A stretch of DNA of 64,000 nucleotides. It comes from an uncultured Coriobacteriaceae bacterium. Lineage in GTDB: Bacteria > Actinomycetota > Coriobacteriia > Coriobacteriales > Atopobiaceae. The translations under genes and the position numbers were made by a program. The stretch is from contig CADBJR010000001.1 of assembly GCA_902795065.1 (NCBI GenBank), positions 124,001 through 188,000 of the forward strand. Reading direction: 5' to 3'. The notes under the pieces are model-generated. The model searched no databases. It was not told the origin of the DNA and was given only the letters and a program-made list of their open reading frames with translations. Position 1 is the stretch's first letter, and the number at the start of each line of letters is the position of its first letter. Shown in pieces: positions 1 through 64,000 of the stretch.

Positions 1-347
1 TCCTGCTCGTCACCTACGACGATGGGAGGCGCACGATGAGCGCCATGCTCACGGGAGACGGCGAATCCGAGGAGCTCGAGAAGGTCTTGGCACGGTACGG
101 CTTATCGGGTATAGATATCCTCAAAGTCGGCCACCACGGCTCGTCGGACAGCATAACGGCGGTGCAGGCGGAGCGCATCAGCCCCTCGTTCGCCCTCTGC
201 AGCGCAGGATATGGCAACGAATTCGGGCATCCGCAGCACGATACCGTGCAAGCGCTCGAGGAATCGGGCGCCGAGTTCCTGTGCACCATCGATGAAGGGG
301 ACATCGTGATGGCGCCGTCTGCGGACGGTGCGTGCAGAAAAGGATGA
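1..347 (+). CDS. comEC: ComEC/Rec2 competence protein, C-terminal end (partial)
   Basis: Only the C-terminus is present; the gene enters from the left in the frame that starts at base 3 and stops at 345-347. The visible part is the end of the metallo-beta-lactamase-like domain of ComEC. It contains the strand leading to MLTGD, a typical ComEC motif, and then KVGHHGSSDS, whose two His residues belong to the metal site. ComEC forms the inner-membrane channel for incoming single-stranded DNA in natural transformation, and this domain is thought to act on the incoming DNA. The neighbour holA (DNA polymerase III delta) is a very common partner of comEC in bacteria, which supports the call; here mgtE sits between them. 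The membrane channel part lies outside the window. Confidence 0.88.
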   Translation, partial: LLVTYDDGRRTMSAMLTGDGESEELEKVLARYGLSGIDILKVGHHGSSDSITAVQAERISPSFALCSAGYGNEFGHPQHDTVQALEESGAEFLCTIDEGDIVMAPSADGACRKG

Positions 348-404
348 TTAAGCTGCACACGGGATTGGATGAGTGGTACACTGACTCCGTTGAAAGGTCC
401 CTGC

Positions 405-500
405 GTTTTCAAGGAGGTGCTTCATGGACGGTGGTGGCAGTACCGGCTCAGCGGCAGTCCGAATAACCTGCGTGTGCTTCACGTTCCATGGAGCACGAGC
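405..500 (+). ncRNA. Structured leader upstream of mgtE; possible Mg2+ riboswitch
   Basis: The 226 bases between comEC and mgtE hold no gene but can fold. GTGCTTCATGGA (417-428) pairs with TCCATGGAGCAC (485-496) over 12 bp with one G-U, closing a domain of about 80 nt. mgtE genes are often controlled by the M-box (ykoK) Mg2+ riboswitch. The bases around the first arm (AAGGAGGTGCTTC) loosely recall the M-box core, but I cannot confirm a match. The long-range stem is seen directly; the ligand is inference. Confidence 0.35.
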
Positions 501-573
501 CGTGTAGACATCCGCAGGTCAGGCCTGCCCGCCAGCTTCCACTGTTGATGGATTCCAACGGAGGAGGGTCGTC

Positions 574-1947
574 ATGGCGGCGCATAACGTGACGTTCGAG
601 AAGACCATACGCGTCCTTCTCGACGAGAAGAAATACCAAACGCTCAAAGATGTGCTGGTCACCATCGAGCCAGCCGATATCGCATCCGTGTTCGAGGAGC
701 TCGAAGAGGACCGCATGCCGCTCCTCTTCCGCCTGCTTCCCAAGGATACGGCGGCCGAGACGTTCGCAGAGCTCGATCCCGAGTGGCAGGAGCTCCTGAT
801 CCGCGGCTTCTCCGATACGGAGCTGCGCGAAGTCGTCAACGAGCTCTACGTCGACGACGCGGCGGACCTGGTCGAGGAGATGCCCGCCAACGTGGTGGAG
901 CGCATCCTCGCACAGGCTGACCCCCAGATGCGCAGGGAGATCAACGAGATCCTGCAGTATCCGGAGAATTCCGCCGGCTCGGTCATGACCACGGAATACG
1001 TCTCCCTGAGGCCGACTATGACGGTCGGCGAGGCCATCAGGCGCATCAGGCGCACGGGCATCGACAAGGAGACCATCTACACCTGCTATGTGACCAAGGA
1101 GCAGCGCCTCATCGCCACGGTCTCCGTCAAGGACCTCCTGCTCGCGCGCGACGACGACACCAAGATCGCCGACATCATGGACGAGCACGTGATCTCCGTG
1201 AGCACGTTGGCCGACCGCGAGGAAGTCGCCCAGACGCTCGCGCGCTACGACTTCATGGCCGTTCCCGTCGTCGACACCGACGGCCGCCTCGTCGGTATCA
1301 TCACCTTCGACGACGCTATGGACATCATGGTTGAGGAGACGACCGAGGACATCGAGAAGATGGCCGGCATGCTCCCGTCCGAGAAGACCTATCTGCGCTC
1401 ATCGACCTTCGACCTCTTCCTCCACCGCATCCCCTGGCTCTCCCTCCTCATGATCTCCGCCACGTTCACGGGCATGATCATCAGCGGTTTCGAGAACGCG
1501 CTCGCCGCCCAAGTCGTCCTGACGTCGTTCATTCCCATGCTCATGGATACCGGCGGCAACTCCGGTTCCCAGGCTTCCGTCACGGTCATCCGCGCCCTCA
1601 GCCTCGGCGAGCTCGAGTTCTCCGATCTTCCCAAGGTCATCTGGAAGGAGATCAGGACAGCGGTCCTCTGCGGCGTCGCCCTCGCGTCCCTCTGCTTCCT
1701 GAAGATCATGCTCATAGACCGAATGCTGCTCGGCAACACCGAGATCACGATGTACACGGCGTTCGCGGTCTGCCTCACGATGGCCGTGACGGTGCTCATC
1801 TCCAAGCTCGTGGGATGCACGCTCCCCATGGTCGCGAAGAAGATCGGATTCGACCCCGCGGTCATGGCGGGCCCCATCATCACGACGATCGTCGACGCGC
1901 TCTCGCTGCTCATCTACTTCTGGATCGCGAGCGCGCTGCTATTCTGA
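574..1947 (+). CDS. mgtE: Magnesium transporter MgtE
   Basis: Protein of 457 aa, normal MgtE length. Residues about 1-130 form the helical MgtE_N domain. Two CBS domains follow: the first around MTTEYVSLRPTMTVGEA, the second around MDEHVISVSTLADREEV to IITFDDAMDI. A linker leads to five membrane helices from about residue 285. The membrane part carries the family signature MLMDTGGNSGSQ and the pore-lining stretch GFDPAVMAGP. MgtE is a dimeric Mg2+ channel gated by Mg2+ binding to its cytosolic domains. The ATG follows GGAGGAGG with good spacing. A foldable leader precedes it, so control by Mg2+ is plausible. It is a single gene, 60 bp before holA. Confidence 0.96.
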   Translation: MAAHNVTFEKTIRVLLDEKKYQTLKDVLVTIEPADIASVFEELEEDRMPLLFRLLPKDTAAETFAELDPEWQELLIRGFSDTELREVVNELYVDDAADLVEEMPANVVERILAQADPQMRREINEILQYPENSAGSVMTTEYVSLRPTMTVGEAIRRIRRTGIDKETIYTCYVTKEQRLIATVSVKDLLLARDDDTKIADIMDEHVISVSTLADREEVAQTLARYDFMAVPVVDTDGRLVGIITFDDAMDIMVEETTEDIEKMAGMLPSEKTYLRSSTFDLFLHRIPWLSLLMISATFTGMIISGFENALAAQVVLTSFIPMLMDTGGNSGSQASVTVIRALSLGELEFSDLPKVIWKEIRTAVLCGVALASLCFLKIMLIDRMLLGNTEITMYTAFAVCLTMAVTVLISKLVGCTLPMVAKKIGFDPAVMAGPIITTIVDALSLLIYFWIASALLF

Positions 1948-2007
1948 GGCGCGTGCGCATTGGCGTACAATCGATAGCGTTCGCAGGACGAGAGGGGAGG
2001 GAGGCAC

Positions 2008-2967
2008 ATGTCCAAGCAGGAGCTGCTCAGGGGTTACCTTATCGTGGGAACCGACGAGCTCAAGCGCAAAGCCGCGCTCACGCGCCTCAAGGCCCGCCTC
2101 GATCCAGGACTCGAAGCGTTCAATCTCGACGAGCGAACCGCATCCGCGGAGCTTGAAGCGGGGGAGCTTCTCGCATCCCTCTATACGGCAGCCATCGGTC
2201 CCTTGCGACTGGTTATCGTGCATGCTGCTGACAAGCTCCCCAAAGAGGTCTCAGAGGCTCTCATAGGGTATCTGGACAAGCCAAACCCCTCCTGCACGCT
2301 CGTGCTCGTCGCCGACAAGCTCGCCAAGAACACGCGGCTCTACAAGGCCGTCGCTGCGCTCGGGAAGCAGACCATCGTCGAGTGCGCGCCCATCGAGGCG
2401 CGCGACCTTCCGACCCATGTTTCCAAGCTCGCGAAGGCCCACGGGATCGCCATCGATGCACAGGCATCGGCGGAGCTCATCGCGCGGGTGGGGGATACCA
2501 CCACGATGCTCGACACGCAGATCGCCGTGCTCGCGCAGCTCTGCCGCGATGCGGGCGTGATCCGCAAATCCGATGTCGAACAGCACGTCGCACGTATCGC
2601 CGAGGTCAAGCCGTGGCCGTTCCTTGATGCGCTCTCATCGAGGAACGTCCGCGATGCCGTCGTCCAGTACCGTCTTCTCGGCGATGGCCAGGCGGTCCGC
2701 ATCCTCGCGCTCGCCGTGGGCCGCATCCGCGAGCTCATCTGCGCGAGATCCCTCGACGGACGCGGCACGCCCGGTCTGCTCGCCTCCGAGCTCGGCAAGC
2801 AGGATTGGCAGGTCCGCAACCATATGCGTTGGTCCCGGGCATTCAAGGATGGCGAGCTTGAAGCCGCGCTGCACGCGTGCGCGGATGCCGACGCTGCGCT
2901 TAAGAGGGGCGAGAATCCCGACACCGTGATGCTCGGGCTCATCTTCTCGGTGTGCGGTGCTTCCTGA
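2008..2967 (+). CDS. holA: DNA polymerase III subunit delta
   Basis: 319 aa. HolA is the clamp-loader delta subunit that opens the beta sliding clamp. The N-terminal half has the degenerate AAA+ fold without a usable P-loop, with the typical opening YLIVGTDELKRKAALTRL and the strand LRLVIVHAADKLP. The C-terminal helical collar covers roughly residues 210-319 (WPFLDALSSRNVRDAV onward). The ATG at 2008 is preceded by GAGGGGAGGGAGG, a strong ribosome site. The gene converges on rpsT with a shared hairpin between them. The comEC-holA-rpsT-lepA order is common in bacteria, with mgtE inserted here. Confidence 0.95.
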   Translation: MSKQELLRGYLIVGTDELKRKAALTRLKARLDPGLEAFNLDERTASAELEAGELLASLYTAAIGPLRLVIVHAADKLPKEVSEALIGYLDKPNPSCTLVLVADKLAKNTRLYKAVAALGKQTIVECAPIEARDLPTHVSKLAKAHGIAIDAQASAELIARVGDTTTMLDTQIAVLAQLCRDAGVIRKSDVEQHVARIAEVKPWPFLDALSSRNVRDAVVQYRLLGDGQAVRILALAVGRIRELICARSLDGRGTPGLLASELGKQDWQVRNHMRWSRAFKDGELEAALHACADADAALKRGENPDTVMLGLIFSVCGAS

Positions 2968-3011
2968 CCAGCTCGCCCAATTCAGAAATTGAGTTGATCG
3001 TAAGCAAAAGA

Positions 3012-3039
3012 AAGGACCCGAGCAGCACCTCGGGTCCTT
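3012..3039 (-). terminator. Intrinsic terminator between holA and rpsT
   Basis: AAGGACCCGAG (3012-3022) and CTCGGGTCCTT (3029-3039) form an 11-bp stem with a 6-nt loop. On the minus strand it is followed by TTTCTTTT, so it ends rpsT efficiently. On the plus strand the tail is weak, but the stem lies 45 bp past the holA stop and may serve both genes. Confidence 0.85.
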
Positions 3040-3063
3040 CAGCGCGCGGTATGTGCGTGAAGC

Positions 3064-3324
3064 TTAGAGCGTGTTCACGAGCTTGGCGACGCCGCTCTTG
3101 CGCTGCGCGGCCTGGTTCTTGTGGATGATGCCCTTGGTAGCGGCCTTGTCGAGCAGCTTGCCGGCCTTGTTGGCGGCGGCGGTAGCGGCTTCCTTGTCGC
3201 CAGCCTCGACAGCAGCGCGGACAGCCTTGACGGCGGTCTTGAGCTCGCTCTTGCAGGCCTTGTTGCGCATACGGGCCTTCTCGGCGATCAGGATGCGCTT
3301 CTTCTGAGACTTGATGTTTGCCAC
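3064..3324 (-). CDS. rpsT: 30S ribosomal protein S20
   Basis: 86 aa, rich in Lys, Arg and Ala, with the standard S20 opening [20 protein letters not shown] and the ending [20 protein letters not shown]20 is a primary 16S rRNA binder made of long helices. GAAAGGAA lies just before the ATG. A TATACT element at 3393-3398 (minus strand) could be its -10 box; no good -35 is visible. It is transcribed away from lepA, and a strong terminator follows the stop codon. Confidence 0.97.
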
Positions 3325-3544
3325 GTGCGTTCCTTTCGAATCCTTATATCCGAGGCCTCTAACGTTTGAGACACGGCGAGGTCAACTTGTTTAGTATAGC
3401 ACGCACATTACGGGTAGAATATGCCAATTTTGGGGATTTGGAAGCGTTTGGGGAGGATACAGGCGGTATTTCCGCCCAACAGGCACCCATCGGCAGCCTT
3501 CGGGGTGCCAAACGACGCCTCGCTCATCCAACGCTTACGGTAGA

Positions 3545-5361
<1,817 letters not shown>

Positions 5362-5365
<4 letters not shown>

Positions 5366-6333
5366 TGCGGCTCGACGAGCGCCTCTCCTCATCCAACGTC
5401 TTCCTCGCGCCCATGGCGGGCGTCACCGATGCCGCCTACCGTCTCATCTGCCGCGCGCATGGCGCCGATCTCGCCTATACCGAGATGGTGTCGGTTGCGG
5501 GGATCCATTTCCGGAGCGCGAAGACCTGGGAGCTCGTCATTCCCCATCCCGACGAGCCCGAGATCGCGGTGCAGCTGTTCGGTTCCATCCCTGCCCAGTT
5601 CGAGGAGGCTGCCGCCCAGATCGCCGAGCGGGTGGGGGAGAAGCTCGCCCTCATCGACATCAACATGGCCTGCCCCGTGCGCAAGGTCGTCAGCAAGGGC
5701 GAGGGCTCCGCACTCATGGACGATCCCGGCAAGGCTGCCGAGATCGTCGAAGCGACGCGCCGCGGCGCAGGCGATGCGGTCGACGTGACCGTCAAGATCC
5801 GCCGTGGCCGGACCACGGGAACCGAGCTGGCGCCTGAGTTCGCGAAGGCCATGGAGGCTGCGGGAGCCGCAGCGGTCGCCGTCCACGGCCGCTATGCGAG
5901 CGAGTTTTACCGCGGAACATCGGATTTCGGCTGCGTCGAGCGCGTCGCAGACGCCGTCTCGATACCGGTCATCGCCTCGGGCGACATGCTCAATGCCCAC
6001 AGGATCGCCGAGGTGCTCGGAGACGGGCGCGTCGCCGCGGTGATGGTTGCTCGGGGAAGCTACGGAAACCCGTGGATCTTCGAGGATGCGAAGCGGATGA
6101 TGTCCGGCGAGGACCTTCCCGTCCACGATGCGGCTGCCAAGCTCGATGCGCTCGAGGAGCATCTCCGCCTCCTCGTTGCCACTGAAGCGCACATCGCACG
6201 CGCGAGGAGCCTCGTGGGCTGGTATATGAGGGGGGTTCCAGGTGCTTCCGCGCTGCGGAACAGCGCCATGACGTGCACGTCCCTCGATGACTACCTCGAC
6301 CTCATCGAGATTGCCAGGACCCGGCTCCCATGA
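5362..6333 (+). CDS. dusB: tRNA-dihydrouridine synthase (DusB type)
   Basis: 323 aa. It is an FMN-dependent enzyme that reduces uridine to dihydrouridine in tRNA D-loops. The TIM-barrel start reads [16 protein letters not shown]. The catalytic Cys lies in [11 protein letters not shown], followed by the conserved GEGSALM. The FMN-binding region VAVHGR, then IPVIASGDM and [11 protein letters not shown] are typical of this family. The ATG overlaps the lepA stop by 4 bp (ATGA), and the stop overlaps the hemW start the same way, so the three genes should be translationally coupled. DusB rather than another Dus is the usual form in Gram-positives; the exact class is less certain than the family. 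Confidence 0.94.
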
Positions 6334-7508
6334 CGGCGCGTGCGCTCTACCTGCATGTTCCCTTCTGCGTGCGCAAGTGCGCCTATTGCGACTTCGCATC
6401 GTTCGAGACGCCCCGGGAAGACCCGCTCATGGATGCGTATGCCGCGGGCCTCGAGAGGCTCGTCGTGGAATCGCTCGATGCCGGAATCCTGATGGCGGGC
6501 GGTACGGCATACGTGGGAGGCGGAACGCCGACGCTCCTCGCCGATGCGCTTCCCGATCTCGTTGCCAGCGTGAGACGCCATTCAGCCCCATGTGAGCTTA
6601 CGTGCGAGGCGAATCCCGACTCCCTCACCCTCGACATGAGCTTGAGGCTCCATGATGCCGCCGTCGGCGTCCAAAGCGTCCACGATGACGAGTTGTCCGT
6701 GCTGGGACGCATCCACGATGGCAGACGGGCGCTCGAGACACTCGGCCAAGCGGTTTCCGCAGGTCTCGACGTCTCCGCCGACCTCATGTGCGCCATTCCG
6801 CTCCAAACCTCCGAGAGCTGGGTCACGTCGCTTTGCAGTGTGGTAGATGCAGGAGTCTCGCACGTAAGCGTCTATCCGCTCATGATCGAGGAGGGGACTC
6901 CGTTTGCCCGAGCTGTCGACAAGGGGGAGTATTCCCTGCCTGATGACAATGACGAGGCTTTGTTCATGGAGCAAGCGTCTTCATTCCTCGCTTCGCGCGG
7001 TTTCACCCGCTACGAGGTGGCGAGCTACGCGCTTCCCGGCCATTCCTGCCGCCATAACCAGGCGTATTGGACGGGAGTCTCGTACCTCGGCATCGGCACC
7101 GCGGCGTCGAGCATGTTCGACCTCGATGAGTTCGAGGTGCTCTTCCATGCTTTCCCTCAGCTCGAACGCCCTTCTTCCGAGATCGCGCGCATCCGTATGA
7201 CCTGCACGTCCGATCGGCGCTTCCTCGCGTCGCACCATCGCCTGGCCGACCAATCGTTCGATGTCGAGCTGCTCACCGAGCGCGAGGCGCTCGCCGAGGA
7301 CCTCATGCTCGGCGCACGCATGAGCTGCGGTCCATCGAAGGAGCTCGTCTCCCGCGCCCGCGATGCGATGGGGTTCGTAGTCGATGACACCCTCGCGTCG
7401 CTTATCGACGATGGATATCTGACAACCGATCTGGCACCCACGGAGAAGGGCTGGTTGCTCGGAAACGAGCTCTACGGACGCCTTTGGGATCTCGCCTCCT
7501 GCTCCTAG
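6330..7508 (+). CDS. hemW: Radical SAM protein HemW (heme chaperone)
   Basis: 392 aa. The N-terminus gives LYLHVPFCVRKCAYCDF, in which Cys-x3-Cys-x2-Cys binds the radical-SAM 4Fe-4S cluster. GGGTPTLL and VGVQSVHDDELSVLGR follow, as in HemW. These proteins were long annotated as oxygen-independent coproporphyrinogen III oxidase (HemN), but this shorter class is now regarded as a heme chaperone. The ending has the HemW C-terminal winged-helix region. It overlaps dusB by 4 bp and ends 3 bp from the convergent asnA stop codon. Confidence 0.94.
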   Translation: MTARALYLHVPFCVRKCAYCDFASFETPREDPLMDAYAAGLERLVVESLDAGILMAGGTAYVGGGTPTLLADALPDLVASVRRHSAPCELTCEANPDSLTLDMSLRLHDAAVGVQSVHDDELSVLGRIHDGRRALETLGQAVSAGLDVSADLMCAIPLQTSESWVTSLCSVVDAGVSHVSVYPLMIEEGTPFARAVDKGEYSLPDDNDEALFMEQASSFLASRGFTRYEVASYALPGHSCRHNQAYWTGVSYLGIGTAASSMFDLDEFEVLFHAFPQLERPSSEIARIRMTCTSDRRFLASHHRLADQSFDVELLTEREALAEDLMLGARMSCGPSKELVSRARDAMGFVVDDTLASLIDDGYLTTDLAPTEKGWLLGNELYGRLWDLASCS

Positions 7509-7511
7509 GAG

Positions 7512-8522
7512 CTAGAGCAGCGTGATACCCGCCTCGGTGCAGCGCGCGAGCACGTCTGCCGGCCACAGCGAGCTCTGAACCTCGCCGATATGGGCCTTGC
7601 GCAGGAAGAGCATGCAGAGACGGGACTGGCCGATGCCGCCGCCGATGGTTTGGGGCAGCTTGCCGGCGAGCACGGCGCTCTGGAAGGGGAGCTCGGCCCG
7701 ATCCTGGCAACCGGCTTTCGCGAGCTGCGACGCGAGCGCCTCGGCATCGACGCGGATGCCCATGGAGGAAAGCTCGAGCGCGCAGTCGAGCACGGGGTAG
7801 TAGACGATGATGTCGCAGTTGAGCGACCAGTCGTCGTAGTCCGGGGCGCGGCCGTCGTGGCGCTCGCCATCTGAGAGAACATCGCCGATCCTGGTCAGGA
7901 TGACCGCGCCCTTCTCGCGGACGATCGAAAGCTCGCGCGCCTTGGGGTCGAGCGAGGGATAGCGGTCGAGCAGCTCCTGCGTGCTGATGACGTAGGGTTT
8001 GGGGGGGAGGATGGGCTTGATATAGGAGTAGCACTGCTCCATGAAGCCCTCGCAGGTGCGGATGACGTCGTAGATGCGGCTGGCATGCGCGACGAGCACG
8101 TCGAGCCTGCGGTCCTCGGGCGCGATGACCTTCTCCCAGTCCCACTGGTCAACGAAGATCGAATGGAGGTTGTCGGTCTCCTCGTCGCGGCGGATCGCGT
8201 TCATGTCGGTATAGAGGCCCTCGCCCACGGCGAACCCGTAACGGCCGAGCGCGTAGCGCTTCCATTTGGCGAGCGACTGGACGACCTCTCCCTCAGCTCC
8301 GCCGAGGGCGGGGATGTCGAACGAGACGGGGCGCTCGACGCCGTTGAGGTTGTCGTTCAGACCCGAGGCGGGATCCACGAACAGCGGCGCGGACACGCGC
8401 AGGAGGTTGAGTCGCTCTGCGAGGCGGCGCTGGAAGTAGTCCTTGATGCTCTTGATCGCGACCTGCGTCTCATGCAGTCCGAGCTCGGAGCGGTATGCTG
8501 CGGGGATGATGAGATGGTCCAT
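7512..8522 (-). CDS. asnA: Aspartate-ammonia ligase (asparagine synthetase A)
   Basis: 336 aa. AsnA makes asparagine from aspartate, ammonia and ATP; it has a class II aminoacyl-tRNA synthetase fold. Typical stretches are VSAPLFVDPASGLNDNLNG, PVSFDI, WKRYALGRYGF, the motif-2-like region MNAIRRDEE with HSIFVDQWDWEKVI, and the ATP-site end TIGGGIGQSRLCM. The chosen start MDHLIIPAAYRSEL has GGAGGGAAGG upstream and matches the family N-terminus. It is transcribed divergently from the DnaJ-like gene. Confidence 0.96.
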   Translation of the reverse strand: MDHLIIPAAYRSELGLHETQVAIKSIKDYFQRRLAERLNLLRVSAPLFVDPASGLNDNLNGVERPVSFDIPALGGAEGEVVQSLAKWKRYALGRYGFAVGEGLYTDMNAIRRDEETDNLHSIFVDQWDWEKVIAPEDRRLDVLVAHASRIYDVIRTCEGFMEQCYSYIKPILPPKPYVISTQELLDRYPSLDPKARELSIVREKGAVILTRIGDVLSDGERHDGRAPDYDDWSLNCDIIVYYPVLDCALELSSMGIRVDAEALASQLAKAGCQDRAELPFQSAVLAGKLPQTIGGGIGQSRLCMLFLRKAHIGEVQSSLWPADVLARCTEAGITLL

Positions 8523-8625
8523 GTGCCTTCCCTCCGATGGAAGCGGCTTGTCCCCCGTATCGTGGCCGCGCTTTGTTTCCCGTCCGTGACCGAACGCGAC
8601 AATTAACATGCTCCTTACATGTGCT

Positions 8626-8656
8626 TTGAAACGACCTCGGTACTTGCGGATATAAT
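8626..8656 (+). promoter_or_regulatory. Promoter for the DnaJ-like gene
   Basis: TTGAAA (8626-8631) and a perfect TATAAT (8651-8656) with a 19-bp spacer, 40 bp upstream of the ATG at 8697. No CIRCE (HrcA) or HAIR (HspR) inverted repeat was seen next to it, so a housekeeping promoter is the simplest reading. Confidence 0.65.
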
Positions 8657-8696
8657 CCAATACGTTGGAATTCGACTCTTCGCAGGAGCTGCCGCC

Positions 8697-9779
8697 ATGG
8701 CTTCCATGAACGACAAGGACTATTACGCGATCCTCGGCGTGGCATCCGACGCCTCGACCGATGAGATCCGCAAGAGCTTCCAGAAGCTTGCGCGCACCTA
8801 CCATCCCGACATCAACAAGGAGTCCGGCGCCGAGGAGAAGTTCAAGGAGATCTCCGAAGCATATGCCGTGCTCTCCGACCCCGAGAAGCGCAAGCGCTAC
8901 GACGCCATGCGCGCAGGCGTCCCCTTCAGCGGCGGCACCTACCGCACTGGCGGGTACAGCAGCGGCAGGGGAGACCCGTTCACCGACATGGGCTTCGATA
9001 TGTGGGGATTCCCGTTCGGAGGAACGTCCACCCGCACGGCCACCCGGTCACGCGCCTACAACCCGCGGCCCGGTGCAGACGTCGCGTTCGAGCTCGAGCT
9101 CGACGCGGAGAAGGCCCGTCAGGGCGTCAAGCGCGGCGTGACCTTCCAGCGCTACGTTCCGTGCGAGCACTGCCACGGCCAGGGCTCTGTCACCGCCGAC
9201 CATGCCGAGACGTGCCCGACCTGCGGTGGACGTGGACGCATGTCCATCGACCTCTCCGATATCTTCGGCTTCGGCGTGTTCGAGGTGGAATGCCCCGAAT
9301 GCGAGGGAACCGGCAAGGTCGTCGCCGACCCCTGCGAGTACTGCGGCGGGTCTGGGCGTATCCTCTCCGCCGACGAGGTCGTGGTCGATGTCCCTGCAAA
9401 CAGCCACGACGGTGACGAGATCCGCGTGACGGGCAAGGGCAATGCCGGCACGAACGGCTCCGAATCCGGCGATTTCGTCTGCCGTGTGGGCGTGCGTTCC
9501 GAGCGGCTCGCGCCGGCCCAGTCGAGCGGGTTCCAGATGATCGGCTTCGTGACCCCCTTCATCATCACATCGATCATCACGGGATTCAGCGTCGGCATCT
9601 TCACGGTCATCTTCGGTGCCTATGGGCTCTACAATGCCTTGAGGGGCGGTCTGAAGCACGATGTCGGCTGGTGGCGCAATGCCGGCCGCGCATTCGCGCG
9701 CGGCGCGTCGAGCGGTCTCATGATCTCCCTGTTCATGTTCGCGATCTATTCCTGCAGCTTCGGTTTCGGGATGCGTTGA
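8697..9779 (+). CDS. DnaJ-like co-chaperone with C-terminal membrane helices
   Basis: 360 aa. Residues about 5-70 form a J domain (DYYAILGVASDASTDEIR, with the essential HPD in YHPDINKE). A Gly/aromatic linker comes next, then four zinc-binding CxxCxGxG-like repeats (CEHCHGQG, CPTCGGRG, CPECEGTG, CEYCGGSG). The start of the C-terminal substrate-binding domain is present (VVVDVPANSHDGDEIRVTGKGN), but it breaks off after about 45 residues. It is replaced by hydrophobic segments (MIGFVTPFIITSIITGFSVG, then VIFGAYGLYNAL, and later MISLFMFAIYSCSFGFGM). It is therefore a DnaJ variant probably anchored in the membrane. GGAG precedes the ATG. It sits 23 bp before canonical dnaJ and should recruit DnaK at the membrane; that role is inference. 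Confidence 0.85.
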   Translation: MASMNDKDYYAILGVASDASTDEIRKSFQKLARTYHPDINKESGAEEKFKEISEAYAVLSDPEKRKRYDAMRAGVPFSGGTYRTGGYSSGRGDPFTDMGFDMWGFPFGGTSTRTATRSRAYNPRPGADVAFELELDAEKARQGVKRGVTFQRYVPCEHCHGQGSVTADHAETCPTCGGRGRMSIDLSDIFGFGVFEVECPECEGTGKVVADPCEYCGGSGRILSADEVVVDVPANSHDGDEIRVTGKGNAGTNGSESGDFVCRVGVRSERLAPAQSSGFQMIGFVTPFIITSIITGFSVGIFTVIFGAYGLYNALRGGLKHDVGWWRNAGRAFARGASSGLMISLFMFAIYSCSFGFGMR

Positions 9780-9802
9780 TGCATTAGGCGGGTGTACGTA
9801 CG

Positions 9803-10972
9803 TTGGATTCAAAGCGCGATTTCTACGAGGTCCTCGCCGTTGAGCGCGACGCCGACCAGAAGACGATCAAGCGGGCGTTCCTCAAGCTCGCACGAAAGCT
9901 CCATCCCGACGTCAACGACGCCCCCGATGCCGAGGAGAAGTTCAAGGAAGTCAACGAGGCCTATTCCGTCCTCTCCGACGAGCGCAAGCGCGCCAACTAC
10001 GACCGCTACGGCGATCCCGATGGACCCGCTGGCTTCGGCGGGGGCAGCGTCGACATGTCCGATTTCTTCGGCGGCGGCTTCGGCATCAACGACATCTTCG
10101 ACAGCTTCTTCGGCGGCATGGGCTCGCAGCGCGGAGGCGCGAGCGTCCGCACGCACGGCCGCGACATGGGCATCCGCCTCCAGATCACGCTCGAGGAAGC
10201 CGCTGCCGGTTGCACCAAGACCATCTCCTATACGCGCCTTGCCCCCTGCGATGATTGCGGCGGTACCGGCGTCGCCGAAGGCGGCTCGGTCCGCACCTGC
10301 GACCGCTGCCATGGCTCGGGCGTCGTCATCGAGATCCAGCGCACGATCTTCGGCCAGATGCAGAGCCAGACCACCTGTCCCGTCTGCCATGGCGACGGCC
10401 GCGTCGTCGACCATCCCTGCGAGACCTGCGGAGGTTCCGGGCGCACGCCCGAGAAGGAGACCGTCGAGCTCACCATCCCCGCCGGCGTCCGTATGGGCCA
10501 GACCATCTCCGTCCCCGGCAAGGGCGAGGCGGGCATCCGCGGCGATATGGCGGGAGATCTCGTCGCAAGCATCGAGATCCTGCCCCATGAGCGTTTCGAT
10601 CGCCAGGGCGACGACCTCGTCTGCACTATCGCCATCGACGCGCTCGAGGCCATCGTCGGAACCGACGTAAACGTCCCGGGCATTTTGGAGGGCGAGAACG
10701 TCGTCGTAGAGATCGCCCCTGGGACGCAGTTCGGCGAGCACGTCGTCTGCCACGGCCACGGCATGCCCAACGTCTCCACGGGTCTGCGCGGAGATCTCGT
10801 CGCGCTCATCCAGATCGTGACCCCGACCGACATCGAGGGCGAGGACCTCGTGGACATCGAGCGCATCGTCGCCGCCCGCACCCTCTCCAGGATCCATGTC
10901 GAGGGCTCGGGCACCGATAAGAAGCAGCATCATCAGAGCAAGAAGGCCAGACCGAGGAATAAGCGCTCATGA
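9803..10972 (+). CDS. dnaJ: Chaperone protein DnaJ
   Basis: 389 aa, full-length type I DnaJ. It has a J domain with LHPDVND, a Gly/Phe-rich region with FFGGGFG, and four zinc repeats (CDDCGGTG, CDRCHGSG, CPVCHGDG, CETCGGSG). The two C-terminal beta domains end near VDIERIVAARTLSRI, and a basic tail KKQHHQSKKARPRNKRS follows. DnaJ delivers substrates to DnaK and stimulates its ATPase. The start codon is TTG at 9803, just after AGGCGGG; no ATG in frame fits the domain start. It follows the membrane DnaJ-like gene and overlaps mtaB by 4 bp. dnaK and grpE are not in this window. Confidence 0.95.
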   Translation: MDSKRDFYEVLAVERDADQKTIKRAFLKLARKLHPDVNDAPDAEEKFKEVNEAYSVLSDERKRANYDRYGDPDGPAGFGGGSVDMSDFFGGGFGINDIFDSFFGGMGSQRGGASVRTHGRDMGIRLQITLEEAAAGCTKTISYTRLAPCDDCGGTGVAEGGSVRTCDRCHGSGVVIEIQRTIFGQMQSQTTCPVCHGDGRVVDHPCETCGGSGRTPEKETVELTIPAGVRMGQTISVPGKGEAGIRGDMAGDLVASIEILPHERFDRQGDDLVCTIAIDALEAIVGTDVNVPGILEGENVVVEIAPGTQFGEHVVCHGHGMPNVSTGLRGDLVALIQIVTPTDIEGEDLVDIERIVAARTLSRIHVEGSGTDKKQHHQSKKARPRNKRS

Positions 10973-12216
10973 GCTCGGCGACCTTCGCCTTGGTGAATCT
11001 GGGGTGCCGCGTCAACCGCGTCGAAAGCGACCTTATCGCCCGCTCGCTCGAGGATGCGGGGCTCGCCCTCGTCCCCCAGACACAGGCAGATGTCATCATC
11101 GTGAACACCTGCGCCGTGACGGGGGAGGCCGAGGCGAAGACGCGCAAGGCCCTCCGCCGCGCCGCACGCATGCCCCAAGCACCCCTCGTCATCGCAACCG
11201 GCTGCGTTGCGAACCTCTTTGCCGACGATCTCCGCGCGCTTGCACCGAACATCGTCGTGGTCGCCGACAAGTCCGCCGTCGCCTCATACGCGCTCGGCAG
11301 GCTTGGGGAGGCGTGCCCCGGAGCAACTCCGACCGCCCGAACGACCCCCACGCCCACGGGAAGGACAAGGCCCGGCATCAAGGTCCAGGACGGCTGCGAC
11401 CTGCGTTGCAGCTACTGCATCGTCTGGAAGGCGCGGGGAGCGTCCCGATCGATGCCGATCGACCAGGTCGTGGAGGCGGTCCGCTCCGCCATCTCCGACA
11501 ATGCTCGCGAGGTCGTCCTGACGGGCATCAACCTCGGACGCTACGACGATGGCGGCAGACGGTTGCCCGAGCTGCTCGAAACGCTCCTCGAGCGCACGGA
11601 CGTCGGCCGCCTGCGCCTCTCGTCGATCGAGCCGCAGGATGTCGACGACCGCCTCATCGCGCTCATGGTCTCTTCCGAAGGCCGTATCGCGCCGTACCTG
11701 CACATGTGCCTGCAATCCGGCTCCGACACCGTCCTGCGCCGCATGGGCCGCATCTACACCGCTGCCGAATTCGCAGATCGCGTCGAGGCTGCTTACGCTT
11801 CGATCCCGCACCTTGCCATCGAGACCGACCTCATCGTCGGGTTCCCCGGCGAGACGGACGCGGAGTTCGAGGAATCCCGCTCGTTCTGCGAGCGCATGCG
11901 CTTCACCCATATCCACACGTTCCGCTACTCGAAGCGGCCCGGAACACGGGCGGCTGCGATGGACGGACAGGCGCCGCCTGCCGTGAGCGCCTCCCGCAGC
12001 GAATCCATCCGCATCCTGGGAGAGCGTCTGCGCCTCGCGCATGCGCGCTCCCTCATCGGTTCGGAGGACCTCGTGGTGACGCAGTCCGTGGGTAAAGGCA
12101 TCAGCGGCGGCCTCTTCGACTGCGCGCTCGACCGCCTGCTTCCGCCCGATATGCTCGTGCGCGTACGCATCGCAGACACGGGAGAAGATGCGACGCTCAA
12201 GGCCGTTGTGCTCTGA
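10969..12216 (+). CDS. mtaB: tRNA-t6A37 methylthiotransferase MtaB
   Basis: 415 aa. It is a radical SAM methylthiotransferase that converts t6A37 to ms2t6A37 in tRNAs reading ANN codons. The N-terminal UPF0004 domain carries three cluster Cys (NLGCRVN, VNTCAVT, ATGCVAN). The radical SAM domain has GCDLRCSYCIVW. The TRAM domain forms the C-terminus. The opening TFALVNLGCRVNRVESD is the MtaB/YqeV form rather than MiaB or RimO, both of which are also in this window. It overlaps dnaJ by 4 bp (ATGA). Confidence 0.93.
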   Translation: MSSATFALVNLGCRVNRVESDLIARSLEDAGLALVPQTQADVIIVNTCAVTGEAEAKTRKALRRAARMPQAPLVIATGCVANLFADDLRALAPNIVVVADKSAVASYALGRLGEACPGATPTARTTPTPTGRTRPGIKVQDGCDLRCSYCIVWKARGASRSMPIDQVVEAVRSAISDNAREVVLTGINLGRYDDGGRRLPELLETLLERTDVGRLRLSSIEPQDVDDRLIALMVSSEGRIAPYLHMCLQSGSDTVLRRMGRIYTAAEFADRVEAAYASIPHLAIETDLIVGFPGETDAEFEESRSFCERMRFTHIHTFRYSKRPGTRAAAMDGQAPPAVSASRSESIRILGERLRLAHARSLIGSEDLVVTQSVGKGISGGLFDCALDRLLPPDMLVRVRIADTGEDATLKAVVL

Positions 12217-12291
12217 GTTTCTCCCCGGGCGCGCTATCATGGAGTAGCCAGCTGGGCGCACCATGCGCCCGATCACCTTGTTTGGAGGAGC

Positions 12292-13263
12292 ATGGAGCCG
12301 ACTCAGATCCGTCTCACGATCCCCGATTCCGTGGATCCGACCCGCCTCATGGGTCCGGCGGATTCCCTGCTCCGCCGTATCGAGCAGGCCTTCGACGCCA
12401 TGGTCGTCGTACGCGGCAACACCATCACCATCTCGGGGGCAATAGAGGTCGTCGAGCAGGCGAGCACGGTCTTCTCGCGCCTCATGCGCCAGGTCGAGAT
12501 CGGCGAGGCGCCCACGGTCGACGACGTCGACGTGGTGATCGAGCACGCCAAGCACGGTGCCTCCGGCTACAGCATCCTCTCCGACGATGTGCTGCTCACC
12601 TATCGGGGACGCACGATCCGTCCCAAGACCGCAGGACAGAAGCGCTATATCGACTCGATCCGCTCCAACACCATCACCTTCGGCATCGGCCCCGCGGGTA
12701 CGGGCAAGACCTATCTCGCCATGGCATGCGCCGTTGCGGCCCTCAAGCGCCGCGAGGTCGGGCGCATCGTGCTCTGCCGACCCGTCGTCGAGGCGGGCGA
12801 GTCGCTCGGTTTTTTGCCGGGCACCCTCGAGGAGAAGCTCGACCCCTACGTCAGGCCCCTCTACGACGCGCTCTTCGACATGACCGACATGGAGAAGGGC
12901 AACGCCCTCATCGAGCAGGGCGTCATCGAGATCGCTCCGCTCGCCTTCATGCGCGGCCGCACCCTGAACGACGCGTTCGTCATCCTCGACGAGGCCCAGA
13001 ACACAACGCCCGAGCAGATGAAGATGTTCCTCACCCGCCTCGGCTTCTCGTCCAAGTTCGTCGTGACCGGCGATGCGACCCAGCGCGACCTGCTCGGCAA
13101 GAGCGGCCTCGACCAGGCACGCGAGGTGCTCGAGGGTATCGAGGGGATCAGCTTCATCGACCTCGACCGCAACGATATCGTGCGCCACTCCCTTGTGGCC
13201 CGCATCGTCGACGCCTTCGCACGCGGCGAGGGAGGTGGCGCCCATGGCTCTCGTGATCGATAG
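12292..13263 (+). CDS. phoH: PhoH-like ATPase (YbeZ)
   Basis: 323 aa. An N-terminal KH-like part (to about residue 105) precedes the P-loop ATPase with GPAGTGKTYLA (Walker A), the conserved CRPVVEAGESLGFLPG, AFMRGRTLNDAFVILDEAQN (Walker B) and TGDATQ. PhoH/YbeZ proteins are thought to work with the endonuclease YbeY in rRNA maturation, and ybeY follows with a 20-bp overlap. GGAGGAG precedes the ATG. It is the first gene of phoH-ybeY-dgkA-era-recO, a widely conserved order. Confidence 0.95.
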   Translation: MEPTQIRLTIPDSVDPTRLMGPADSLLRRIEQAFDAMVVVRGNTITISGAIEVVEQASTVFSRLMRQVEIGEAPTVDDVDVVIEHAKHGASGYSILSDDVLLTYRGRTIRPKTAGQKRYIDSIRSNTITFGIGPAGTGKTYLAMACAVAALKRREVGRIVLCRPVVEAGESLGFLPGTLEEKLDPYVRPLYDALFDMTDMEKGNALIEQGVIEIAPLAFMRGRTLNDAFVILDEAQNTTPEQMKMFLTRLGFSSKFVVTGDATQRDLLGKSGLDQAREVLEGIEGISFIDLDRNDIVRHSLVARIVDAFARGEGGGAHGSRDR

Positions 13264-13756
13264 GGGAGAGGACGAGACCGCCGTCGCCCCCATCACCCAG
13301 GAGGAGATCCAATCCATTCTCGAGGCGGTCCTTGAAGACGAGGGCGTTGAGCGTACCTGCTACGTGTCGGTCACCATTGCGACCGACGAGGAGATCCGCG
13401 CCCAGAACCTGGAGTGGCGCGGCATCGATGCTCCGACCGACGTGATCTCGCTCGAATGCGAGTATCCCGACGACCCCGATTTGGGCGACGATGAGCCCTG
13501 CGAGCTCGGGGACATCATCCTCGCGCCGGCGTACATCGAGCGCCAGGCAGCCGAGTTCTCGACAACGCCCGCCGACGAGTTCCGCATCATGCTCGTCCAT
13601 GGCATGCTCCATCTCCTCGGCTACGACCACCTCGACGACGAGAAGGCCCAGGTCATGGAGGAGGTCGAGAACGGCATCCTCGCGTCCATCGAGACCGACG
13701 CCCCCTCGCTCACCGTGGAGTTCACGCGCCATGATGAGGACGGCGATGCCCTATGA
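13244..13756 (+). CDS. ybeY: Endoribonuclease YbeY (rRNA maturation factor)
   Basis: 170 aa. It is a zinc-dependent RNase of the UPF0054 family with the signature HGMLHLLGYDH, which gives the three metal-binding His. The stretch APTDVISLECEYP is the other conserved block. YbeY takes part in 16S rRNA 3'-end processing and ribosome quality control. The ATG at 13244 lies inside the end of phoH, after GAGGGAGG; an upstream start would add non-family residues. It overlaps dgkA by 4 bp. Confidence 0.95.
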   Translation: MALVIDRGEDETAVAPITQEEIQSILEAVLEDEGVERTCYVSVTIATDEEIRAQNLEWRGIDAPTDVISLECEYPDDPDLGDDEPCELGDIILAPAYIERQAAEFSTTPADEFRIMLVHGMLHLLGYDHLDDEKAQVMEEVENGILASIETDAPSLTVEFTRHDEDGDAL

Positions 13757-14127
13757 TCCCCGGCAAGGGCCCGCGCCATCCGACGGTCAGGAAGTCGTTC
13801 CATTACGCCCGGCAGGGCCTGAGGAGCGCCTTCGCGAACGAGCGGAACATCAAGATCATCCTGTCCATCGGTGTCCTCGCCGTCCTCGCAGGCTTCATCA
13901 TCGGGCTCGACCTGATCGAATGGGCGATCGTGCTGCTCTGCTGCGGAGCCGTTGTGACCGCAGAGCTCCTCAACACCGCCATCGAGTCGGTCGTCGACCT
14001 CGTATCCCCCGAATTCCATCCGCTCGCCGGCAGGGCGAAGGACATCTCCGCCTCCGCGGTCTGGATCATCTCGATCACCTCTGCGATCGTCGGCCTGTGC
14101 GTCTACATCCACGCCCTTCTCGGCTAG
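13753..14127 (+). CDS. dgkA: Diacylglycerol/undecaprenol kinase family protein
   Basis: 124 aa with three membrane helices. The conserved block AELLNTAIESVVDLVSPEFH holds the catalytic Glu residues; KDISASAV in the third segment is also typical. In Gram-positive bacteria this small kinase phosphorylates undecaprenol (a lipid-carrier salvage step) rather than diacylglycerol, so substrate choice here is inferred. The start overlaps the ybeY stop (ATGA). era follows after 21 bp. Confidence 0.92.
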   Translation: MIPGKGPRHPTVRKSFHYARQGLRSAFANERNIKIILSIGVLAVLAGFIIGLDLIEWAIVLLCCGAVVTAELLNTAIESVVDLVSPEFHPLAGRAKDISASAVWIISITSAIVGLCVYIHALLG

Positions 14128-14148
14128 GACAGGAAAGGCTCGCGAACC

Positions 14149-15057
14149 ATGGATATGAACGAAGCACCCTTCAAGAGCGGGTTCTGTGCGCTTGTCGGAA
14201 GGCCCAACGTGGGGAAATCCACGCTGGTCAACGCCTGCATGGGCGAGAAGATCGCCATCACGAGCCCCGTTGCGCAGACCACGCGCAGGAGGCTCCGCGC
14301 CGTCGTGAACACCGACGAGGGACAGATCATCATCGTCGATACGCCCGGCCTGCATAAGCCCAAGGACGCGCTCGGCAAGGAGCTCAACCAGACTGCGCTC
14401 GGAGAACTCGCGGATGCCGATGTCGTCGCCTATCTGCTCGATGCGACCGCGCCGGTCGGCACGGGAGATGCATGGGTCGCCCGCCATGTCGAGAGCTCCG
14501 AGGCGCCCTTCAAGCTCCTCGTGATCACCAAGGCCGACCTCGTGACGCAGGAGCAGGCGCTCTCCCAGCTCGAGAAGGCGCGGGAACTCGCCCATTTCGA
14601 CGATGAGCTCATCATCTCTGCCTCCGAGGACTTCAACGTCGACACCTTCCTGCGCATCGTCCTCGACCATCTTCCCGAGGGTCCGCAGTGGTTCCCCGAC
14701 GACATGGACAGCGATGCGACCGACGAGGACGTCGTCGCCGAGTTCGTGCGCGAGAAGCTGCTGCTCAACCTTCGCCAGGAAGTCCCGCATTCCGTGGCTG
14801 TGACCTGCAACGACATCGATTATTCGGGCGATCATGCAACCGTCACGGCGACGATCATCGTCGAGCGCGAGGGCCAGAAGGGCATCGTGGTCGGCGCTGG
14901 CGGTTCGATGATCAAGCGTGTGGGCATTGAGGCTCGCAAGGACATTGAACGCTGGCTCGGCTGCAGGGTGTACCTCGACCTCAACGTGAGGGTTGCCCCG
15001 CTATGGCGCCGCGACGCGAACGAGATCAGACGTCTCGGCTACAGCTCCGAGGATTGA
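14149..15057 (+). CDS. era: GTPase Era
   Basis: 302 aa. The GTPase domain has GRPNVGKSTLVN (G1), a T-rich switch I with QTTRRRL, DTPGL (G3) and TKAD (G4). The C-terminal KH domain spans roughly 220-300, with IIVEREGQKGIVVGAGGSMI and the ending CRVYLDLNVRVAPLWRRD. Era binds 16S rRNA near its 3' end and is needed for 30S assembly, in line with ybeY upstream. AGGAAAGG precedes the ATG. recO begins 1 nt after the stop codon. Confidence 0.97.
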   Translation: MDMNEAPFKSGFCALVGRPNVGKSTLVNACMGEKIAITSPVAQTTRRRLRAVVNTDEGQIIIVDTPGLHKPKDALGKELNQTALGELADADVVAYLLDATAPVGTGDAWVARHVESSEAPFKLLVITKADLVTQEQALSQLEKARELAHFDDELIISASEDFNVDTFLRIVLDHLPEGPQWFPDDMDSDATDEDVVAEFVREKLLLNLRQEVPHSVAVTCNDIDYSGDHATVTATIIVEREGQKGIVVGAGGSMIKRVGIEARKDIERWLGCRVYLDLNVRVAPLWRRDANEIRRLGYSSED

Positions 15058-15058
15058 T

Positions 15059-15808
15059 ATGGGCTCCCGGAGGAGCTTCAGAAGCCGCGCTATCGTCCTC
15101 GACCGGACGGTGCTGGGGGAGCACGACCTCATCCTCACGCTCCTCGACGAGTCGGGGGAGCAGCGTCGTGCCGTTGCCAAAGGCGTCCGCAAGGGCAAGA
15201 GCCGCATCGCTGCCCGCTGCGATTACTTCTGCGAATCAGATTTCCTCATCTACCAGGGGAAGAACCTCGACGTCATCTCCGATGCGGCGTCGATAGACGC
15301 CCATCATGGCATCTCCGTCTCTCCCGAGAAGATCGCGGCAGCCGCGGCTCTGTGCGAAATCGCCCTGCTGACCTCCTTCGAGGAGAGCTCCGATACCTTC
15401 CTCCATCCGATCCTGTCCCGCGCCCTCACGGCAGTCGAGCAGGCATCCGACCAGGCGCATCTCGACCTTGCGGTTGCCGCCTATGCATTCAAGGTGCTCG
15501 CCCACAGCGGGTGGCGCCCCGAGCTCGGGGGATGCGCATCCTGCGGTGACGGCAATGTGCTCTTTTTCTCGGTTGCAGCCGGCGGGCTCGTCTGTGCGAG
15601 CTGCGCCCAGACCACGCCCGATTCCGAACCGTTGGCACCCTCACAGGTTGCATGGTTGAGGTCCTGCCTCCGACTCACGTTCGACGAGCTCCTCGCAGCC
15701 CCCATCGATCCCGATACGGCGCTCTTCCTGCTCGGGGCAGCCCACGCCTGGGCCGCAACGCAGCTTTCAGCTCGGTTAAAGGCATTCGAATTCGCCCTGA
15801 GCCTCTAA
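15059..15808 (+). CDS. recO: DNA repair protein RecO
   Basis: 249 aa. The N-terminal OB fold opens with FRSRAIVLDRTVLGEHDLIL and the conserved AVAKGVRKGKS. The C-terminal half carries a four-Cys zinc site (CASC, then CASC). RecO loads RecA onto SSB-coated gaps with RecR. The start ATG 15059 sits one base after the era stop (TGATATG), so translational coupling is likely. It ends the phoH-era operon. Confidence 0.93.
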   Translation: MGSRRSFRSRAIVLDRTVLGEHDLILTLLDESGEQRRAVAKGVRKGKSRIAARCDYFCESDFLIYQGKNLDVISDAASIDAHHGISVSPEKIAAAAALCEIALLTSFEESSDTFLHPILSRALTAVEQASDQAHLDLAVAAYAFKVLAHSGWRPELGGCASCGDGNVLFFSVAAGGLVCASCAQTTPDSEPLAPSQVAWLRSCLRLTFDELLAAPIDPDTALFLLGAAHAWAATQLSARLKAFEFALSL

Positions 15809-15866
15809 CAATTGATGTAACATATCTTGACCCAAACTATCGATATTCCTACGTTAGGAAGTCTTA

Positions 15867-16937
15867 ATGAAGCGCCTCATAATCGTCTTTTTTGCTGCTT
15901 TCCTGTTTGCCATGCCGAAACCCGCTTACGCAGATGTCGAGAATGGAATGCTCTCGGACGAAACAGAGGTTATCGTCGACACTGATGCATCCGAGGATAA
16001 TTCATCAGACAATGATTCCTCTGATGCATCCAATGACACTGCATCAGATCACGATTCCTCCGATGCATCCGAAGGTGATGTCACACATGTCTCCCAATCT
16101 CTTGTAGACAATACTGATCAGAATCAATCCGCGGTCGTAGTGCCGGACGATGCTGTGGATGCGCTGGATGGTGGCGACCTTATCGATTCCGGAGATCCCG
16201 CTGACCCGACCGATCCATCGGTTGGAACAACCACCGAAGATGAAGGCCCCGATGATTCATCCGGCTGGCTGACAATCGACGGCTACACGTATTACGTCGA
16301 CCCAGATACAGGCAAGCCTCTTTCCGGTGGTATTTTCGAAATCGATGGTGAGAGTTACTACCTCCGTCCAGCAGGAAGCCCTTATGGACCAGAAGGTTCG
16401 CTCGGCTCGGGATGGGTTACAAATTATGGAGGAAACACCTATTTTTTCGACCGTGAATCTGGTCAGATGTATTCAGACGGCATCTTTGATATTGACGGTG
16501 CGCGGTATTATTTCCGACCCGAAGAGAGCCCATATGGCCCCGCAGGATCAATGGGCCGTGGATGGGTTATCGGCTACGGCGATGAGGGGTTAGACTACTT
16601 CTTCGATCGTGTGTCTGCCACCATGGTCATTGGTCGGAACGATGTTGATGGTTCGTCATATTTCTTCGATCCCGTTACCGGGGCGAAGCAAACTGGATGG
16701 TTCGAATTCGACGGTTATCGATACCGTTATGACGAAGACGGAAAGATGCTCTACGACGGAATCTACGAGGTTGAAGACGAAAGCTACTATTTCAGGCCTT
16801 CTGGAAGCAGCTACGGCCCCAAGGGTTCAGTTGGTTATGGCTGGGTGTGGAACTACGGCGGTGATACCTTCTTCTTCGATCGCGATGACGGCCACATGCT
16901 CTCAGGAGGAATTTTCGAGGTCGATGGCTCGAGCTAA
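15867..16937 (+). pseudogene. Secreted cell-wall-binding repeat protein, N-terminal part (broken gene)
   Basis: 356 residues from ATG 15867 (GGAAG upstream) to an in-frame TAA at 16935. A signal peptide ends at PAYA, followed by an Asp/Ser-rich linker to about residue 130. Then come repeats of about 45 residues built on GGIFEIDG-SYYFRP-GS-YGP-GS-G-GWV-NYGG-TFFFDR. These resemble glucan/choline-binding-type wall repeats. The coding pattern continues in the same frame past the TAA, so the stop is a disruption and not the natural end. Base composition is clearly more A+T-rich than in neighbouring genes. The intact protein was probably a wall-anchored peptidoglycan hydrolase, judged from the C-terminal part downstream. 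Confidence 0.75.
16838..16936 (+). repeat. 99-bp exact direct repeat, copy 1
   Basis: Bases 16838-16936 are identical to 17195-17293. The repeat encodes one wall-binding unit (GWVWNYGGDTFFFDRDD onward). Both copies end exactly where the reading frame of the gene is broken. The next 30 bases (16937-16966) recur at 17340-17369. Confidence 0.9.
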
Positions 16938-17853
16938 GACAGGTTCTTCGACCGCTCGACCGGCCGCATGTATGCTGACTGCGTCCGCTCAATCTCCGGC
17001 TACGGTGCTGGCGTCTACGGATTCGACAATGAAGGCTCTCTTATTTCAGGCTGGTTTGATTTCGACGGATTCACGTACTATTTCGATTCAACGAAAGGCA
17101 ACGCTGCCTCGATCGGAATCGTTGAAATTGATGAAGTTTCTTATTTTTTCCGTTTCGCAGGCAGCTCCTACGGTCCCGAAGGTTCACGTGGATCTGGCTG
17201 GGTGTGGAACTACGGCGGTGATACCTTCTTCTTCGATCGCGATGACGGCCACATGCTCTCAGGAGGAATTTTCGAGGTCGATGGCTCGAGCTAGCTCCAT
17301 GGGCAGGGGATGGGTCCACGGTTATGGCGAGGACGGGGTAGACAGGTTCTTCGACCGCTCGACCGGCCGAATGCTCATTTCAGGAACATACATAATTGAT
17401 AGGGCTGTTTATCGCGCAGATATAGAAGGCAACCTTACGCTGAGTCCATTCGGCCAGCATCTTGATGCGGCTTCCGCAAAACAGCTCAAGGTCGTTTCAG
17501 CTGCTTGGAATGAACCCACCACGCCGCTGGGCTGGTGCGCTCTATGGGTTCACAATGTTTTTGAATCCTACGGAATCGTGGACGTTTATGGCAACGCAAA
17601 CGATCTTTATAACGAGTATTGCACTAGCTCGAATCCCGCAGACCTCCAGGTGGGTATGATCGTGGCCGTTTCCCGCCATCCTGGCAACTCAGGAGGTCGC
17701 GTCTACGGTCACATCGGCATCTACGTCGGAGATGGCATCGTGCTTGATTCGAGCGGCTCTGTCCGCGTGTGGAACGTCGAAGATTGGATTAACAGTTATA
17801 ACGGATGGGTCACGCCCAAATGGGGCTGGTATGGAGGCAGGAGCCTTAGGTAG
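16938..17853 (+). pseudogene. Wall-binding repeats and C-terminal CHAP/NlpC-like peptidase domain (broken gene, remainder)
   Basis: From 16938 to 17294 the repeats continue in the frame of the upstream part, ending at a second stop (TAG 17292-17294) directly after a second copy of the same 99-bp repeat. From about 17295 to 17853 the coding sequence continues in another frame: SMGRGWVHGYGEDGVDRFFDR, then a linker, then GWCALWVHNVFESYG and GHIGIYVGDGIVLDSSGSV. The Cys and the His in that domain fit a CHAP or NlpC-like cysteine amidase/endopeptidase. The remainder thus holds the end of a secreted cell-wall hydrolase, separated from its signal peptide by two lesions. Confidence 0.75.
17195..17293 (+). 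repeat. 99-bp exact direct repeat, copy 2
   Basis: Identical to 16838-16936. The reading frame changes immediately after this copy. Confidence 0.9.
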
Positions 17854-17910
17854 CAGCAGCCAGCGCGAAACGTGTTCAAAGCATGTAAACGCGCTGTTTC
17901 CTGCAGATAC

Positions 17911-17940
17911 TTGCATCCGAAGGGAGCGTTCTGCTATAGT
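17911..17940 (+). promoter_or_regulatory. Promoter for rpsO
   Basis: TTGCAT (17911-17916), an 18-bp spacer and TATAGT (17935-17940). The untranslated leader of about 85 nt contains possible pairing of CCCCG near 17956 with CGGGG near 17999. A leader that S15 binds to repress itself would fit the family, but no specific motif is confirmed. Confidence 0.65.
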
Positions 17941-18029
17941 AGCCGAGCTGTTACCCCGTACCTGGAGGCTCGCTTACACCTGACGGCCATCTCGGTTCGG
18001 GGCGAATCTATGAAGAAAGGTGGTATGTC

Positions 18030-18305
18030 ATGATCACGAAGGAACGCAAGGCCGAGCTCATCGCGCAGTACGGCAAGGACGAGAAGGACTCCGGCTCCGC
18101 CGCCGTCCAGATCGCCATCCTCACCGAGCGCATCCGCGAGCTCACCGAGCACATGAAGTCCCACAAGAAGGACTTCCACACCCGTCGCGGCCTGCTCATG
18201 CTGGTCGGCAAGCGCCGCCGTCTGCTCTCCTACATCAAGAAGGGCGACGTCGAGGCCTACCGTGCCCTTATCAAGAGCCTCGGCATCCGCGACAACATCC
18301 AGTAA
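18030..18305 (+). CDS. rpsO: 30S ribosomal protein S15
   Basis: 91 aa with the S15 blocks [24 protein letters not shown] and the conserved [25 protein letters not shown]15 binds the central domain of 16S rRNA early in assembly. GAAAGGTGG precedes the ATG. rpsO-pnp is a classic conserved pair; a 9-bp hairpin lies between them. Confidence 0.98.
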
Positions 18306-18318
18306 GCAAGGCAATCAC

Positions 18319-18340
18319 GAGGGCGCCTGCGGGCGCCCTC
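18319..18340 (+). terminator. rpsO-pnp intergenic hairpin
   Basis: GAGGGCGCC (18319-18327) pairs with GGCGCCCTC (18332-18340) around a 4-nt loop. No T-run follows, so it may be a partial terminator or an RNA-processing hairpin controlling pnp, as the rpsO-pnp spacer does in enterobacteria. Confidence 0.5.
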
Positions 18341-18395
18341 ATCATGTAGCGGCCCGCCTGCAAAGGGGCAGGCGGAGATGAAGGGAAATGTAGAA

Positions 18396-20582
18396 ATGAC
18401 CAAGGTTACCCATGAGTTCGACCTCTACGGCAAGCACTATGCGCTCACCGCGGGCGAGCTCGCCAAGCAGGCCACCGGCGCCTGCGTCGTGTCCTGCGGC
18501 CAGTCGCAGGTGCTCCTGACCGTCGTCGTGTCCAAGGAGCGGAAGGACTACGACTTCTTCCCCCTGACCGTCGACTTCGTCGAGAAGATGTACGCCGTGG
18601 GCCGCATCCCCGGCGGCTATCTCAAGCGCGAGTCCCGCCCGTCCGAGAAGGCCACGCTCACGGCCCGTATGATCGACCGTCCCCTGCGTCCGTCGTTCCC
18701 CGACGGCTTCCGCAACGAGGTCCAGGTCGTCGCCATGCCGCTTGTCGCCGATCAGGTCAACTCCGTCGACACCATCTGCATCATGGGCGCCTCCGCGGCC
18801 CTCATGGTGGGCGGCGTGCCCTTCGAGGGCCCGCTCGCCTGCGTGCGCATCGGCCGCGACCGCGACACCCATGAGTTCATCGTCAACCCGACCTACGAGG
18901 AGCGCGAGAACTCCGACCTCGACCTCGAGCTCGGCGGTTCCTCGACGTTCATCTCGATGCTCGAGGCAGGCGCGGAGGAGATCTCCGAGGAGGACATGCT
19001 CGCCGCCATGGAGTTCGGCCAGGAGGCCATCGCCGCCTTCTGCGAGCAGCAGCGCGTCTTCATGAACAAGTTCGAGGCCGCCAACGGCACCGTCGAGCCC
19101 CGCTCCTACATCCTCGACGAGCCCATCGCCGAGGTCCATGACCGCGTCTTCGCCCATTACGACGAGATGAGCGCCGCCCTCAAGGACGCCGACAAGCAGA
19201 GCCGCATCGGCAAGGTCGAGGCCCTCTTCGAGAAGATCCGCGCCGAGTTCACCGACGAGGAGACCGCTGAGTGGAGCCGTGCCATCGCCGTCGAGCTCAA
19301 GGCCCTCGAGAAGCACGCCATGCGCATGATGGTCGTCGAGACCGGCGAGCGCGTCGACGGCCGCACGCCCACCGAGATCCGCCCGCTCATGGTCAAGCCC
19401 GACTACCTGCCCCTCGTGCACGGCTCCGGCCTCTTCCAGCGCGGCCAGACCCAGGTCCTCTCGGTCTGCACGCTCGGCATGCTCAACGAGTGGCAGCGCC
19501 TCGACACCATCGAGCCCTCCGATGGCAAGCGCTACATCCACCACTACAACTTCCCGCCGTACTGCACCGGCGAGACCGGCCGCATGGGCAGCCCCAAGCG
19601 CCGCGAGATCGGCCATGGCGCCCTCGCCGAGCGCGCCCTGCTCCCCGTCATCCCCTCCGAGGACGACTTCCCCTACACGATCCGCGTCGTCTCCGAGGTC
19701 ATGGAGTCCAACGGCTCCTCCTCAATGGCGTCCACCTGCGGCTCCACGCTCGCCCTCATGGACGCCGGCGTGCCCCTGAAGCGTCCGGTCTCGGGCGTCG
19801 CGATGGGTCTCATCCAGGAGGCCGGCAAGACCGTCGTCCTGACCGACATCCAGGGCCTCGAGGACTTCCTCGGCGACATGGACTTCAAGGTCTGCGGCAC
19901 CACCAAGGGCATCACCGCCATGCAGATGGACAACAAGGCCACCGGCCTCACGACCGAGATCTTCCGCCGGGCGTTCGCGCAGTCCCACGAGGGCCGCATG
20001 ACGATCCTCGACGCGATGCTCTCCGAGATCCCGAACCCGCGCGAGTCCACCAAGGAGACCGCGCCCCAGATCATCAGCCTGCAGATCCCCGTCGACAAGA
20101 TCCGCGACGTCATCGGCAGCGGCGGCAAGGTCATCCGCTCCATCCAGGAGGAGACCGGCGCCACCATCGATGTACAGGAGGACGGCACCATCTTCATCGC
20201 GGGCGTCAACGGCGCCGGCGAGGATGCCGCCGAGCGCATCAGCCTCATCGTCAAGGTTCCCGAGGCGGGGGAGGAGTACGTCGGCCGCGTCGTCTCCATC
20301 CAGCCGTTCGGCGCCTTCGTCGAGCTGCTCCCGGGCAAGGACGGCCTGCTGCACATCTCGCGCGTCGCGCAGGGCCGCGTCGACAAGGTCGAGGATGTCC
20401 TGAACATCGGCGACGAGGTCAAGGTCGTCGTCCTCGAGGTCGATGAGAAGGGCAAGATCTCGCTCGACCGCCTCGACAAGCCCGAGGCACCCGCTTCCTC
20501 TGCACGCCCCGGCCGCAACGAGAAACAGCGCGGTAACGACAAGAGCGACGGTCCCCGTCCGCGCCGCCGCCATAACGCGTAG
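18396..20582 (+). CDS. pnp: Polyribonucleotide nucleotidyltransferase (PNPase)
   Basis: About 728 aa. PNPase degrades RNA 3' to 5' with phosphate and is a core RNA-decay enzyme. It has two RNase PH domains (first around RESRPSEKATLTARMIDRPLRP; second with PPYCTGETGRMGSPKRREIGHG, holding phosphate and RNA contacts). A KH domain (IRDVIGSGGKVIRSIQEETG) and an S1 domain (VGRVVSIQPFGAFVELLPGKDGLLHISR) follow, then a basic tail. Two starts are possible, ATG 18378 and 18396. The second is preferred because AAGGG sits about 9 nt upstream, while GGAG abuts the first. Confidence 0.97.
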   Translation: MTKVTHEFDLYGKHYALTAGELAKQATGACVVSCGQSQVLLTVVVSKERKDYDFFPLTVDFVEKMYAVGRIPGGYLKRESRPSEKATLTARMIDRPLRPSFPDGFRNEVQVVAMPLVADQVNSVDTICIMGASAALMVGGVPFEGPLACVRIGRDRDTHEFIVNPTYEERENSDLDLELGGSSTFISMLEAGAEEISEEDMLAAMEFGQEAIAAFCEQQRVFMNKFEAANGTVEPRSYILDEPIAEVHDRVFAHYDEMSAALKDADKQSRIGKVEALFEKIRAEFTDEETAEWSRAIAVELKALEKHAMRMMVVETGERVDGRTPTEIRPLMVKPDYLPLVHGSGLFQRGQTQVLSVCTLGMLNEWQRLDTIEPSDGKRYIHHYNFPPYCTGETGRMGSPKRREIGHGALAERALLPVIPSEDDFPYTIRVVSEVMESNGSSSMASTCGSTLALMDAGVPLKRPVSGVAMGLIQEAGKTVVLTDIQGLEDFLGDMDFKVCGTTKGITAMQMDNKATGLTTEIFRRAFAQSHEGRMTILDAMLSEIPNPRESTKETAPQIISLQIPVDKIRDVIGSGGKVIRSIQEETGATIDVQEDGTIFIAGVNGAGEDAAERISLIVKVPEAGEEYVGRVVSIQPFGAFVELLPGKDGLLHISRVAQGRVDKVEDVLNIGDEVKVVVLEVDEKGKISLDRLDKPEAPASSARPGRNEKQRGNDKSDGPRPRRRHNA

Positions 20583-20605
20583 CGCAGACTCCATATGAAC
20601 GCATG

Positions 20606-20642
20606 CGGCCGGCTCCTGATTTGAGCCGGCCGTTTCTTTCTT
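20606..20642 (+). terminator. Intrinsic terminator after pnp
   Basis: CGGCCGGCTC (20606-20615) and GAGCCGGCCG (20623-20632) form a 10-bp GC-rich stem with a 7-nt loop, followed by TTTCTTTCTT. It is a textbook rho-independent terminator, 24 bp past the pnp stop codon. Confidence 0.92.
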
Positions 20643-20691
20643 CGGTTTCTCGCTTCTAGTTCGATGCGGGTGATACGAAACCCATACAACA

Positions 20692-20721
20692 AGGATCGGC
20701 CCCATCTCTGGGGCCGATCCT
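20692..20721 (-). other. Strong intergenic hairpin
   Basis: AGGATCGGCCCC (20692-20703) and GGGGCCGATCCT (20710-20721) give a perfect 12-bp stem with a 6-nt loop. Read on the minus strand it is followed by TTGTTGT, so it could end a minus-strand transcript; on the plus strand the tail is not T-rich. No gene was recognised in 20643-20930 on either strand. Confidence 0.5.
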
Positions 20722-20854
20722 CGGTTCCAAGCATTTCTGTAAACGGCTGTGCGGACCGTTGTCGATACTAATATTGCCTGATTCACCCTCCTTTAATGTC
20801 ATCGCATCAAGAATCGAACCAAAGCACACAGTCCCTGCGCGACGTGCACACGGC

Positions 20855-20874
20855 TCGAACACATCTGTGTTCGA
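20855..20874. promoter_or_regulatory. Palindrome upstream of rnj, candidate operator
   Basis: TCGAACACATCTGTGTTCGA is a 20-bp inverted repeat with 9-bp arms and a 2-bp centre, about 60 bp upstream of the rnj -35 box. It superficially recalls an SOS box (CGAAC and GTTCG) but the spacing is 8 instead of 4. Confidence 0.4.
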
Positions 20875-20932
20875 AATGTGACGGGGCACCGCTCACGGCA
20901 CCATCCCGCACATCGCGTATACGTCCATGGAT

Positions 20933-20962
20933 TTGGCGTTCTATCTGCCGTTCGTGTATAAT
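20933..20962 (+). promoter_or_regulatory. Promoter for rnj
   Basis: TTGGCG (20933-20938), an 18-bp spacer and a perfect TATAAT (20957-20962), 64 bp upstream of the ATG at 21026. Confidence 0.7.
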
Positions 20963-21025
20963 TTCTAGAGTTGTGACGAAACATTACGCGCTTGAAACGC
21001 TGCACTGGAAGGATCCACCCAACGT

Positions 21026-22690
21026 ATGGCTAAGAAGCAGCCCCCTCTGAAGATCATCCCGCTTGGCGGTCTCGACGGCATCGGCAAGAACATGACCGTG
21101 TTCGAGTATGGCAACGACATGGTCCTGCTCGATGCGGGCCTCATGTTCCCTGACGATGAGCAGCCCGGCATCGACCTCGTCCTTCCCGACTACACATATG
21201 TCCTCGAGAACGAGCATAAGCTGCGCGGCATCGTCATCACCCACGGTCACGAAGACCACACCGGTGCGCTTCCGTACCTGCTCATGGACCTCAACGTCTC
21301 GGTTCCCATCTACTCGTCGAAGCTCACCATCGGCTTCATCGAGGGCAAGCTCTCCGAGCACAACATCAAGAACGTCCCGTTCATCGAGGTCAACGACGGT
21401 GAGAACGTGAAGCTCGGCGCATTCGACATCACGTTCTTCTCGATGACCCATTCGATTCCCGCAGCGTTCGGCGTCTTCTTCAAGACCCCTGCGGGCACCG
21501 TGCTCCATACGGGTGACTTCAAGCTCGACCAGACGCCGATCGACGGTGTCACGCCGAACTACAACGCCATCAACAGCTTCGGCGCCAAGGGCGTCGACCT
21601 GCTGCTCTCTGATTCCACCAATGCCACGGTCCCCGGGTTCACGGGATCCGAGGCGTCGGTCGGACCGACCCTGCGCCACATCATCAAGAACGCGCCCGGC
21701 CGCGTCTTCGTCGCGTGCTTCTCGAGCCATATCCACCGCCTGCAGCAGATCTGCGATGCAAGTGCCGCGGTGGGCCGCAAGGTCGTCGTGACGGGCCGCT
21801 CCATGGTCACCAACACCAAGGTCGCGCGCCAGCTCGGGTACCTCAACATCTCGAGCGACAACATCATCGACGCCTACGACGTCGACCGCATCCCCGACGA
21901 CCGCATCGTCGTCATGTGCACGGGCAGCCAGGGCGAGCCGCTCTCGGCCCTCTCGCGCATGGCCAACGGCGAGCACAAATCGCTCTCGATCCGCTCGTCC
22001 GACACGGTGATCATCTCCGCAACCCCCGTTCCCGGCAACGAGAAGAGCGTGACCTCCATCATCAACGCGCTCTCCAAGGTGGGCTGCGACATCCACGACA
22101 AGTCCAACGCGCTCGTGCACGTTTCGGGTCACGGCAGCCAGGAGGAGCTCAAGCTCGTCATGGCCATGACGAAGCCCACCTACTTCATGCCGGTCCACGG
22201 CGAGGCGATGCATCTGCGTGCCCACGCCAAGCTCGCCGAGCAGATGGGCATTCCCGCTAAGAACGTCTTCATCCTCGAGAACGGCGACACGCTCGAGATG
22301 CGCGGTCACAAGGTGAGCCGCGGTGCGAGCATCGAATCCGGCGTCGTCTATGTCGACGGCCTCTCGGTCACCGACGCCAACCCCGTCGTCCTGCGCGACC
22401 GCCAGAAGCTCGCCCAGGATGGCATCATCACCTGCGTCGTCGCCCTCACGGGGAAGAAGCGCCGCGTCGATGTCATCGAGCTGGGTGGACGCGGCATCTC
22501 CTACGCCTCGGATGACGAGCTCATGGCGGATGCGCGCACGCTCGTGCGCGAGACCGTCGAGCGCCTCGTCTCGCAGGACAGCCCCTCGGTCGAGTCGCTG
22601 CGCAAGGACCTGCGCAGCTCACTCTCCGGCTTCCTCTGGTCCCGCACCCACACAAGACCCATGGTCATCCCGGTCATTATGGAGGTCTAA
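21026..22690 (+). CDS. rnj: Ribonuclease J
   Basis: 554 aa. It is a metallo-beta-lactamase/beta-CASP RNase with 5'-3' exo- and endonuclease activity. The metal motif THGHEDHTGALP starts the active site; the opening LKIIPLGGLDGIGKNMTVFEYG is diagnostic. The beta-CASP part contains SSHIHRLQQI and VSGHGSQEELKLV; the C-terminal domain starts about residue 450. RNase J is the main mRNA and rRNA maturation enzyme where RNase E is absent; RNase Y is also encoded here. GGAAGGA lies about 12 nt before the ATG. It has its own promoter, and ftsK follows after 6 bp. Confidence 0.96.
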   Translation: MAKKQPPLKIIPLGGLDGIGKNMTVFEYGNDMVLLDAGLMFPDDEQPGIDLVLPDYTYVLENEHKLRGIVITHGHEDHTGALPYLLMDLNVSVPIYSSKLTIGFIEGKLSEHNIKNVPFIEVNDGENVKLGAFDITFFSMTHSIPAAFGVFFKTPAGTVLHTGDFKLDQTPIDGVTPNYNAINSFGAKGVDLLLSDSTNATVPGFTGSEASVGPTLRHIIKNAPGRVFVACFSSHIHRLQQICDASAAVGRKVVVTGRSMVTNTKVARQLGYLNISSDNIIDAYDVDRIPDDRIVVMCTGSQGEPLSALSRMANGEHKSLSIRSSDTVIISATPVPGNEKSVTSIINALSKVGCDIHDKSNALVHVSGHGSQEELKLVMAMTKPTYFMPVHGEAMHLRAHAKLAEQMGIPAKNVFILENGDTLEMRGHKVSRGASIESGVVYVDGLSVTDANPVVLRDRQKLAQDGIITCVVALTGKKRRVDVIELGGRGISYASDDELMADARTLVRETVERLVSQDSPSVESLRKDLRSSLSGFLWSRTHTRPMVIPVIMEV

Positions 22691-22696
22691 GGATCC

Positions 22697-25159
22697 ATGG
22701 CCCAGAAACGCAGATCAAACACGGCATCGAAGGCACAGAGGTCCAAGAAGGTGCCTGCCCGCCGCGCGAGCCATGCGGCGGCGGTCGAATCCAGCTGGGA
22801 CTCTACCAAGAACGACATCGTCGGCGTCATCATCGCGGTGCTCGCCGTCGCGCTCTTCATCGCGCTCGTGAGCCCCTCGACTGCGATCGTCACACGCACC
22901 ATGTCCGGCGCGCTCGTCAGCAGCTTCGGCACAGGAGCCATCCTCTTCCCGATCGCGCTGTTCGTCTTCGCCATCACGTTCTTCATCGACGAGGAGGGAC
23001 CCATCTCGGGCCGCGTCGCCCTCGGGCTGCTCCTCATCGTCCTCGCGGTCCTCGCGATGCTCTCGATCAACCTCCCCGAAGCGGAGCTCGCCCCCGAGGC
23101 CGTCATCACCCCCGGCGTCCTCGAGGGTGCCGGCGGCTACGTGGGCGGCGGTCTCGCCTGGGTCCTGCTCAAGCTCGTCGGACGCTCCATCGGCAACGTC
23201 CTCCTCGCAGGCATGGTCATCGCGGGCGTCGTGGTCTGCGGGTTCTCCATCTCCGGCGCCGTCTCGAAGCTGCGCGAGCGTGCATCCGAGGCGGGGGAGG
23301 CGGCTCGTGAACGTATCGAGCTGGCGCGCGAGGAGCGTGCGGCGCATGCTGCGGAGCAGCGTGCACGCGTCCAGGCGCAGCAGGCGGCGATCCTCTCGGA
23401 TTCCGAGGGCGCCAAGACATCGTTTATCGGCGAGCGCAAGACCACCGTGCTCAAGCGCCGCCAGGCACGCCTGCTCGACGACACCCCCGTCATCGGCGAG
23501 CTCCCCTTCGACGATGACATCATCGAATACGGAGACATCACGGCCCCCGTCGAGGCCGATTCCGAGGCCGTGACGGTCAAGGTCGACCGCAAGAAGAAGC
23601 CTGCGAAGAAGACCTCCTCGAAGAAGGACGCCGTCCCGGGCTTCCTCGCGGGGAATCCCGCAGCCATCTCGCGCCCGGGCGATGGCGATGATTCCTACCA
23701 GCTTCCGCCGCTCTCGATCCTCGCCTCAAACCCCACCTCGGCGCTCTCGGCCAGCTCGGACGACGAGCTCGCCGCCGTCGCGCGCAAGCTCCAGGCGACA
23801 CTCGAGGAGTTCGGCCTCACCTCGCGTGTGACGGGATGGACGGCAGGCCCCTCGGTCACCACGTTCAAGATCTCGCCGGGCGAGGGCGAGCGCGTGAGCA
23901 AGATCACCAACCTCGAGGACGACATCGCCCTCTCGCTCGCCGCCAAATCAGTCCGCATCTTCGCGCCCATCCCCGGCACCTCGCAGGTGGGCATCGAGAT
24001 CCCCAACGACGCGCGCAACTCCGTCTACCTTGCAGACGTCCTGCCCTATGCGCAGGACGGCCCGCTCGAGGCTGCGTTCGGCCGCGACTCCGAGGGCAAG
24101 CCCATCGTGGTCGACTTGGCCACACTGCCGCACCTGCTCGTCGCAGGCACCACGGGCTCCGGCAAGTCCGTCATGCTCAACTCGATCGTCATGTCGATCC
24201 TCATGCGCGCCACGCCCGAGCAGGTGCGCCTCATCATGGTCGACCCCAAGCGCGTCGAGTTCACGGGCTACGCCGGCCTGCCGCATCTCTACGTGCCGGT
24301 CGTAACCGAGCCGCGCCAGGCTGCGAGCGCGCTCCAGTGGGGCGTCTCCGAGATGGAGCGGCGCCTCAAGGTCTTCGAGCATTACAAGGTGCGCGATATC
24401 AAGAGCTACAACAAGGTCATCACAGGCGAGAAGTTCGAGGATGCCGAGAACAAGCCCGTGCACATGCCCTACTTCGTCATCGTCATCGACGAGCTCGCCG
24501 ACCTCATGATGGTCGCGGGCAAGGACGTCGAGAGCTCCATCGTGCGTATCGCCCAGCTCGGCCGCGCCGCCGGCATCCACCTGATCGTCGCGACGCAGCG
24601 CCCGTCCGCCGACGTCGTGACCGGCCTCATCAAGGCCAATATCGACAACCGCGTGGCGCTCTCGGTCGACAACGGCATGAACTCCCGCATCATCCTCGAC
24701 CAGACCGGCGCCGAGCGCCTGCTCGGCAACGGCGATATGCTCATCAAGCTGCGCGGACGCCGCCCCAAGCGCGCGCAGGGCTGCTTCGTCTCCGACGAGG
24801 AGATCGATAAGACGGTCGAGTTCATCCGCACCCAGGCCGCGGCCGACTACCACGAGGACATCCTGTCGCTCGTCGCTCCGGGCCAGCCCGGCGCCGCGGG
24901 CGATCCCGCCGACCGCGATGAGGACCCCCTCATCTGGGAGGCTGCCAAGATCGTCGTGGAATCCCAGTTGGGTTCCACGTCCGGGCTGCAACGCCAGCTC
25001 GCTGTTGGGTATGCTAGAGCTGGACGCATCATGGACATGCTCGAGGCGAAGGGCGTCGTCGGACCGCCCAACGGCTCGAAGCCCCGTGATGTCCTGCTCG
25101 ATGCCGACGGCTTGGAGGAGCTCCGCCAGGCCGAGGCGCAATTCCGGGAGGTAGAGTAA
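22697..25159 (+). CDS. ftsK: DNA translocase FtsK/SpoIIIE
   Basis: 820 aa. Four membrane helices at about residues 35-190 (for example IVGVIIAVLAVALFIALVSP) precede a charged, Ala-rich linker. The motor domain shows LPHLLVAGTTGSGKSVMLNS (Walker A), IVIDELADLMM (Walker B) and RPSADVVTGLIKANIDNRVA. A winged-helix gamma domain at the end (STSGLQRQLAVGYARAGRIM) reads KOPS-type sites. FtsK pumps chromosomal DNA through the closing septum. The ribosome site GGAGG lies inside the end of rnj. A GTG-started rodZ-like gene follows after 1 bp. Confidence 0.96.
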   Translation: MAQKRRSNTASKAQRSKKVPARRASHAAAVESSWDSTKNDIVGVIIAVLAVALFIALVSPSTAIVTRTMSGALVSSFGTGAILFPIALFVFAITFFIDEEGPISGRVALGLLLIVLAVLAMLSINLPEAELAPEAVITPGVLEGAGGYVGGGLAWVLLKLVGRSIGNVLLAGMVIAGVVVCGFSISGAVSKLRERASEAGEAARERIELAREERAAHAAEQRARVQAQQAAILSDSEGAKTSFIGERKTTVLKRRQARLLDDTPVIGELPFDDDIIEYGDITAPVEADSEAVTVKVDRKKKPAKKTSSKKDAVPGFLAGNPAAISRPGDGDDSYQLPPLSILASNPTSALSASSDDELAAVARKLQATLEEFGLTSRVTGWTAGPSVTTFKISPGEGERVSKITNLEDDIALSLAAKSVRIFAPIPGTSQVGIEIPNDARNSVYLADVLPYAQDGPLEAAFGRDSEGKPIVVDLATLPHLLVAGTTGSGKSVMLNSIVMSILMRATPEQVRLIMVDPKRVEFTGYAGLPHLYVPVVTEPRQAASALQWGVSEMERRLKVFEHYKVRDIKSYNKVITGEKFEDAENKPVHMPYFVIVIDELADLMMVAGKDVESSIVRIAQLGRAAGIHLIVATQRPSADVVTGLIKANIDNRVALSVDNGMNSRIILDQTGAERLLGNGDMLIKLRGRRPKRAQGCFVSDEEIDKTVEFIRTQAAADYHEDILSLVAPGQPGAAGDPADRDEDPLIWEAAKIVVESQLGSTSGLQRQLAVGYARAGRIMDMLEAKGVVGPPNGSKPRDVLLDADGLEELRQAEAQFREVE

Positions 25160-25160
25160 C

Positions 25161-26750
25161 GTGGCTCTCCTGAAATTCTCCGAGACGCTCAAGAACAAGC
25201 GCCATGAGCTCGGTCTGACGATCTCGCAGGCATCTTCGGTTTTGAAGCTCAAGGAGCAGGTCCTCATCGCCTTTGAGGAGGGCGACTTCGAGAACATGCC
25301 CAAGAGCGGCTATGCGCAGGGAATGCTCGCGTCCTACGCGCGCTACCTGGGACTCTCGCCGCGCGAGCTCGTCGATATGTACTCCGAGGAGTACTACGAG
25401 TACGTGCACGGGCAGTCCTCCCACGACCTGCGCCGCCGCACGCGCGACACGCGCTCGGGGCGCATCATCGATGGGTACGACGTGCCCAACGAGAGCGAAT
25501 CCCGCCCCAAGGCGTATGTCGAGCTCAGGCCGTACCTTCCGACCGCCGGCGGCCCCATGGGCGACTACGGCGCCTTCGCGACCACATCGGGCGTCCATTC
25601 GCGCTCTACGGGAGCGGTCGTTCCCACCAACACGGGCGCTCCGGTCGGAGCCTACTCCCATGCCGCGTATTCGACCGGCCACTCCTACAACACCCAACTC
25701 GATTCGACACGTCCGTCGCGTTCCTCGGGCGCGGCTCGCCGCCGTTCGGGCGAGAGCGGCCGCGGTGGCCGTTCGAACCGCAGCCGATCCCTCTACCGTG
25801 ACGACATCCGCACGCGCGGCGTCTCGAGCAGCCAGTACCAGGACGACCGCTCCTTCGACGACGAGGTCGAGCCTTTCGAGGCGGCATCGTCCGAACGGGG
25901 GAGGAGGTCTTCCCACAACATCGCCAACATCGAGCGTCCCAACATCGACCGCCGCAGCCTGCGCAGCCGTTCGAGCGCCGAGCGCGATCGCCGCGGATCC
26001 GACGGCGGCCTGATCGGCGGCATCGTGGATTGGCTGAGCGATTCCCGCCACGCGCTCGCGCTGGTCGTCATCGCCCTCGGCATCGCCCTCACGCTGATCG
26101 CGATCTTCTCGATCAAGAGCTGCGTCTCCAACACCGGCACCGAGGCCCCGTCGACCCGCACCGTCGGCGTGACGCCCGCCGAGACCACAACTGACCAGAG
26201 CACCGAGAATGCCGCCAATCCCGCAGGTGCGAGTGAACAGGTTCCCATCGAGATCCCCAAGCCCCCCGAGCCGACGGTCGTCATGGTCAAGGTGTCGGTT
26301 GCAGAAGGCCAGGTCTCCTGGCTCGAAGTCCAGTGCGACGGCGAGAGCTCGATCGCAGACACCGTCACCGGTCCTTGGGAGCAGACCTACGACGTCAAGA
26401 CCCAGCTCATCGTGCGCGCCGGCGACATCTCCGCCGTGAGCGTCTTCGTGAACGGCCAGCAGCAGCAGTTCGAGATGAAGTCCTCCGGCGTCGGCACGAT
26501 CACGGTCGACGGTCCTCCTTCCAGCGCCAAGGAAGAGGTGAAGGACACGGAAGCCGACGAGGAGAAGGAAGACGAGGATTCCTCCGACACCGAGGAGCAT
26601 CCCGCCAAGAACGAGGACGGCGACGAGTACCAGTACACCTACGACGGTTACGACATCTACATCGACCATCGCAACGGCAACCTGTACTGCATCGACCCCA
26701 ACACGGGCGCGAAGCTCAACCCCGCGGACGGCACGCCTTACAACGGATAG
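25161..26750 (+). CDS. rodZ: RodZ-like protein (HTH, membrane anchor, DUF4115)
   Basis: 529 aa, starting at GTG 25161 with GGGAGG upstream. Residues about 5-75 form a Xre-type HTH (LKNKRHELGLTISQASSVL; SYARYLGLSP), as in RodZ where it binds MreB. A long Arg/Ser-rich cytoplasmic linker follows, then one membrane helix (ALALVVIALGIALTLIAIFS, about residue 300). An extracytoplasmic DUF4115-like beta domain spans about 370-455. An acidic tail ends in DGYDIYIDHRNGNLYCIDPN. The family helps position cell-wall synthesis. Its place between ftsK and yajQ is usual in related genomes; the long linker and acidic tail are larger than in enterobacterial RodZ. Confidence 0.85.
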   Translation: MALLKFSETLKNKRHELGLTISQASSVLKLKEQVLIAFEEGDFENMPKSGYAQGMLASYARYLGLSPRELVDMYSEEYYEYVHGQSSHDLRRRTRDTRSGRIIDGYDVPNESESRPKAYVELRPYLPTAGGPMGDYGAFATTSGVHSRSTGAVVPTNTGAPVGAYSHAAYSTGHSYNTQLDSTRPSRSSGAARRRSGESGRGGRSNRSRSLYRDDIRTRGVSSSQYQDDRSFDDEVEPFEAASSERGRRSSHNIANIERPNIDRRSLRSRSSAERDRRGSDGGLIGGIVDWLSDSRHALALVVIALGIALTLIAIFSIKSCVSNTGTEAPSTRTVGVTPAETTTDQSTENAANPAGASEQVPIEIPKPPEPTVVMVKVSVAEGQVSWLEVQCDGESSIADTVTGPWEQTYDVKTQLIVRAGDISAVSVFVNGQQQQFEMKSSGVGTITVDGPPSSAKEEVKDTEADEEKEDEDSSDTEEHPAKNEDGDEYQYTYDGYDIYIDHRNGNLYCIDPNTGAKLNPADGTPYNG

Positions 26751-26769
26751 CATCGAGGAGCATCGCAAC

Positions 26770-27267
26770 ATGGCCAAGGATTCAAGCTTCGACGTCGTCT
26801 CCGATGTCGACATGCAGGAGGTTGACAACGCCTATCAGCAGGCGGTTCGGGAGCTCTCGCAGCGCTACGACCTCAAGGGATCGGGCGCGAAGCTCGAGTT
26901 CTCGCGCAAAGATGGCTCCTTCCTGATCACCGCTCCGTCAGAGTTCGTCGCGGGGCAGGTCGTCGACGTCCTCGGATCCAAGCTCGTCAAGCGCGGCATC
27001 GACCTCAAGGCGCTCAAGATGGACAAGGCCCAACCCGCCGCTGGCATGTCCGTCCGCCAGACCGGCCGCATGATACAGGGTATCGATGCCGAGCTCTCCA
27101 AGAGGATATCGAAGGATATCCGCGACATGAAGATCAAGGTCAAGCCTACGATCGAGGGCGATAAGCTCCGCGTCAGCTCGGCTTCGAAGGATGCCCTCCA
27201 GTCCGTCATCGCGATGCTCCGCGAGAAGGATTACGGCCAGCCGCTCCAGTTCACCAACTACCGCTAG
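26770..27267 (+). CDS. yajQ: YajQ family nucleotide-binding protein
   Basis: 165 aa, normal length. The opening SSFDVVSDVDMQEVDNAYQQA and the end KDYGQPLQFTNYR are characteristic. It has two RNP-like folds. Members bind nucleotides or RNA, and some bind cyclic di-GMP, so the role here stays open. GGAGCA precedes the ATG. rimO follows after 7 bp. Confidence 0.93.
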   Translation: MAKDSSFDVVSDVDMQEVDNAYQQAVRELSQRYDLKGSGAKLEFSRKDGSFLITAPSEFVAGQVVDVLGSKLVKRGIDLKALKMDKAQPAAGMSVRQTGRMIQGIDAELSKRISKDIRDMKIKVKPTIEGDKLRVSSASKDALQSVIAMLREKDYGQPLQFTNYR

Positions 27268-27274
27268 GATCCCC

Positions 27275-28588
27275 ATGCACGCCCTCTTCATCACTTTGGG
27301 CTGCGCGAAGAACGAGGTCGACACCGACCGCATGCGCGCCCTGCTCGCCGCCGACGGATTCGAAGAGGCCCTCGCCGTCTCCGATGCCGACGTCGCCATC
27401 GTCAACACATGCTCGTTCCTCGAAACCGCCACGTCGGAATCCATCGAATGCACGCTCGAACTCGCCGACGAGATCGCACGGGGAGTGCGCGGCGTTCCAA
27501 TCATCATGTGCGGCTGCGTTCCCTCGCGCTATGGCGGCGAGCTTGCCGACGAGCTTCCCGAGGTCGCCGCATTCGTCCGCCACGATGAGGAGGACGGCAT
27601 CGTCCAGGTCGTGAGGCACGTGCTCGGCATCGACAGGACTCCGTGCCTTCCCCCGCACGTCCTGCGCACCGTCGAGGGTGCGAGCGCCTTCCTCAAGATC
27701 TCGGAGGGCTGCAACCGCTTCTGCTCCTTCTGCGCGATCCCCTACATCAGGGGACGCTATTGCTCGCGCCCGCTTGACGAGCTGCTCGACGAGGCGCGGG
27801 CGCTGCTCGAGGGGGGCGTGCGCGAGCTCGTGCTCATCGGCCAGGACACCGGCATCTGGGGGAGCGATTTCGCCCCCAAGCGCACGCTCGCCGATCTTCT
27901 GCGCGCCCTCGACGAGGTCGCGCGTCCCTTCGGCGCGTGGATCCGCGTGCTCTACCTGCAGCCGGAGGGCATGACTGACGAGCTCATCGCCGCGATCCGC
28001 GACCTTCCCAGCGTGCTGCCCTATATCGACATCCCCATCCAGCATTGCTCGAAGCGCCTGCTCAAGGCCATGAACCGATCCGGTTCCCCCGAAGAGCTCC
28101 ACACGCTGTTCGATCGCCTCCGCTCCGAGATTCCCGGCATGGTGCTGCGCAGCACCGCCATGGCGGGCTTTCCGGGCGAGACCGACGCGGAGGCCGACGA
28201 GCTCGCCTCCTTCCTCCAGAAGGAGGGCTTCGATTACTGCTCGGTCTTCGCATTCTCTCCCGAAGACGGTACCCGCGCCGCAAAGCTACCCGACCAGGTT
28301 CCCGACGATGTGAAGCTCGAGCGCACGCAGCGTCTCATCGACATCGCCGAGCAGGAGGGTTTTTCGTCGACGGCGTCGCATATCGGAGAGGTCGTTGACG
28401 TTATCATTGACGGTGTAGACGATACCGACGACGGCGCCGAGCTCATCGGCCACTGCTGGTTCCAGGCGCCCGATTCGGACGGCGTGGTCCATATCGAGCA
28501 GGGCGAGGCGACCGTCGGCGATATCGTCCGGGTCGAGCTCGTCGATTCGTTCTGCTACGAGCTCGTCGGCCGCATCGTCGATGCCTAG
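27275..28588 (+). CDS. rimO: Ribosomal protein S12 methylthiotransferase RimO
   Basis: 437 aa. It is a radical SAM enzyme that methylthiolates Asp near position 89 of ribosomal protein S12. The N-terminal cluster Cys are in TLGCAKNEVD, VNTCSFLE and MCGCVPSR. The radical SAM motif is ISEGCNRFCSFCAIPYIRGR. A C-terminal TRAM domain follows. TLGCAKNEVDT is the RimO form and separates it from MiaB and MtaB. Start ATG 27275 is 8 bp after yajQ; longer versions add non-family residues. Confidence 0.95.
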   Translation: MHALFITLGCAKNEVDTDRMRALLAADGFEEALAVSDADVAIVNTCSFLETATSESIECTLELADEIARGVRGVPIIMCGCVPSRYGGELADELPEVAAFVRHDEEDGIVQVVRHVLGIDRTPCLPPHVLRTVEGASAFLKISEGCNRFCSFCAIPYIRGRYCSRPLDELLDEARALLEGGVRELVLIGQDTGIWGSDFAPKRTLADLLRALDEVARPFGAWIRVLYLQPEGMTDELIAAIRDLPSVLPYIDIPIQHCSKRLLKAMNRSGSPEELHTLFDRLRSEIPGMVLRSTAMAGFPGETDAEADELASFLQKEGFDYCSVFAFSPEDGTRAAKLPDQVPDDVKLERTQRLIDIAEQEGFSSTASHIGEVVDVIIDGVDDTDDGAELIGHCWFQAPDSDGVVHIEQGEATVGDIVRVELVDSFCYELVGRIVDA

Positions 28589-28603
28589 GAGCTGGGAGGA
28601 TCC

Positions 28604-29215
28604 ATGTCACCTTCAAAGCCTTCGGTCAGGCCTTCCATCATGACGCCCGCCAACATCGTGACGATCGCGCGCGTCGTGTGCGTGCCCATCTGGCTTGCCA
28701 TCGCAGAGGCGTTCCCCGCCTCCGACGGGACCAAGTTCTCCTGGGGTGCCCTCCTCACGTTTTTGCTCTACGTCGCCCTGTCCTTCACCGACAAGCTCGA
28801 CGGCTACCTCGCGCGGAGCCGCAACGAGGTGACGACGTTCGGCAAGTTCCTCGATCCCATCGCCGATAAGCTCGAGGTCGTCGTCGCGCTGGCGTTCCTC
28901 CTCGAGCGCGGGCTCTGCTCGTCGTGGGTGCTGCTCGTCGTCGTCGCGCGCGAGTTCCTCGTCTCCGGCCTGCGCATGGTCGTCGCAGCGCAGGGAACGG
29001 TCATCGCGGCTTCGAACCTCGGTAAGGCCAAGACCGCGACGACCATGGTCGCCATCGGCGGCTACCTCTTCCTCGCTGCGCTTCCCGCGGGCGGGTTCAC
29101 CAACGCCCTCCACACGATCGTCTTCATCATCATGATCGCGGCCGTCGTCCTCACCGCCTGGTCGGGCATCGACTACTTCGTCAAGGCCTGGCCCGCCGTC
29201 TCGCGCATGGACTGA
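28604..29215 (+). CDS. pgsA: CDP-diacylglycerol-glycerol-3-phosphate 3-phosphatidyltransferase
   Basis: 203 aa integral membrane enzyme. It carries the CDP-alcohol phosphatidyltransferase signature starting DKLDGYLARS and ending FGKFLDPIADK (D-x2-DG-x2-AR-x8-G-x3-D-x3-D), which binds the metal and CDP. It makes phosphatidylglycerol phosphate, the anionic lipid precursor. The N-terminus MTPANIVTIARVVCVP is typical. rimO-pgsA-cinA-recA is a common order. A second family member lies at 50980-51708. Confidence 0.93.
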   Translation: MSPSKPSVRPSIMTPANIVTIARVVCVPIWLAIAEAFPASDGTKFSWGALLTFLLYVALSFTDKLDGYLARSRNEVTTFGKFLDPIADKLEVVVALAFLLERGLCSSWVLLVVVAREFLVSGLRMVVAAQGTVIAASNLGKAKTATTMVAIGGYLFLAALPAGGFTNALHTIVFIIMIAAVVLTAWSGIDYFVKAWPAVSRMD

Positions 29216-29218
29216 CGG

Positions 29219-29713
29219 ATGGCCTTCTCGGCTGACATCGCCTCCCGTGCCGAGGAGGTGCTCGCCGCCGCCCGTGGCCGCGGCATGCGCCTTGCCTGCG
29301 CCGAATCATGCACGGGAGGGCTCGTCGCCGCGGCGCTCACCGAGATCCCCGGCTCGTCCGATACCTTCGCTGGTGGCGTCGTGAGCTACATGCTCGATGT
29401 CAAGGAGCACGTCCTCGGCGTTCCCGGCACAATTCTCTACAATCCTTCCATCGGGGCGGTCTCACCCGAATGCGCCCGCGCCATGGCTGATGGCGTGGCC
29501 GAGCTCCTCTCGGCCGATGTGGCGGTCTCCGTGACCGGTATCGCGGGTCCGGGAGGGGAGGAGCCCGGAAAACCCGTAGGGACCGTCTGGTTCGGTCTCA
29601 GGACCCCTGGGGGAACGACGGCGCACGTGCAATGCTTTCCCGGCACGAGGAGCGATGTCCGCGAGCAGGCGCTCGTGCATGCGCTCGACCTCCTCTATGG
29701 AGTTTGCGCGTAG
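29219..29713 (+). CDS. pncC: CinA C-terminal-domain protein (nicotinamide-nucleotide amidase)
   Basis: 164 aa corresponding only to the C-terminal (PncC) half of CinA: LACAESCTGGLVAAALTEIP with the catalytic Ser, VVSYMLDVKEHVLGV and VTGIAGPGG. The enzyme removes the amide from nicotinamide mononucleotide for NAD salvage. The N-terminal molybdopterin-binding-like part of full CinA is missing, which is common. The start ATG is 3 bp after pgsA. recA follows, as in many Gram-positives. Confidence 0.93.
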   Translation: MAFSADIASRAEEVLAAARGRGMRLACAESCTGGLVAAALTEIPGSSDTFAGGVVSYMLDVKEHVLGVPGTILYNPSIGAVSPECARAMADGVAELLSADVAVSVTGIAGPGGEEPGKPVGTVWFGLRTPGGTTAHVQCFPGTRSDVREQALVHALDLLYGVCA

Positions 29714-29882
29714 GACGAGGATCCATCGGAATCGCCCGTCCGCGCGTCGATCCCGTTATCAACAGACGGCTTCCGCAGGTGGCGGACGCGTGCGATTCTG
29801 GGCTGAAAGCCGCCTGCAAGACACCTGATAGGCACGGGTAAACCTGCTGCAAGCTCCCTCGGCTATGCTTCTCGAACATCCC

Positions 29883-29911
29883 TTGACTACGAACGGTTGT
29901 TCGTATATCAT
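29883..29911 (+). promoter_or_regulatory. recA promoter with SOS (LexA) box in the spacer
   Basis: TTGACT (29883-29888) and TATCAT (29906-29911) are separated by exactly 17 bp. The spacer contains the palindrome CGAACGGTTGTTCG (29890-29903), which fits the Gram-positive LexA box CGAAC-N4-GTTC. A LexA dimer there would block RNA polymerase. lexA is in this window and has similar boxes. Confidence 0.85.
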
Positions 29912-29938
29912 CGAGTCTGTCGAAAGGTAGGAGCAATC

Positions 29939-31033
29939 ATGGCAAAAGCAGCAAAGACGCAGATGCAGGGAATCAAGCCCGTCACCGATGAGGACGAGCG
30001 CTCGGCGGCCATCGCCAAAGCGCGCAAGGAGATCGAGGGCAAGTACGGCGCAGGCGCCATCATGCGCTTCGGCGACAACGACTCCGCGCTCGAGATCGAG
30101 GCGATTCCCACCGGATCGCTCGCGCTCGATGTTGCGCTCGGCATCGGCGGCGTCCCCCGCGGCCGCATCGTCGAGATCTACGGACCCGAGTCCTCGGGCA
30201 AGACCACGCTGTCGCTCGAGATCCTCGCCGAGGCTCAGGCCCTCGGCGGCGTCGTCGCCTTCATCGACGCGGAGCACGCCCTCGATCCCGGCTACGCCGC
30301 TCGCGTGGGCGTCGATATCGACGAAGTGCTCATCTCCCAGCCAGACTCCGGCGAGCAGGCGCTCGAGATCTGCGACATGCTCGTCAAATCCGGCGCCATC
30401 GACGTCGTCGTCATCGATTCGGTCGCAGCCCTCGTCCCCAGGGCGGAGATCGAGGGGGAGATCGGCGAGGCAACGGTGGGCGCTCAGGCACGCCTGATGA
30501 GCCAGGCCCTCCGCAAGCTCGCGGGTTCGCTCTCCAAGTCGAACACCACATGCATCTTCATCAACCAGATCCGTGAGAAGATCGGCGTCTTCTACGGCAA
30601 TCCCGAGACCACGCCCGGCGGCCGTGCCCTGCGCTTCTTCGCTTCCGTCCGCCTCGAGATCAGGCGCGTCGACAGCATCAAGCGCGATGGCGAGGTCATC
30701 GGCAACCGCGTCCGCGTCAAGGTCGTCAAGAACAAGGTCGCCCCTCCGTTCAAGCAGGCGGAGTTCGACATCATGTACGGCACGGGCATCTCCAAGGAGG
30801 GAAGCGTGCTCGACATGGCTGTCGATTGCGACATCGTCAGCAAGATGGGTCCCTGGTATTCCTATGGCACCGAACGCCTTGGACAGGGCCGCGAAGCCGC
30901 AAAGGAGTACCTGCGCACCAATCCGGAGCTCCTCGACGAGATCGATACCAAGGTCCGCCAGAAGACTGGTCTCGAGTTCGACGATGACGAGGTCGGCGCC
31001 CCGATCGACCTTGACGCCACCACAACCGATTAA
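29939..31033 (+). CDS. recA: Recombinase RecA
   Basis: 364 aa. The Walker A motif [11 protein letters not shown], Walker [13 protein letters not shown], loop 2 region [20 protein letters not shown] and the conserved [16 protein letters not shown] are all present. RecA forms filaments on single-stranded DNA for recombination and triggers LexA self-cleavage. GGTAGGAG precedes ATG 29939; an upstream in-frame start would lie inside the promoter. The acidic tail is as expected. recX follows after 3 bp. Confidence 0.98.
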
Positions 31034-31036
31034 ACC

Positions 31037-31699
31037 ATGGGCGGCACTCCGACCATCACGATCGAGCTGCCCGAGAAATCGCACCAGGCCTTTGGGAGAA
31101 CGAAGCCCAAGGGCCTGGTCGTTCTCGATTCAGGAGGACATGAAAGCAGGTTCTATGTCCCCGTTGCGGTAGCCCGAGTCCTCAAGTCTCGATACGATAA
31201 GGGTGAACTTGAGGTTGAAGGATATTGCAATCTCAAGGAGACGATCGAGTCGCTCTCGCTCGAGTGCGCCTGGAAACGTCTTCTCAACCTCATCGACCTG
31301 CGCGACTACTCCTCAAAGGAAGCCGATGAGAAGCTCCTGATGGATGGATACTCCGAGCAGGTCCGCATTACAACCGTCGAACGAGGGCGCTCCTGCCATC
31401 TCATCGACGATTCGCGCTTCGGCGAGTTCTTCGTACGCGGCAAGATATCTGCCGGATGGGGAAGGGATCGTATCGCCCGCGAACTCGAACGTCGCGGCAT
31501 CGATCCATCGTCGGTACCAGGATGGCCAGATGAATACTTCTCCGATGAGGATGAATACGAGCGGGCCCGCTCCATTGCTCTCCGCAAACATCTTTCGGGA
31601 AAGGATGACTTCTCGAGAATCATGCGCGCGCTTGCATCAAAAGGATTTCCGTCTTCGATTGCGTACCGGGTTGCCCGTGATCTTACCGATGAGGATTGA
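31037..31699 (+). CDS. recX: Regulatory protein RecX
   Basis: 220 aa, mostly helical, with the RecX repeats: AWKRLLNLIDLRDYSSKEADEKL, then ISAGWGRDRIARELERRGID, and at the end SRIMRALASKGFPSSIAYRV. RecX binds RecA filaments and tempers their activity. It has an N-terminal extension of about 60 residues before the first repeat. It starts 3 bp after recA without a visible ribosome site, so it is probably translated by coupling to recA and induced with it. Confidence 0.88.
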   Translation: MGGTPTITIELPEKSHQAFGRTKPKGLVVLDSGGHESRFYVPVAVARVLKSRYDKGELEVEGYCNLKETIESLSLECAWKRLLNLIDLRDYSSKEADEKLLMDGYSEQVRITTVERGRSCHLIDDSRFGEFFVRGKISAGWGRDRIARELERRGIDPSSVPGWPDEYFSDEDEYERARSIALRKHLSGKDDFSRIMRALASKGFPSSIAYRVARDLTDED

Positions 31700-31960
31700 G
31701 CTGCCCTTTCTGAATCTCATTGGCTCTGCGATGTTTGTGTTGGCTAATTGACTTTGACTCAAGCGCATTCTACGATAGATATGCCCTAAGGCGTATTCCG
31801 TCTTCTGCTTCCACGCAAGACGTTTCTTTCATATGATGTGCGGGCTTTTTCCCGTAGATTGAGCATGCAAGATGCGCATACCCCTTATGGCGGGTTCCCA
31901 TGCCGCGCATGGGTCTCCTGAACACACTTGCATAAACGCACGTTATCTGAGGAGCCAAAC

Positions 31961-33520
31961 ATGGATTGGAAATTCATCATCCTAGCTGCGGTATGCGCTG
32001 CCGTCGCGGCAGTCATCGCATACCGTTTCGCACAGAGCAAGACGAACGCAGCCGTCGTAGCCGCCGAGGCGAAGATCGACGAGGCGAACCGCTCCGCCGA
32101 GCGCATCGTCTCCGAGGCGAGCCGCAACGCCGAGAACGCCAAGAAGGAGGCCGTCCTCTCCGCCAAGGAGGAGATCCTCCAGCTCAAAGCCAACTCCGAG
32201 GCAGAGGAGAAGAAGCGCAAGCAGGAGCTCCAGGGTATCGAGAACCGCATCATGCAGCGCGAGGAGACGCTCGACAAGCGCAGCGACTCGCTCGATAAGC
32301 GCGAGCATCAGCTCTCCAGCCTCGCCGGCCAGCTCGACAAGCGCGAGCGCGACCTCGACGCCCTCGCGGCAAGCCACGCCGCAGAGCTCGAGCGCATCGC
32401 CGGCCTCACCAAGGACGAGGCGCATGACGAGCTTCTCGCCCGCGTCCGCGCCGAGTCCGTGCGCGAGGAGGCGCAGATCCTGCGCGAATCCGAGATGCGC
32501 GTCCGCGACCAGGCCGACAAGACGGCCCGCGAGATCATCTCCACGGCGATCCAGCGTTGCGCCGCCGATCAGGCGGGCGAGATCACGGTCACGTCGGTCC
32601 ACATTCCCTCGGATGACCTCAAGGGCCGTATCATCGGCCGCGAGGGCCGCAATATCCGCACCTTCGAGCAGGTCTCCGGTGTGAACCTCGTCATCGACGA
32701 TACGCCCGAGACCGTCGTGCTCTCGAGCTTCGACCCGGTGCGCCGCGAGACTGCGCGCGTGGCGCTCGAGAACCTCATCGCAGACGGCCGCATCCATCCC
32801 GCCCGCATCGAGGAGCTCTACAAGAAGGCGGAGGAGCTCGTGAACGAGCGAGTCCGCGAGTCCGGCGAGCAGGCGGCCTTCGATGCCGGCATCCACGACC
32901 TGCATCCCGAGCTCATCCGTACCCTCGGCGCACTCCGCTACCGCACCTCATTCGGCCAGAACGTGCTCCAGCACTCGATCCAAGTCTCCATGCTCTGCGG
33001 CATCATGGCGTCCGAGCTCGGACTCGATGAGACGCCCGCCAAGCGCGCCGGCCTGCTCCACGACCTCGGCAAGGCCATCGACCACGAGGTCGAGGGTCCT
33101 CACGCCATCATCGGCGCCGACCTCGCCCGCCGCTATGGCGAGAAGCCCAACATCGTGCACGCCATCGAAGCGCACCACGCCGACGTCGAGCCCGACACCG
33201 TCCTCGACGTGCTCGTGATGGCCGCAGACGCCATCTCCGCCGCCCGTCCCGGCGCCCGCCGCGAGTCTGCCGAGACCTACATCAAGCGTCTCGAGAAGCT
33301 CGAGGAGATCTCGAACTCCCATGACGGCGTCGAGCGCACCTATGCCATGCAGGCCGGCCGCGAGCTCCATGTCATGGTCGAGCCCGAGAAGATCTCCGAT
33401 GCCCAGGCAACGGTCCTCGCGCACGATATCGCGAAGCAGATCGAGGACGAGATGGAGTATCCCGGCCAGGTCCGCGTCGTCGTCATCCGCGAGTCCCGCG
33501 CTGTCGACGTGGCGAAGTAG
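31961..33520 (+). CDS. rny: Ribonuclease Y
   Basis: 519 aa. One N-terminal membrane helix ([19 protein letters not shown]) is followed by a long coiled coil (about residues 35-200, many Glu/Lys/Arg). A KH domain comes next ([24 protein letters not shown]), then an HD domain ([15 protein letters not shown] with [15 protein letters not shown]) holding the metal ligands. RNase Y is the membrane-tethered endonuclease that starts mRNA decay. GAGGAG precedes ATG 31961. It is followed within 3 bp by a GHKL ATPase gene. Confidence 0.96.
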
Positions 33521-33523
33521 GCC

Positions 33524-34603
33524 ATGGCAGGCACGCCCTCAGACCTTGCGAGCTTCGTCGAAGCCACGTGCGGGAACGGAGCGCTCCGCGTCGAGGAGAA
33601 CCTCGGCGCGGGGTACGTGAGGCTGCGCGTTGCCGAAGCAGAGCGCCGCCAGGCGAAACACGACATCCGCTGCATCGAGGACGTCGTCATAGAGATGCTG
33701 AGGAACGCCCGCGATGCGGGCGCTTGTCATATCTACGTGGCCAGCTCGCGCGAGGGCGATATCCGCACCATCGTCATGCTCGACGACGGATCGGGCATCC
33801 CCTCCACAATGCACGATAGGATCTTCGAAGCGCGCGTCACCTCGAAGCTCGAAAGCGTCCATGTCGACCGCTGGGGTGTCCACGGCCGCGGTATGGCGCT
33901 CTTCTCGGTACGGGAGAACGTCGAATCGGCTCGCGTCGTATCGTCCGCACCGGGAAAGGGCGCTGCCATCAAGGTCGTCTCGAACGCGACGGCCCTGCCC
34001 GAGCGTGCAGACCAATCCACCTGGCCGCTCGTCTCCCAGGATGAGGACGGACGCGATGCCTGCGTCCGCGGTCCCCACAACATCATCCGCACATGCGCCG
34101 AGTTCGCGCTCGAGGAGCGCGGGTCATGCGAGGTCTATCTCGGCTCCGCGGCCGAGATCGCCGCGACGGCGCATGCACGCGCGCCCCGGGCCCATTCCGA
34201 TACCGACCTGCTCTTCATCGACGACCTCTCCGAGCTTCCCGTGCTCACGCGCCTGCGCGAGGCCGCTGATGCCTCCGAGCTTCTCGAGCAGGCCCGCTCG
34301 CTCGGGCTCGAGATGAGCGAGCGCACCGCCCATCGCATCATCTCCGGACAGGTCAAGCCGCTCCGCAGCGTCGCTGCCCAGCTCCTCTCCTCGGCGCCTA
34401 AGAATCAGCACGAGGTCGACCTCATGAGCACCAACAGGGGCCTCAAGATGAGCAAAGCCGACAAGGATTCCTTCGCGCTCGAGATGGAGCGGGCGTTCTC
34501 GTTCGTAACATCGCGCTACTACGTCCGCCTCACGGACGATCCCAAGGTTCGCGTCTCCTCGAACAAGATCACGGTCACCTTTGAGGTCGAGGACACGGAC
34601 TAG
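33524..34603 (+). CDS. GHKL-type ATPase of unknown role
   Basis: 359 aa. The N-terminal half has a Bergerat-fold ATP site: EMLRNARDAGACHIYV (N box with Glu and Asn), MLDDGSGIPSTMHDRIFEAR (G1) and WGVHGRGMALFSVREN (G2). This is like MutL, Hsp90 and histidine kinases, but no phosphoacceptor His domain, sensor domain or MutL C-terminal domain is recognisable. The C-terminal half (about 170-359) contains helical stretches and the block STNRGLKMSKADKDSFALEM. Its start lies 3 bp after rny, so it is very likely co-transcribed with it, and spoVS is next. The function is not known to me; a nucleic-acid-linked ATPase switch is only a guess. Confidence 0.8.
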   Translation: MAGTPSDLASFVEATCGNGALRVEENLGAGYVRLRVAEAERRQAKHDIRCIEDVVIEMLRNARDAGACHIYVASSREGDIRTIVMLDDGSGIPSTMHDRIFEARVTSKLESVHVDRWGVHGRGMALFSVRENVESARVVSSAPGKGAAIKVVSNATALPERADQSTWPLVSQDEDGRDACVRGPHNIIRTCAEFALEERGSCEVYLGSAAEIAATAHARAPRAHSDTDLLFIDDLSELPVLTRLREAADASELLEQARSLGLEMSERTAHRIISGQVKPLRSVAAQLLSSAPKNQHEVDLMSTNRGLKMSKADKDSFALEMERAFSFVTSRYYVRLTDDPKVRVSSNKITVTFEVEDTD

Positions 34604-34723
34604 CCCCACCACCTGCCTTTTTATGTCTTTTCAAACGTCGACGATACGTCTACTATTGGATGATGTAGCACCAACGGTCTCAAACACAGAAGCACGGCAA
34701 CAGCAACACGCAGGAGTCACAGC

Positions 34724-35044
34724 ATGGATTATCTGAAGGTTTCATCCAAATCCTCACCGGCATCCGTCGCCGGCGCCATCGCCGGTCTCGTCAAAGATGG
34801 CGTTCCGGTCAATATCCAGTGCGTCGGTGCCGGTGCCGTCAACCAGGCTGTCAAGGCGATGACTATCGCCCGTGGCTTCCTGATCCCCACAGGCGTCGAC
34901 ATCTCCTGCGCCTCCGCCTTCGCCGATATCGAGATCGGCGGGGAGAAGCGCACCGCCATCCGTTTCGCACTCTACGTCCATCGCCTCGGACCCCAGTCGC
35001 ACGCCAGCGATCCCTCCGAGGACGACTACGAGGTGTATGCCTAA
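34724..35044 (+). CDS. spoVS: Stage V sporulation protein S homologue
   Basis: 106 aa. The conserved core MDYLKVSSKSSPASVAGAIA, GAGAVNQAVKAMTIARGFL and IEIGGEKRTAIRFAL is of the SpoVS family (an Alba-like fold that may bind nucleic acid). An acidic tail is added (SDPSEDDYEVYA). SpoVS is also common in non-spore-formers, where its role is undefined. It lies between the rny-ATPase pair and miaB; the miaB ATG follows its stop codon directly, so co-translation is likely. Confidence 0.92.
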   Translation: MDYLKVSSKSSPASVAGAIAGLVKDGVPVNIQCVGAGAVNQAVKAMTIARGFLIPTGVDISCASAFADIEIGGEKRTAIRFALYVHRLGPQSHASDPSEDDYEVYA

Positions 35045-36406
35045 ATGACGAGCGCGTCGCTTGTCGGTAAGACCTACCTCATCCGAACCTTCGGCTGCCA
35101 GATGAACCTGCACGACTCCGAGCGCGTCTCGGGTCTGCTCGATGCGTGCGGGTGCAACGAGGTCGAGTCGTTCGAGGAAGCCGACATCGTGGTTTTCATG
35201 ACGTGCTGCGTACGCGAGAACGCCGACCAGCGCCTCTATGGCCAGGCGTCCGCGCTCGTGAGCACGCCTGCGCCGCCGTCGGGCAAGCGCGTCGTCGCCA
35301 TCGGCGGGTGCATCGCCCAGCGCGATGGAGAGCGCCTCAAGGCGAACGTCCCCGCCTGCGACATCGTCTTCGGCACGAGCGCGCTCGGGAAGCTCCCCGA
35401 GCTCCTCGCTGAGGCGTTCTCGTCTGACAAGCGCCGCATCCTCGTCGACACTGCTGAGGACGGATCGTTCTCCACCGACCTTCCGAGCCATCCCGCGCAA
35501 CCGTTCCACGCTTGGGTCCCCATCATGTACGGGTGCAACAATTTCTGCACCTACTGCATCGTTCCCTACGTGCGCGGCCGCGAGCGGAGCCGAACCTTCG
35601 AGACGGTCGTCGGCGAGTGCGCCCGCCTCACTGCGAACGGTGTGCGCGAGATCTGCCTGCTCGGCCAGAACGTCAACTCCTACGGACGCGACCTCTACGG
35701 CTCGCCCCGTTTCGCCGACCTCATCCGCGCGGTGGGGGAGACCGGCATCGATCGCCTCCGCTTCACCTCGTCGAATCCCAAGGATCTCAACGACGACGTC
35801 ATCGCCGCCATGGCCGAGACGCCCTGCGTCATGCCCCACCTCCATCTAGCCGTCCAGAGCGGCTCCACACGCATCCTCAAGGCGATGAACCGCTCCTATA
35901 CGCGCGAGCAGTACATCGACCTCGTGGGACGTCTCAGGTCCGCGATGCCCGACATCGCCCTCACGACCGACGTCATCGTCGGCTTCCCCGGCGAGACCGA
36001 GGAGGATTTCCTCGAGACGATGTCGCTCTTCGAGGAGGTGCGCTTCGCCGGCGCGTTCACGTTCATCTATTCGAAGCGACCCGGCACCCCGGCAGCCAAG
36101 ATCGTCGACCCGACACCTCCCGAGGTCATCCAGGAGCGCTTCGAGCGCCTCACCCATCTCGTCGAGGATCTGAGCTGGACCGCGAACCAAGCCGACCTCG
36201 GCAGACGCGTCGAGGTGCTCGTCGAATCCACCTCGAAGCGCGCCGATGACATCATGGTCGGCCACAGCGAGAAGAACCAGACGGTCCATTTCCCGCTTCC
36301 GTCCGACAAGTCCGCCGAGGGGCTCGTTGGCAGGATCGCGACCGTCGAGGTCGATCGTGCACGCACCTGGTACCTCTCGGGTACCATGGTCGGGGACGCC
36401 CGATGA
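35045..36406 (+). CDS. miaB: tRNA-2-methylthio-N6-dimethylallyladenosine synthase MiaB
   Basis: 453 aa. It is a radical SAM methylthiotransferase that turns i6A37 into ms2i6A37. The N-terminal cluster Cys are in TFGCQMNLHDSERV, MTCCVREN and IGGCIAQR. The radical SAM motif is YGCNNFCTYCIVPYVRGRE. A TRAM domain is at the end. TFGCQMN and CIVPYVRGRERSR are specific for MiaB. It overlaps miaA, which makes its substrate, by 4 bp. The start directly abuts the spoVS stop. Confidence 0.96.
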   Translation: MTSASLVGKTYLIRTFGCQMNLHDSERVSGLLDACGCNEVESFEEADIVVFMTCCVRENADQRLYGQASALVSTPAPPSGKRVVAIGGCIAQRDGERLKANVPACDIVFGTSALGKLPELLAEAFSSDKRRILVDTAEDGSFSTDLPSHPAQPFHAWVPIMYGCNNFCTYCIVPYVRGRERSRTFETVVGECARLTANGVREICLLGQNVNSYGRDLYGSPRFADLIRAVGETGIDRLRFTSSNPKDLNDDVIAAMAETPCVMPHLHLAVQSGSTRILKAMNRSYTREQYIDLVGRLRSAMPDIALTTDVIVGFPGETEEDFLETMSLFEEVRFAGAFTFIYSKRPGTPAAKIVDPTPPEVIQERFERLTHLVEDLSWTANQADLGRRVEVLVESTSKRADDIMVGHSEKNQTVHFPLPSDKSAEGLVGRIATVEVDRARTWYLSGTMVGDAR

Positions 36407-37338
36407 CGGCTTGTCCGCCGCTCATCTGCATCGTCGGCCCTACCGCATCCGGCAAGAGCGCCGTTGCAGAGGAGATCTCCCTGCGTATAGGGGGCGCTGT
36501 CGTATCCGTCGACGCGATGCAGGTCTACACGGGCATGGACATCGGCACGGCGAAGACCCCGCTCGTGGAGCGCCGTTGCGCGCTCCACATGATCGACGTG
36601 TGCCCCATCACTGAGAACTACTCCGTCGAACGCTTCCAATCCGACGCGCGCGCCTGCATCGACCGGCTGCGCCCCGAGGGAACGGAGCCGGTGCTCTGCG
36701 GGGGCACGGGACTCTACCTGAACGCCGTCATCGACGAGATGGACTTCGCTTCCGGATACCGCGGAGACGATCGGCGCGAAGCCTACGAGGGGCTTGCCCG
36801 CTCTGAAGGACCGCAAGCCGTCTACGACCTTCTTATGACCCGTGATCCCAAGAGCGCCGCAGCGATCCATCCCAACAACGTCCGTCGTGTCATCCGAGCC
36901 CTCGAGCTCGCTGACGAGGGGAAGAGCTACGCCGCATCGCTCACGACGCTCCACGATCGTGCCACGCACTACGATGCCCGCATCTTCGGCCTCATGCTTC
37001 CACGCGAACAGCTCTACCGACGCATCGACGCGCGCGTCGACGAGATGTTCAACCACGGCCTCGTTGCCGAGGTGGAGCGCCTTCGCGCACAGGGACTGTC
37101 GACAGCGACCACGGCCGGCCAGGCCATCGGCTACAAGGAGATCCTCCAGATGCTCGAGGGGACGATCACGTGCGAGGAGGCCCGCGAGGCCATCAAGGTC
37201 GGCACGCGCCGTTATGCGAAGCGCCAGATCTCCTGGTTCAAGCACGACGGACGCGTCCGGTGGATCGATATGGAGGGGTCGGACCCTTCGGAAGCTGCTT
37301 CGCTCATCATATCGGAGGCACACGATGACGCGCTTTGA
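36403..37338 (+). CDS. miaA: tRNA dimethylallyltransferase MiaA
   Basis: 311 aa. The P-loop GPTASGKSAVAEE, the conserved DAMQVYTGMDIGTAKT, GGTGLYLNAVID and RRYAKRQISWFKHD identify the enzyme that prenylates A37 of tRNAs reading UNN codons. The product feeds MiaB upstream. The start overlaps miaB (ATGA); the end overlaps hflX by 14 bp. The miaB-miaA-hflX order is a conserved cluster. Confidence 0.96.
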   Translation: MTACPPLICIVGPTASGKSAVAEEISLRIGGAVVSVDAMQVYTGMDIGTAKTPLVERRCALHMIDVCPITENYSVERFQSDARACIDRLRPEGTEPVLCGGTGLYLNAVIDEMDFASGYRGDDRREAYEGLARSEGPQAVYDLLMTRDPKSAAAIHPNNVRRVIRALELADEGKSYAASLTTLHDRATHYDARIFGLMLPREQLYRRIDARVDEMFNHGLVAEVERLRAQGLSTATTAGQAIGYKEILQMLEGTITCEEAREAIKVGTRRYAKRQISWFKHDGRVRWIDMEGSDPSEAASLIISEAHDDAL

Positions 37339-38722
37339 GCATCACTCCACCGCGTTCGTCCCCGAACGCGCCATCCTCGTCGGCGTCGACCTCGGCAGGT
37401 CCGAATGGCTTCTCGAGGACTCGCTCGCAGAGTTGGGCAGGCTGGCGCAGACCGACGGCGCCGAAGTCGTCGGCACCCTCACCCAGCGTCTCGATGCGCC
37501 CGTTCCCAAGACCTTCATCGGCAAGGGCAAGGTCGACGAGGTTGTCTCCGCTGTCCGGGCGCTCGATGCCGACGTTGTCATCTTCGATGACGAGCTTACC
37601 CCGTCCCAGCAGGTCAATCTCGAGAAGATCGTCGGGGAGCCGACCAAGATTATCGACCGTACAGCGCTCATCCTCGATATCTTCGGCCAGCATGCCACGA
37701 CGCGAGAAGGCCGTCTCCAGGTCCAGCTTGCGCAGCTCTCATACGTTCTCCCGCGCCTGCGCGGAATGTGGAGCCACCTGGTGGGCGAGCAGACCCGCGG
37801 CGGCATCGGCAGCCGTTTCGGCCAAGGCGAGAGCCAGCTCGAGGTCGACCGCCGCCTCATCCGCAAGCGCATCTCGACGCTCAAGAACGAGCTGAAGGCC
37901 CTCGAGACGCGCAGGGGAGTCCAAAGCAAGGCACGCTGGGAATCGGGTGTCTACCGCGTCTCGCTCGTGGGATACACCAATGCGGGCAAGTCGACGCTTC
38001 TGAATGCCCTCACGGGCGCGGGTGTCTATGTGCAGGACGAGCTCTTCGCCACGCTCGACCCCACCACACGTGCGCTCGACCTCGAGGAGGGACGAAAGAT
38101 CACCCTCACCGACACGGTCGGCTTCATCCAGAAACTCCCCACGATGCTCGTCGAAGCTTTCAAGTCGACGCTTGCCGAGGCGCGCGCTGCCGATCTCATC
38201 CTGCTCGTCTGCGATGCATCCGACCCGAACTACCGGCTCCAGATCTCCGCTGTCTGCAACGTCCTCTCCGATATCGGAGCCTCCGAGATACCGCGCGTCA
38301 TCGTATTCAACAAATGCGATTGCATCGATGACGAGGCGCGAAGGGCGCTTGAACGGGATTATCCATCCGCGCAGTTCATCTCCGCGATCGATGGCCACGG
38401 TCTGCGCGGGTTGCTCCACCGCATCGCGCGCGAGGCATCCGAGGGCGACTCGACGATGACGGTCTGCATTCCCTACGGGAAGGGCCTGCTCATCAAGATG
38501 CTCCACGAGCGCTGCCAGATCGTGCGTGAGTCGTACGAGGAGGTAGGGCTTGTCGGAACCGTACGCGCGTCGGAGCGCATGGCTAAGACGCTAGCGCCCT
38601 ACCGCTACGGAGATGAGCTGGGAGATACCGAGCAAAACAGGCTGGTGGAGGACGTAGATGGGCAGGGCATGCCTGCCGATGAACTCCAAAGGACGGATCG
38701 AGAAACCCCAGACGCGATGTGA
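37325..38722 (+). CDS. hflX: GTPase HflX
   Basis: 465 aa. The N-terminal domain has TLTQRLDAPVPKTFIGKGKV and VIFDDELTPSQQ; the middle has RGGIGSRFGQGESQLE. The GTPase part shows VSLVGYTNAGKSTLLN (G1), DTVGFIQKLP (G3) and NKCD (G4). HflX rescues stalled or heat-damaged 70S ribosomes by splitting them. GGAGG precedes ATG 37325. The family normally ends near LAPYRYGDEL; the extra 30 or so residues run antisense across the end of the downstream minus-strand gene, an overlap of 132 bp, so the natural stop codon may have been lost. Confidence 0.94.
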   Translation: MTRFEHHSTAFVPERAILVGVDLGRSEWLLEDSLAELGRLAQTDGAEVVGTLTQRLDAPVPKTFIGKGKVDEVVSAVRALDADVVIFDDELTPSQQVNLEKIVGEPTKIIDRTALILDIFGQHATTREGRLQVQLAQLSYVLPRLRGMWSHLVGEQTRGGIGSRFGQGESQLEVDRRLIRKRISTLKNELKALETRRGVQSKARWESGVYRVSLVGYTNAGKSTLLNALTGAGVYVQDELFATLDPTTRALDLEEGRKITLTDTVGFIQKLPTMLVEAFKSTLAEARAADLILLVCDASDPNYRLQISAVCNVLSDIGASEIPRVIVFNKCDCIDDEARRALERDYPSAQFISAIDGHGLRGLLHRIAREASEGDSTMTVCIPYGKGLLIKMLHERCQIVRESYEEVGLVGTVRASERMAKTLAPYRYGDELGDTEQNRLVEDVDGQGMPADELQRTDRETPDAM

Positions 38723-39379
38723 GAATCCCATCTTCTGCCACCTGAGCGCACAGGACCATCCGGTGAGATAGAGGAACAGGTAGGGGAGTAGGGGATAGTA
38801 GTCGGCAGATATGAAGTCGACGCCGGGAAGCCCGAGCCAGGAAAGCATGCCGCCTTCGTAGACGGCTCGCGGGATGCGCACGATCTCCCATCCGAACAGT
38901 CCGATGGAGCCGCGTGACAGCCCGAGCAGAAGCAGGAACACGACGATGAACGCTGCGATCCAACCCCAACCCTCGGGCCTGAAGCCGGCCATCTCGAGAA
39001 GGGCCGCGATCAACGTGCAGGCACCCATGCAGTAGATGATCCCGAAGGAGATCTCGACATCCTTGCCGATGAACGACGTGACGATGTAGATAGCGGCCGC
39101 AACGGCAAGATAGAGGCAGGCACGTTTGATGTTGTTCTTCGAGAAGGTGACCATGGCTCCTGCTATGAACAGGAAGGTCCAGGAGATCGAAGCGCGCCAG
39201 ATATCGACGGCAAGCGTGAAGAACGCCGACGTTGGCACGATACCGATGAAGAAGACCAGGTCGTAGTAGAAATGGAAGAGCACCATCGAAACAACCGAGA
39301 AACCCCTCAGGGTATCGAAAAGACGAACGCGCTGACGAGGCGCGTTCGCAGAGTCGATGTGCGATTCAGGGCGGTCCAT
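38591..39379 (-). CDS. DUF1624 / HGSNAT-type membrane acyltransferase-like protein
   Basis: 262 aa with about seven to eight membrane helices. RLFDTLRGFSVVSMVLFHFYYD is the conserved start of the DUF1624 (heparan-alpha-glucosaminide acetyltransferase catalytic-like) family; IRPLEFIGRHALPIYVLHQPVL is the conserved end. Members are thought to acylate cell-surface sugars, but the substrate here is unknown. The gene starts 6 bp after lexA on the same strand and should be part of its transcript, hence possibly SOS-induced. Its 3' end overlaps hflX by 132 bp in antisense. Confidence 0.85.
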   Translation of the reverse strand: MDRPESHIDSANAPRQRVRLFDTLRGFSVVSMVLFHFYYDLVFFIGIVPTSAFFTLAVDIWRASISWTFLFIAGAMVTFSKNNIKRACLYLAVAAAIYIVTSFIGKDVEISFGIIYCMGACTLIAALLEMAGFRPEGWGWIAAFIVVFLLLLGLSRGSIGLFGWEIVRIPRAVYEGGMLSWLGLPGVDFISADYYPLLPYLFLYLTGWSCALRWQKMGFSHRVWGFSIRPLEFIGRHALPIYVLHQPVLLGISQLISVAVGR

Positions 39380-39385
39380 AGGAGA

Positions 39386-40027
39386 TTACATGGAGCGGAT
39401 GAGGGCAGTGACCTTTCCGAGGATGACGGGATCGGTCACGTAGATGGGCTGCATGGCATCGTTCTCGGGCTGCAGGCGCACGCGGTCCTTCTCGCGGTAG
39501 AATGTCTTGACCGTGGCGGAATCACCGACGAGCGCAACGACGATCTCGCCGTTATGGGCATCCTGCTGCTCCTTGACGATGATGTAGTCGCCGTTGAAGA
39601 TTCCGGCGTTGATCATCGAATCGCCATGGACACGAAGGACGAAGGAGCTCGCATCGCCCACGATGGAGGTGGGGAGCACGAGGTTCTCCTCGATGTTCTG
39701 CTCGGCGAGGATGGGCATACCCGCCGCAACGCGGCCCACAAGGGGAAGCGAGATGGTGTTGGCGCCGAGATCCTCGACGACCGTGCCGAGCTTGGGGGAA
39801 TCGTCCTGTGACTTGGTGACATCGATCGTACGCGGCTTCTTGGGGTCGCGCCTGATGAGCGAGAGCTCCTCGAGCGCCTTCAGGTGCATGTGGACGGTGG
39901 AGGGGGACTTGAGGCCGACGGCGGAGCCGATCTCGCGGACCGAGGGGGGATAGCCATGATCCTCGGTATAGGTGCGTATGTAGTCGTAGATCGCAGCCTG
40001 ACGCTTGCTGAGCTTGCCATGTGCCAT
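39386..40027 (-). CDS. lexA: SOS repressor LexA
   Basis: 213 aa. The N-terminal winged HTH reads SKRQAAIYDYIRTYTEDHGY and PPSVREIGSAVGL. The linker leads to the self-cleavage site (Ala-Gly in GRVAAGMPIL), with catalytic Ser in HGDSMINAGI and Lys in GDSATVKTFY. LexA represses DNA-damage genes until RecA filaments induce cleavage. GGAGG lies upstream of the chosen ATG (40027). Its promoter region contains three SOS-like boxes, implying autorepression. It is divergent from a YneA/DivS-like LysM protein, as in several Gram-positives. Confidence 0.97.
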   Translation of the reverse strand: MAHGKLSKRQAAIYDYIRTYTEDHGYPPSVREIGSAVGLKSPSTVHMHLKALEELSLIRRDPKKPRTIDVTKSQDDSPKLGTVVEDLGANTISLPLVGRVAAGMPILAEQNIEENLVLPTSIVGDASSFVLRVHGDSMINAGIFNGDYIIVKEQQDAHNGEIVVALVGDSATVKTFYREKDRVRLQPENDAMQPIYVTDPVILGKVTALIRSM

Positions 40028-40053
40028 GGTTGACCTCCTTGATCGCCAGTCAG

Positions 40054-40093
40054 ATTGTATATCAATCGAACAGACCACGCAAACAAATGTTCT
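40054..40093 (-). promoter_or_regulatory. lexA promoter with overlapping SOS box
   Basis: On the minus strand TTGCGT (40082-40077) and TACAAT (40059-40054) are 17 bp apart. The SOS-like box CAAACAAATGTTCT (40080-40093) overlaps the -35 region. It differs from CGAAC-N4-GTTC at two positions. Confidence 0.65.
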
Positions 40094-40102
40094 AAATTCA
40101 TG

Positions 40103-40133
40103 TTGACACGAACAACTGTTTCCATAATACTAT
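40103..40133 (+). promoter_or_regulatory. Promoter of the LysM protein with SOS box
   Basis: A consensus TTGACA (40103-40108) is followed directly by the SOS box CGAACAACTGTTTC (40109-40122). A -10-like element lies at 40126-40133 (AATACT or TACTAT). The box sits in the spacer just after the -35, the same layout as in recA. Confidence 0.75.
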
Positions 40134-40148
40134 AAAACACACGTTCGT

Positions 40149-40162
40149 CAAACACGTGTTCT
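40149..40162. promoter_or_regulatory. Third SOS-like box in the lexA divergon
   Basis: CAAACACGTGTTCT, centred on the palindrome AACACGTGTT, lies between the two start codons on the LysM gene side and could reinforce repression of that gene. Confidence 0.55.
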
Positions 40163-40218
40163 CAATCGGTTTCTGTCCAGCAGGCATCGTATAACTGGAA
40201 GCGAAGAGAACACGACGG

Positions 40219-40659
40219 ATGGGAGCCATGAAGATGAACCGCAGCAGCAACTCCATGATGTACCGCACCAACGGCACCGCAGCCCTCAAGCCCCAGGCAT
40301 ACTCGTTCACGGTCCACGACGGCATGCGCCGCGAATGCTCCAAGGCACCCGAGCGCGAGACGCTCACCTTCCTCCAGAAGCTCGAGTGCGCCCTCATCAT
40401 CGCTCTCGTCGTCGCAGCGCTCGGCTTCGTGCTCCATTTCGTCGACGCGCGCGCCGCATCCCGGTTCGAGGAGTCGCTCTCCGCATACCCGACCACCACG
40501 ATCACGGTCCACACGGGTGATTCCCTCTGGGAGATCGCAGAGGACCATGCCCCGGCGGGGATGGACACCGCAACAGCCATCCGCTGGATCGAGCAGACCA
40601 ACGGCCTCGATTCCGCCCTCATCATGGCTGGGCAGCTCCTCATCGTCCCTGCCTGCTGA
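40219..40659 (+). CDS. YneA/DivS-like LysM membrane protein, probable SOS division inhibitor
   Basis: 146 aa. A cytoplasmic N-terminus of about 55 residues is followed by one membrane helix (ALIIALVVAALGFVLHFV) and an extracellular LysM domain (TITVHTGDSLWEIAEDHAPA to AGQLLIVPAC). This architecture, next to and divergent from lexA, matches the SOS-induced division inhibitors YneA (Bacillus), DivS (Corynebacterium) and ChiZ (Mycobacterium). The sequence is not similar enough by eye to assign one of these names. Starts at 40219, 40228 and 40234 are possible; GGGAG at 40221-40225 best serves the ATG at 40234. The promoter carries an SOS box. Confidence 0.82.
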   Translation: MGAMKMNRSSNSMMYRTNGTAALKPQAYSFTVHDGMRRECSKAPERETLTFLQKLECALIIALVVAALGFVLHFVDARAASRFEESLSAYPTTTITVHTGDSLWEIAEDHAPAGMDTATAIRWIEQTNGLDSALIMAGQLLIVPAC

Positions 40660-40724
40660 TTCACGGCTGCACATACCACCCCTTGTGTGCTATCGTGCAA
40701 ATGCATGCAGAATAAGGGGGTACT

Positions 40725-41171
40725 ATGCGCTGTCCTAAATGCGGGTGCGAGAATCTCAAAGTGGTTGATTCCAGGCCTTCCGAGAGCATCGACGCCATCC
40801 GCCGCCGTCGTGAATGCGAGAACTGCGGTTTCAGGTTCACCACCTACGAGCGCCGTGAGGAGATGCCGCTCGTCGTTGTCAAAAAGGATGGGCATAAGGA
40901 GCCGTTCGACCGCCAGAAACTCATGCGCGGCCTGCTCACGGCTACCGTGAAGCGCAACATACCCATCATGGAGCTCGACAATCTCATCTCCTCGATCGAG
41001 GATGAGTTCCGCGACCATGGAACAACAGAGGTGACCTCCGAGGAGCTCGGCAACAACGTGCTCATGAAGCTCAAGGACCTCGATCTGGTAGCCTACGTCC
41101 GATTCGCTTCGGTCTATCGCGACTTCAAGGATCTCGACGAGTTCAGCGAGGCGCTGAGGAGCCTTTCATGA
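40725..41171 (+). CDS. nrdR: Transcriptional repressor NrdR
   Basis: 148 aa. The N-terminal zinc ribbon [17 protein letters not shown] with [15 protein letters not shown] holds four Cys. The ATP-cone domain covers about 49-139 ([20 protein letters not shown]). NrdR senses ATP/dATP and represses ribonucleotide reductase genes. AAGGGGG precedes the ATG. It overlaps dut by 4 bp, a sensible pairing because both act on dNTP pools. No nrd genes are in this window. Confidence 0.97.
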
Positions 41172-41617
41172 GTGCAGAGACCATCCGCCTTGCCATCAAA
41201 CGGCTCGACCCGACGGTCGAGCTTCCCTCCTACGCCTATCTCGGTGATGCGGGGCTCGACCTTCGCGCCAACGAGGATGTCACGCTCGCCCCGCACGAGC
41301 GCCGTCTCATCTCGACCGGTCTTGCCATCGCAATCCCCGAGGGATATGCGGGTTTCGTGCAACCGCGCAGCGGCATGGCGCTCAAACGCGGTCTTTCCAT
41401 GGCCAATACACCCGGTCTCATCGACGCGCATTACCGCGGGGAGCTCAAGGTCGTCGCCGTCAACCTCGATGATGCAGAACCCATCCACATCGAGAGGGGA
41501 GAGCGCATCGCCCAGCTCGTGATACAGAAGGTTCCCATTGTGGAGCTGGTAGAGGTCGACGAGCTCGATGAGACTGACCGTGGCTCCGGAGGCTTCGGCT
41601 CGAGCGGTGCACGCTAG
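41168..41617 (+). CDS. dut: dUTP diphosphatase
   Basis: 149 aa trimeric dUTPase. The five conserved motifs are visible: [39 protein letters not shown] and the glycine-rich end GSGGFGSSG that closes over the active site. It hydrolyses dUTP to dUMP, keeping uracil out of DNA and feeding thymidylate synthesis. The start overlaps the nrdR stop (ATGA). Confidence 0.97.
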
Positions 41618-41655
41618 GGGAGCGCGCACTCCCCCAAATTTATATTGCGTAAGAC

Positions 41656-41673
41656 TATATCGCGCACGATATA
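41656..41673. promoter_or_regulatory. Perfect palindrome upstream of trxB, candidate operator
   Basis: TATATCGCGCACGATATA has 7-bp arms around CGCA. It lies about 45 bp upstream of the trxB ATG, overlapping AT-rich promoter-like sequence (TTGCGT at 41645-41650 upstream, TATATA downstream). The position and symmetry suggest a repressor site, possibly redox-responsive. Confidence 0.5.
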
Positions 41674-41718
41674 TATGCTATGATGGGGAAAACCGCAAAC
41701 TCGGGAGGGGAGCCTGTC

Positions 41719-42669
41719 ATGGAGAATCACGAGATCATCGACCTTGCCATCATCGGAGGAGGCCCCGCCGGTCTCTCTGCAGCCCTTTACGCTCAGCGTG
41801 CGCTGCTTGATTCCGTCCTTATCGAGAAGGAGGCTATCGGCGGGCAGACCATCCTGACGTCCGAGATCGATAACTATCCCGGCGTTCCCCATATCGACGG
41901 CTTCACGCTGAGCGATCTCATGCGCACCCAAGCCGAGGAACTCGGCGCGAAGATCGTTGCCGACCGCGTTATCGGTCTCGAGCATGATAGCGGCTCAGGC
42001 ATCTTCACCATCACGGCAGATGCCGCAACATATCACGCAAGGACCGTCATCGTCGCCGGTGGAGCAACGCCACGACATGCCGGTTTCAACAACGAGGACA
42101 CATACTCCGGCCATGGCGTTTCCTACTGCGCCACGTGCGATGGAATGTTCTATCGCGGAAAGCGCGTCTTCGTGATCGGCGGCGGCAACTCCGCGTGCGA
42201 GGAGGCTCTGTTCCTCACGCGCTTCGCGTCCCAGGTGACCGTAATCGTCCGCAAGGACCACCTGCGCGCCCAGGCGGTCGTGGCTAAGGAGCTCGAAGAG
42301 AACAGCAAGGTCGAGGTCCGCTATCTCACGAGCGTCGTCGGCGTCGAGGGCAACACGCTCCTCACGGGCATCACGTTCAGGAACAACGAGACCGGGGAGT
42401 CTTGGACCGAGCACTATGACGAGGGCTCGTTCGGCGTCTTCGTGTTCGTCGGTCGAGATCCCGAGACGTCGCTCGTCTCTGAGCTCGCGGAGCTTGACGC
42501 GCAGGGATACGCAATCACAGACGACCGCATGGCAACGAGGACTCCAGGGCTCTTCTGCGCGGGGGACATGCGCGTCAAACCGCTCCGCCAGATCATCACG
42601 GCTGCAGCAGACGGGGCAATCGCAGCCACGAGCGCCGCATCGTTCCTCGGACAGCCCATCGAGGGCTAA
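41719..42669 (+). CDS. trxB: Thioredoxin-disulfide reductase family flavoprotein
   Basis: 316 aa. FAD-binding GGGPAGLSAALYAQRA at the start, the redox-active CATC in YCATCDGMFYRGK, the NADPH-binding GGGNSACEEALFL, and the FAD-binding end PGLFCAGDMRVKPLRQI are all present. This is the low-molecular-weight thioredoxin reductase layout, which passes electrons from NADPH to a disulfide partner. No thioredoxin gene is adjacent, so the partner is unknown. GGGAGGGGAG precedes ATG 41719; an earlier ATG at 41680 lies within the promoter. Confidence 0.93.
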   Translation: MENHEIIDLAIIGGGPAGLSAALYAQRALLDSVLIEKEAIGGQTILTSEIDNYPGVPHIDGFTLSDLMRTQAEELGAKIVADRVIGLEHDSGSGIFTITADAATYHARTVIVAGGATPRHAGFNNEDTYSGHGVSYCATCDGMFYRGKRVFVIGGGNSACEEALFLTRFASQVTVIVRKDHLRAQAVVAKELEENSKVEVRYLTSVVGVEGNTLLTGITFRNNETGESWTEHYDEGSFGVFVFVGRDPETSLVSELAELDAQGYAITDDRMATRTPGLFCAGDMRVKPLRQIITAAADGAIAATSAASFLGQPIEG

Positions 42670-43103
42670 CTGTCTCTACAAGCATTTTTGAATATTGCTT
42701 AATTATCCATCTGCAGAACTGCAGGTAAACGACGCGTTCTAAGGCGATATAAGACCCTATGTGATTATCGATGGGTAAGGAGTCATCTGTTTGCCGAAAT
42801 CTGGCGAGATTCGCGCAAGGATAATCATGGAATGATGAGATCGTGCCTGCGGCAGCCGATGGAGAATCGGATAGAGGGTTAGGCCGGATACCGCATAGAT
42901 ATCTATACTCAAATTCTACGATAGATATGGTGGCGGGATGCAGAGGCGAACAACGGCACGGAGCATGATCGCAGCGCATTGCATGTACGATCAACACCAT
43001 GCAACGAACGTCTCGATCGGGGCATCTCAAATCTTTTGCACTGGTACCCGCATCTGTATAAACCCGTGATAATATATCTTATGTAAACTAGAAGAAACTG
43101 CAG
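42670..43103. other. Non-coding stretch after trxB
   Basis: About 430 bp without a convincing gene on either strand. It is more A+T-rich than its surroundings. It holds the palindrome ATAGATATCTAT (42895-42906) and the 17-mer ATTCTACGATAGATATG (42913-42929), which also occurs upstream of rny at 31767-31783. No terminator for trxB with a clear T-run was found. Confidence 0.6.
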
Positions 43104-43126
43104 GAAAAAGGGGCTTTCCAGCCCCT
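43104..43126 (-). terminator. Intrinsic terminator after the NlpC/P60 gene pair
   Basis: AGGGGCT (43109-43115) pairs with AGCCCCT (43120-43126) around a 4-nt loop; on the minus strand the stem is followed by TTTTT. It lies about 40 bp past the stop codon at 43168. Confidence 0.85.
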
Positions 43127-43167
43127 CTCCCCTCGTGAATTGCCATCTTTGAGCATCAGCGCAGCCG

Positions 43168-44340
43168 TCAGCCTCCGAAGCCGCCACCGATGCAGTCGTA
43201 CACCCACGCGACGCACACGTACTGTCCAGGGTACGGAGCGTGGATCATGTACTCTCCCCCGATGTAGATGGCGACGTGCCCGTAGGAGCAGAAGATGATG
43301 TCGCCGGGGTTGAGCACCTGCTGGTAGTTGGAGAGGTCGCAGTCCTTCCAGTTGCCCCTGCCCTGAACCCAGCTCATGAGACCGGAAACGGAGGTCGCGT
43401 ACGGCGTGCTGTAGCCTGCCATCTGGTACGAGGTCGCCACGAGACCGCAGCAATCGTATCCGTCGGCATCGGGGCCGTAGTTGCGGCCGCTGTACCACGT
43501 CTTGTACGGCATACCGCACAGCTGGTAGGCGTTCGCGATGACGTCAGAGGAAGCGACGATGGAGGGACGAGGCGTCGAGGGCTCTTCGGATGAGCTCGGT
43601 CCAGCAGGAGTGTCCCCGTCGTCCTGTGTTCCGCTCTCGCCGGTATCGATGGCGCCGATGACGTTCGTCAGACCGCCTGCCTGCTCCGCCTGCTGGGCTT
43701 CGAGCTCTGCCTGTCGGCGAGCCTCCTCCTCAGCTTGGCGGGCAAGTTCTGCCTGGATCTCGGCGTCGAGCTGGTCGTAGTATGCCTGAGCCTCGGCGAT
43801 CTTCTCATCGTACTCGGCGAGCTGGCGCTCGGTCTCCGCGATCTGGGCTTCCTGCTGCTGCTGCGCGATCTCGAGGGCAGACTTCTGCTCCTCGAGCTGC
43901 TTCTCAAGCGCGACGATGTCGTCGATGGCGTTTGCGTCGGACTCGGAGACCTTGTCGATGTAGTAGATGATGTTGACGAGATCCTCGAAATCACGCGCAC
44001 CGAAGAGCAGGTCGAAGATCGTGCCGCGGCCGCTCTTATAGGAGCTGCGCATACGGTTCCCGAGCATGATACGGCGGGCGGAGAGCTCCGCTTCGGTATC
44101 CGCGATGGCCGCGTTGGTCTCGTCGATCCTGTTGCGTGTCTCCTCGAGGTCGCATTCCGCCTTCTGGAGGCTCTCCTGGATGGAAGCCATCTCGGCGCCG
44201 AGCTGCTCGAGCTGAGCGCGGGCTGCATCGAGGTCATCCTGCGTCGGTACGGCGTACGCTGGACGCACGGAAGCGGCAAACGATGTGAGAGCAAGAAGGA
44301 ATGCGCAGGTCAGAGCACATATTTTGTTCTTTAGACGCAC
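43168..44340 (-). CDS. Secreted NlpC/P60 peptidoglycan hydrolase 1
   Basis: 390 aa from a GTG at 44340 (AAGGAG upstream). The signal peptide ends at RPAYA. A long coiled coil (about residues 30-225, with DLDAARAQLEQLGAEMASIQ) and a Ser/Pro linker follow. The C-terminal NlpC/P60 domain has the nucleophile Cys in DGYDCCGLVATSYQ and the His in YGHVAIYIGGEYMIHA. It probably cleaves peptide stems of peptidoglycan during growth or division; the coiled coil resembles that of RipA/CwlO-type enzymes. It is a close paralogue of the gene upstream (44364-45509), probably from tandem duplication. Confidence 0.92.
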   Translation of the reverse strand: MRLKNKICALTCAFLLALTSFAASVRPAYAVPTQDDLDAARAQLEQLGAEMASIQESLQKAECDLEETRNRIDETNAAIADTEAELSARRIMLGNRMRSSYKSGRGTIFDLLFGARDFEDLVNIIYYIDKVSESDANAIDDIVALEKQLEEQKSALEIAQQQQEAQIAETERQLAEYDEKIAEAQAYYDQLDAEIQAELARQAEEEARRQAELEAQQAEQAGGLTNVIGAIDTGESGTQDDGDTPAGPSSSEEPSTPRPSIVASSDVIANAYQLCGMPYKTWYSGRNYGPDADGYDCCGLVATSYQMAGYSTPYATSVSGLMSWVQGRGNWKDCDLSNYQQVLNPGDIIFCSYGHVAIYIGGEYMIHAPYPGQYVCVAWVYDCIGGGFGG

Positions 44341-44363
44341 GATTCGAGCGCTCCTTGGGACTC

Positions 44364-45509
44364 TTAGTAGGGATATACGAACGGTCCGCCGCCATAGAAG
44401 GCGTAGACCTCGGCAACGCAGACGACGGCACCGGGATGCGGGGCGTGAATCATCATGCCGCCGCCGATATAGATGCCGACATGGTTGAACTCGGAACGGG
44501 TGAACACGAGGTCGCCCGGGACAAGCTGGTCGAGACTGTCCTTCCAGAGGCCGGCGCGGATGATGGCGAGGCCGAGCGGCTCGGCGCCTGCACGCCAAGT
44601 GCCCGTGCCATAGCAGTAGCTCACGAGACCCGAGCAGTCGAAGCCGCCAGTGGACAGGTTGTATCCGCCCCACACATAGGGCCAGCCGAGGCAGGAGTAG
44701 GCAGACGCAACGCCGCCGCCCGGGAACGGCGAATCACCGTCATTGCCGGGATTGTCGACGGTCGTCGAATCACCGTAGTCGGTCGAGCCCTCGGTGTTGC
44801 CCGCACCGGTTCCCGCTCCGCCGCCCGCGACGTCGATGACGGCGGCAGCGGCGCTCTGCTGGGCCGCCTCGGCCTCGGCAGCGCGGCGTGCCTCCTCCTC
44901 GGCCTGGCGGGCGAGCTCAGCCTGGATCTCGGCGTCGAGCTGGTTGTAGTACTCCTGCGCCTCGCCGACGAGGGCCTCGTACTCCCCTACTTTCGCCTCG
45001 ACCTCGGCAAGGCGCTGCTCCTGCGTGACCTTCTGGGCCTCGAGCGTCGCCATCTCGTCCTCGAGCTGCTGCTCGAGTTCGTTGATGCGCCCGATAGTCT
45101 CGGCATCCTGCTCGTTGACCTTGTCCATGTAGTAGATGCGGTTGGCGAAGTCCTCGAGGCTCGTGCTGCTGAAGAGCACATCGAGGAACGAGACGGCGCC
45201 CGTCTTGTAACCGCTGCGCATGCGACGTGCGAGCGTGATGCGCGCAGCTGCGAGCTCCTCACGGGTCTGCTCGATCTGCAGCTGGGTGGCAGCGATATCG
45301 TTATCGGTCTGGACGAGCGCTGCTTCGGCCTCGTCGAGCTCACCCTGGTACGTGATGAGCTGGTTGCCGAGCTCGTCGATGCGCGCCTGCGCGGCAGCAA
45401 GGTCGTCCTGCGTGGGGACGGCCTGCGCCTTATACGGTACGGCAAGCATACATGTGGTCGCGACGACGGTCGCGACCACGATCATGGCTATGTTCTTCCT
45501 CAGACCCAT
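44364..45509 (-). CDS. Secreted NlpC/P60 peptidoglycan hydrolase 2
   Basis: 381 aa from ATG 45509 (GAAAGGA upstream). A signal peptide ends at KAQA, followed by the same VPTQDDLAAAQARIDELGNQ start of a coiled coil as in its neighbour. A Gly/Ser/Asp linker precedes the NlpC/P60 domain. The catalytic Cys is in GGFDCSGLVSYCYG and the His in FNHVGIYIGGGMMIHA. It shares the repeat YNQLDAEIQAELARQAEEEA with the paralogue. A 23-bp gap to the next gene suggests one transcript ending at the terminator near 43110. Confidence 0.93.
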   Translation of the reverse strand: MGLRKNIAMIVVATVVATTCMLAVPYKAQAVPTQDDLAAAQARIDELGNQLITYQGELDEAEAALVQTDNDIAATQLQIEQTREELAAARITLARRMRSGYKTGAVSFLDVLFSSTSLEDFANRIYYMDKVNEQDAETIGRINELEQQLEDEMATLEAQKVTQEQRLAEVEAKVGEYEALVGEAQEYYNQLDAEIQAELARQAEEEARRAAEAEAAQQSAAAAVIDVAGGGAGTGAGNTEGSTDYGDSTTVDNPGNDGDSPFPGGGVASAYSCLGWPYVWGGYNLSTGGFDCSGLVSYCYGTGTWRAGAEPLGLAIIRAGLWKDSLDQLVPGDLVFTRSEFNHVGIYIGGGMMIHAPHPGAVVCVAEVYAFYGGGPFVYPY

Positions 45510-45575
45510 GCCGTAAAATCCTTTCGACGTCCGAATTACCATTTTAGCCGCGTTTCGAAGTGACGTCCGAACGTC

Positions 45576-45607
45576 CACACGATGGTCACGTGTGTGGTCA
45601 TCGTGTG
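45576..45607. repeat. Imperfect inverted repeat between apt and NlpC/P60
   Basis: CACACGATG (45576-45584) and CATCGTGTG (45599-45607), with further partial symmetry inside. It lies past the apt stop codon and upstream of the NlpC/P60 promoter region (TAAAAT on the minus strand near 45541-45546). There is no T-run, so it is as likely an operator as a terminator. Confidence 0.5.
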
Positions 45608-45621
45608 TAATAGTACACCTG

Positions 45622-46158
45622 CTATTTGACCTTTACGAGCGTGTAGATCTCGCGATCGCCGAAATCGCGCGCCATGATGCCGCGCGGATCCAGGAACTCC
45701 AGCTCGAGAATGAACGCGAAGGCTACGACCTCGGCGCCCGTCTTCTCGACAAGGCGGCCGAGCGCCACCGACGTGCCGCCCGTGGCGATGAGGTCGTCGA
45801 CGACGAGGACCTTGTCGCCGGGCTCGAGGGCGTCCTTGTGGATCTGCAGCTCATCGGAGCCGTACTCGAGCGAGTAGGACTCGGAGTAGACCTCGCGCGG
45901 AAGCTTGCCCGGCTTGCGTGCGGGAATGAATCCGACGCCCATCTTGTAGGCGACGGGCGGGCCGATGAAGAAGCCGCGGGCCTCGGCGCCGACGACCTTG
46001 GTGATGCCCTTGCCGGCGAAATGCGCGGCGATATCGTCGACGAGCGCCGTGAACGCCTCGGGATCCTGGAACAGCGGCGTGATGTCCTTGAAGATGACGC
46101 CCGGCTCGGGATAATCGGGGATGTCGATGACCTTGCTCTCGAAATCGTAATCGGACAC
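45622..46158 (-). CDS. apt: Adenine phosphoribosyltransferase
   Basis: 178 aa. Purine salvage: adenine plus PRPP gives AMP. The PRPP-binding motif is VLVVDDLIATGGTS; GARGFFIG-type sequence (EARGFFIGPPVAYK) and IPARKPGKLP are also family marks. The start is taken as GTG 46158, because AAAGGAAG lies at the right distance and SDYDFESKVIDIPDYPEPGV matches the family start; an ATG 15 nt upstream lacks a ribosome site. It lies downstream of the MerR and FHA genes on the same strand. Confidence 0.95.
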   Translation of the reverse strand: MSDYDFESKVIDIPDYPEPGVIFKDITPLFQDPEAFTALVDDIAAHFAGKGITKVVGAEARGFFIGPPVAYKMGVGFIPARKPGKLPREVYSESYSLEYGSDELQIHKDALEPGDKVLVVDDLIATGGTSVALGRLVEKTGAEVVAFAFILELEFLDPRGIMARDFGDREIYTLVKVK

Positions 46159-46189
46159 AGGACTTCCTTTCATCGGAGCTTGCAGGTAC

Positions 46190-46924
46190 TTACTCGTTCG
46201 ATGGCGTGTTGCGCACGAGCCGCTTGATGAGGATCGTGCGCAGGGTGTTCGTAAGGGCGAGCATGCGGTTGAACGCCTCGTCGGCGCGGGCGAGCATCTC
46301 CTCGGAGCGGTCGGCCTCCACGCCGCCCGCCTTGGCCGTATAGACGACGAGGGCCTGCTCGAACATGGCGGATTCGCGGTTGGCGGCCATGACGTACTGG
46401 CGGAGATTCTTGGGTCCGATGCCGAACGTGCGCAGCTCATCGCATGCGCGGATCAGCGCGAGGTCGCGTCCCTCGACCAGATCCCTGCCCTGCGGGGACT
46501 TCTTGAACTGGATGAGGCCGGCATCCGCAAGGGAGCGCACGAAGCTCACGGGCGTACCGCAGATCTCGGGCATGCGGTCGATGGGATGGAGCTTTCCGAC
46601 CATCTCCGGCGAATCGACGAAGGGAACCTCCTCCACCGACTCGGTGACGGCGTCGACGGCCTTCTTGCTCCCCTCCCGCTCCTGGCGCTCGAGCTGCTCC
46701 TTGATCACGGCGAGCGGATAGAAGCGATGCTTCTGCATGTAGAGGATCGACTCGAGGCGCGCGACGTCCTTGGGCGAGTACTTGCGGTAGCCGCCGGTCG
46801 AGCGAAGCGGATGCAGGAGTCCCTCGTCCTCGAGATAGCGCACCTTTGAGACCGTGAGGTCGGGATAGGTGGGCTGGAGCTTCTGGACGAGCCTGCCTAT
46901 GGTGAGGTACTCGAATTCGGACAT
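46190..46924 (-). CDS. MerR-family transcriptional regulator
   Basis: 244 aa. The N-terminal winged HTH is FEYLTIGRLVQKLQ with VSKVRYLEDEGLLHPLRSTG and YRKYSPKDVARLESI. The rest is helical, with no metal-binding Cys cluster of the classic MerR type. In mycobacteria, MerR-type regulators of this form lie directly beside the FHA gene garA, and the same holds here (4 bp to the FHA gene upstream). Its targets are unknown. AGAGGA precedes ATG 46924. Confidence 0.9.
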   Translation of the reverse strand: MSEFEYLTIGRLVQKLQPTYPDLTVSKVRYLEDEGLLHPLRSTGGYRKYSPKDVARLESILYMQKHRFYPLAVIKEQLERQEREGSKKAVDAVTESVEEVPFVDSPEMVGKLHPIDRMPEICGTPVSFVRSLADAGLIQFKKSPQGRDLVEGRDLALIRACDELRTFGIGPKNLRQYVMAANRESAMFEQALVVYTAKAGGVEADRSEEMLARADEAFNRMLALTNTLRTILIKRLVRNTPSNE

Positions 46925-46928
46925 GGCC

Positions 46929-47360
46929 CTAGTCCTCTGCACGCGTGGCGCGCTGGCGCCTCGTGGTATGGAAGACCATGCGGAACGTGCCGATCTGGAT
47001 GGTCGACCCGTCCTTGAGCTCGGCCTCGGAGACGATGGCGCCGTCGACCCAGGTGCCGTTGAGCGACGAGAGGTCCTCGATCGTGGCCCTCCCCTGCGCG
47101 ATGTCGGCGAGGTTCATACGCGCGTGATGGCGCGACACGGTCATATCGTTGAGGAACACGCTGTTCGAGGGATCGCGTCCGAGCGTGATGAAATCGGAGT
47201 CGAGGTCGAACGTATCGCCGAGATGCGGTCCCTTCACGATCGTGAGCGTGGGATAGACGGGCTTTGCCGCATTCATGAGATCGGGGACGGTGGCGTCCGC
47301 CGACGGCATGCGAAAGATCTCGGTCTTGCCGCTAGAGGTGGTGTTACGCGAAGGCTGCAT
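46929..47360 (-). CDS. garA: FHA-domain protein, GarA/OdhI-like
   Basis: 143 aa. The C-terminal FHA domain (about 45-130) has the phosphothreonine-binding residues in ITLGRDPSNSVFLND and VSRHHARMN, followed by LSSLNGTWVDG. The N-terminal tail contains TTSSGKTEIFRMP, comparable to the kinase-phosphorylated ETTS-F stretch of GarA/OdhI. In those proteins tail phosphorylation makes the FHA domain bind its own tail and releases 2-oxoglutarate-pathway enzymes. That this one works the same way is inferred. AAGGAG precedes the ATG. A MerR regulator follows. Confidence 0.85.
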   Translation of the reverse strand: MQPSRNTTSSGKTEIFRMPSADATVPDLMNAAKPVYPTLTIVKGPHLGDTFDLDSDFITLGRDPSNSVFLNDMTVSRHHARMNLADIAQGRATIEDLSSLNGTWVDGAIVSEAELKDGSTIQIGTFRMVFHTTRRQRATRAED

Positions 47361-47401
47361 GGCTGTCTCCTTGAAAAACGCCGACACTCCTAATAATAGC
47401 G

Positions 47402-47779
47402 CTAACGGCAGGCTATGCAGTCCATCTCGATGAGCGCACCGAGCGGAAGGGCCGAAACGCCGACGACGCTGCGCGAGGGGGCGGGCATGGGGAACCGGTC
47501 GGCGTAGACCTCGTTGACAGCGGCGAGATCGGAGAGGTCGGTGAGGTAGAGCGTGGTCTGGGCAACGTCATCAAGCGTGCAGTCGACCTCGGAGAGGACC
47601 GCCTCGACGATGTCGATGACACGCTCGGTCTGCTCGACGATGCCGCCCTCGATGAGGACCTCGCAATCGTCCGTGACCGGGATCACGCCGGACGTGAACA
47701 CGAGCCTGCCCGCCGTGGTGCCCTGCGAATAGGGACCGAAGGCCTCCGGAGCCTTACGTGCGTTGATCGCGTACTTCAT
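47402..47779 (-). CDS. ridA: RidA family enamine/imine deaminase
   Basis: 125 aa with the YjgF/YER057c/UK114 pattern: GPYSQGTTAGRLVFTSGVIP, QTTLYLTDLSDLAAVNEVYA and the end VSALPLGALIEMDCIA, whose Arg/Glu-lined cleft binds keto or imine acids. RidA clears reactive 2-aminoacrylate formed by PLP enzymes. It overlaps by 4 bp the upstream gene for a PLP-dependent C-S lyase, an enzyme type that releases exactly such imines, so the pairing makes biochemical sense. Confidence 0.95.
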   Translation of the reverse strand: MKYAINARKAPEAFGPYSQGTTAGRLVFTSGVIPVTDDCEVLIEGGIVEQTERVIDIVEAVLSEVDCTLDDVAQTTLYLTDLSDLAAVNEVYADRFPMPAPSRSVVGVSALPLGALIEMDCIACR

Positions 47780-48996
47780 GAAGCATCACTCCCCTGCCGT
47801 GCCAGTTCGAAAGCTTCCGATCCATATGCCGCCTCGAGGCGGTCGAGCGCAGCGTCGAGTACCCATGCGGGACACGCGATGTTGAATCGCTCGAACGCCT
47901 CTCCCCCTTCGCCGAAGACGGCGCCGCTGTCGAGGTAGAGCTGTGCGTGCTCGTGGAGGAACGCCTCGCGGACATCGGCGGGCATCCCCCAGGCGGAGAA
48001 GTCGGCCCAGGGCAGATAGGTGCCCTCAAGCGGATGGACGCGCAGTCCGCCGAGCCTGCCGTCGAGCCGTTCCCTGAGGCGCAGGTAGTTGCCCCAGATG
48101 ACGTCGATCAGCTCGTCGAGCCAGTCCTCGCACTCGTTGTACGCCGCGATGAGAGCGGGGTAGGCGAACGCGTTGAGCTGGAAGTGCCCCTGGGCGCTGT
48201 AGGCGCCGAGGAAGCGTTTGCGCAGGTCATCGCTCGGAATGAAGATGGCCGAGCACTGGACGCCCGCGAGGCTGAAAGTCTTGGAGCACGCCGTGCAGAC
48301 GACGATACGGCTGGCCTGCTCGGGTGTCGCGAGCTTCAGCAGCGTGGTATGCGTGTGCCCTGGCATGATGAGGTCGTCATGGATCTCGTCGCAGAGGATC
48401 GTGAGTCCGCCCTCGTCGCACACGGCGAGCAGGCCGCGGAGCTCCTCCTCGCTCCACACGCGGCCGACGGGATTGTGGGGGCTGCTGATGATGATGGCTT
48501 TGGGATGCTCGGTGCGGATGATCTCGGAGAGTCCCTCGAGGTCGAAGGTCCAGGTCGTACCGTCGCGTAGCAGCGGGTTTTCGACCAAGGTGCGTCCGGT
48601 TTGCTCGACCGCCCGGAAGAACGGATAGTACACGGGCGGTTGGACGATGACGCCGTCGCCCGGCTTCGTGAACGCGGTGACTGCCGTGTAGAGCGCGGGA
48701 ACGACGCCGGGAGAAGTGACAATCCACGACCGCTCGGGCGTCCATCCGTGGCGGCGCTCCTGCCATGCGATGCAGGCGTCGAAGAAATCCTCCGTCGGGT
48801 CGGTGTAGCCGAGCGACGTCGAGTCGATGAGCCGATGCAGGGCGGCCTTGATGGGCTCGGGGGTGAGGAACTCCATGTCGGCAACGCTCAGCGGGACGAC
48901 GTCGGACGCAACGCAGGGGTTGTCCTCGAGCATGGACTCCCACTTGGACGATCCGGTGCCGCGGCGCGCGGGAAGTGTCGTGAAATCGTGCTCCAT
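47776..48996 (-). CDS. patB: PatB/MalY-type PLP-dependent C-S lyase or aminotransferase
   Basis: 406 aa, fold type I PLP enzyme. The opening TTLPARRGTGSSKWE and the motif VVPLSVADMEFLTPEPI are typical of PatB/MalY (cystathionine beta-lyase-like). SSPHNPVGRVW, LCDEIHDDLIMPG and the PLP lysine in SKTFSLAGVQ complete the site. It likely cleaves cystathionine or other cysteine S-conjugates to pyruvate, ammonia and a thiol. GAGGAG precedes ATG 48996. It is coupled to ridA through an ATGA overlap. Confidence 0.92.
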   Translation of the reverse strand: MEHDFTTLPARRGTGSSKWESMLEDNPCVASDVVPLSVADMEFLTPEPIKAALHRLIDSTSLGYTDPTEDFFDACIAWQERRHGWTPERSWIVTSPGVVPALYTAVTAFTKPGDGVIVQPPVYYPFFRAVEQTGRTLVENPLLRDGTTWTFDLEGLSEIIRTEHPKAIIISSPHNPVGRVWSEEELRGLLAVCDEGGLTILCDEIHDDLIMPGHTHTTLLKLATPEQASRIVVCTACSKTFSLAGVQCSAIFIPSDDLRKRFLGAYSAQGHFQLNAFAYPALIAAYNECEDWLDELIDVIWGNYLRLRERLDGRLGGLRVHPLEGTYLPWADFSAWGMPADVREAFLHEHAQLYLDSGAVFGEGGEAFERFNIACPAWVLDAALDRLEAAYGSEAFELARQGSDAS

Positions 48997-49048
48997 GTGG
49001 CTCCTCACTGATCGTCGGGCGGAAAGAAAACGGGTCGTCAACCTCTCA

Positions 49049-49861
49049 TCACGGATGGCCGAGGCCGCGCTCGCCGATGAAGCCACCGTCTCCGCGAACC
49101 AACCCCCATGCCGAGAGCTCCTCGGGACCGGCTTCGATACGGTCATCCGTCGCGAGCGATCTTCCCCAGGGCAGGAGCTCGAGAAGCGCGGCGAGCGTGG
49201 CATGTCCCTCAGGGTTGACGTAGGTGAACGAGAGGAAGCTCCTGAAGAGGCTCACCGCGAACGATGTCGGGCAGAAGACGATCCATGCATCGGTGAAGGG
49301 CACAGGCAGATGAGCGAGAACGCAGGGCACGCCATCGAAGGGAACGGTCGCGACGGAGCCCGCATCGGGAAGCGCAACCTCGCCCGTGTAGTCTAAGATA
49401 AGCGCACGGCAGCGCGACCCGGCGATCATGAGGGGCACAAGAAGGTCGGCAGCATCCTCGATGGACACGTCGCCGAAAGCGGGAGCACCTTCGCGCTCGA
49501 TCGCCGAGACGAACGAAAGCCATCCGTCAAGCACCTCGTGGCGCGGGGTGGCATCGACGAGCACGTACTCGTGCTCCCCTCCCCTGACGAGGATGGGAAC
49601 CGAGATGAGCGAGCCATCGCCGGAGAGGACCGCGGAGAACGAGCAGGAGCCCGGGGCAAGGCGCCGCGAAGCCGAGAGCGCTTCGATAAGGCTCTGGGCA
49701 CCTGCGCCGGAGATGAAGCGGTAGCAGGCACCCGTGAGGTCGAAGAGCGCCACGCCCTCGAGCGCTTCCGCGAGGGGCGCCTCGTTGAGATAGGAGACGA
49801 CGCGGCCGTCATCGATCGACGCACCGAGATATCCATGCTCAAGCAGCAGCGGCCACGCCAT
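49049..49861 (-). CDS. GcvT/YgfZ-fold aminomethyltransferase-like protein
   Basis: 270 aa, shorter than true glycine-cleavage T protein (about 360). The visible GcvT-like blocks are VALFDLTGACYRFISGAGAQ, APGSCSFSAVLSGDGSLISV and YVLVDATPRHEVLDGW. No glycine cleavage genes are adjacent. It may be a folate-binding YgfZ-like protein or a specialised demethylase; I cannot tell which. It ends a minus-strand run with the carboxypeptidase gene immediately upstream (1 bp). Confidence 0.7.
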   Translation of the reverse strand: MAWPLLLEHGYLGASIDDGRVVSYLNEAPLAEALEGVALFDLTGACYRFISGAGAQSLIEALSASRRLAPGSCSFSAVLSGDGSLISVPILVRGGEHEYVLVDATPRHEVLDGWLSFVSAIEREGAPAFGDVSIEDAADLLVPLMIAGSRCRALILDYTGEVALPDAGSVATVPFDGVPCVLAHLPVPFTDAWIVFCPTSFAVSLFRSFLSFTYVNPEGHATLAALLELLPWGRSLATDDRIEAGPEELSAWGLVRGDGGFIGERGLGHP

Positions 49862-49862
49862 G

Positions 49863-50990
49863 CTATCCCTCCTCCGAGAAGAGCGGCAGCGCGAACACGT
49901 TGCCTATCGAGGGCATGTGCGAGAGCTCGGGGGATGCGACGATGAGCACGGTCCCCACGGAATTGCTCCCCTGCGCCCAGCTCACCGCGCCGACCATCTG
50001 GCCCGGCACGGCGAGCACCGAATCACGCACCATGACGCCCTCGTAGGAGAGCCCCTCCCCCGTGTTGTAGTACCCGATGTCGGTCGTCTCGGAGGGACGG
50101 ACGGGGCAGGAGTACCTGAAATCGTAGGCGAAGGGCTGGATGTCGATGATCCAGCTCGAGGCGGCGACGCGCCTCGTCGTCCTGACCGAATAGCCCCAAT
50201 CGAGGAGCGCCATCGTATCGGACCAGCGGCCCCAGTCGCTGTCGCAGCCGAGGACGCAGGTGTAGAGCGTGGCGCCATCGCGCCGCGCTGCGCCGAGGAA
50301 GCAGTAACCCGACTTCTCGGAGCCCGTCTTGATGCCGAGGGCGCCCTGGTAGACGTCGAGCAGATAGTCGGTGGAGCTGAACGTCTGGTACCAGCCGTCG
50401 CAGTATGCCTCGGTATACGGCAGCCTCACAGTGCTCGCGATGAAGGGATAGTGCTCGAGGGCGTAGCGCCCGAGGATCACGAGGTCCTCGACCGTCGAGT
50501 AATGACCATCCTCCTCGAGCCCGTGGGGATTGGCGAAATGGGTGTGGTTCATGCCGAGCTCGCGCGCCTTGGCGTTCATGAGCACAACGAACTCATCCAC
50601 GGAACCCGCGACGTTCTGGGCAACGTAGCACGCGGCATCGTTGCCCGAGTAGACGAGCATGACGCGCAGAAGATCGCGGAGCGTCGGAGCGTCATCCGAG
50701 GTGAATCCCGCCGTCTGCGAGTAGGGCCCGAGATCGACGTAGTCGATCGAGCAGACGGTGTCGAGATCCATCCCGCTGTCGAGAGCGACGACCGCCGTCA
50801 TGACCTTGGTGACCGATGCCATGCCCATCTCACGCTCTACGTTCTTGCTCCACAGGATGCTTCCCGAGGAGTCGACGACGATGGCCGCCTGCGCCTCCTC
50901 GACCTCGGGAGCCGTCTCGAACGCGTACGCGGGCGTGCAGACGAGCGCAATGCTCGCAAGCAGGGATAGCAGGACCGGCCTAATCCTCAT
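49863..50990 (-). CDS. dacA: D-alanyl-D-alanine carboxypeptidase (PBP5 family)
   Basis: 375 aa. A signal peptide ends at PAYA. The serine peptidase motifs are in order: SVTK (SxxK) in MASVTKVMTA, SGN in VYSGNDAACYVAQ, and KTG in GIKTGSEKSG. It trims the terminal D-Ala of peptidoglycan stem peptides outside the membrane. The C-terminal region (about 270-375) is beta-rich without an obvious amphipathic anchor. The start overlaps the end of the second pgsA by 11 bp, so the two are co-transcribed. Confidence 0.93.
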   Translation of the reverse strand: MRIRPVLLSLLASIALVCTPAYAFETAPEVEEAQAAIVVDSSGSILWSKNVEREMGMASVTKVMTAVVALDSGMDLDTVCSIDYVDLGPYSQTAGFTSDDAPTLRDLLRVMLVYSGNDAACYVAQNVAGSVDEFVVLMNAKARELGMNHTHFANPHGLEEDGHYSTVEDLVILGRYALEHYPFIASTVRLPYTEAYCDGWYQTFSSTDYLLDVYQGALGIKTGSEKSGYCFLGAARRDGATLYTCVLGCDSDWGRWSDTMALLDWGYSVRTTRRVAASSWIIDIQPFAYDFRYSCPVRPSETTDIGYYNTGEGLSYEGVMVRDSVLAVPGQMVGAVSWAQGSNSVGTVLIVASPELSHMPSIGNVFALPLFSEEG

Positions 50991-51708
50991 TGCCGCTCTT
51001 CTCGCGGATGATTCGGAGGCCCTTGATGTAGTAGATGACCGCCGTGATGATCGAGAAGACCATGCCGATGTAGATGAAGAAGATGCCGATGGCGACCGGA
51101 TCGGAGTTGAAGCCGGGCAGCCACCATTTCGAGACGAGGCCGAGGCCCTGGACCTGGGGATGGCCGAGCAGCATGTCGCAGAACCCGAACATGAGGCAGG
51201 CGGTGGCGAGCTTGCCGATGAAGATGACATCGACCGGGCGGCGCTCGTATTGCTGCAGGTAGACCGCACCGCCGGCGAGCACGACGTCACGGGTTATGAC
51301 GACGAGGGCGATCCAGAACGGGAGCTCGTCGGCGGCGACGAGGCCGATGACGCCCGTGAAGAGCAGGAAGCGGTCCATGACGGGATCCATGATCTTGCCC
51401 ACCCAGGATACCGTCTGCGTGCGGCGGGCGACCTGGCCGTCGAGGAAGTCGGTGATGGCGGCGATGATGTAGCACGTGAGCGCCACGCCGCGCGCATGTG
51501 GCCTCGGGAACAGGAGAAGGAAGAAGAACGTGAGCACGAAGCGGCAGAGCGTGATGAAGTTCGCGACCGTGAAGATGGCGTCGGACGGGTTGTCCGCAGA
51601 ACCGACGGGCGCCTCGATGCCGCCCGCCTGCTGACGCTGGGCCGTCTCGGAATCGACGGCGTGCTTGATCTGCTCGGTTATCGTCTTCTGGTCGCCCACG
51701 CTACCCAT
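50980..51708 (-). CDS. CDP-alcohol phosphatidyltransferase, second PgsA-type protein
   Basis: 242 aa. A hydrophilic N-terminal extension of about 45 residues precedes membrane helices. The CDP-alcohol signature begins DFLDGQVARR and ends VGKIMDPVMDR, with all Asp and Gly in place. It is a paralogue of the pgsA at 28604-29215. It could be a second phosphatidylglycerol-phosphate synthase or make another phospholipid, such as cardiolipin or phosphatidylinositol phosphate. AGAGGAG precedes ATG 51708. The carboxypeptidase gene follows with overlap. Confidence 0.88.
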   Translation of the reverse strand: MGSVGDQKTITEQIKHAVDSETAQRQQAGGIEAPVGSADNPSDAIFTVANFITLCRFVLTFFFLLLFPRPHARGVALTCYIIAAITDFLDGQVARRTQTVSWVGKIMDPVMDRFLLFTGVIGLVAADELPFWIALVVITRDVVLAGGAVYLQQYERRPVDVIFIGKLATACLMFGFCDMLLGHPQVQGLGLVSKWWLPGFNSDPVAIGIFFIYIGMVFSIITAVIYYIKGLRIIREKSGNED

Positions 51709-51839
51709 AGCTCCTCTGTTGCTGCATACCACAATGGATTGTACCCCAACGGGAGCTTGGGACACGTATCCCTCGCGTCTTCACGTCACATGCGCAGAAC
51801 GGTCGCTGGACGGCGAGCGTCTTCGCTGCAACGCGATGC

Positions 51840-52355
51840 CTAGACGGTCATGCTGATCTCGGAGGCAGCCTTCCGCGTGTAGTGCATCCTCGAGGGAACC
51901 GCGTCCTCCGCCGCATAGCCGATCGGGAAGATGCCGATGAGACGGTAATCATCGGTCTCGGTGAAGGCCTCCTGGATGGCGGCGGCATTGAAATCGCCCA
52001 CCCACAGCGCTCCGAGTCCGAGGTCGTGCGCCGCGAGCAGCATATGCGCGCCCACGATGCCGCCGTCGATCTCTGCGAAGTTGAGGCCGCTCGACCTGCA
52101 TGCACCGGCCTCGTCGGACTTGACGCCGAGGATGAGCATCACGGGGGCGTTGAAATGGTACGGCGTCGAGGCGCGGACGACCTTCTGGGAGATGGGGTCG
52201 TCGACGACCCAGACGTACCACGCCTGCGCGTTGCACGCTGTCGGTGCGGCGATTCCCGCATCGATGATACGGTCGATCATCCAGCGCTCGACGGGCCTGT
52301 CGGAGTACGTGCGGCAGGAGTAGCGCTCGTGAGCGAGTACGAGGAAATCGTTCAT
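51840..52355 (-). CDS. Nitroreductase family protein
   Basis: 171 aa, FMN-dependent. Family marks are LAHERYSCRTYSDRPVERWM, APTACNAQAWYVWVVDD and the late GIFPIGYAAED. Substrates of this family range from nitroaromatics to flavins and quinones and cannot be read from sequence. GGAAGGGG precedes ATG 52355. It is the last gene of a minus-strand run with the GNAT and Gfo/Idh genes upstream. Confidence 0.92.
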   Translation of the reverse strand: MNDFLVLAHERYSCRTYSDRPVERWMIDRIIDAGIAAPTACNAQAWYVWVVDDPISQKVVRASTPYHFNAPVMLILGVKSDEAGACRSSGLNFAEIDGGIVGAHMLLAAHDLGLGALWVGDFNAAAIQEAFTETDDYRLIGIFPIGYAAEDAVPSRMHYTRKAASEISMTV

Positions 52356-52373
52356 GATGCCCCTTCCCAACGG

Positions 52374-52892
52374 TTACAGAAGCTTCTCCATCCAAACCAT
52401 GTCGTATGTGCGCCCGAACTTGCGACCGCAAGCATAGAAACGGCCGATGATCTCGAACCCGAGCCGCTCGTGGAACGCCACGCTCCCCTCGTCGAGATAC
52501 TCATCGGCGATGAGGGGGTACGCGATGCAGGCGTAGAGGTTCGTGACACCGGCTGCGCGCAGGCGGCGTTCGAGCTCCCCGTAGAGCGCCGTGCCGATCC
52601 CTGCGCGCGTGAGCCGCGGGTCGAGGTAGATGGAGAGCTCGACGCAGGCGTCGTAGGCATCCTGCGGACGGAAGCGCGCGGCATACGCGTAGCCCGCGAA
52701 CCGCCCGTCCTGCTCGGCGACGAGGAACGGATGGCGCGGATCGAGGTCGGAGATGAGCTCGGCGAAGTGCTCCGGCGGACGTGCATGGCAGTCGAAGGTG
52801 ATCGCAGTCGCCTCGACGTAGTGGGCGAAGAGGGCTGCGATCGCCTCGGCATCGGCGGGAGCAGCGTCGCGTATGGTCAGGTCCGCCATCAT
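52374..52892 (-). CDS. GNAT N-acetyltransferase, phosphinothricin acetyltransferase-like
   Basis: 172 aa. The opening LTIRDAAPADAEAIAALFAHYVEATAIT and the acetyl-CoA loop LTRAGIGTALYGELERRL, plus AFHERLGFEIIGRF, match the Pat/Bar-type GNAT subgroup. Such enzymes acetylate amino acids or amino-acid analogues such as methionine sulfoximine. It starts at an ATGATG that overlaps the stop codon of the upstream oxidoreductase gene. Confidence 0.9.
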   Translation of the reverse strand: MMADLTIRDAAPADAEAIAALFAHYVEATAITFDCHARPPEHFAELISDLDPRHPFLVAEQDGRFAGYAYAARFRPQDAYDACVELSIYLDPRLTRAGIGTALYGELERRLRAAGVTNLYACIAYPLIADEYLDEGSVAFHERLGFEIIGRFYACGRKFGRTYDMVWMEKLL

Positions 52893-53911
52893 GCTCCGTG
52901 GCGCTCGTCGTGGACGATGGAGCCCGAGAGCAGCGAATCGAGGCCCATGTAGACGAGGCGGACCGCCATCTTGCCATCATGGCCGGTCACACGTACGGGA
53001 GCATCATCGACGATGGCGTCGACGAAGTCCTGCGCCTCGCGGATGTAGGCCTCGCGGAAGAGATACGTCCAGGAGTTGTTCATGGGACGCCTGATGGTGC
53101 CGTCGGCGGTCGCGACGGTGTAGGTCTCGCGCGGCTGCTGCCCCACGAGGATCGAGCCCTTGGTGCCGAGGATCTCGAGGCGGTGGTCGTAGCCGTACTG
53201 CACGTACTGCGCGCCCTCGACCATGCCGAGCTTGCCATCGGCGAACGAGAGCGTCATGGCAAAGCTGTCATACCACTCGGGCCACTCATCGGCGACCTCG
53301 GGAGAGCGGAAGTTGCCGCCGATGGCGTAGACGCTCTCGACCTCGGAGCCCGCGAACCAGCGCAGCAGGTCGAAGTCGTGCGAGCTGACCTCGCCGATCG
53401 GACCGAAGCTCTTGCGCACGTCGTACATCCACTCCTTGGGGCGGCTCGGTCCGTGCGTGAGCGACTTGACGAGCACCACGTCGCCGATCTCGCCTGCGTC
53501 GATGGCCTCCTTAGCATGCTGAGCGCTCTCCTCGAAGCGGCGCATGAAGCCGATCTGCAGCTTCACGCCCGCCGCGTCGCAGGCGGCGATCATCTCGTCG
53601 CACTCGGACTCGGAAGACGCCATGGGCTTCTCGCAGAAGACGTGCTTGCCCGCAGCTGCAGCTGCGACCACGATGTCGCGGTGCATGCCGGTCGGGGTCA
53701 CGACGACGATCGCATCGATGTCGGGATCGGCCATGACGTCATGCCAGTCAGCGTAGGCGCGATCGGCGCCGAAGTCGGCGACGGCGCTCGCACGTGCCTC
53801 CTCCATCGGATCGCATACGGCGAGCAGGTTCGCCCCGCGAACCCCTCCCGCATAGCTCTTCATATGGATCCTGCCGGCACGTCCGCAGCCGATGACGCAC
53901 ACGTTCAGCAT
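52889..53911 (-). CDS. Gfo/Idh/MocA family oxidoreductase
   Basis: 340 aa. The N-terminal Rossmann fold reads NVCVIGCGRAGRIHMKSY. The family's catalytic Lys lies in KHVFCEKPMASS, and SSHDFDLLRWFAG contributes the active-site Asp and His. The C-terminal alpha/beta domain follows. It resembles myo-inositol 2-dehydrogenases, but no other inositol genes are near, so the sugar substrate is open. It heads a minus-strand run (oxidoreductase, GNAT, nitroreductase) divergent from deoC. Confidence 0.92.
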   Translation of the reverse strand: MLNVCVIGCGRAGRIHMKSYAGGVRGANLLAVCDPMEEARASAVADFGADRAYADWHDVMADPDIDAIVVVTPTGMHRDIVVAAAAAGKHVFCEKPMASSESECDEMIAACDAAGVKLQIGFMRRFEESAQHAKEAIDAGEIGDVVLVKSLTHGPSRPKEWMYDVRKSFGPIGEVSSHDFDLLRWFAGSEVESVYAIGGNFRSPEVADEWPEWYDSFAMTLSFADGKLGMVEGAQYVQYGYDHRLEILGTKGSILVGQQPRETYTVATADGTIRRPMNNSWTYLFREAYIREAQDFVDAIVDDAPVRVTGHDGKMAVRLVYMGLDSLLSGSIVHDERHGA

Positions 53912-54006
53912 AGTCGCTCTCCCCTTCCCGCAGCTTCCACCATCGTTCAGCTATCGTCTATTATGTGCAGCTCGTACCCGTTCATGCAATCAGGAGGGAT
54001 GCAGCC

Positions 54007-54717
54007 GTGGCAACGTGGACGCTCGACGGCCTTGCCCGTCTCATCGACCATACCAACCTCAAGCCGTTCGCCAGCGCGTCGGACATGGAGAAGCTCTGTG
54101 CGGAGGCGCGCGGCAACCACTTCGCCATGGTTGCGATCAACCAGGTGCAGACCGCGCTCTGCAAGCGCCTGCTCGACGGTACCGACATCCATGTGGGCGC
54201 TGCCATCAGCTTCCCGTTCGGACAGACGACCATCGCCTCGAAGGTCTTCGATTCGAAGGACGCCATCGCCAACGGTGCTGACGAGATCGACTATGTGGTG
54301 AACCTCACCGAGCTCAAGAATGGCAACTGGGGCCACGTCGAGGAGGAGATGGCGGCAGTCGTCGCGGTGTGCCGCGCTGCCGGTGCCGTCGCGAAGGTCA
54401 TCTTCGAGAATTGCTACCTCGTCGACGAGGAGAAGATCCATCTCTGCGACATCGCGAGCAGGGTAAAGCCCGACTTCATCAAGACGTCGACTGGGTTCGG
54501 CACGGGCGGAGCGACCTACGAAGACATCAAGCTCATGATCACCCATGTCGATCCTGCGGTGAACGTGAAGGCGGCAGGAGGCGTCCGCACGGCAGAGCAG
54601 TTCCTCGAGTTCGTGCGACTTGGCTGCAGGCGCATCGGCACGAGCGCCGGCGTCAAGATCATCGACGAGATCGGCGCCATGATGGCGGAACGGGGCGTGG
54701 AGACGATCGAGCTTTAG
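54007..54717 (+). CDS. deoC: Deoxyribose-phosphate aldolase
   Basis: 236 aa. It cleaves 2-deoxyribose 5-phosphate to glyceraldehyde 3-phosphate and acetaldehyde in deoxynucleoside breakdown. ARLIDHTNLKP, ADEIDYVVN, AKVIFENCYL and the Schiff-base Lys in VKAAGGVRTAEQ are present. The start is GTG 54007, 8 nt after AGGAGGG; an earlier ATG lacks a ribosome site. It is the last chromosomal gene before the integrated element. Confidence 0.95.
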   Translation: MATWTLDGLARLIDHTNLKPFASASDMEKLCAEARGNHFAMVAINQVQTALCKRLLDGTDIHVGAAISFPFGQTTIASKVFDSKDAIANGADEIDYVVNLTELKNGNWGHVEEEMAAVVAVCRAAGAVAKVIFENCYLVDEEKIHLCDIASRVKPDFIKTSTGFGTGGATYEDIKLMITHVDPAVNVKAAGGVRTAEQFLEFVRLGCRRIGTSAGVKIIDEIGAMMAERGVETIEL

Positions 54718-54759
54718 GCAGTCGAGCCCTCCCCCGTCTCGCAAAGTATCCAGATAACG

Positions 54760-54841
54760 AAAAAGGCCAGGGCATATGCCCTGACCTCGAAGTTTCTGGT
54801 CGGGTGGACTGGATTCGAACCAGCGACCCCTTGACCCCCAG
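54760..54841 (-). repeat. attL: displaced tRNA 3' half with its terminator
   Basis: On the minus strand this reads from an anticodon-loop-like CTGGGGG (U33, GGG at 34-36) through stem TCAAG, variable loop GGGTC, T arm GCTGG-TTCGAAT-CCAGT and acceptor CCACCCG-A-CCA (CCA at 54797-54799). A hairpin (54764-54787) and TTTTT follow. The 5' half of the tRNA is absent here. The piece matches the right end over at least 61 identical bases. Confidence 0.8.
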
Positions 54842-54855
54842 CGGGACACGCTGGG
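54837..54855. repeat. Inverted repeat at the inner edge of attL
   Basis: CCCAGCG (54837-54843) and CGCTGGG (54849-54855) flank GGACA. It begins where the tRNA-like sequence ends and could be the core site contacted by the integrase. Confidence 0.45.
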
Positions 54856-54957
54856 CAAACTTCTTCGACAGGCGTGAACACGCTCGCAGATATCGCCACG
54901 TAAACGGCGCAATGCCGTGTAACCTTCGCCATGACAGGAAGGGCTCGACGCCCGAGT

Positions 54958-54999
54958 TTGGTGCACGTGCACCAAGCGATTTGGTGCACGTTTGGTGCA
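54958..54999. repeat. Left cluster of TTGGTGCA sites (integrase arm sites)
   Basis: Four copies of TTGGTGCA: 54958-54965 (+), 54968-54975 (-), 54981-54988 (+) and 54992-54999 (+), immediately before the integrase gene. Five more occur at the right end. Repeats of this kind at both ends are what arm-binding sites of tyrosine integrases look like. Confidence 0.75.
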
Positions 55000-55018
55000 A
55001 GGCGAGGGGACGGATTCT

Positions 55019-56224
55019 ATGCACTTCACCAACGCGTTTATACGCGGCAAGAAGCCGCCGTTCCGCGGCGTCTTCAAGTACAAGGACAAGGACGGCGAGT
55101 GGCGCCAGACGGTGCGCACGCTCAAGGCCCAGGGCATCTCCGAGGCAAAGCGTGAGCTTGCCGAGATGAGGGTCGCGCTCGAGGAGGAGCACGAGCGAAA
55201 GATCGAGGTGGCCAGGGCCACGATGACGGTGGACGAGTACCTCGAGAGATACATCTCCGACCTCGACAGGTCCCGCTCGCTCGAGCGCTCCACCATCAAC
55301 GGCTACCGCTGCTATGCCAAGAACGTCTCCAACGGCCTCGGCAGGGTGCGCCTCTCAGAGCTCAACGCCGCCCAGGTGAGGGCGTGGGAGGCCAAGCTCC
55401 TCAAGGACGGCCTCTCGGGCACCACAGTGCGCAAGGCCCACGTCCTGCTCAAGAGCGCCTGCGAGCAGGCCGTCCAGGCGGGGATCATCCCCAGGAACCC
55501 GCTCGCCGCCGTGAGGCCCCCAAAGGCCGAGGACCCCATGCCCAACGCACTCAGCGACCGCACGAGGCGCACCCTCCTCACGTATCTCGACGCGGCGGCT
55601 GACACGCCCTTCAACCTCGCCGTCCTCATGGCGCTCTCCACGGGCATGCGGGAGGGCGAGCTCTGCGGCCTCAGATGGGCCGACGTCGACCTCAAGAACC
55701 GCACCCTCTGGGTGAGAAGGTCCGTGGCGAGGGACAACGGCAAGTACTACGTCAAGCCTCCCAAGACGCGCACGAGCGTGCGAGACATCCCCCTCACGGC
55801 AGCCATCGTCGAGAGGCTCAAAGCCAGGAAGGACGCGCAGGAGACCGAGCTCATCGTAGCGGGCCTCGAGCCCTCCGAGGAGCGCATGTCCCAGATCTAC
55901 GTCCTCGGGGAGGTCGACGGCTCATTCATGAAGCCGCACGGCCTCTGGAGGCCCTGGAAGGCGCTGGCCGACTCCATGGGGCTCGTTGGCACGCAGGGCA
56001 GGAGGCCGACCTTCCACGACCTGCGCCACACCTTCGCGACCTATGCGATCGCCGAGGGCATCGACGTCAAGACCGTGAGCTCGATCATGGGCCACGCCAA
56101 CGCCGCCATGACGCTCAACATCTACGCGAGCGCCGACGCGGACGCCAAGCGGGCGGCCGCCATGACGATCGACGAGGTCATGGGCAGGAGGCTCGCCCCG
56201 CAGGAGATCAGGAGCTTCGCATGA
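55019..56224 (+). CDS. int: Tyrosine-type site-specific integrase
   Basis: 401 aa. An N-terminal arm-binding-like region (FRGVFKYKDKDGEWRQT) and a SAM-like core-binding domain (about 65-170, MTVDEYLERYISDL) precede the catalytic domain. It has Arg in STGMREGELCGLRW, HDLRHTFATYAI (His-x2-Arg), His in MGHANAAMTLNIY and the nucleophile Tyr at its end. It integrates and excises the element at the tRNA gene. ATG 55019 is preceded by GAGGGG; a TTG further upstream lies inside the last TTGGTGCA site. Confidence 0.95.
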   Translation: MHFTNAFIRGKKPPFRGVFKYKDKDGEWRQTVRTLKAQGISEAKRELAEMRVALEEEHERKIEVARATMTVDEYLERYISDLDRSRSLERSTINGYRCYAKNVSNGLGRVRLSELNAAQVRAWEAKLLKDGLSGTTVRKAHVLLKSACEQAVQAGIIPRNPLAAVRPPKAEDPMPNALSDRTRRTLLTYLDAAADTPFNLAVLMALSTGMREGELCGLRWADVDLKNRTLWVRRSVARDNGKYYVKPPKTRTSVRDIPLTAAIVERLKARKDAQETELIVAGLEPSEERMSQIYVLGEVDGSFMKPHGLWRPWKALADSMGLVGTQGRRPTFHDLRHTFATYAIAEGIDVKTVSSIMGHANAAMTLNIYASADADAKRAAAMTIDEVMGRRLAPQEIRSFA

Positions 56225-56363
56225 CCGTACAACCATGCTACGAAATCACGAAACGATAGCATGAGCGTTCGCCAAGTGATGGGGTGGCAAGGGGTAGCTT
56301 CTGGTGACCATGCAGGTCTTTTGAGCAGAGCATCTGTATAACTACTCTCCGGTGTGGTATAAA
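56225..56363 (+). promoter_or_regulatory. Promoter region of the DUF3800 module
   Basis: Non-coding stretch after int. An extended -10 element, TG-G-TATAAA (56355-56363), sits just before the hairpin cluster and would start an RNA near 56370. No good -35 box is seen, which is normal for extended -10 promoters. Confidence 0.5.
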
Positions 56364-56367
56364 GGTT

Positions 56368-56430
56368 GTGGTGGTGCCACCAAGGCGCTACCTCCAAGCG
56401 CCGGGGGCTTATCCCCCGGCATCTTGTTTT
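56368..56430 (+). ncRNA. Compact hairpin-rich RNA upstream of the DUF3800 gene
   Basis: Three hairpins follow one another. TGGTG/CACCA (56369-56373 with 56378-56382); GGCGCT/AGCGCC (56384-56389 with 56397-56402) with loop ACCTCCA; GGGGG/CCCCC (56403-56407 with 56413-56417), extendable by CC/GG at its base in competition with hairpin two. ATCTTGTTTT follows, so the last hairpin looks like a terminator placed 17 nt before the DUF3800 start codon. The loop CCTCC (56391-56395) can pair with the gene's GGAGG (56435-56439). Structured RNAs upstream of DUF3800 genes have been reported in other bacteria; membership in one of those motifs is not tested. Confidence 0.6.
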
Positions 56431-56446
56431 CTTGGGAGGCATATCC

Positions 56447-57121
56447 GTGCGTGAATTGTCCATCTTTGCAGATGAGAGCGGCGATAAGACCAATCACGAT
56501 CGCTATTTCCTGCTCACGCTCGTCATGCACGACCAGTCCGAACCTATCACCCGAGCTATTGGAAACTATGAGTCCCACCTCGCCCTCTCGGATCTTCCTA
56601 ACATCCCGTTTCATTCAGAACCCTTGCTAAACGGCCACGGCGACTACGAGTATCTCGACATCGCCCAGCGCAAGAACCTTCTGGTCGCGTTCAACGTCCT
56701 CGCGCAGAGGCTCCCCATACGCTATAAGACCTTCGTCTACAGGCGCAGCGAATTCGAGGACGCCTCCAAGCTCGCGGCGCGCATGAAGCGCGACATATCT
56801 GGGATGCTGTTCGACCACCTCGAGTTCTTCCAGGCCTTCGACCACGTGAAGGTCTACTACGACAACGGCCAGGCCATCGTGAAAAAAGCCCTCGACGAGT
56901 CGGTGGCCTTCGCCCTCTCAAAGCAGGCCGTCGAGAAGAGGCGAACCACCATGACCGAGTACCGCCTCGCACAGGTGGCTGACTACCTCTGCACCATCGA
57001 ACTCGCAGCGGTCAAGTATGCCGCCAAGGAGGCGGGCGGCACGTACGACAAGTTCTTTGGCGGCATCGGCTCCTTCAAGAGGAACTGGCTCAAGCAGGCG
57101 AGGCGGAAGCGTCTTGACTAG
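56447..57121 (+). CDS. DUF3800 domain protein
   Basis: 224 aa from GTG 56447 with GGGAGG upstream. The N-terminus LSIFADESGDKTNHDRYFLL is the DUF3800 signature, with acidic residues typical of an RNase H-like metal site. Later conserved-looking blocks are VKVYYDNGQAIVKKAL and LAQVADYLCTIELAAVKY. Proteins of this family are widespread on mobile DNA; they are suspected nucleases but not well characterised. Here the gene directly follows a compact structured RNA and sits between the integrase and an accessory operon, which fits a defence or addiction module. That function is inference. Confidence 0.88.
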   Translation: MRELSIFADESGDKTNHDRYFLLTLVMHDQSEPITRAIGNYESHLALSDLPNIPFHSEPLLNGHGDYEYLDIAQRKNLLVAFNVLAQRLPIRYKTFVYRRSEFEDASKLAARMKRDISGMLFDHLEFFQAFDHVKVYYDNGQAIVKKALDESVAFALSKQAVEKRRTTMTEYRLAQVADYLCTIELAAVKYAAKEAGGTYDKFFGGIGSFKRNWLKQARRKRLD

Positions 57122-57215
57122 TTGTTCACGATGACACGCGCAGGACCTTCTGCATGGGGAACGTGCTGGTGGTATGGTGTGCCACACCTGATGGGCCGAT
57201 AAACGGGACAGTACC

Positions 57216-58845
57216 TTATATCAGCCCATTTGAGATTACAAGTCCTTTTTTTGCTCCTGCCTTTTTGATGCTGCCAATCCAAGACTCATAGTCAGAGATG
57301 GACAATGGGAAGTCACTGTTCTGCGGCATGATTCCCTTCCCTCTGAGGAACGACCTCAGATTCTTGAGCTTTATGGGCCCGAGGCCGCGCATACGAGCCA
57401 GGTCTTCTCTAGTAAGACCAACGAGCTCCTCCACCCGAGTAAGACCTTGCCTCTCGAACACTCCGCGCCCGCAAATGACAGGCATCTGCAGGCTCTTGAA
57501 GCTGTCAGACCACACACTAGCACTTCCCGACGCATCAGCATGCTCATTCTCTGATGGGGTCACCATTGTGGGAGCTGGCTCGATGACGGATGCCCTGAGC
57601 TTTTCCGCGGCCGCCTTCGGGAAATCTCTCTTGGGAAGCTCCCTTGCTCTGTGAGGGCAGTAGTTGTCTTCTAAGAAGTCGATAACGTCTGGCGAAGCCA
57701 GCAAGAATGCATCGCTGCACGGATGGGCGAGACAAAGCCCCTCGATACTAGTCAGGCGGGATAGAGCTGTATAGAGCTGCCCCTCCTCCCAACAACGCGG
57801 GTAGACCAGCGCCGAGTCGAAGGTCTGCCCTTGTGCTTTGTGAATCGTTATAGCCCATGCGAGCTTGAGTGGAATCTGCTCGAACGTTCCTATTACCTCA
57901 TGCTTGGTCTTGCCATCGACAAGCTTGGGCACGGTAATCTCCCATTTATGCCGCGGCACCTCAGAGGCCCCTATGTCGTCGAAGTCAACCGTCACCATGT
58001 CACTATCGCAGGAGACGACCGTGCCGAGTGACCCATTCATGTATGAGGTCTTCGACACATTCACTAGGGCCATGACTCGTGCGCCGGGCTTAAGGATGAG
58101 CCGCTGGGCCGTGGGCATGTCCCTCTTCGTCACCTCGCCCGTTATGGCGCATGCGTATACGCGGGCCTCGCCCTGCAGCTCTTCAAGACGTTTCCGGTTC
58201 TCGCCGTCCGCCTGCTCATTTGTTCCGCAAAGGATGATGGCATTCTTCATCGGCGTCTTCGCGGCATGCTCCTCAATCCATCTTACGCCTTTCGTGTCAC
58301 CCACCCTGCATGCATTGAGTGCCGCGACGAAGCTCGAGTCTCGTTGTCGTATGGCCTCTGTGAGCTCGACCTTCTCGAACTCCCAACTCCTCCACTCTCT
58401 GCCCATGAAGGGGTAGCCCTTGCGGATGTCGAAGCCGTACTTCTCCTTGAGGATGGGCTTCTCCGCATCCGTAGTGACCGGCGGCAGCTGACAGAAGTCG
58501 CCGACCACAACGAGCTGACAGCAAGCCTTGCCCTCGGCGGCGCGTATTCCCGCCGCCTTGCGAAGCACCGATGACAGGTAGTCGAACAAGTCCAGTCGAC
58601 ACATCGAGATTTCGTCTACGATCATGAGGTCGCATTTGAGCAGTGGTGAGTCCTCGGGTATGTACGGGTATGGATCAATCTCTAAGGTGCGCTCTGGCCT
58701 GATACCTAGAGTCCTGTGGATGGTGGAGCCTCCCACATTCAGTGCGGCGATGCCCGTCGGTGCACAGACCAGGACTTCGAGACCGGTGGCCTTCGCCCAA
58801 TTGATCACGCGCTCCAGTACGTATGACTTTCCCGTGCCCCAAGGC
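57216..58845 (-). pseudogene. Pif1-like helicase part of a frameshifted BRCT-helicase gene
   Basis: About 540 codons in the frame that ends at 57216. It is a superfamily 1B helicase: Walker A GTGKSYVLERV, then VLVCAPTGIAALNVGGSTIH, Walker B DLMIVDEISMC, VVVGDFCQLPPV, and the late motifs AWAITIHKAQGQTFD and YTALSRL. The C-terminus has a helix-hairpin-helix-like segment (LTREDLARMRGLGPIKLKNL), suggesting DNA binding. This frame has no start codon suited to the domain; it joins the BRCT part upstream only if one base is restored near 58838-58845, just before Walker A. With that base the protein would be about 783 aa. The lesion may be a real mutation or a sequence error. Confidence 0.8.
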
Positions 58846-59566
58846 CAGTGAGATAGACATTTCGACCGGCCTTCACCAGGTCGAGCACTTTTTGCTGTCC
58901 GGCCGTTAGCCCTTCGAAGTCGGCCCTGACGACCTGTGCCGAGCTCCACTGCTCATGGAACCGCTCCCGCTGTCTCTCGAGCACTCCCATCGCTTTGTCG
59001 TCGTTCTCCTCGAAGAACGACATGAGCGCTCCCTCGGTTACCACTTTGACCTTACCCCTACCCGTGAGCTGAAGGTTGAGGGCGTCCTTGACCTTCCTAC
59101 CGTAGTTTCCGAATGCCCATGCAGAACTGCCTTCCGAGCCAACCACGACGTAGTCGGTCTTGCCGGACACGCTTCCCGTGACCGTGCCTCCCGCAGACTG
59201 AATCATCTTCTTGACGGTTGCTTTGCCTCCGTCAGTCGAGAAGTCGCCCGTGAGCACAACCCTCTTGCCCTCCACTTGCACGACGGGTTCGTCTGATATC
59301 GGGTTGGTCATGGCTCTTGCAAGGTCGGCAATCAGTCCGCGCTCCCGATCGTCAATGCTCCCGTCCTTGACGGCCTGCTCAAGCAGTGTGCGTAATGCGG
59401 AGACGAAGACCTCTTCGCCGTCAGGGAAGTCCCTTGCAATAACATCGAGCAGGACGTTTGCCTCTTCGATGTCGAATCCCTGGGCAAACGCTAGCTCCGA
59501 CACATCCCCAATCAGCGACTTTACCCGCTGAGTGCGCTCGCTCGTCTGCCCGTACCCGTATTGCAT
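58805..59566 (-). pseudogene. TerB-like and BRCT N-terminal part of the same frameshifted gene
   Basis: 253 aa from ATG 59566 to an early stop at 58805. Residues about 15-90 form a helical region (FDIEEANVLLDVIARDFPDG; DGSIDDRERGLIADLARAM) of the TerB-like kind often seen before BRCT domains. The BRCT domain spans about 95-190 (VEGKRVVLTGDFSTDGGKAT, then SVSGKTDYVVVGSEGSSA). Then begins the helicase start, FEGLTAGQQKVLDLVKAGRN and VYLTG, where the frame is lost. It is the third gene of the minus-strand operon, 56 bp after the BRCT-DUF285 gene. Confidence 0.8.
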
Positions 59567-59622
59567 GTTACCCCTCGATACTCGCAGATGATGTCAGCTC
59601 CATCGATTGCCGTATTATCCCG

Positions 59623-60711
59623 TCAGACCCTGCGGAGCCAGCGGCCCTGTTTGGGCGCAGTGTCGAACATGCGCGAGGTGTCGATTCGCTCGGGAATGGG
59701 CACATTGTTCTCGTCGAAAAGCACCGCCGCTGGCGAGTTCTCGAACATGGACTCCATGGTTTCGACTTTGGAGATGTCCCAACCAATGCAGTTAATGACA
59801 CGTGCGCCAATACATCCGAAGAACATCGAGCTCATGTCGGTAACGGTTGATGTCCGGAACCGATCAGTGGTCATGAAGTAGTCAACTGATGCACTTCCTC
59901 GGAACATGGCCCGCATAGTAGTTGCATTTGATGTGTCAAGTCCCAGAAGGTCGTACTCGGCACATCTCGGAAGACCGTCGAAGAGGTATGCACATGAACT
60001 GGGAGCGTAGCGGTCAGTCACAATGACCTTGCCAATGTCATTACGCCACTCAGCCCAAGGCACGGCATTCCTGTTCAGGGTGTCCATGACTATAGTGCCG
60101 TCTGGAAGACGCGTAATCGACCCAACATTGTCAGCAAACTGCTCATCACCAGACAGGAACCCACAAGCGATAATGTTCCAGCCACCGAGGCTTGTGCTCT
60201 TTGCCGAGCTGTGCTGGATGAAGAGCGTGTACGGGGCCACAGAGCCGTCCCAAGAGGGTTTGTTCTCGGTCATCGCGTTAGAACGTGCCCACGTTGCAAC
60301 TTCGCTCAGGACGCCTCTGGCCTTCTTGTCAAGGTCGCCGTCCTCTGACGCCTTTCTCAGTCGACTCTCCCAAGTACGCTGCATCGACTCCATGTTAGTG
60401 TCGACAACAACCCAGTGATCGGCAACATCTTCAGGGCCAAGCTCGATGCCGACCATCTTCCAGAACACCGTCTCACCGATTATGCCGACACCTGCCTCCC
60501 TGGCTTTGTCGACATATTTTGCCTGTCTCGTCCCATCGGCTAGCGCGTCCGTGACGACGAAATAGTCCGTACCAGATTTGACCGCATTGCTCCTGACCTC
60601 AGCGGCGGTGCCCCCGCGTTCTCGTACGAGCTCGTATCCCTCGAAGGGGTCGAGTGTCAAAAGACCGCTTGCGAACGAGAACGACCTACCCTCGATGTCT
60701 TTCCACGACAT
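59623..60711 (-). CDS. BRCT-DUF285 protein of unknown function
   Basis: 362 aa. Residues about 5-90 look like a BRCT domain (FSFASGLLTLDPFEGYEL; SGTDYFVVTDALADGT; the end GVGIIGETVFWKMVG). The C-terminal part (about 240-350) contains DUF285-type repeats (LDTSNATTMRAMFRGS; STVTDMSSMFFGCIGA; WDISKVETMESMFENS), which are usually found in surface proteins. There is no signal peptide or membrane helix, so the protein should be cytoplasmic. It starts 2 bp after the exonuclease-BRCT gene stop and is surely co-transcribed with it. Its function is not known; the repeats may form a protein-binding surface. Confidence 0.78.
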   Translation of the reverse strand: MSWKDIEGRSFSFASGLLTLDPFEGYELVRERGGTAAEVRSNAVKSGTDYFVVTDALADGTRQAKYVDKAREAGVGIIGETVFWKMVGIELGPEDVADHWVVVDTNMESMQRTWESRLRKASEDGDLDKKARGVLSEVATWARSNAMTENKPSWDGSVAPYTLFIQHSSAKSTSLGGWNIIACGFLSGDEQFADNVGSITRLPDGTIVMDTLNRNAVPWAEWRNDIGKVIVTDRYAPSSCAYLFDGLPRCAEYDLLGLDTSNATTMRAMFRGSASVDYFMTTDRFRTSTVTDMSSMFFGCIGARVINCIGWDISKVETMESMFENSPAAVLFDENNVPIPERIDTSRMFDTAPKQGRWLRRV

Positions 60712-60713
60712 GG

Positions 60714-61898
60714 CTATTCCTCACTCTCAGAGCCGTTCATAGTCGCCAGATAGTGCTCCTTGCCCTTCTGCATGTCTGCGAGATATGGCGCAAGCACGCG
60801 GAATGGCACGCCCTCACCGTCAAGGACAGCCTCAAGCGTCACCATGCCACAGTCATCACAGGTGTCGACCACGCGCACGTCAAGTACAGGTATGGTGTCG
60901 ATGATGTCCTCGTTGATTGGAACGGTTACACCAAACCTGTTCTCGTGCATGACGGTCTTTGAGCCGCTACGACGATAGTAGACAAGTGGCTTGGAGATGG
61001 GCAACCCCAGCTCCCGCTTGACCATCAACATGGTCTCCTCGCCAAGGCTAGAGAACCATGTCCCCGTCTGGAGAACGTCATAGCGCACTGGCTTATCGGT
61101 TGGATATCCAATCATCTCAAGGAACTCACGGCCCTCGATGACGCGGATGCCGTACTGATTTGCCTTGGTGACCTTGCCGCTCACGCGTCCCTCAAGGTTG
61201 ACGAGCAGGGTCACCTTCTTGGTCACGCCGTTGGAGAGCGTCGCACCATGCGCCAGACCGAGCGTTTGGCATGCACGCTTCGGGTAGAAGTCGGTCGAGC
61301 CTGTGAAGCACACGAGCTCTCCCGCCAACTCGTCGCCCATGACCTCGGCGGTTATGTCTCTGACGTCAGTTGACTCCATCGACCACTGGAGATGAATCGC
61401 ATCATAAAGCAGTCGTGTGGCACGTGCGTCTGATAGCGCCCTATGGGCCTCGTCGTTTACGATGCCATACTCATCGCAACAGCTTGCCAACGTGGCGCGC
61501 CCATGCATGAGCATCGCATCATGGGAGCCGTTGTCCACGGGGTTCCTAGTGCCAGCCCTCTCGGCCTCCCGAGCGATGAACAGGTCATCGAACCGCTGGT
61601 TATTGAACCCGACAAGAGGAAGCTGGCCAATAAACTCGCAGAAGTCGATAAACACCTCTGACAGGGATCGCTTTTCAGCCAGCATGTCATCCGTGATGTG
61701 ATTTGTCTCGCTTGCCTTCGGGTTTATTCTGCCGTTTAGAGCGCATAACTCTGAGAACTCACCCGTAACATGCCCGTCCTCGACTTTGACAGCCCCGAAC
61801 TCGATAATCTCACCCTTAGGAAAGTAATCACTGGTTTCAAGGTCGTAAGCTACGTATGACGTCGGCAAAAGAAATGCCTTCATGGTCTTCTGATACAT
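60714..61898 (-). CDS. DEDDh exonuclease-BRCT fusion
   Basis: 394 aa. Residues about 12-175 form a DnaQ-like 3'-5' exonuclease: YDLETSDYFPKGEIIEFGAV (Exo I, Asp and Glu), FNNQRFDDLFIAREA (Exo II, Asp) and HRALSDARATRLL (Exo III, His and Asp). Residues about 195-275 form a BRCT domain (LAGELVCFTGSTDFYPKRAC). The remaining 120 residues are unassigned, with a CDDC pair. This resembles the epsilon-like nuclease-BRCT proteins of mobile DNA. It is the first gene of a three-gene operon. ATG 61898 is preceded by AAGGA. Confidence 0.88.
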   Translation of the reverse strand: MYQKTMKAFLLPTSYVAYDLETSDYFPKGEIIEFGAVKVEDGHVTGEFSELCALNGRINPKASETNHITDDMLAEKRSLSEVFIDFCEFIGQLPLVGFNNQRFDDLFIAREAERAGTRNPVDNGSHDAMLMHGRATLASCCDEYGIVNDEAHRALSDARATRLLYDAIHLQWSMESTDVRDITAEVMGDELAGELVCFTGSTDFYPKRACQTLGLAHGATLSNGVTKKVTLLVNLEGRVSGKVTKANQYGIRVIEGREFLEMIGYPTDKPVRYDVLQTGTWFSSLGEETMLMVKRELGLPISKPLVYYRRSGSKTVMHENRFGVTVPINEDIIDTIPVLDVRVVDTCDDCGMVTLEAVLDGEGVPFRVLAPYLADMQKGKEHYLATMNGSESEE

Positions 61899-62069
61899 AG
61901 GTGTCCTTACTCTAGGTGACGTTTTGTATTCTACGCCTCCTCTAAGACAACAATTTTGATTTGCAGTCCTGCATTTACAGACGCAGTTGGACTCACCCTG
62001 TACGGCTACTTGGTCATCACGGAAGTGTTGAGCAAGCTGCCTATTCCGTACGGCTTTGACGCCGCAATA

Positions 62070-62193
62070 GCAAACGTCCGCCATCCCCGCCAATGCCGAC
62101 CACGGCTCGCACGAGACTGCCCAGACTGTCGTCTGTACTGCTCGGTGCTCGTCGCGTCGCGCTGCGGGCGGACGTTTGCGGGGGATCCCCCGC
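62070..62193 (+). other. Candidate origin of transfer (oriT) upstream of mobC
   Basis: The 314 bp between the exonuclease gene and mobC have no gene. GCAAACGTCCGCC (62070-62082) and GGCGGACGTTTGC (62167-62179) are a perfect 13-bp inverted repeat 84 bp apart. It is followed at once by the perfect palindrome GCGGGGGATCCCCCGC (62178-62193). Inverted repeats directly ahead of mobC are the usual layout of an oriT. The nick site is not identifiable by eye. Confidence 0.5.
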
Positions 62194-62212
62194 GCCCCTG
62201 GGAGGTCAGGAC

Positions 62213-62677
62213 ATGGCGGAACTCAAGCGGCTCGAGGCGAGGCTCACCGAGGGCCAGATGGCAAAGCTCAACAACATCTCGAGGAGCACGGGGCTCAACC
62301 GTACTGACGTCCTCAGGCTCCTCATCGCCAATGCCTTCGTCGATGCGGAGGGTATGCGTGAGGGAACGACCGTCGTGCTCGACCTCGTGACCATGGCTGG
62401 GCTCCTGCGGCAGACGAGGGCCATCGGTAACAACCTAAACCAGGCCACCCATGCCCTCAACAGGATCGCGAAGGCCACAGAGGGGCTCACAGCGGACCGT
62501 ACGGCGGTCCTGGACGTCATGGAGGCGCTCGCAGGCGTCAAGTACCTGCTTCAGGGATTCGAAGGCGCAAACGAGGCGGTTAGGGAGGCTGCGGAGGCAG
62601 CGTCGGGACGCCCAGGCATCTTCCTCGGGAGGCACGATGCGGAGGCCACGAACAGGTTAGAGAATGTGCCCCTCTAG
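62213..62677 (+). CDS. mobC: MobC-like relaxosome accessory protein
   Basis: 154 aa. The N-terminal ribbon-helix-helix-like region is RLEARLTEGQMAKLNNISRS with GLNRTDVLRLLI. The middle has LLRQTRAIGNNLNQATHALN, the hallmark of MobC proteins (GNNLNQ-A). MobC helps the relaxase open oriT. GGGAGG precedes ATG 62213. Normally a relaxase gene follows; here none does, so the element probably uses a helper relaxase. Confidence 0.8.
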   Translation: MAELKRLEARLTEGQMAKLNNISRSTGLNRTDVLRLLIANAFVDAEGMREGTTVVLDLVTMAGLLRQTRAIGNNLNQATHALNRIAKATEGLTADRTAVLDVMEALAGVKYLLQGFEGANEAVREAAEAASGRPGIFLGRHDAEATNRLENVPL

Positions 62678-62814
62678 CCCCCATTTGTGGAGTTCCCATG
62701 ACTCAGCTCCTTAGGGACGCTTAGGGACACTTATCGTTCTGCGCCGGGCACCTGAAATGCCGTCACCTGCGACCATCTTTGCCACCCAGACGAGCCCACA
62801 CCCAAGGAGGCAAG

Positions 62815-63009
62815 ATGACGCAACAGACGACAACGAGGAACGCGCGAGAGCCCGAGCTCATATCGATAAGGGAGGCCGCGAGGATGCTCAACGTGTCCAC
62901 GCGGACGGTGAACAGGCTCTGCCTCGATGGCAAGGTCAAGGCGGTTCGAATCGGCTGCCAGTGGCGCATCAACCGCCGCGCCCTTCGCAAGTACGCGGGG
63001 CTCGAATAG
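62815..63009 (+). CDS. xis: Excisionase-like small HTH protein
   Basis: 64 aa. The helix-turn-helix ISIREAARMLNVSTRTVNRL and the wing VKAVRIGCQWRINRRAL are of the excisionase/MerR-like HTH_17 type. With the integrase it would direct excision, probably by binding near the attachment-site arms. AAGGAGG precedes the ATG. The next gene starts 1 bp after its stop codon. The upstream gap (62678-62814) has a short tandem CTTAGGGAC pair near 62711-62728. Confidence 0.85.
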   Translation: MTQQTTTRNAREPELISIREAARMLNVSTRTVNRLCLDGKVKAVRIGCQWRINRRALRKYAGLE

Positions 63010-63010
63010 C

Positions 63011-63418
63011 ATGTCGGAGGAATCGCCCTCTTACTCGCGCGTCTGGGGCCCGATCGTCCACGCAATGGTGCAGTCGGGGGCCTCGGGGCAGGAGTGGGCG
63101 GTGCTCGTCGCCCTCCTGCGCTGGCAGCGGGACGGCAGCAACGTCCTCTCCATGAGCGTACCGACGATCTGCAAGTACACCGGGCTCGATGAGGACACCG
63201 TGCGCCACAGGCTATCAAGCCTCACGAAGCGCTTCTTCGTGAGCGCGGGAGGCAATGAGTTCCCCATCCTCGAGGTCATAAAGCCCGCGGGGAAGCGCCA
63301 CACGGCCTCATACGCCCTCTGCGTACCTCGTCTTGGACCCGAGGACGGCTCGAACATGCTCAGCCGCAAGGAGCGCGTCGAGTGGGAGAAGAGGTGCCAG
63401 GACAACGCCAGCGCATGA
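63011..63418 (+). CDS. Small HTH protein of a mobile element, possible replication or regulatory protein
   Basis: 135 aa. The N-terminal half looks like a winged HTH of the HTH_36 kind found in plasmid and phage replication proteins: GQEWAVLVALLRWQRDGS, MSVPTICKYTGLDEDTVRHR and LSSLTKRFFVSAG. The C-terminus is short and has no catalytic motif. Its gene is coupled to the excisionase gene (1-bp gap), and the palindrome array starts at its stop codon, so it is a candidate to bind that array. It could also be a transcription factor. Confidence 0.75.
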   Translation: MSEESPSYSRVWGPIVHAMVQSGASGQEWAVLVALLRWQRDGSNVLSMSVPTICKYTGLDEDTVRHRLSSLTKRFFVSAGGNEFPILEVIKPAGKRHTASYALCVPRLGPEDGSNMLSRKERVEWEKRCQDNASA

Positions 63419-63697
63419 CGTATTTGTCATACGGAGCTTTTCGCGGTCCCATCCAACCCATCGAATGACAGGATAGTCATGCGTTAGACGGCTTCCATGT
63501 CCATCTGTACAGACCGGGAAGTCCTTATCGTGTGACAACCCTGTCATACGTTAGCCTGTCGTGACGACGTTCATATGACAGCGTGTCAGTGGAGCGGCAA
63601 TGCCAGGACAGGTACGTCATCAAGGATCGATGGCCGCAAGGACAATGCTGTCAGTCAAACGGACAGGTTTGTCATGCACCCATGACAGGGATGTCAT
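63415..63697. repeat. Array of eight TGAC-N6-GTCA-type palindromes
   Basis: Inverted units of about 16 bp start at 63415, 63465, 63532, 63575, 63605, 63639, 63660 and 63682. The pattern is RTGAC or NGGAC, six bases (five in the fourth unit), then GTCAT or GTCAG; examples are ATGACAGGATAGTCAT and ATGACAGGGATGTCAT. Centre-to-centre distances vary from about 21 to 67 bp. No gene covers the array. It looks like iterons or a cluster of operators. Confidence 0.8.
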
Positions 63698-63850
63698 CCT
63701 TAGAAGAACTGTAACAAGAACCTTTTATAAGAATGCTTGCCCCGCCGAGGTCAAGAAGCGCGCGGCATGCCTCGCGATGGGGACACGGCCGCCATCGGAT
63801 GCCAGATTATGCATGGCCACCAAGCAAGCTACCGCTTGCCGATTCGCGTT
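63698..63850. other. Non-coding stretch between the palindrome array and the right arm sites
   Basis: No supported gene. It contains an AT-rich CCTTTTATAAGAATG segment near 63721-63735 that could be a promoter or an unwinding element. Confidence 0.4.
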
Positions 63851-63924
63851 TTGGTGCAAGAGAGGACCCAAATTTGGTGCACGCTTGGTGCAAAAATGGG
63901 ATTCCTTGGTGCAAGCTTGGTGCA
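63851..63924 (+). repeat. Right cluster of TTGGTGCA sites (integrase arm sites)
   Basis: Five direct copies of TTGGTGCA at 63851, 63874, 63885, 63906 and 63917. They lie just inside the right direct repeat, mirroring the four copies near the left end. Confidence 0.75.
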
Positions 63925-64000
63925 AAAAGGTCAGGGCACATGCCCTGACCTCGAAGTTTCTGGTCGGGTGGACTGGATTCGAACCAGCGACCCCTTGACC
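63924..64000 (-). tRNA. attR: 3' part of the target tRNA gene (probably tRNA-Pro) and its terminator, truncated by the window
   Basis: On the minus strand the visible tRNA runs from the anticodon stem (TCAAG) through variable loop GGGTC, T arm GCTGG-TTCGAAT-CCAGT and acceptor CCACCCG-A with encoded CCA (63961-63963). The required C1-G72 pair, and the close resemblance of this half to Bacillus tRNA-Pro, suggest proline. A perfect hairpin (CAGGGCA/TGCCCTG core, 63928-63951) and TTTTT follow. The 5' half lies past 64000. Confidence 0.65.

What the first reader, a model, noticed from the sequence alone, without database searches (positions are those of the whole stretch)
57216..61898. Three-gene operon in which every protein carries a BRCT domain
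A DEDDh exonuclease-BRCT, a BRCT-DUF285 protein and a TerB-like/BRCT/Pif1-helicase protein are encoded in a row on the minus strand of a mobile element (gaps 2 and 56 bp). BRCT domains pair with each other or bind phosphoproteins and DNA ends. A shared BRCT set suggests that nuclease, helicase and adaptor form one complex on DNA. I know no named system with this composition. Possible roles are anti-phage or anti-plasmid defence, or repair of the element's own DNA.
Basis: partly seen in the sequence, partly recalled or inferred. Interest (0 to 1): 0.9.

Follow-up and report, generated by a model that had tools for sequence, protein, structure and literature searches.

The report
BRCT-linked nuclease-helicase candidate defence operon
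A gut bacterium's mobile element carries a rare operon (an exonuclease, a leucine-rich-like adaptor and a Pif1-type helicase, all with BRCT domains) that recurs next to known anti-phage genes in relatives, so it is probably an undescribed DNA-defence system, although this particular copy has a broken helicase gene.

Summary
The triplet is real. Exo (DEDDh + BRCT + an unnamed C-terminal domain) and BRCT-DUF285 are intact. An intact 769-aa orthologue exists in another genus, in the same gene order and in a related integrative mobilizable element.

The genes are rare but linked. BRCT-DUF285 occurs in 5 of 140 genomes of the host's family. In four of these it lies directly beside a TerB-BRCT-Pif1 gene; in the fifth it is fused to a second exo. 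A BRCT-less DUF285 protein sits beside the same kind of exo in two genomes of another family.

Relatives neighbour known or predicted conflict genes: MzaB-E with a cytosine methylase, GajA/GajB, GajB plus a TOTE primase, and SLFN-g3/GIY-YIG helicases (twice).

Best explanation: an anti-phage or anti-mobile-element nuclease-helicase system. BRCT domains recruit the parts to DNA ends, the helicase unwinds and the exonuclease degrades. Defence is inferred from neighbourhood only, and the mechanism from domains. Structure predictions failed. The copy in the window is probably inactive unless the deletion is an assembly error.

The parts
60714..61898 (-). DEDDh 3'-5' exonuclease (res. ~14-167), LigA-type BRCT (~188-263), unnamed C-terminal domain (~273-394)
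   Evidence: Pfam RNase_T 2e-18; ligase-type BRCT; C-terminal domain matches the N-terminus of the exo proteins in L100/L101; dN/dS 0.064 against L031
59623..60711 (-). BRCT (~res. 5-90) + middle domain + DUF285 (BspA-like leucine-rich-like repeats, res. ~242-352)
   Evidence: Pfam DUF285 1.5e-12; BRCT via orthologues and hhalign; dN/dS 0.121
58805..59566 (-). 5' part of the helicase gene: TerB-like + BRCT, up to the frameshift
   Evidence: 72% identical to the intact L031 protein
57216..58949 (-). 3' part of the helicase gene: Pif1-like SF1B core and HhH tail; true coding starts about 58838
   Evidence: Pfam PIF1 1.8e-20; 80% identical to L031; dN/dS 0.091 after Walker A
58837..58840 (-). G4 run inside the Walker A codons where one base is missing relative to homologues
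54992..56224 (+). Tyrosine integrase of the element (69% identical to the one beside the L031 triplet)
54760..54841 (.). Left copy of an 82-bp direct repeat (att); the right copy, 63924-64005, overlaps tRNA-Pro(ggg)
62093..62677 (+). MobC-like mobilization protein of the element
   Evidence: Pfam MobC 1.6e-5
56366..57121 (+). DUF3800 protein, neighbour; no match in L031, so not taken as part of the set

Best explanation
A modular nuclease-helicase conflict system, most likely against phage or other incoming DNA, carried as cargo on integrative mobilizable elements of Coriobacteriales. Proposed working: BRCT domains of the exo and the helicase bind DNA ends or 5'-phosphates (both keep the T/S-G...K pocket residues) and bring the proteins together; the Pif1-like helicase unwinds; the DEDDh exonuclease digests the exposed strand 3'-5'; the BRCT-DUF285 protein, a cytoplasmic leucine-rich-like repeat protein, senses a target or acts as adaptor. 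Shown: genes, domains, linkage, purifying selection, defence-gene neighbourhood. Inferred: complex, substrate, direction of degradation, defence. The window's own copy is probably inactive as sequenced, because the helicase is broken in Walker A.
For: The same three genes in the same order lie in a second genus beside a related integrase and a relaxase. BRCT-DUF285 and TerB-BRCT-Pif1 are each rare (5 and 4 of 140 genomes) yet lie side by side in all four genomes that have the full helicase. An exo with the shared extra domain pairs with a DUF285 protein in two genomes of another family, with a 1-bp overlap and an 8-bp gap. Neighbours: MzaB-E and a Dcm-type methylase (L076), GajA+GajB (L101), GajB and TOTE primase (L032), SLFN-g3/GIY-YIG helicase (L064, L074). 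OLD-TOPRIM genes are rare in the family, 24 matches in 140 genomes, so chance adjacency is unlikely. The exo matches the PADLOC candidate family PDC-S48 at 2.4e-29. Low dN/dS in all parts.
Against: No functional data. All defence evidence is by neighbourhood in few loci. PDC-S48 is itself only a computational candidate. In the window and in G134 no known defence gene adjoins the set. Three of the available helicase copies carry frame lesions (window, L064, L076). No structural model was usable. A helicase-exonuclease pair would also serve DNA repair or element transfer.
Confidence: 0.42

Rival explanations
1. DNA processing for the mobile element itself: the exo and helicase repair, replicate or mature the element's DNA during excision and transfer.
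For: In the window and L031 the set lies between the integrase and the MOB genes of a tRNA-targeted element. Pif1 and DEDDh enzymes are ordinary replication and repair enzymes.
Against: Relatives in L064, L065, L101 and L032 were not seen beside a relaxase in the surveyed stretches (open frames inspected, not all scanned with profiles) and often adjoin defence genes. Most elements of this kind do without such genes (established knowledge).
Confidence: 0.2
2. Accessory DNA repair of the host, a BRCT-marked end-processing set comparable in role to LigA/RFC1-type BRCT enzymes, with no conflict role.
For: The BRCTs resemble NAD-ligase and RFC1 domains. Stand-alone exo-BRCT proteins are found in many genomes of the family.
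Against: The set is very rare, mobile and patchy, unlike housekeeping repair.
Confidence: 0.15
3. A decaying cargo locus: the system is being lost, the broken helicase shows relaxed need, and exo plus DUF285 act alone or not at all.
For: Different frame lesions in the window, L064 and L076; L032 and L101 have exo and DUF285 without the helicase.
Against: dN/dS 0.06-0.14 on all parts over the window-L031 split; no second lesion in the window gene. The lesions may be metagenome assembly errors.
Confidence: 0.15

Closest known systems
PDC-S48 (PADLOC single-gene phage-defence candidate: DEDDh exonuclease with C-terminal BRCT; TerB-BRCT in the family members seen here)
   Same: Exo matches at 2.4e-29; the TerB-BRCT module on our helicase is 32-46% identical to the C-terminal part of PDC-S48-like proteins in L072, L073, L075 and L144
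   Different: Here TerB-BRCT is on a Pif1 helicase, not on the exo; two more genes; DUF285 partner
Gabija (GajA OLD-TOPRIM nuclease + GajB UvrD helicase)
   Same: Nuclease plus superfamily 1 helicase; lies next to our genes in L101 and GajB in L032
   Different: Different nuclease and helicase families; no BRCT or DUF285; GajA absent from the window's set
NAD-dependent DNA ligase LigA / RFC1 BRCT domains
   Same: Sequence-similar single BRCT with T/S-G...K
   Different: No ligase or clamp-loader domains
Bacterial Pif1 helicases (e.g. PDB 8bns, 5fhd)
   Same: All core motifs, E down to 2.5e-76
   Different: Added TerB-like and BRCT N-terminus and HhH tail
GapS2 anti-phage protein (NCBIfam NF047932)
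   Same: Weak match in the BRCT region of the helicase, E 9e-4
   Different: Otherwise unrelated architecture as far as tested

Membership tests
PDC-S48 | DEDDh exonuclease domain matching the profile | tested here: met
   PDLC05027 2.4e-29, res. 14-167
PDC-S48 | Single protein carrying exo plus C-terminal region with BRCT as in the profile (TerB-BRCT in L072, L073, L075) | tested here: not met
   Window exo has BRCT directly after the exo domain and no TerB; TerB-BRCT is on the helicase
Gabija | GajA (ATPase + OLD TOPRIM) | tested here: not met
   No GajA match among window proteins; no OLD-TOPRIM match in G000
Gabija | GajB UvrD-type helicase | tested here: not met
   Window helicase is Pif1/RecD-like
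Bacterial Pif1 helicase | Walker A/B and SF1B core | tested here: inconclusive
   Met in L031, L064, L065; in the window the frame breaks inside Walker A
Anti-phage defence system | Protects cells from phage or plasmid | not testable with these tools
   Only neighbourhood evidence
BRCT-domain protein set | BRCT in all three proteins | tested here: met
   Helicase directly; exo by ligase models; DUF285 through orthologues and hhalign
BRCT-domain protein set | BRCT kept in all proteins across relatives | tested here: not met
   The DUF285 partners in L100 and L101 lack BRCT

The most novel reading that the evidence does not exclude
A previously undescribed immune system in which BRCT domains, otherwise known from DNA repair, serve as the common connector that assembles an exonuclease, a Pif1 helicase and an LRR-like sensor on invading DNA ends.
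Probability: 0.15. Interest if true: 0.85.

Novelty: new variant of a known kind. Interest (0 to 1): 0.55.

Why it matters
If it defends cells, it would add a nuclease-helicase immune system built around BRCT domains and a cytoplasmic DUF285 protein; DUF285 is otherwise known here from large surface proteins. It makes a testable case for BRCT as a connector in bacterial immunity and gives a possible role to PDC-S48-like exo-TerB-BRCT proteins. The reshuffling of exo, BRCT, TerB, Pif1 and DUF285 among loci is itself informative.

Tried and rejected
AlphaFold models of the BRCT-DUF285 protein and the exo, with three or four sequences each, came out at pLDDT 35 and were not used. The viral contig scan with the exo found nothing; with the helicase, only generic Pif1 cores without TerB-BRCT; with DUF285, only matches limited to parts of the protein at E 3e-9 or weaker, mostly the repeat region. 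Plasmid and phage searches gave surface BspA proteins and generic helicases, except scaffold MT835895. Programmed frameshifting at Walker A was considered and rejected: no canonical slippery heptamer, and all homologues are in frame there. A DUF285 match in G210 is a surface protein with a signal-like start. Paper searches found no described BRCT/Pif1/DEDDh defence system in the open library held.

Full report
What is in the sequence. The minus strand holds exo (60714-61898, 394 aa), a BRCT-DUF285 protein (59623-60711, 362 aa) and a helicase gene starting at 59566, with gaps of 2 and 56 bp. No minus-strand promoter-like site was found between them. The helicase gene is not intact: its two ORFs overlap in different frames, and the break falls in a G4 run at 58837-58840 within the Walker A codons. 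The orthologue in genome G134 (L031:5235-7544) is one ORF of 769 aa, reading LTGLGGTGKS at that place. L064, L065 and L076 are also in frame there. Whether the base is missing in the organism or only in the assembly cannot be decided here.

Domains. Exo: RNase_T 2e-18, DEDDh residues conserved, then a ligase-type BRCT and an unnamed C-terminal domain whose relative is N-terminal in the exo proteins of L100 and L101. Middle protein: DUF285 1.5e-12; the BRCT is visible in orthologues and by profile comparison. Third protein: TerB-like (weak), BRCT, Pif1 core with solved relatives, and a C-terminal HhH-like tail (Pfam HHH_5 E 0.013 in L031). In the alignments the T/S-G of the BRCT pocket and the later lysine are kept in the helicases and mostly in the exos; the DUF285 BRCT has lost the T-G. 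That this pocket binds 5'-phosphates or phosphoproteins is established knowledge of RFC1, LigA and BRCA1 BRCT domains, not a result here.

Element. An 82-bp direct repeat at 54760-54841 and 63924-64005, the latter overlapping tRNA-Pro(ggg), bounds a 9.2-kb integrated element with integrase and MobC but no relaxase ORF in the stretch read. L031 carries the triplet beside a 69% identical integrase and a relaxase. Record titles place L031 and L032 in rumen or sheep-gut Coriobacteriaceae/Atopobiaceae metagenome genomes.

Distribution. Of 140 genomes of the family, 5 have the BRCT-DUF285 protein (G000, G134, G063, G020, G056) and 4 have the TerB-BRCT-Pif1 helicase matching over its N-terminus; a fifth TerB fragment sits at a contig end in G051. 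In all four the two genes are neighbours. In L064 an exo-BRCT follows on the opposite strand. In L065 no exo adjoins. In L032 the set is an exo plus an exo-BRCT-BRCT-DUF285 fusion, without helicase. In the wider order, 397 genomes gave two more DUF285 partners, in G157 and G162, each directly beside an exo of the shared type; a search of 67 genomes of that second family found no others. A 396-genome sample of the phylum added none (its one weak hit is a surface protein), and the genome collection scan returned only L031 and L032 again. TerB-BRCT occurs in 15 of 389 genomes of the order, otherwise mostly on exo-TerB-BRCT proteins.

Neighbourhood. L076, an unverified metagenome scaffold filed as phage, has the helicase 265 bp from a C5-cytosine methylase followed by MzaE, MzaD, MzaC and MzaB homologues. 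L101 has exo-DUF285, then GajA and GajB, beside a tRNA-Arg. L032 has a GajB homologue and a TOTE primase-helicase. L064 and L074 each have a SLFN-g3 helicase with GIY-YIG, 24% identical to each other. OLD-TOPRIM genes number only 24 in 140 genomes, so adjacency within a few kilobases is not expected by chance. The sample is small and was not drawn at random.

Selection. Between window and L031, dN/dS is 0.064 (exo), 0.121 (DUF285), 0.135 (helicase N-part) and 0.091 (after Walker A), with 0.39 for the short tail. The genes have been kept under constraint, so the window lesion is recent or an artefact. Different lesions in L064 (3' of the core) and L076 (end of BRCT) hint that the helicase is often lost, or reflect metagenome errors.

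Verdict. A defence role is favoured over element maintenance or repair, on neighbourhood evidence only. The proposed mechanism (BRCT recruitment to ends, unwinding, 3'-5' digestion, DUF285 sensing) is inference. The literature searched here held no description of the combination, but the library covers only open-licence papers.

Noticed in passing
L032:9035-10960 (-): A 641-aa protein fuses a second exo-BRCT to the BRCT-DUF285 protein, downstream of a separate exo: natural evidence that the two parts work together.
   Followed up: partly
L072:6227-7408, L073:7147-8274, L075:5728-7272, L141-L146: Exo-TerB-BRCT single proteins (PDC-S48-like), found in several families of the order; their TerB-BRCT is the same module as on the Pif1 helicase.
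   Followed up: partly
L064:12981-14684 (-); L074:5058-7190 (+): SLFN-g3 helicase with GIY-YIG domain beside the TerB-BRCT(-Pif1) gene in two genomes; possibly an additional or alternative component.
   Followed up: no
L064:10469-10912; L076:980-1080: Further frame breaks in helicase orthologues, at sites different from the window's.
   Followed up: partly
window 56366-57121 (+): DUF3800 protein between the integrase and the operon; no match in the L031 element.
   Followed up: no
window 54760-64005: The element has MobC but no relaxase ORF in the stretch read, unlike the related element in L031.
   Followed up: partly
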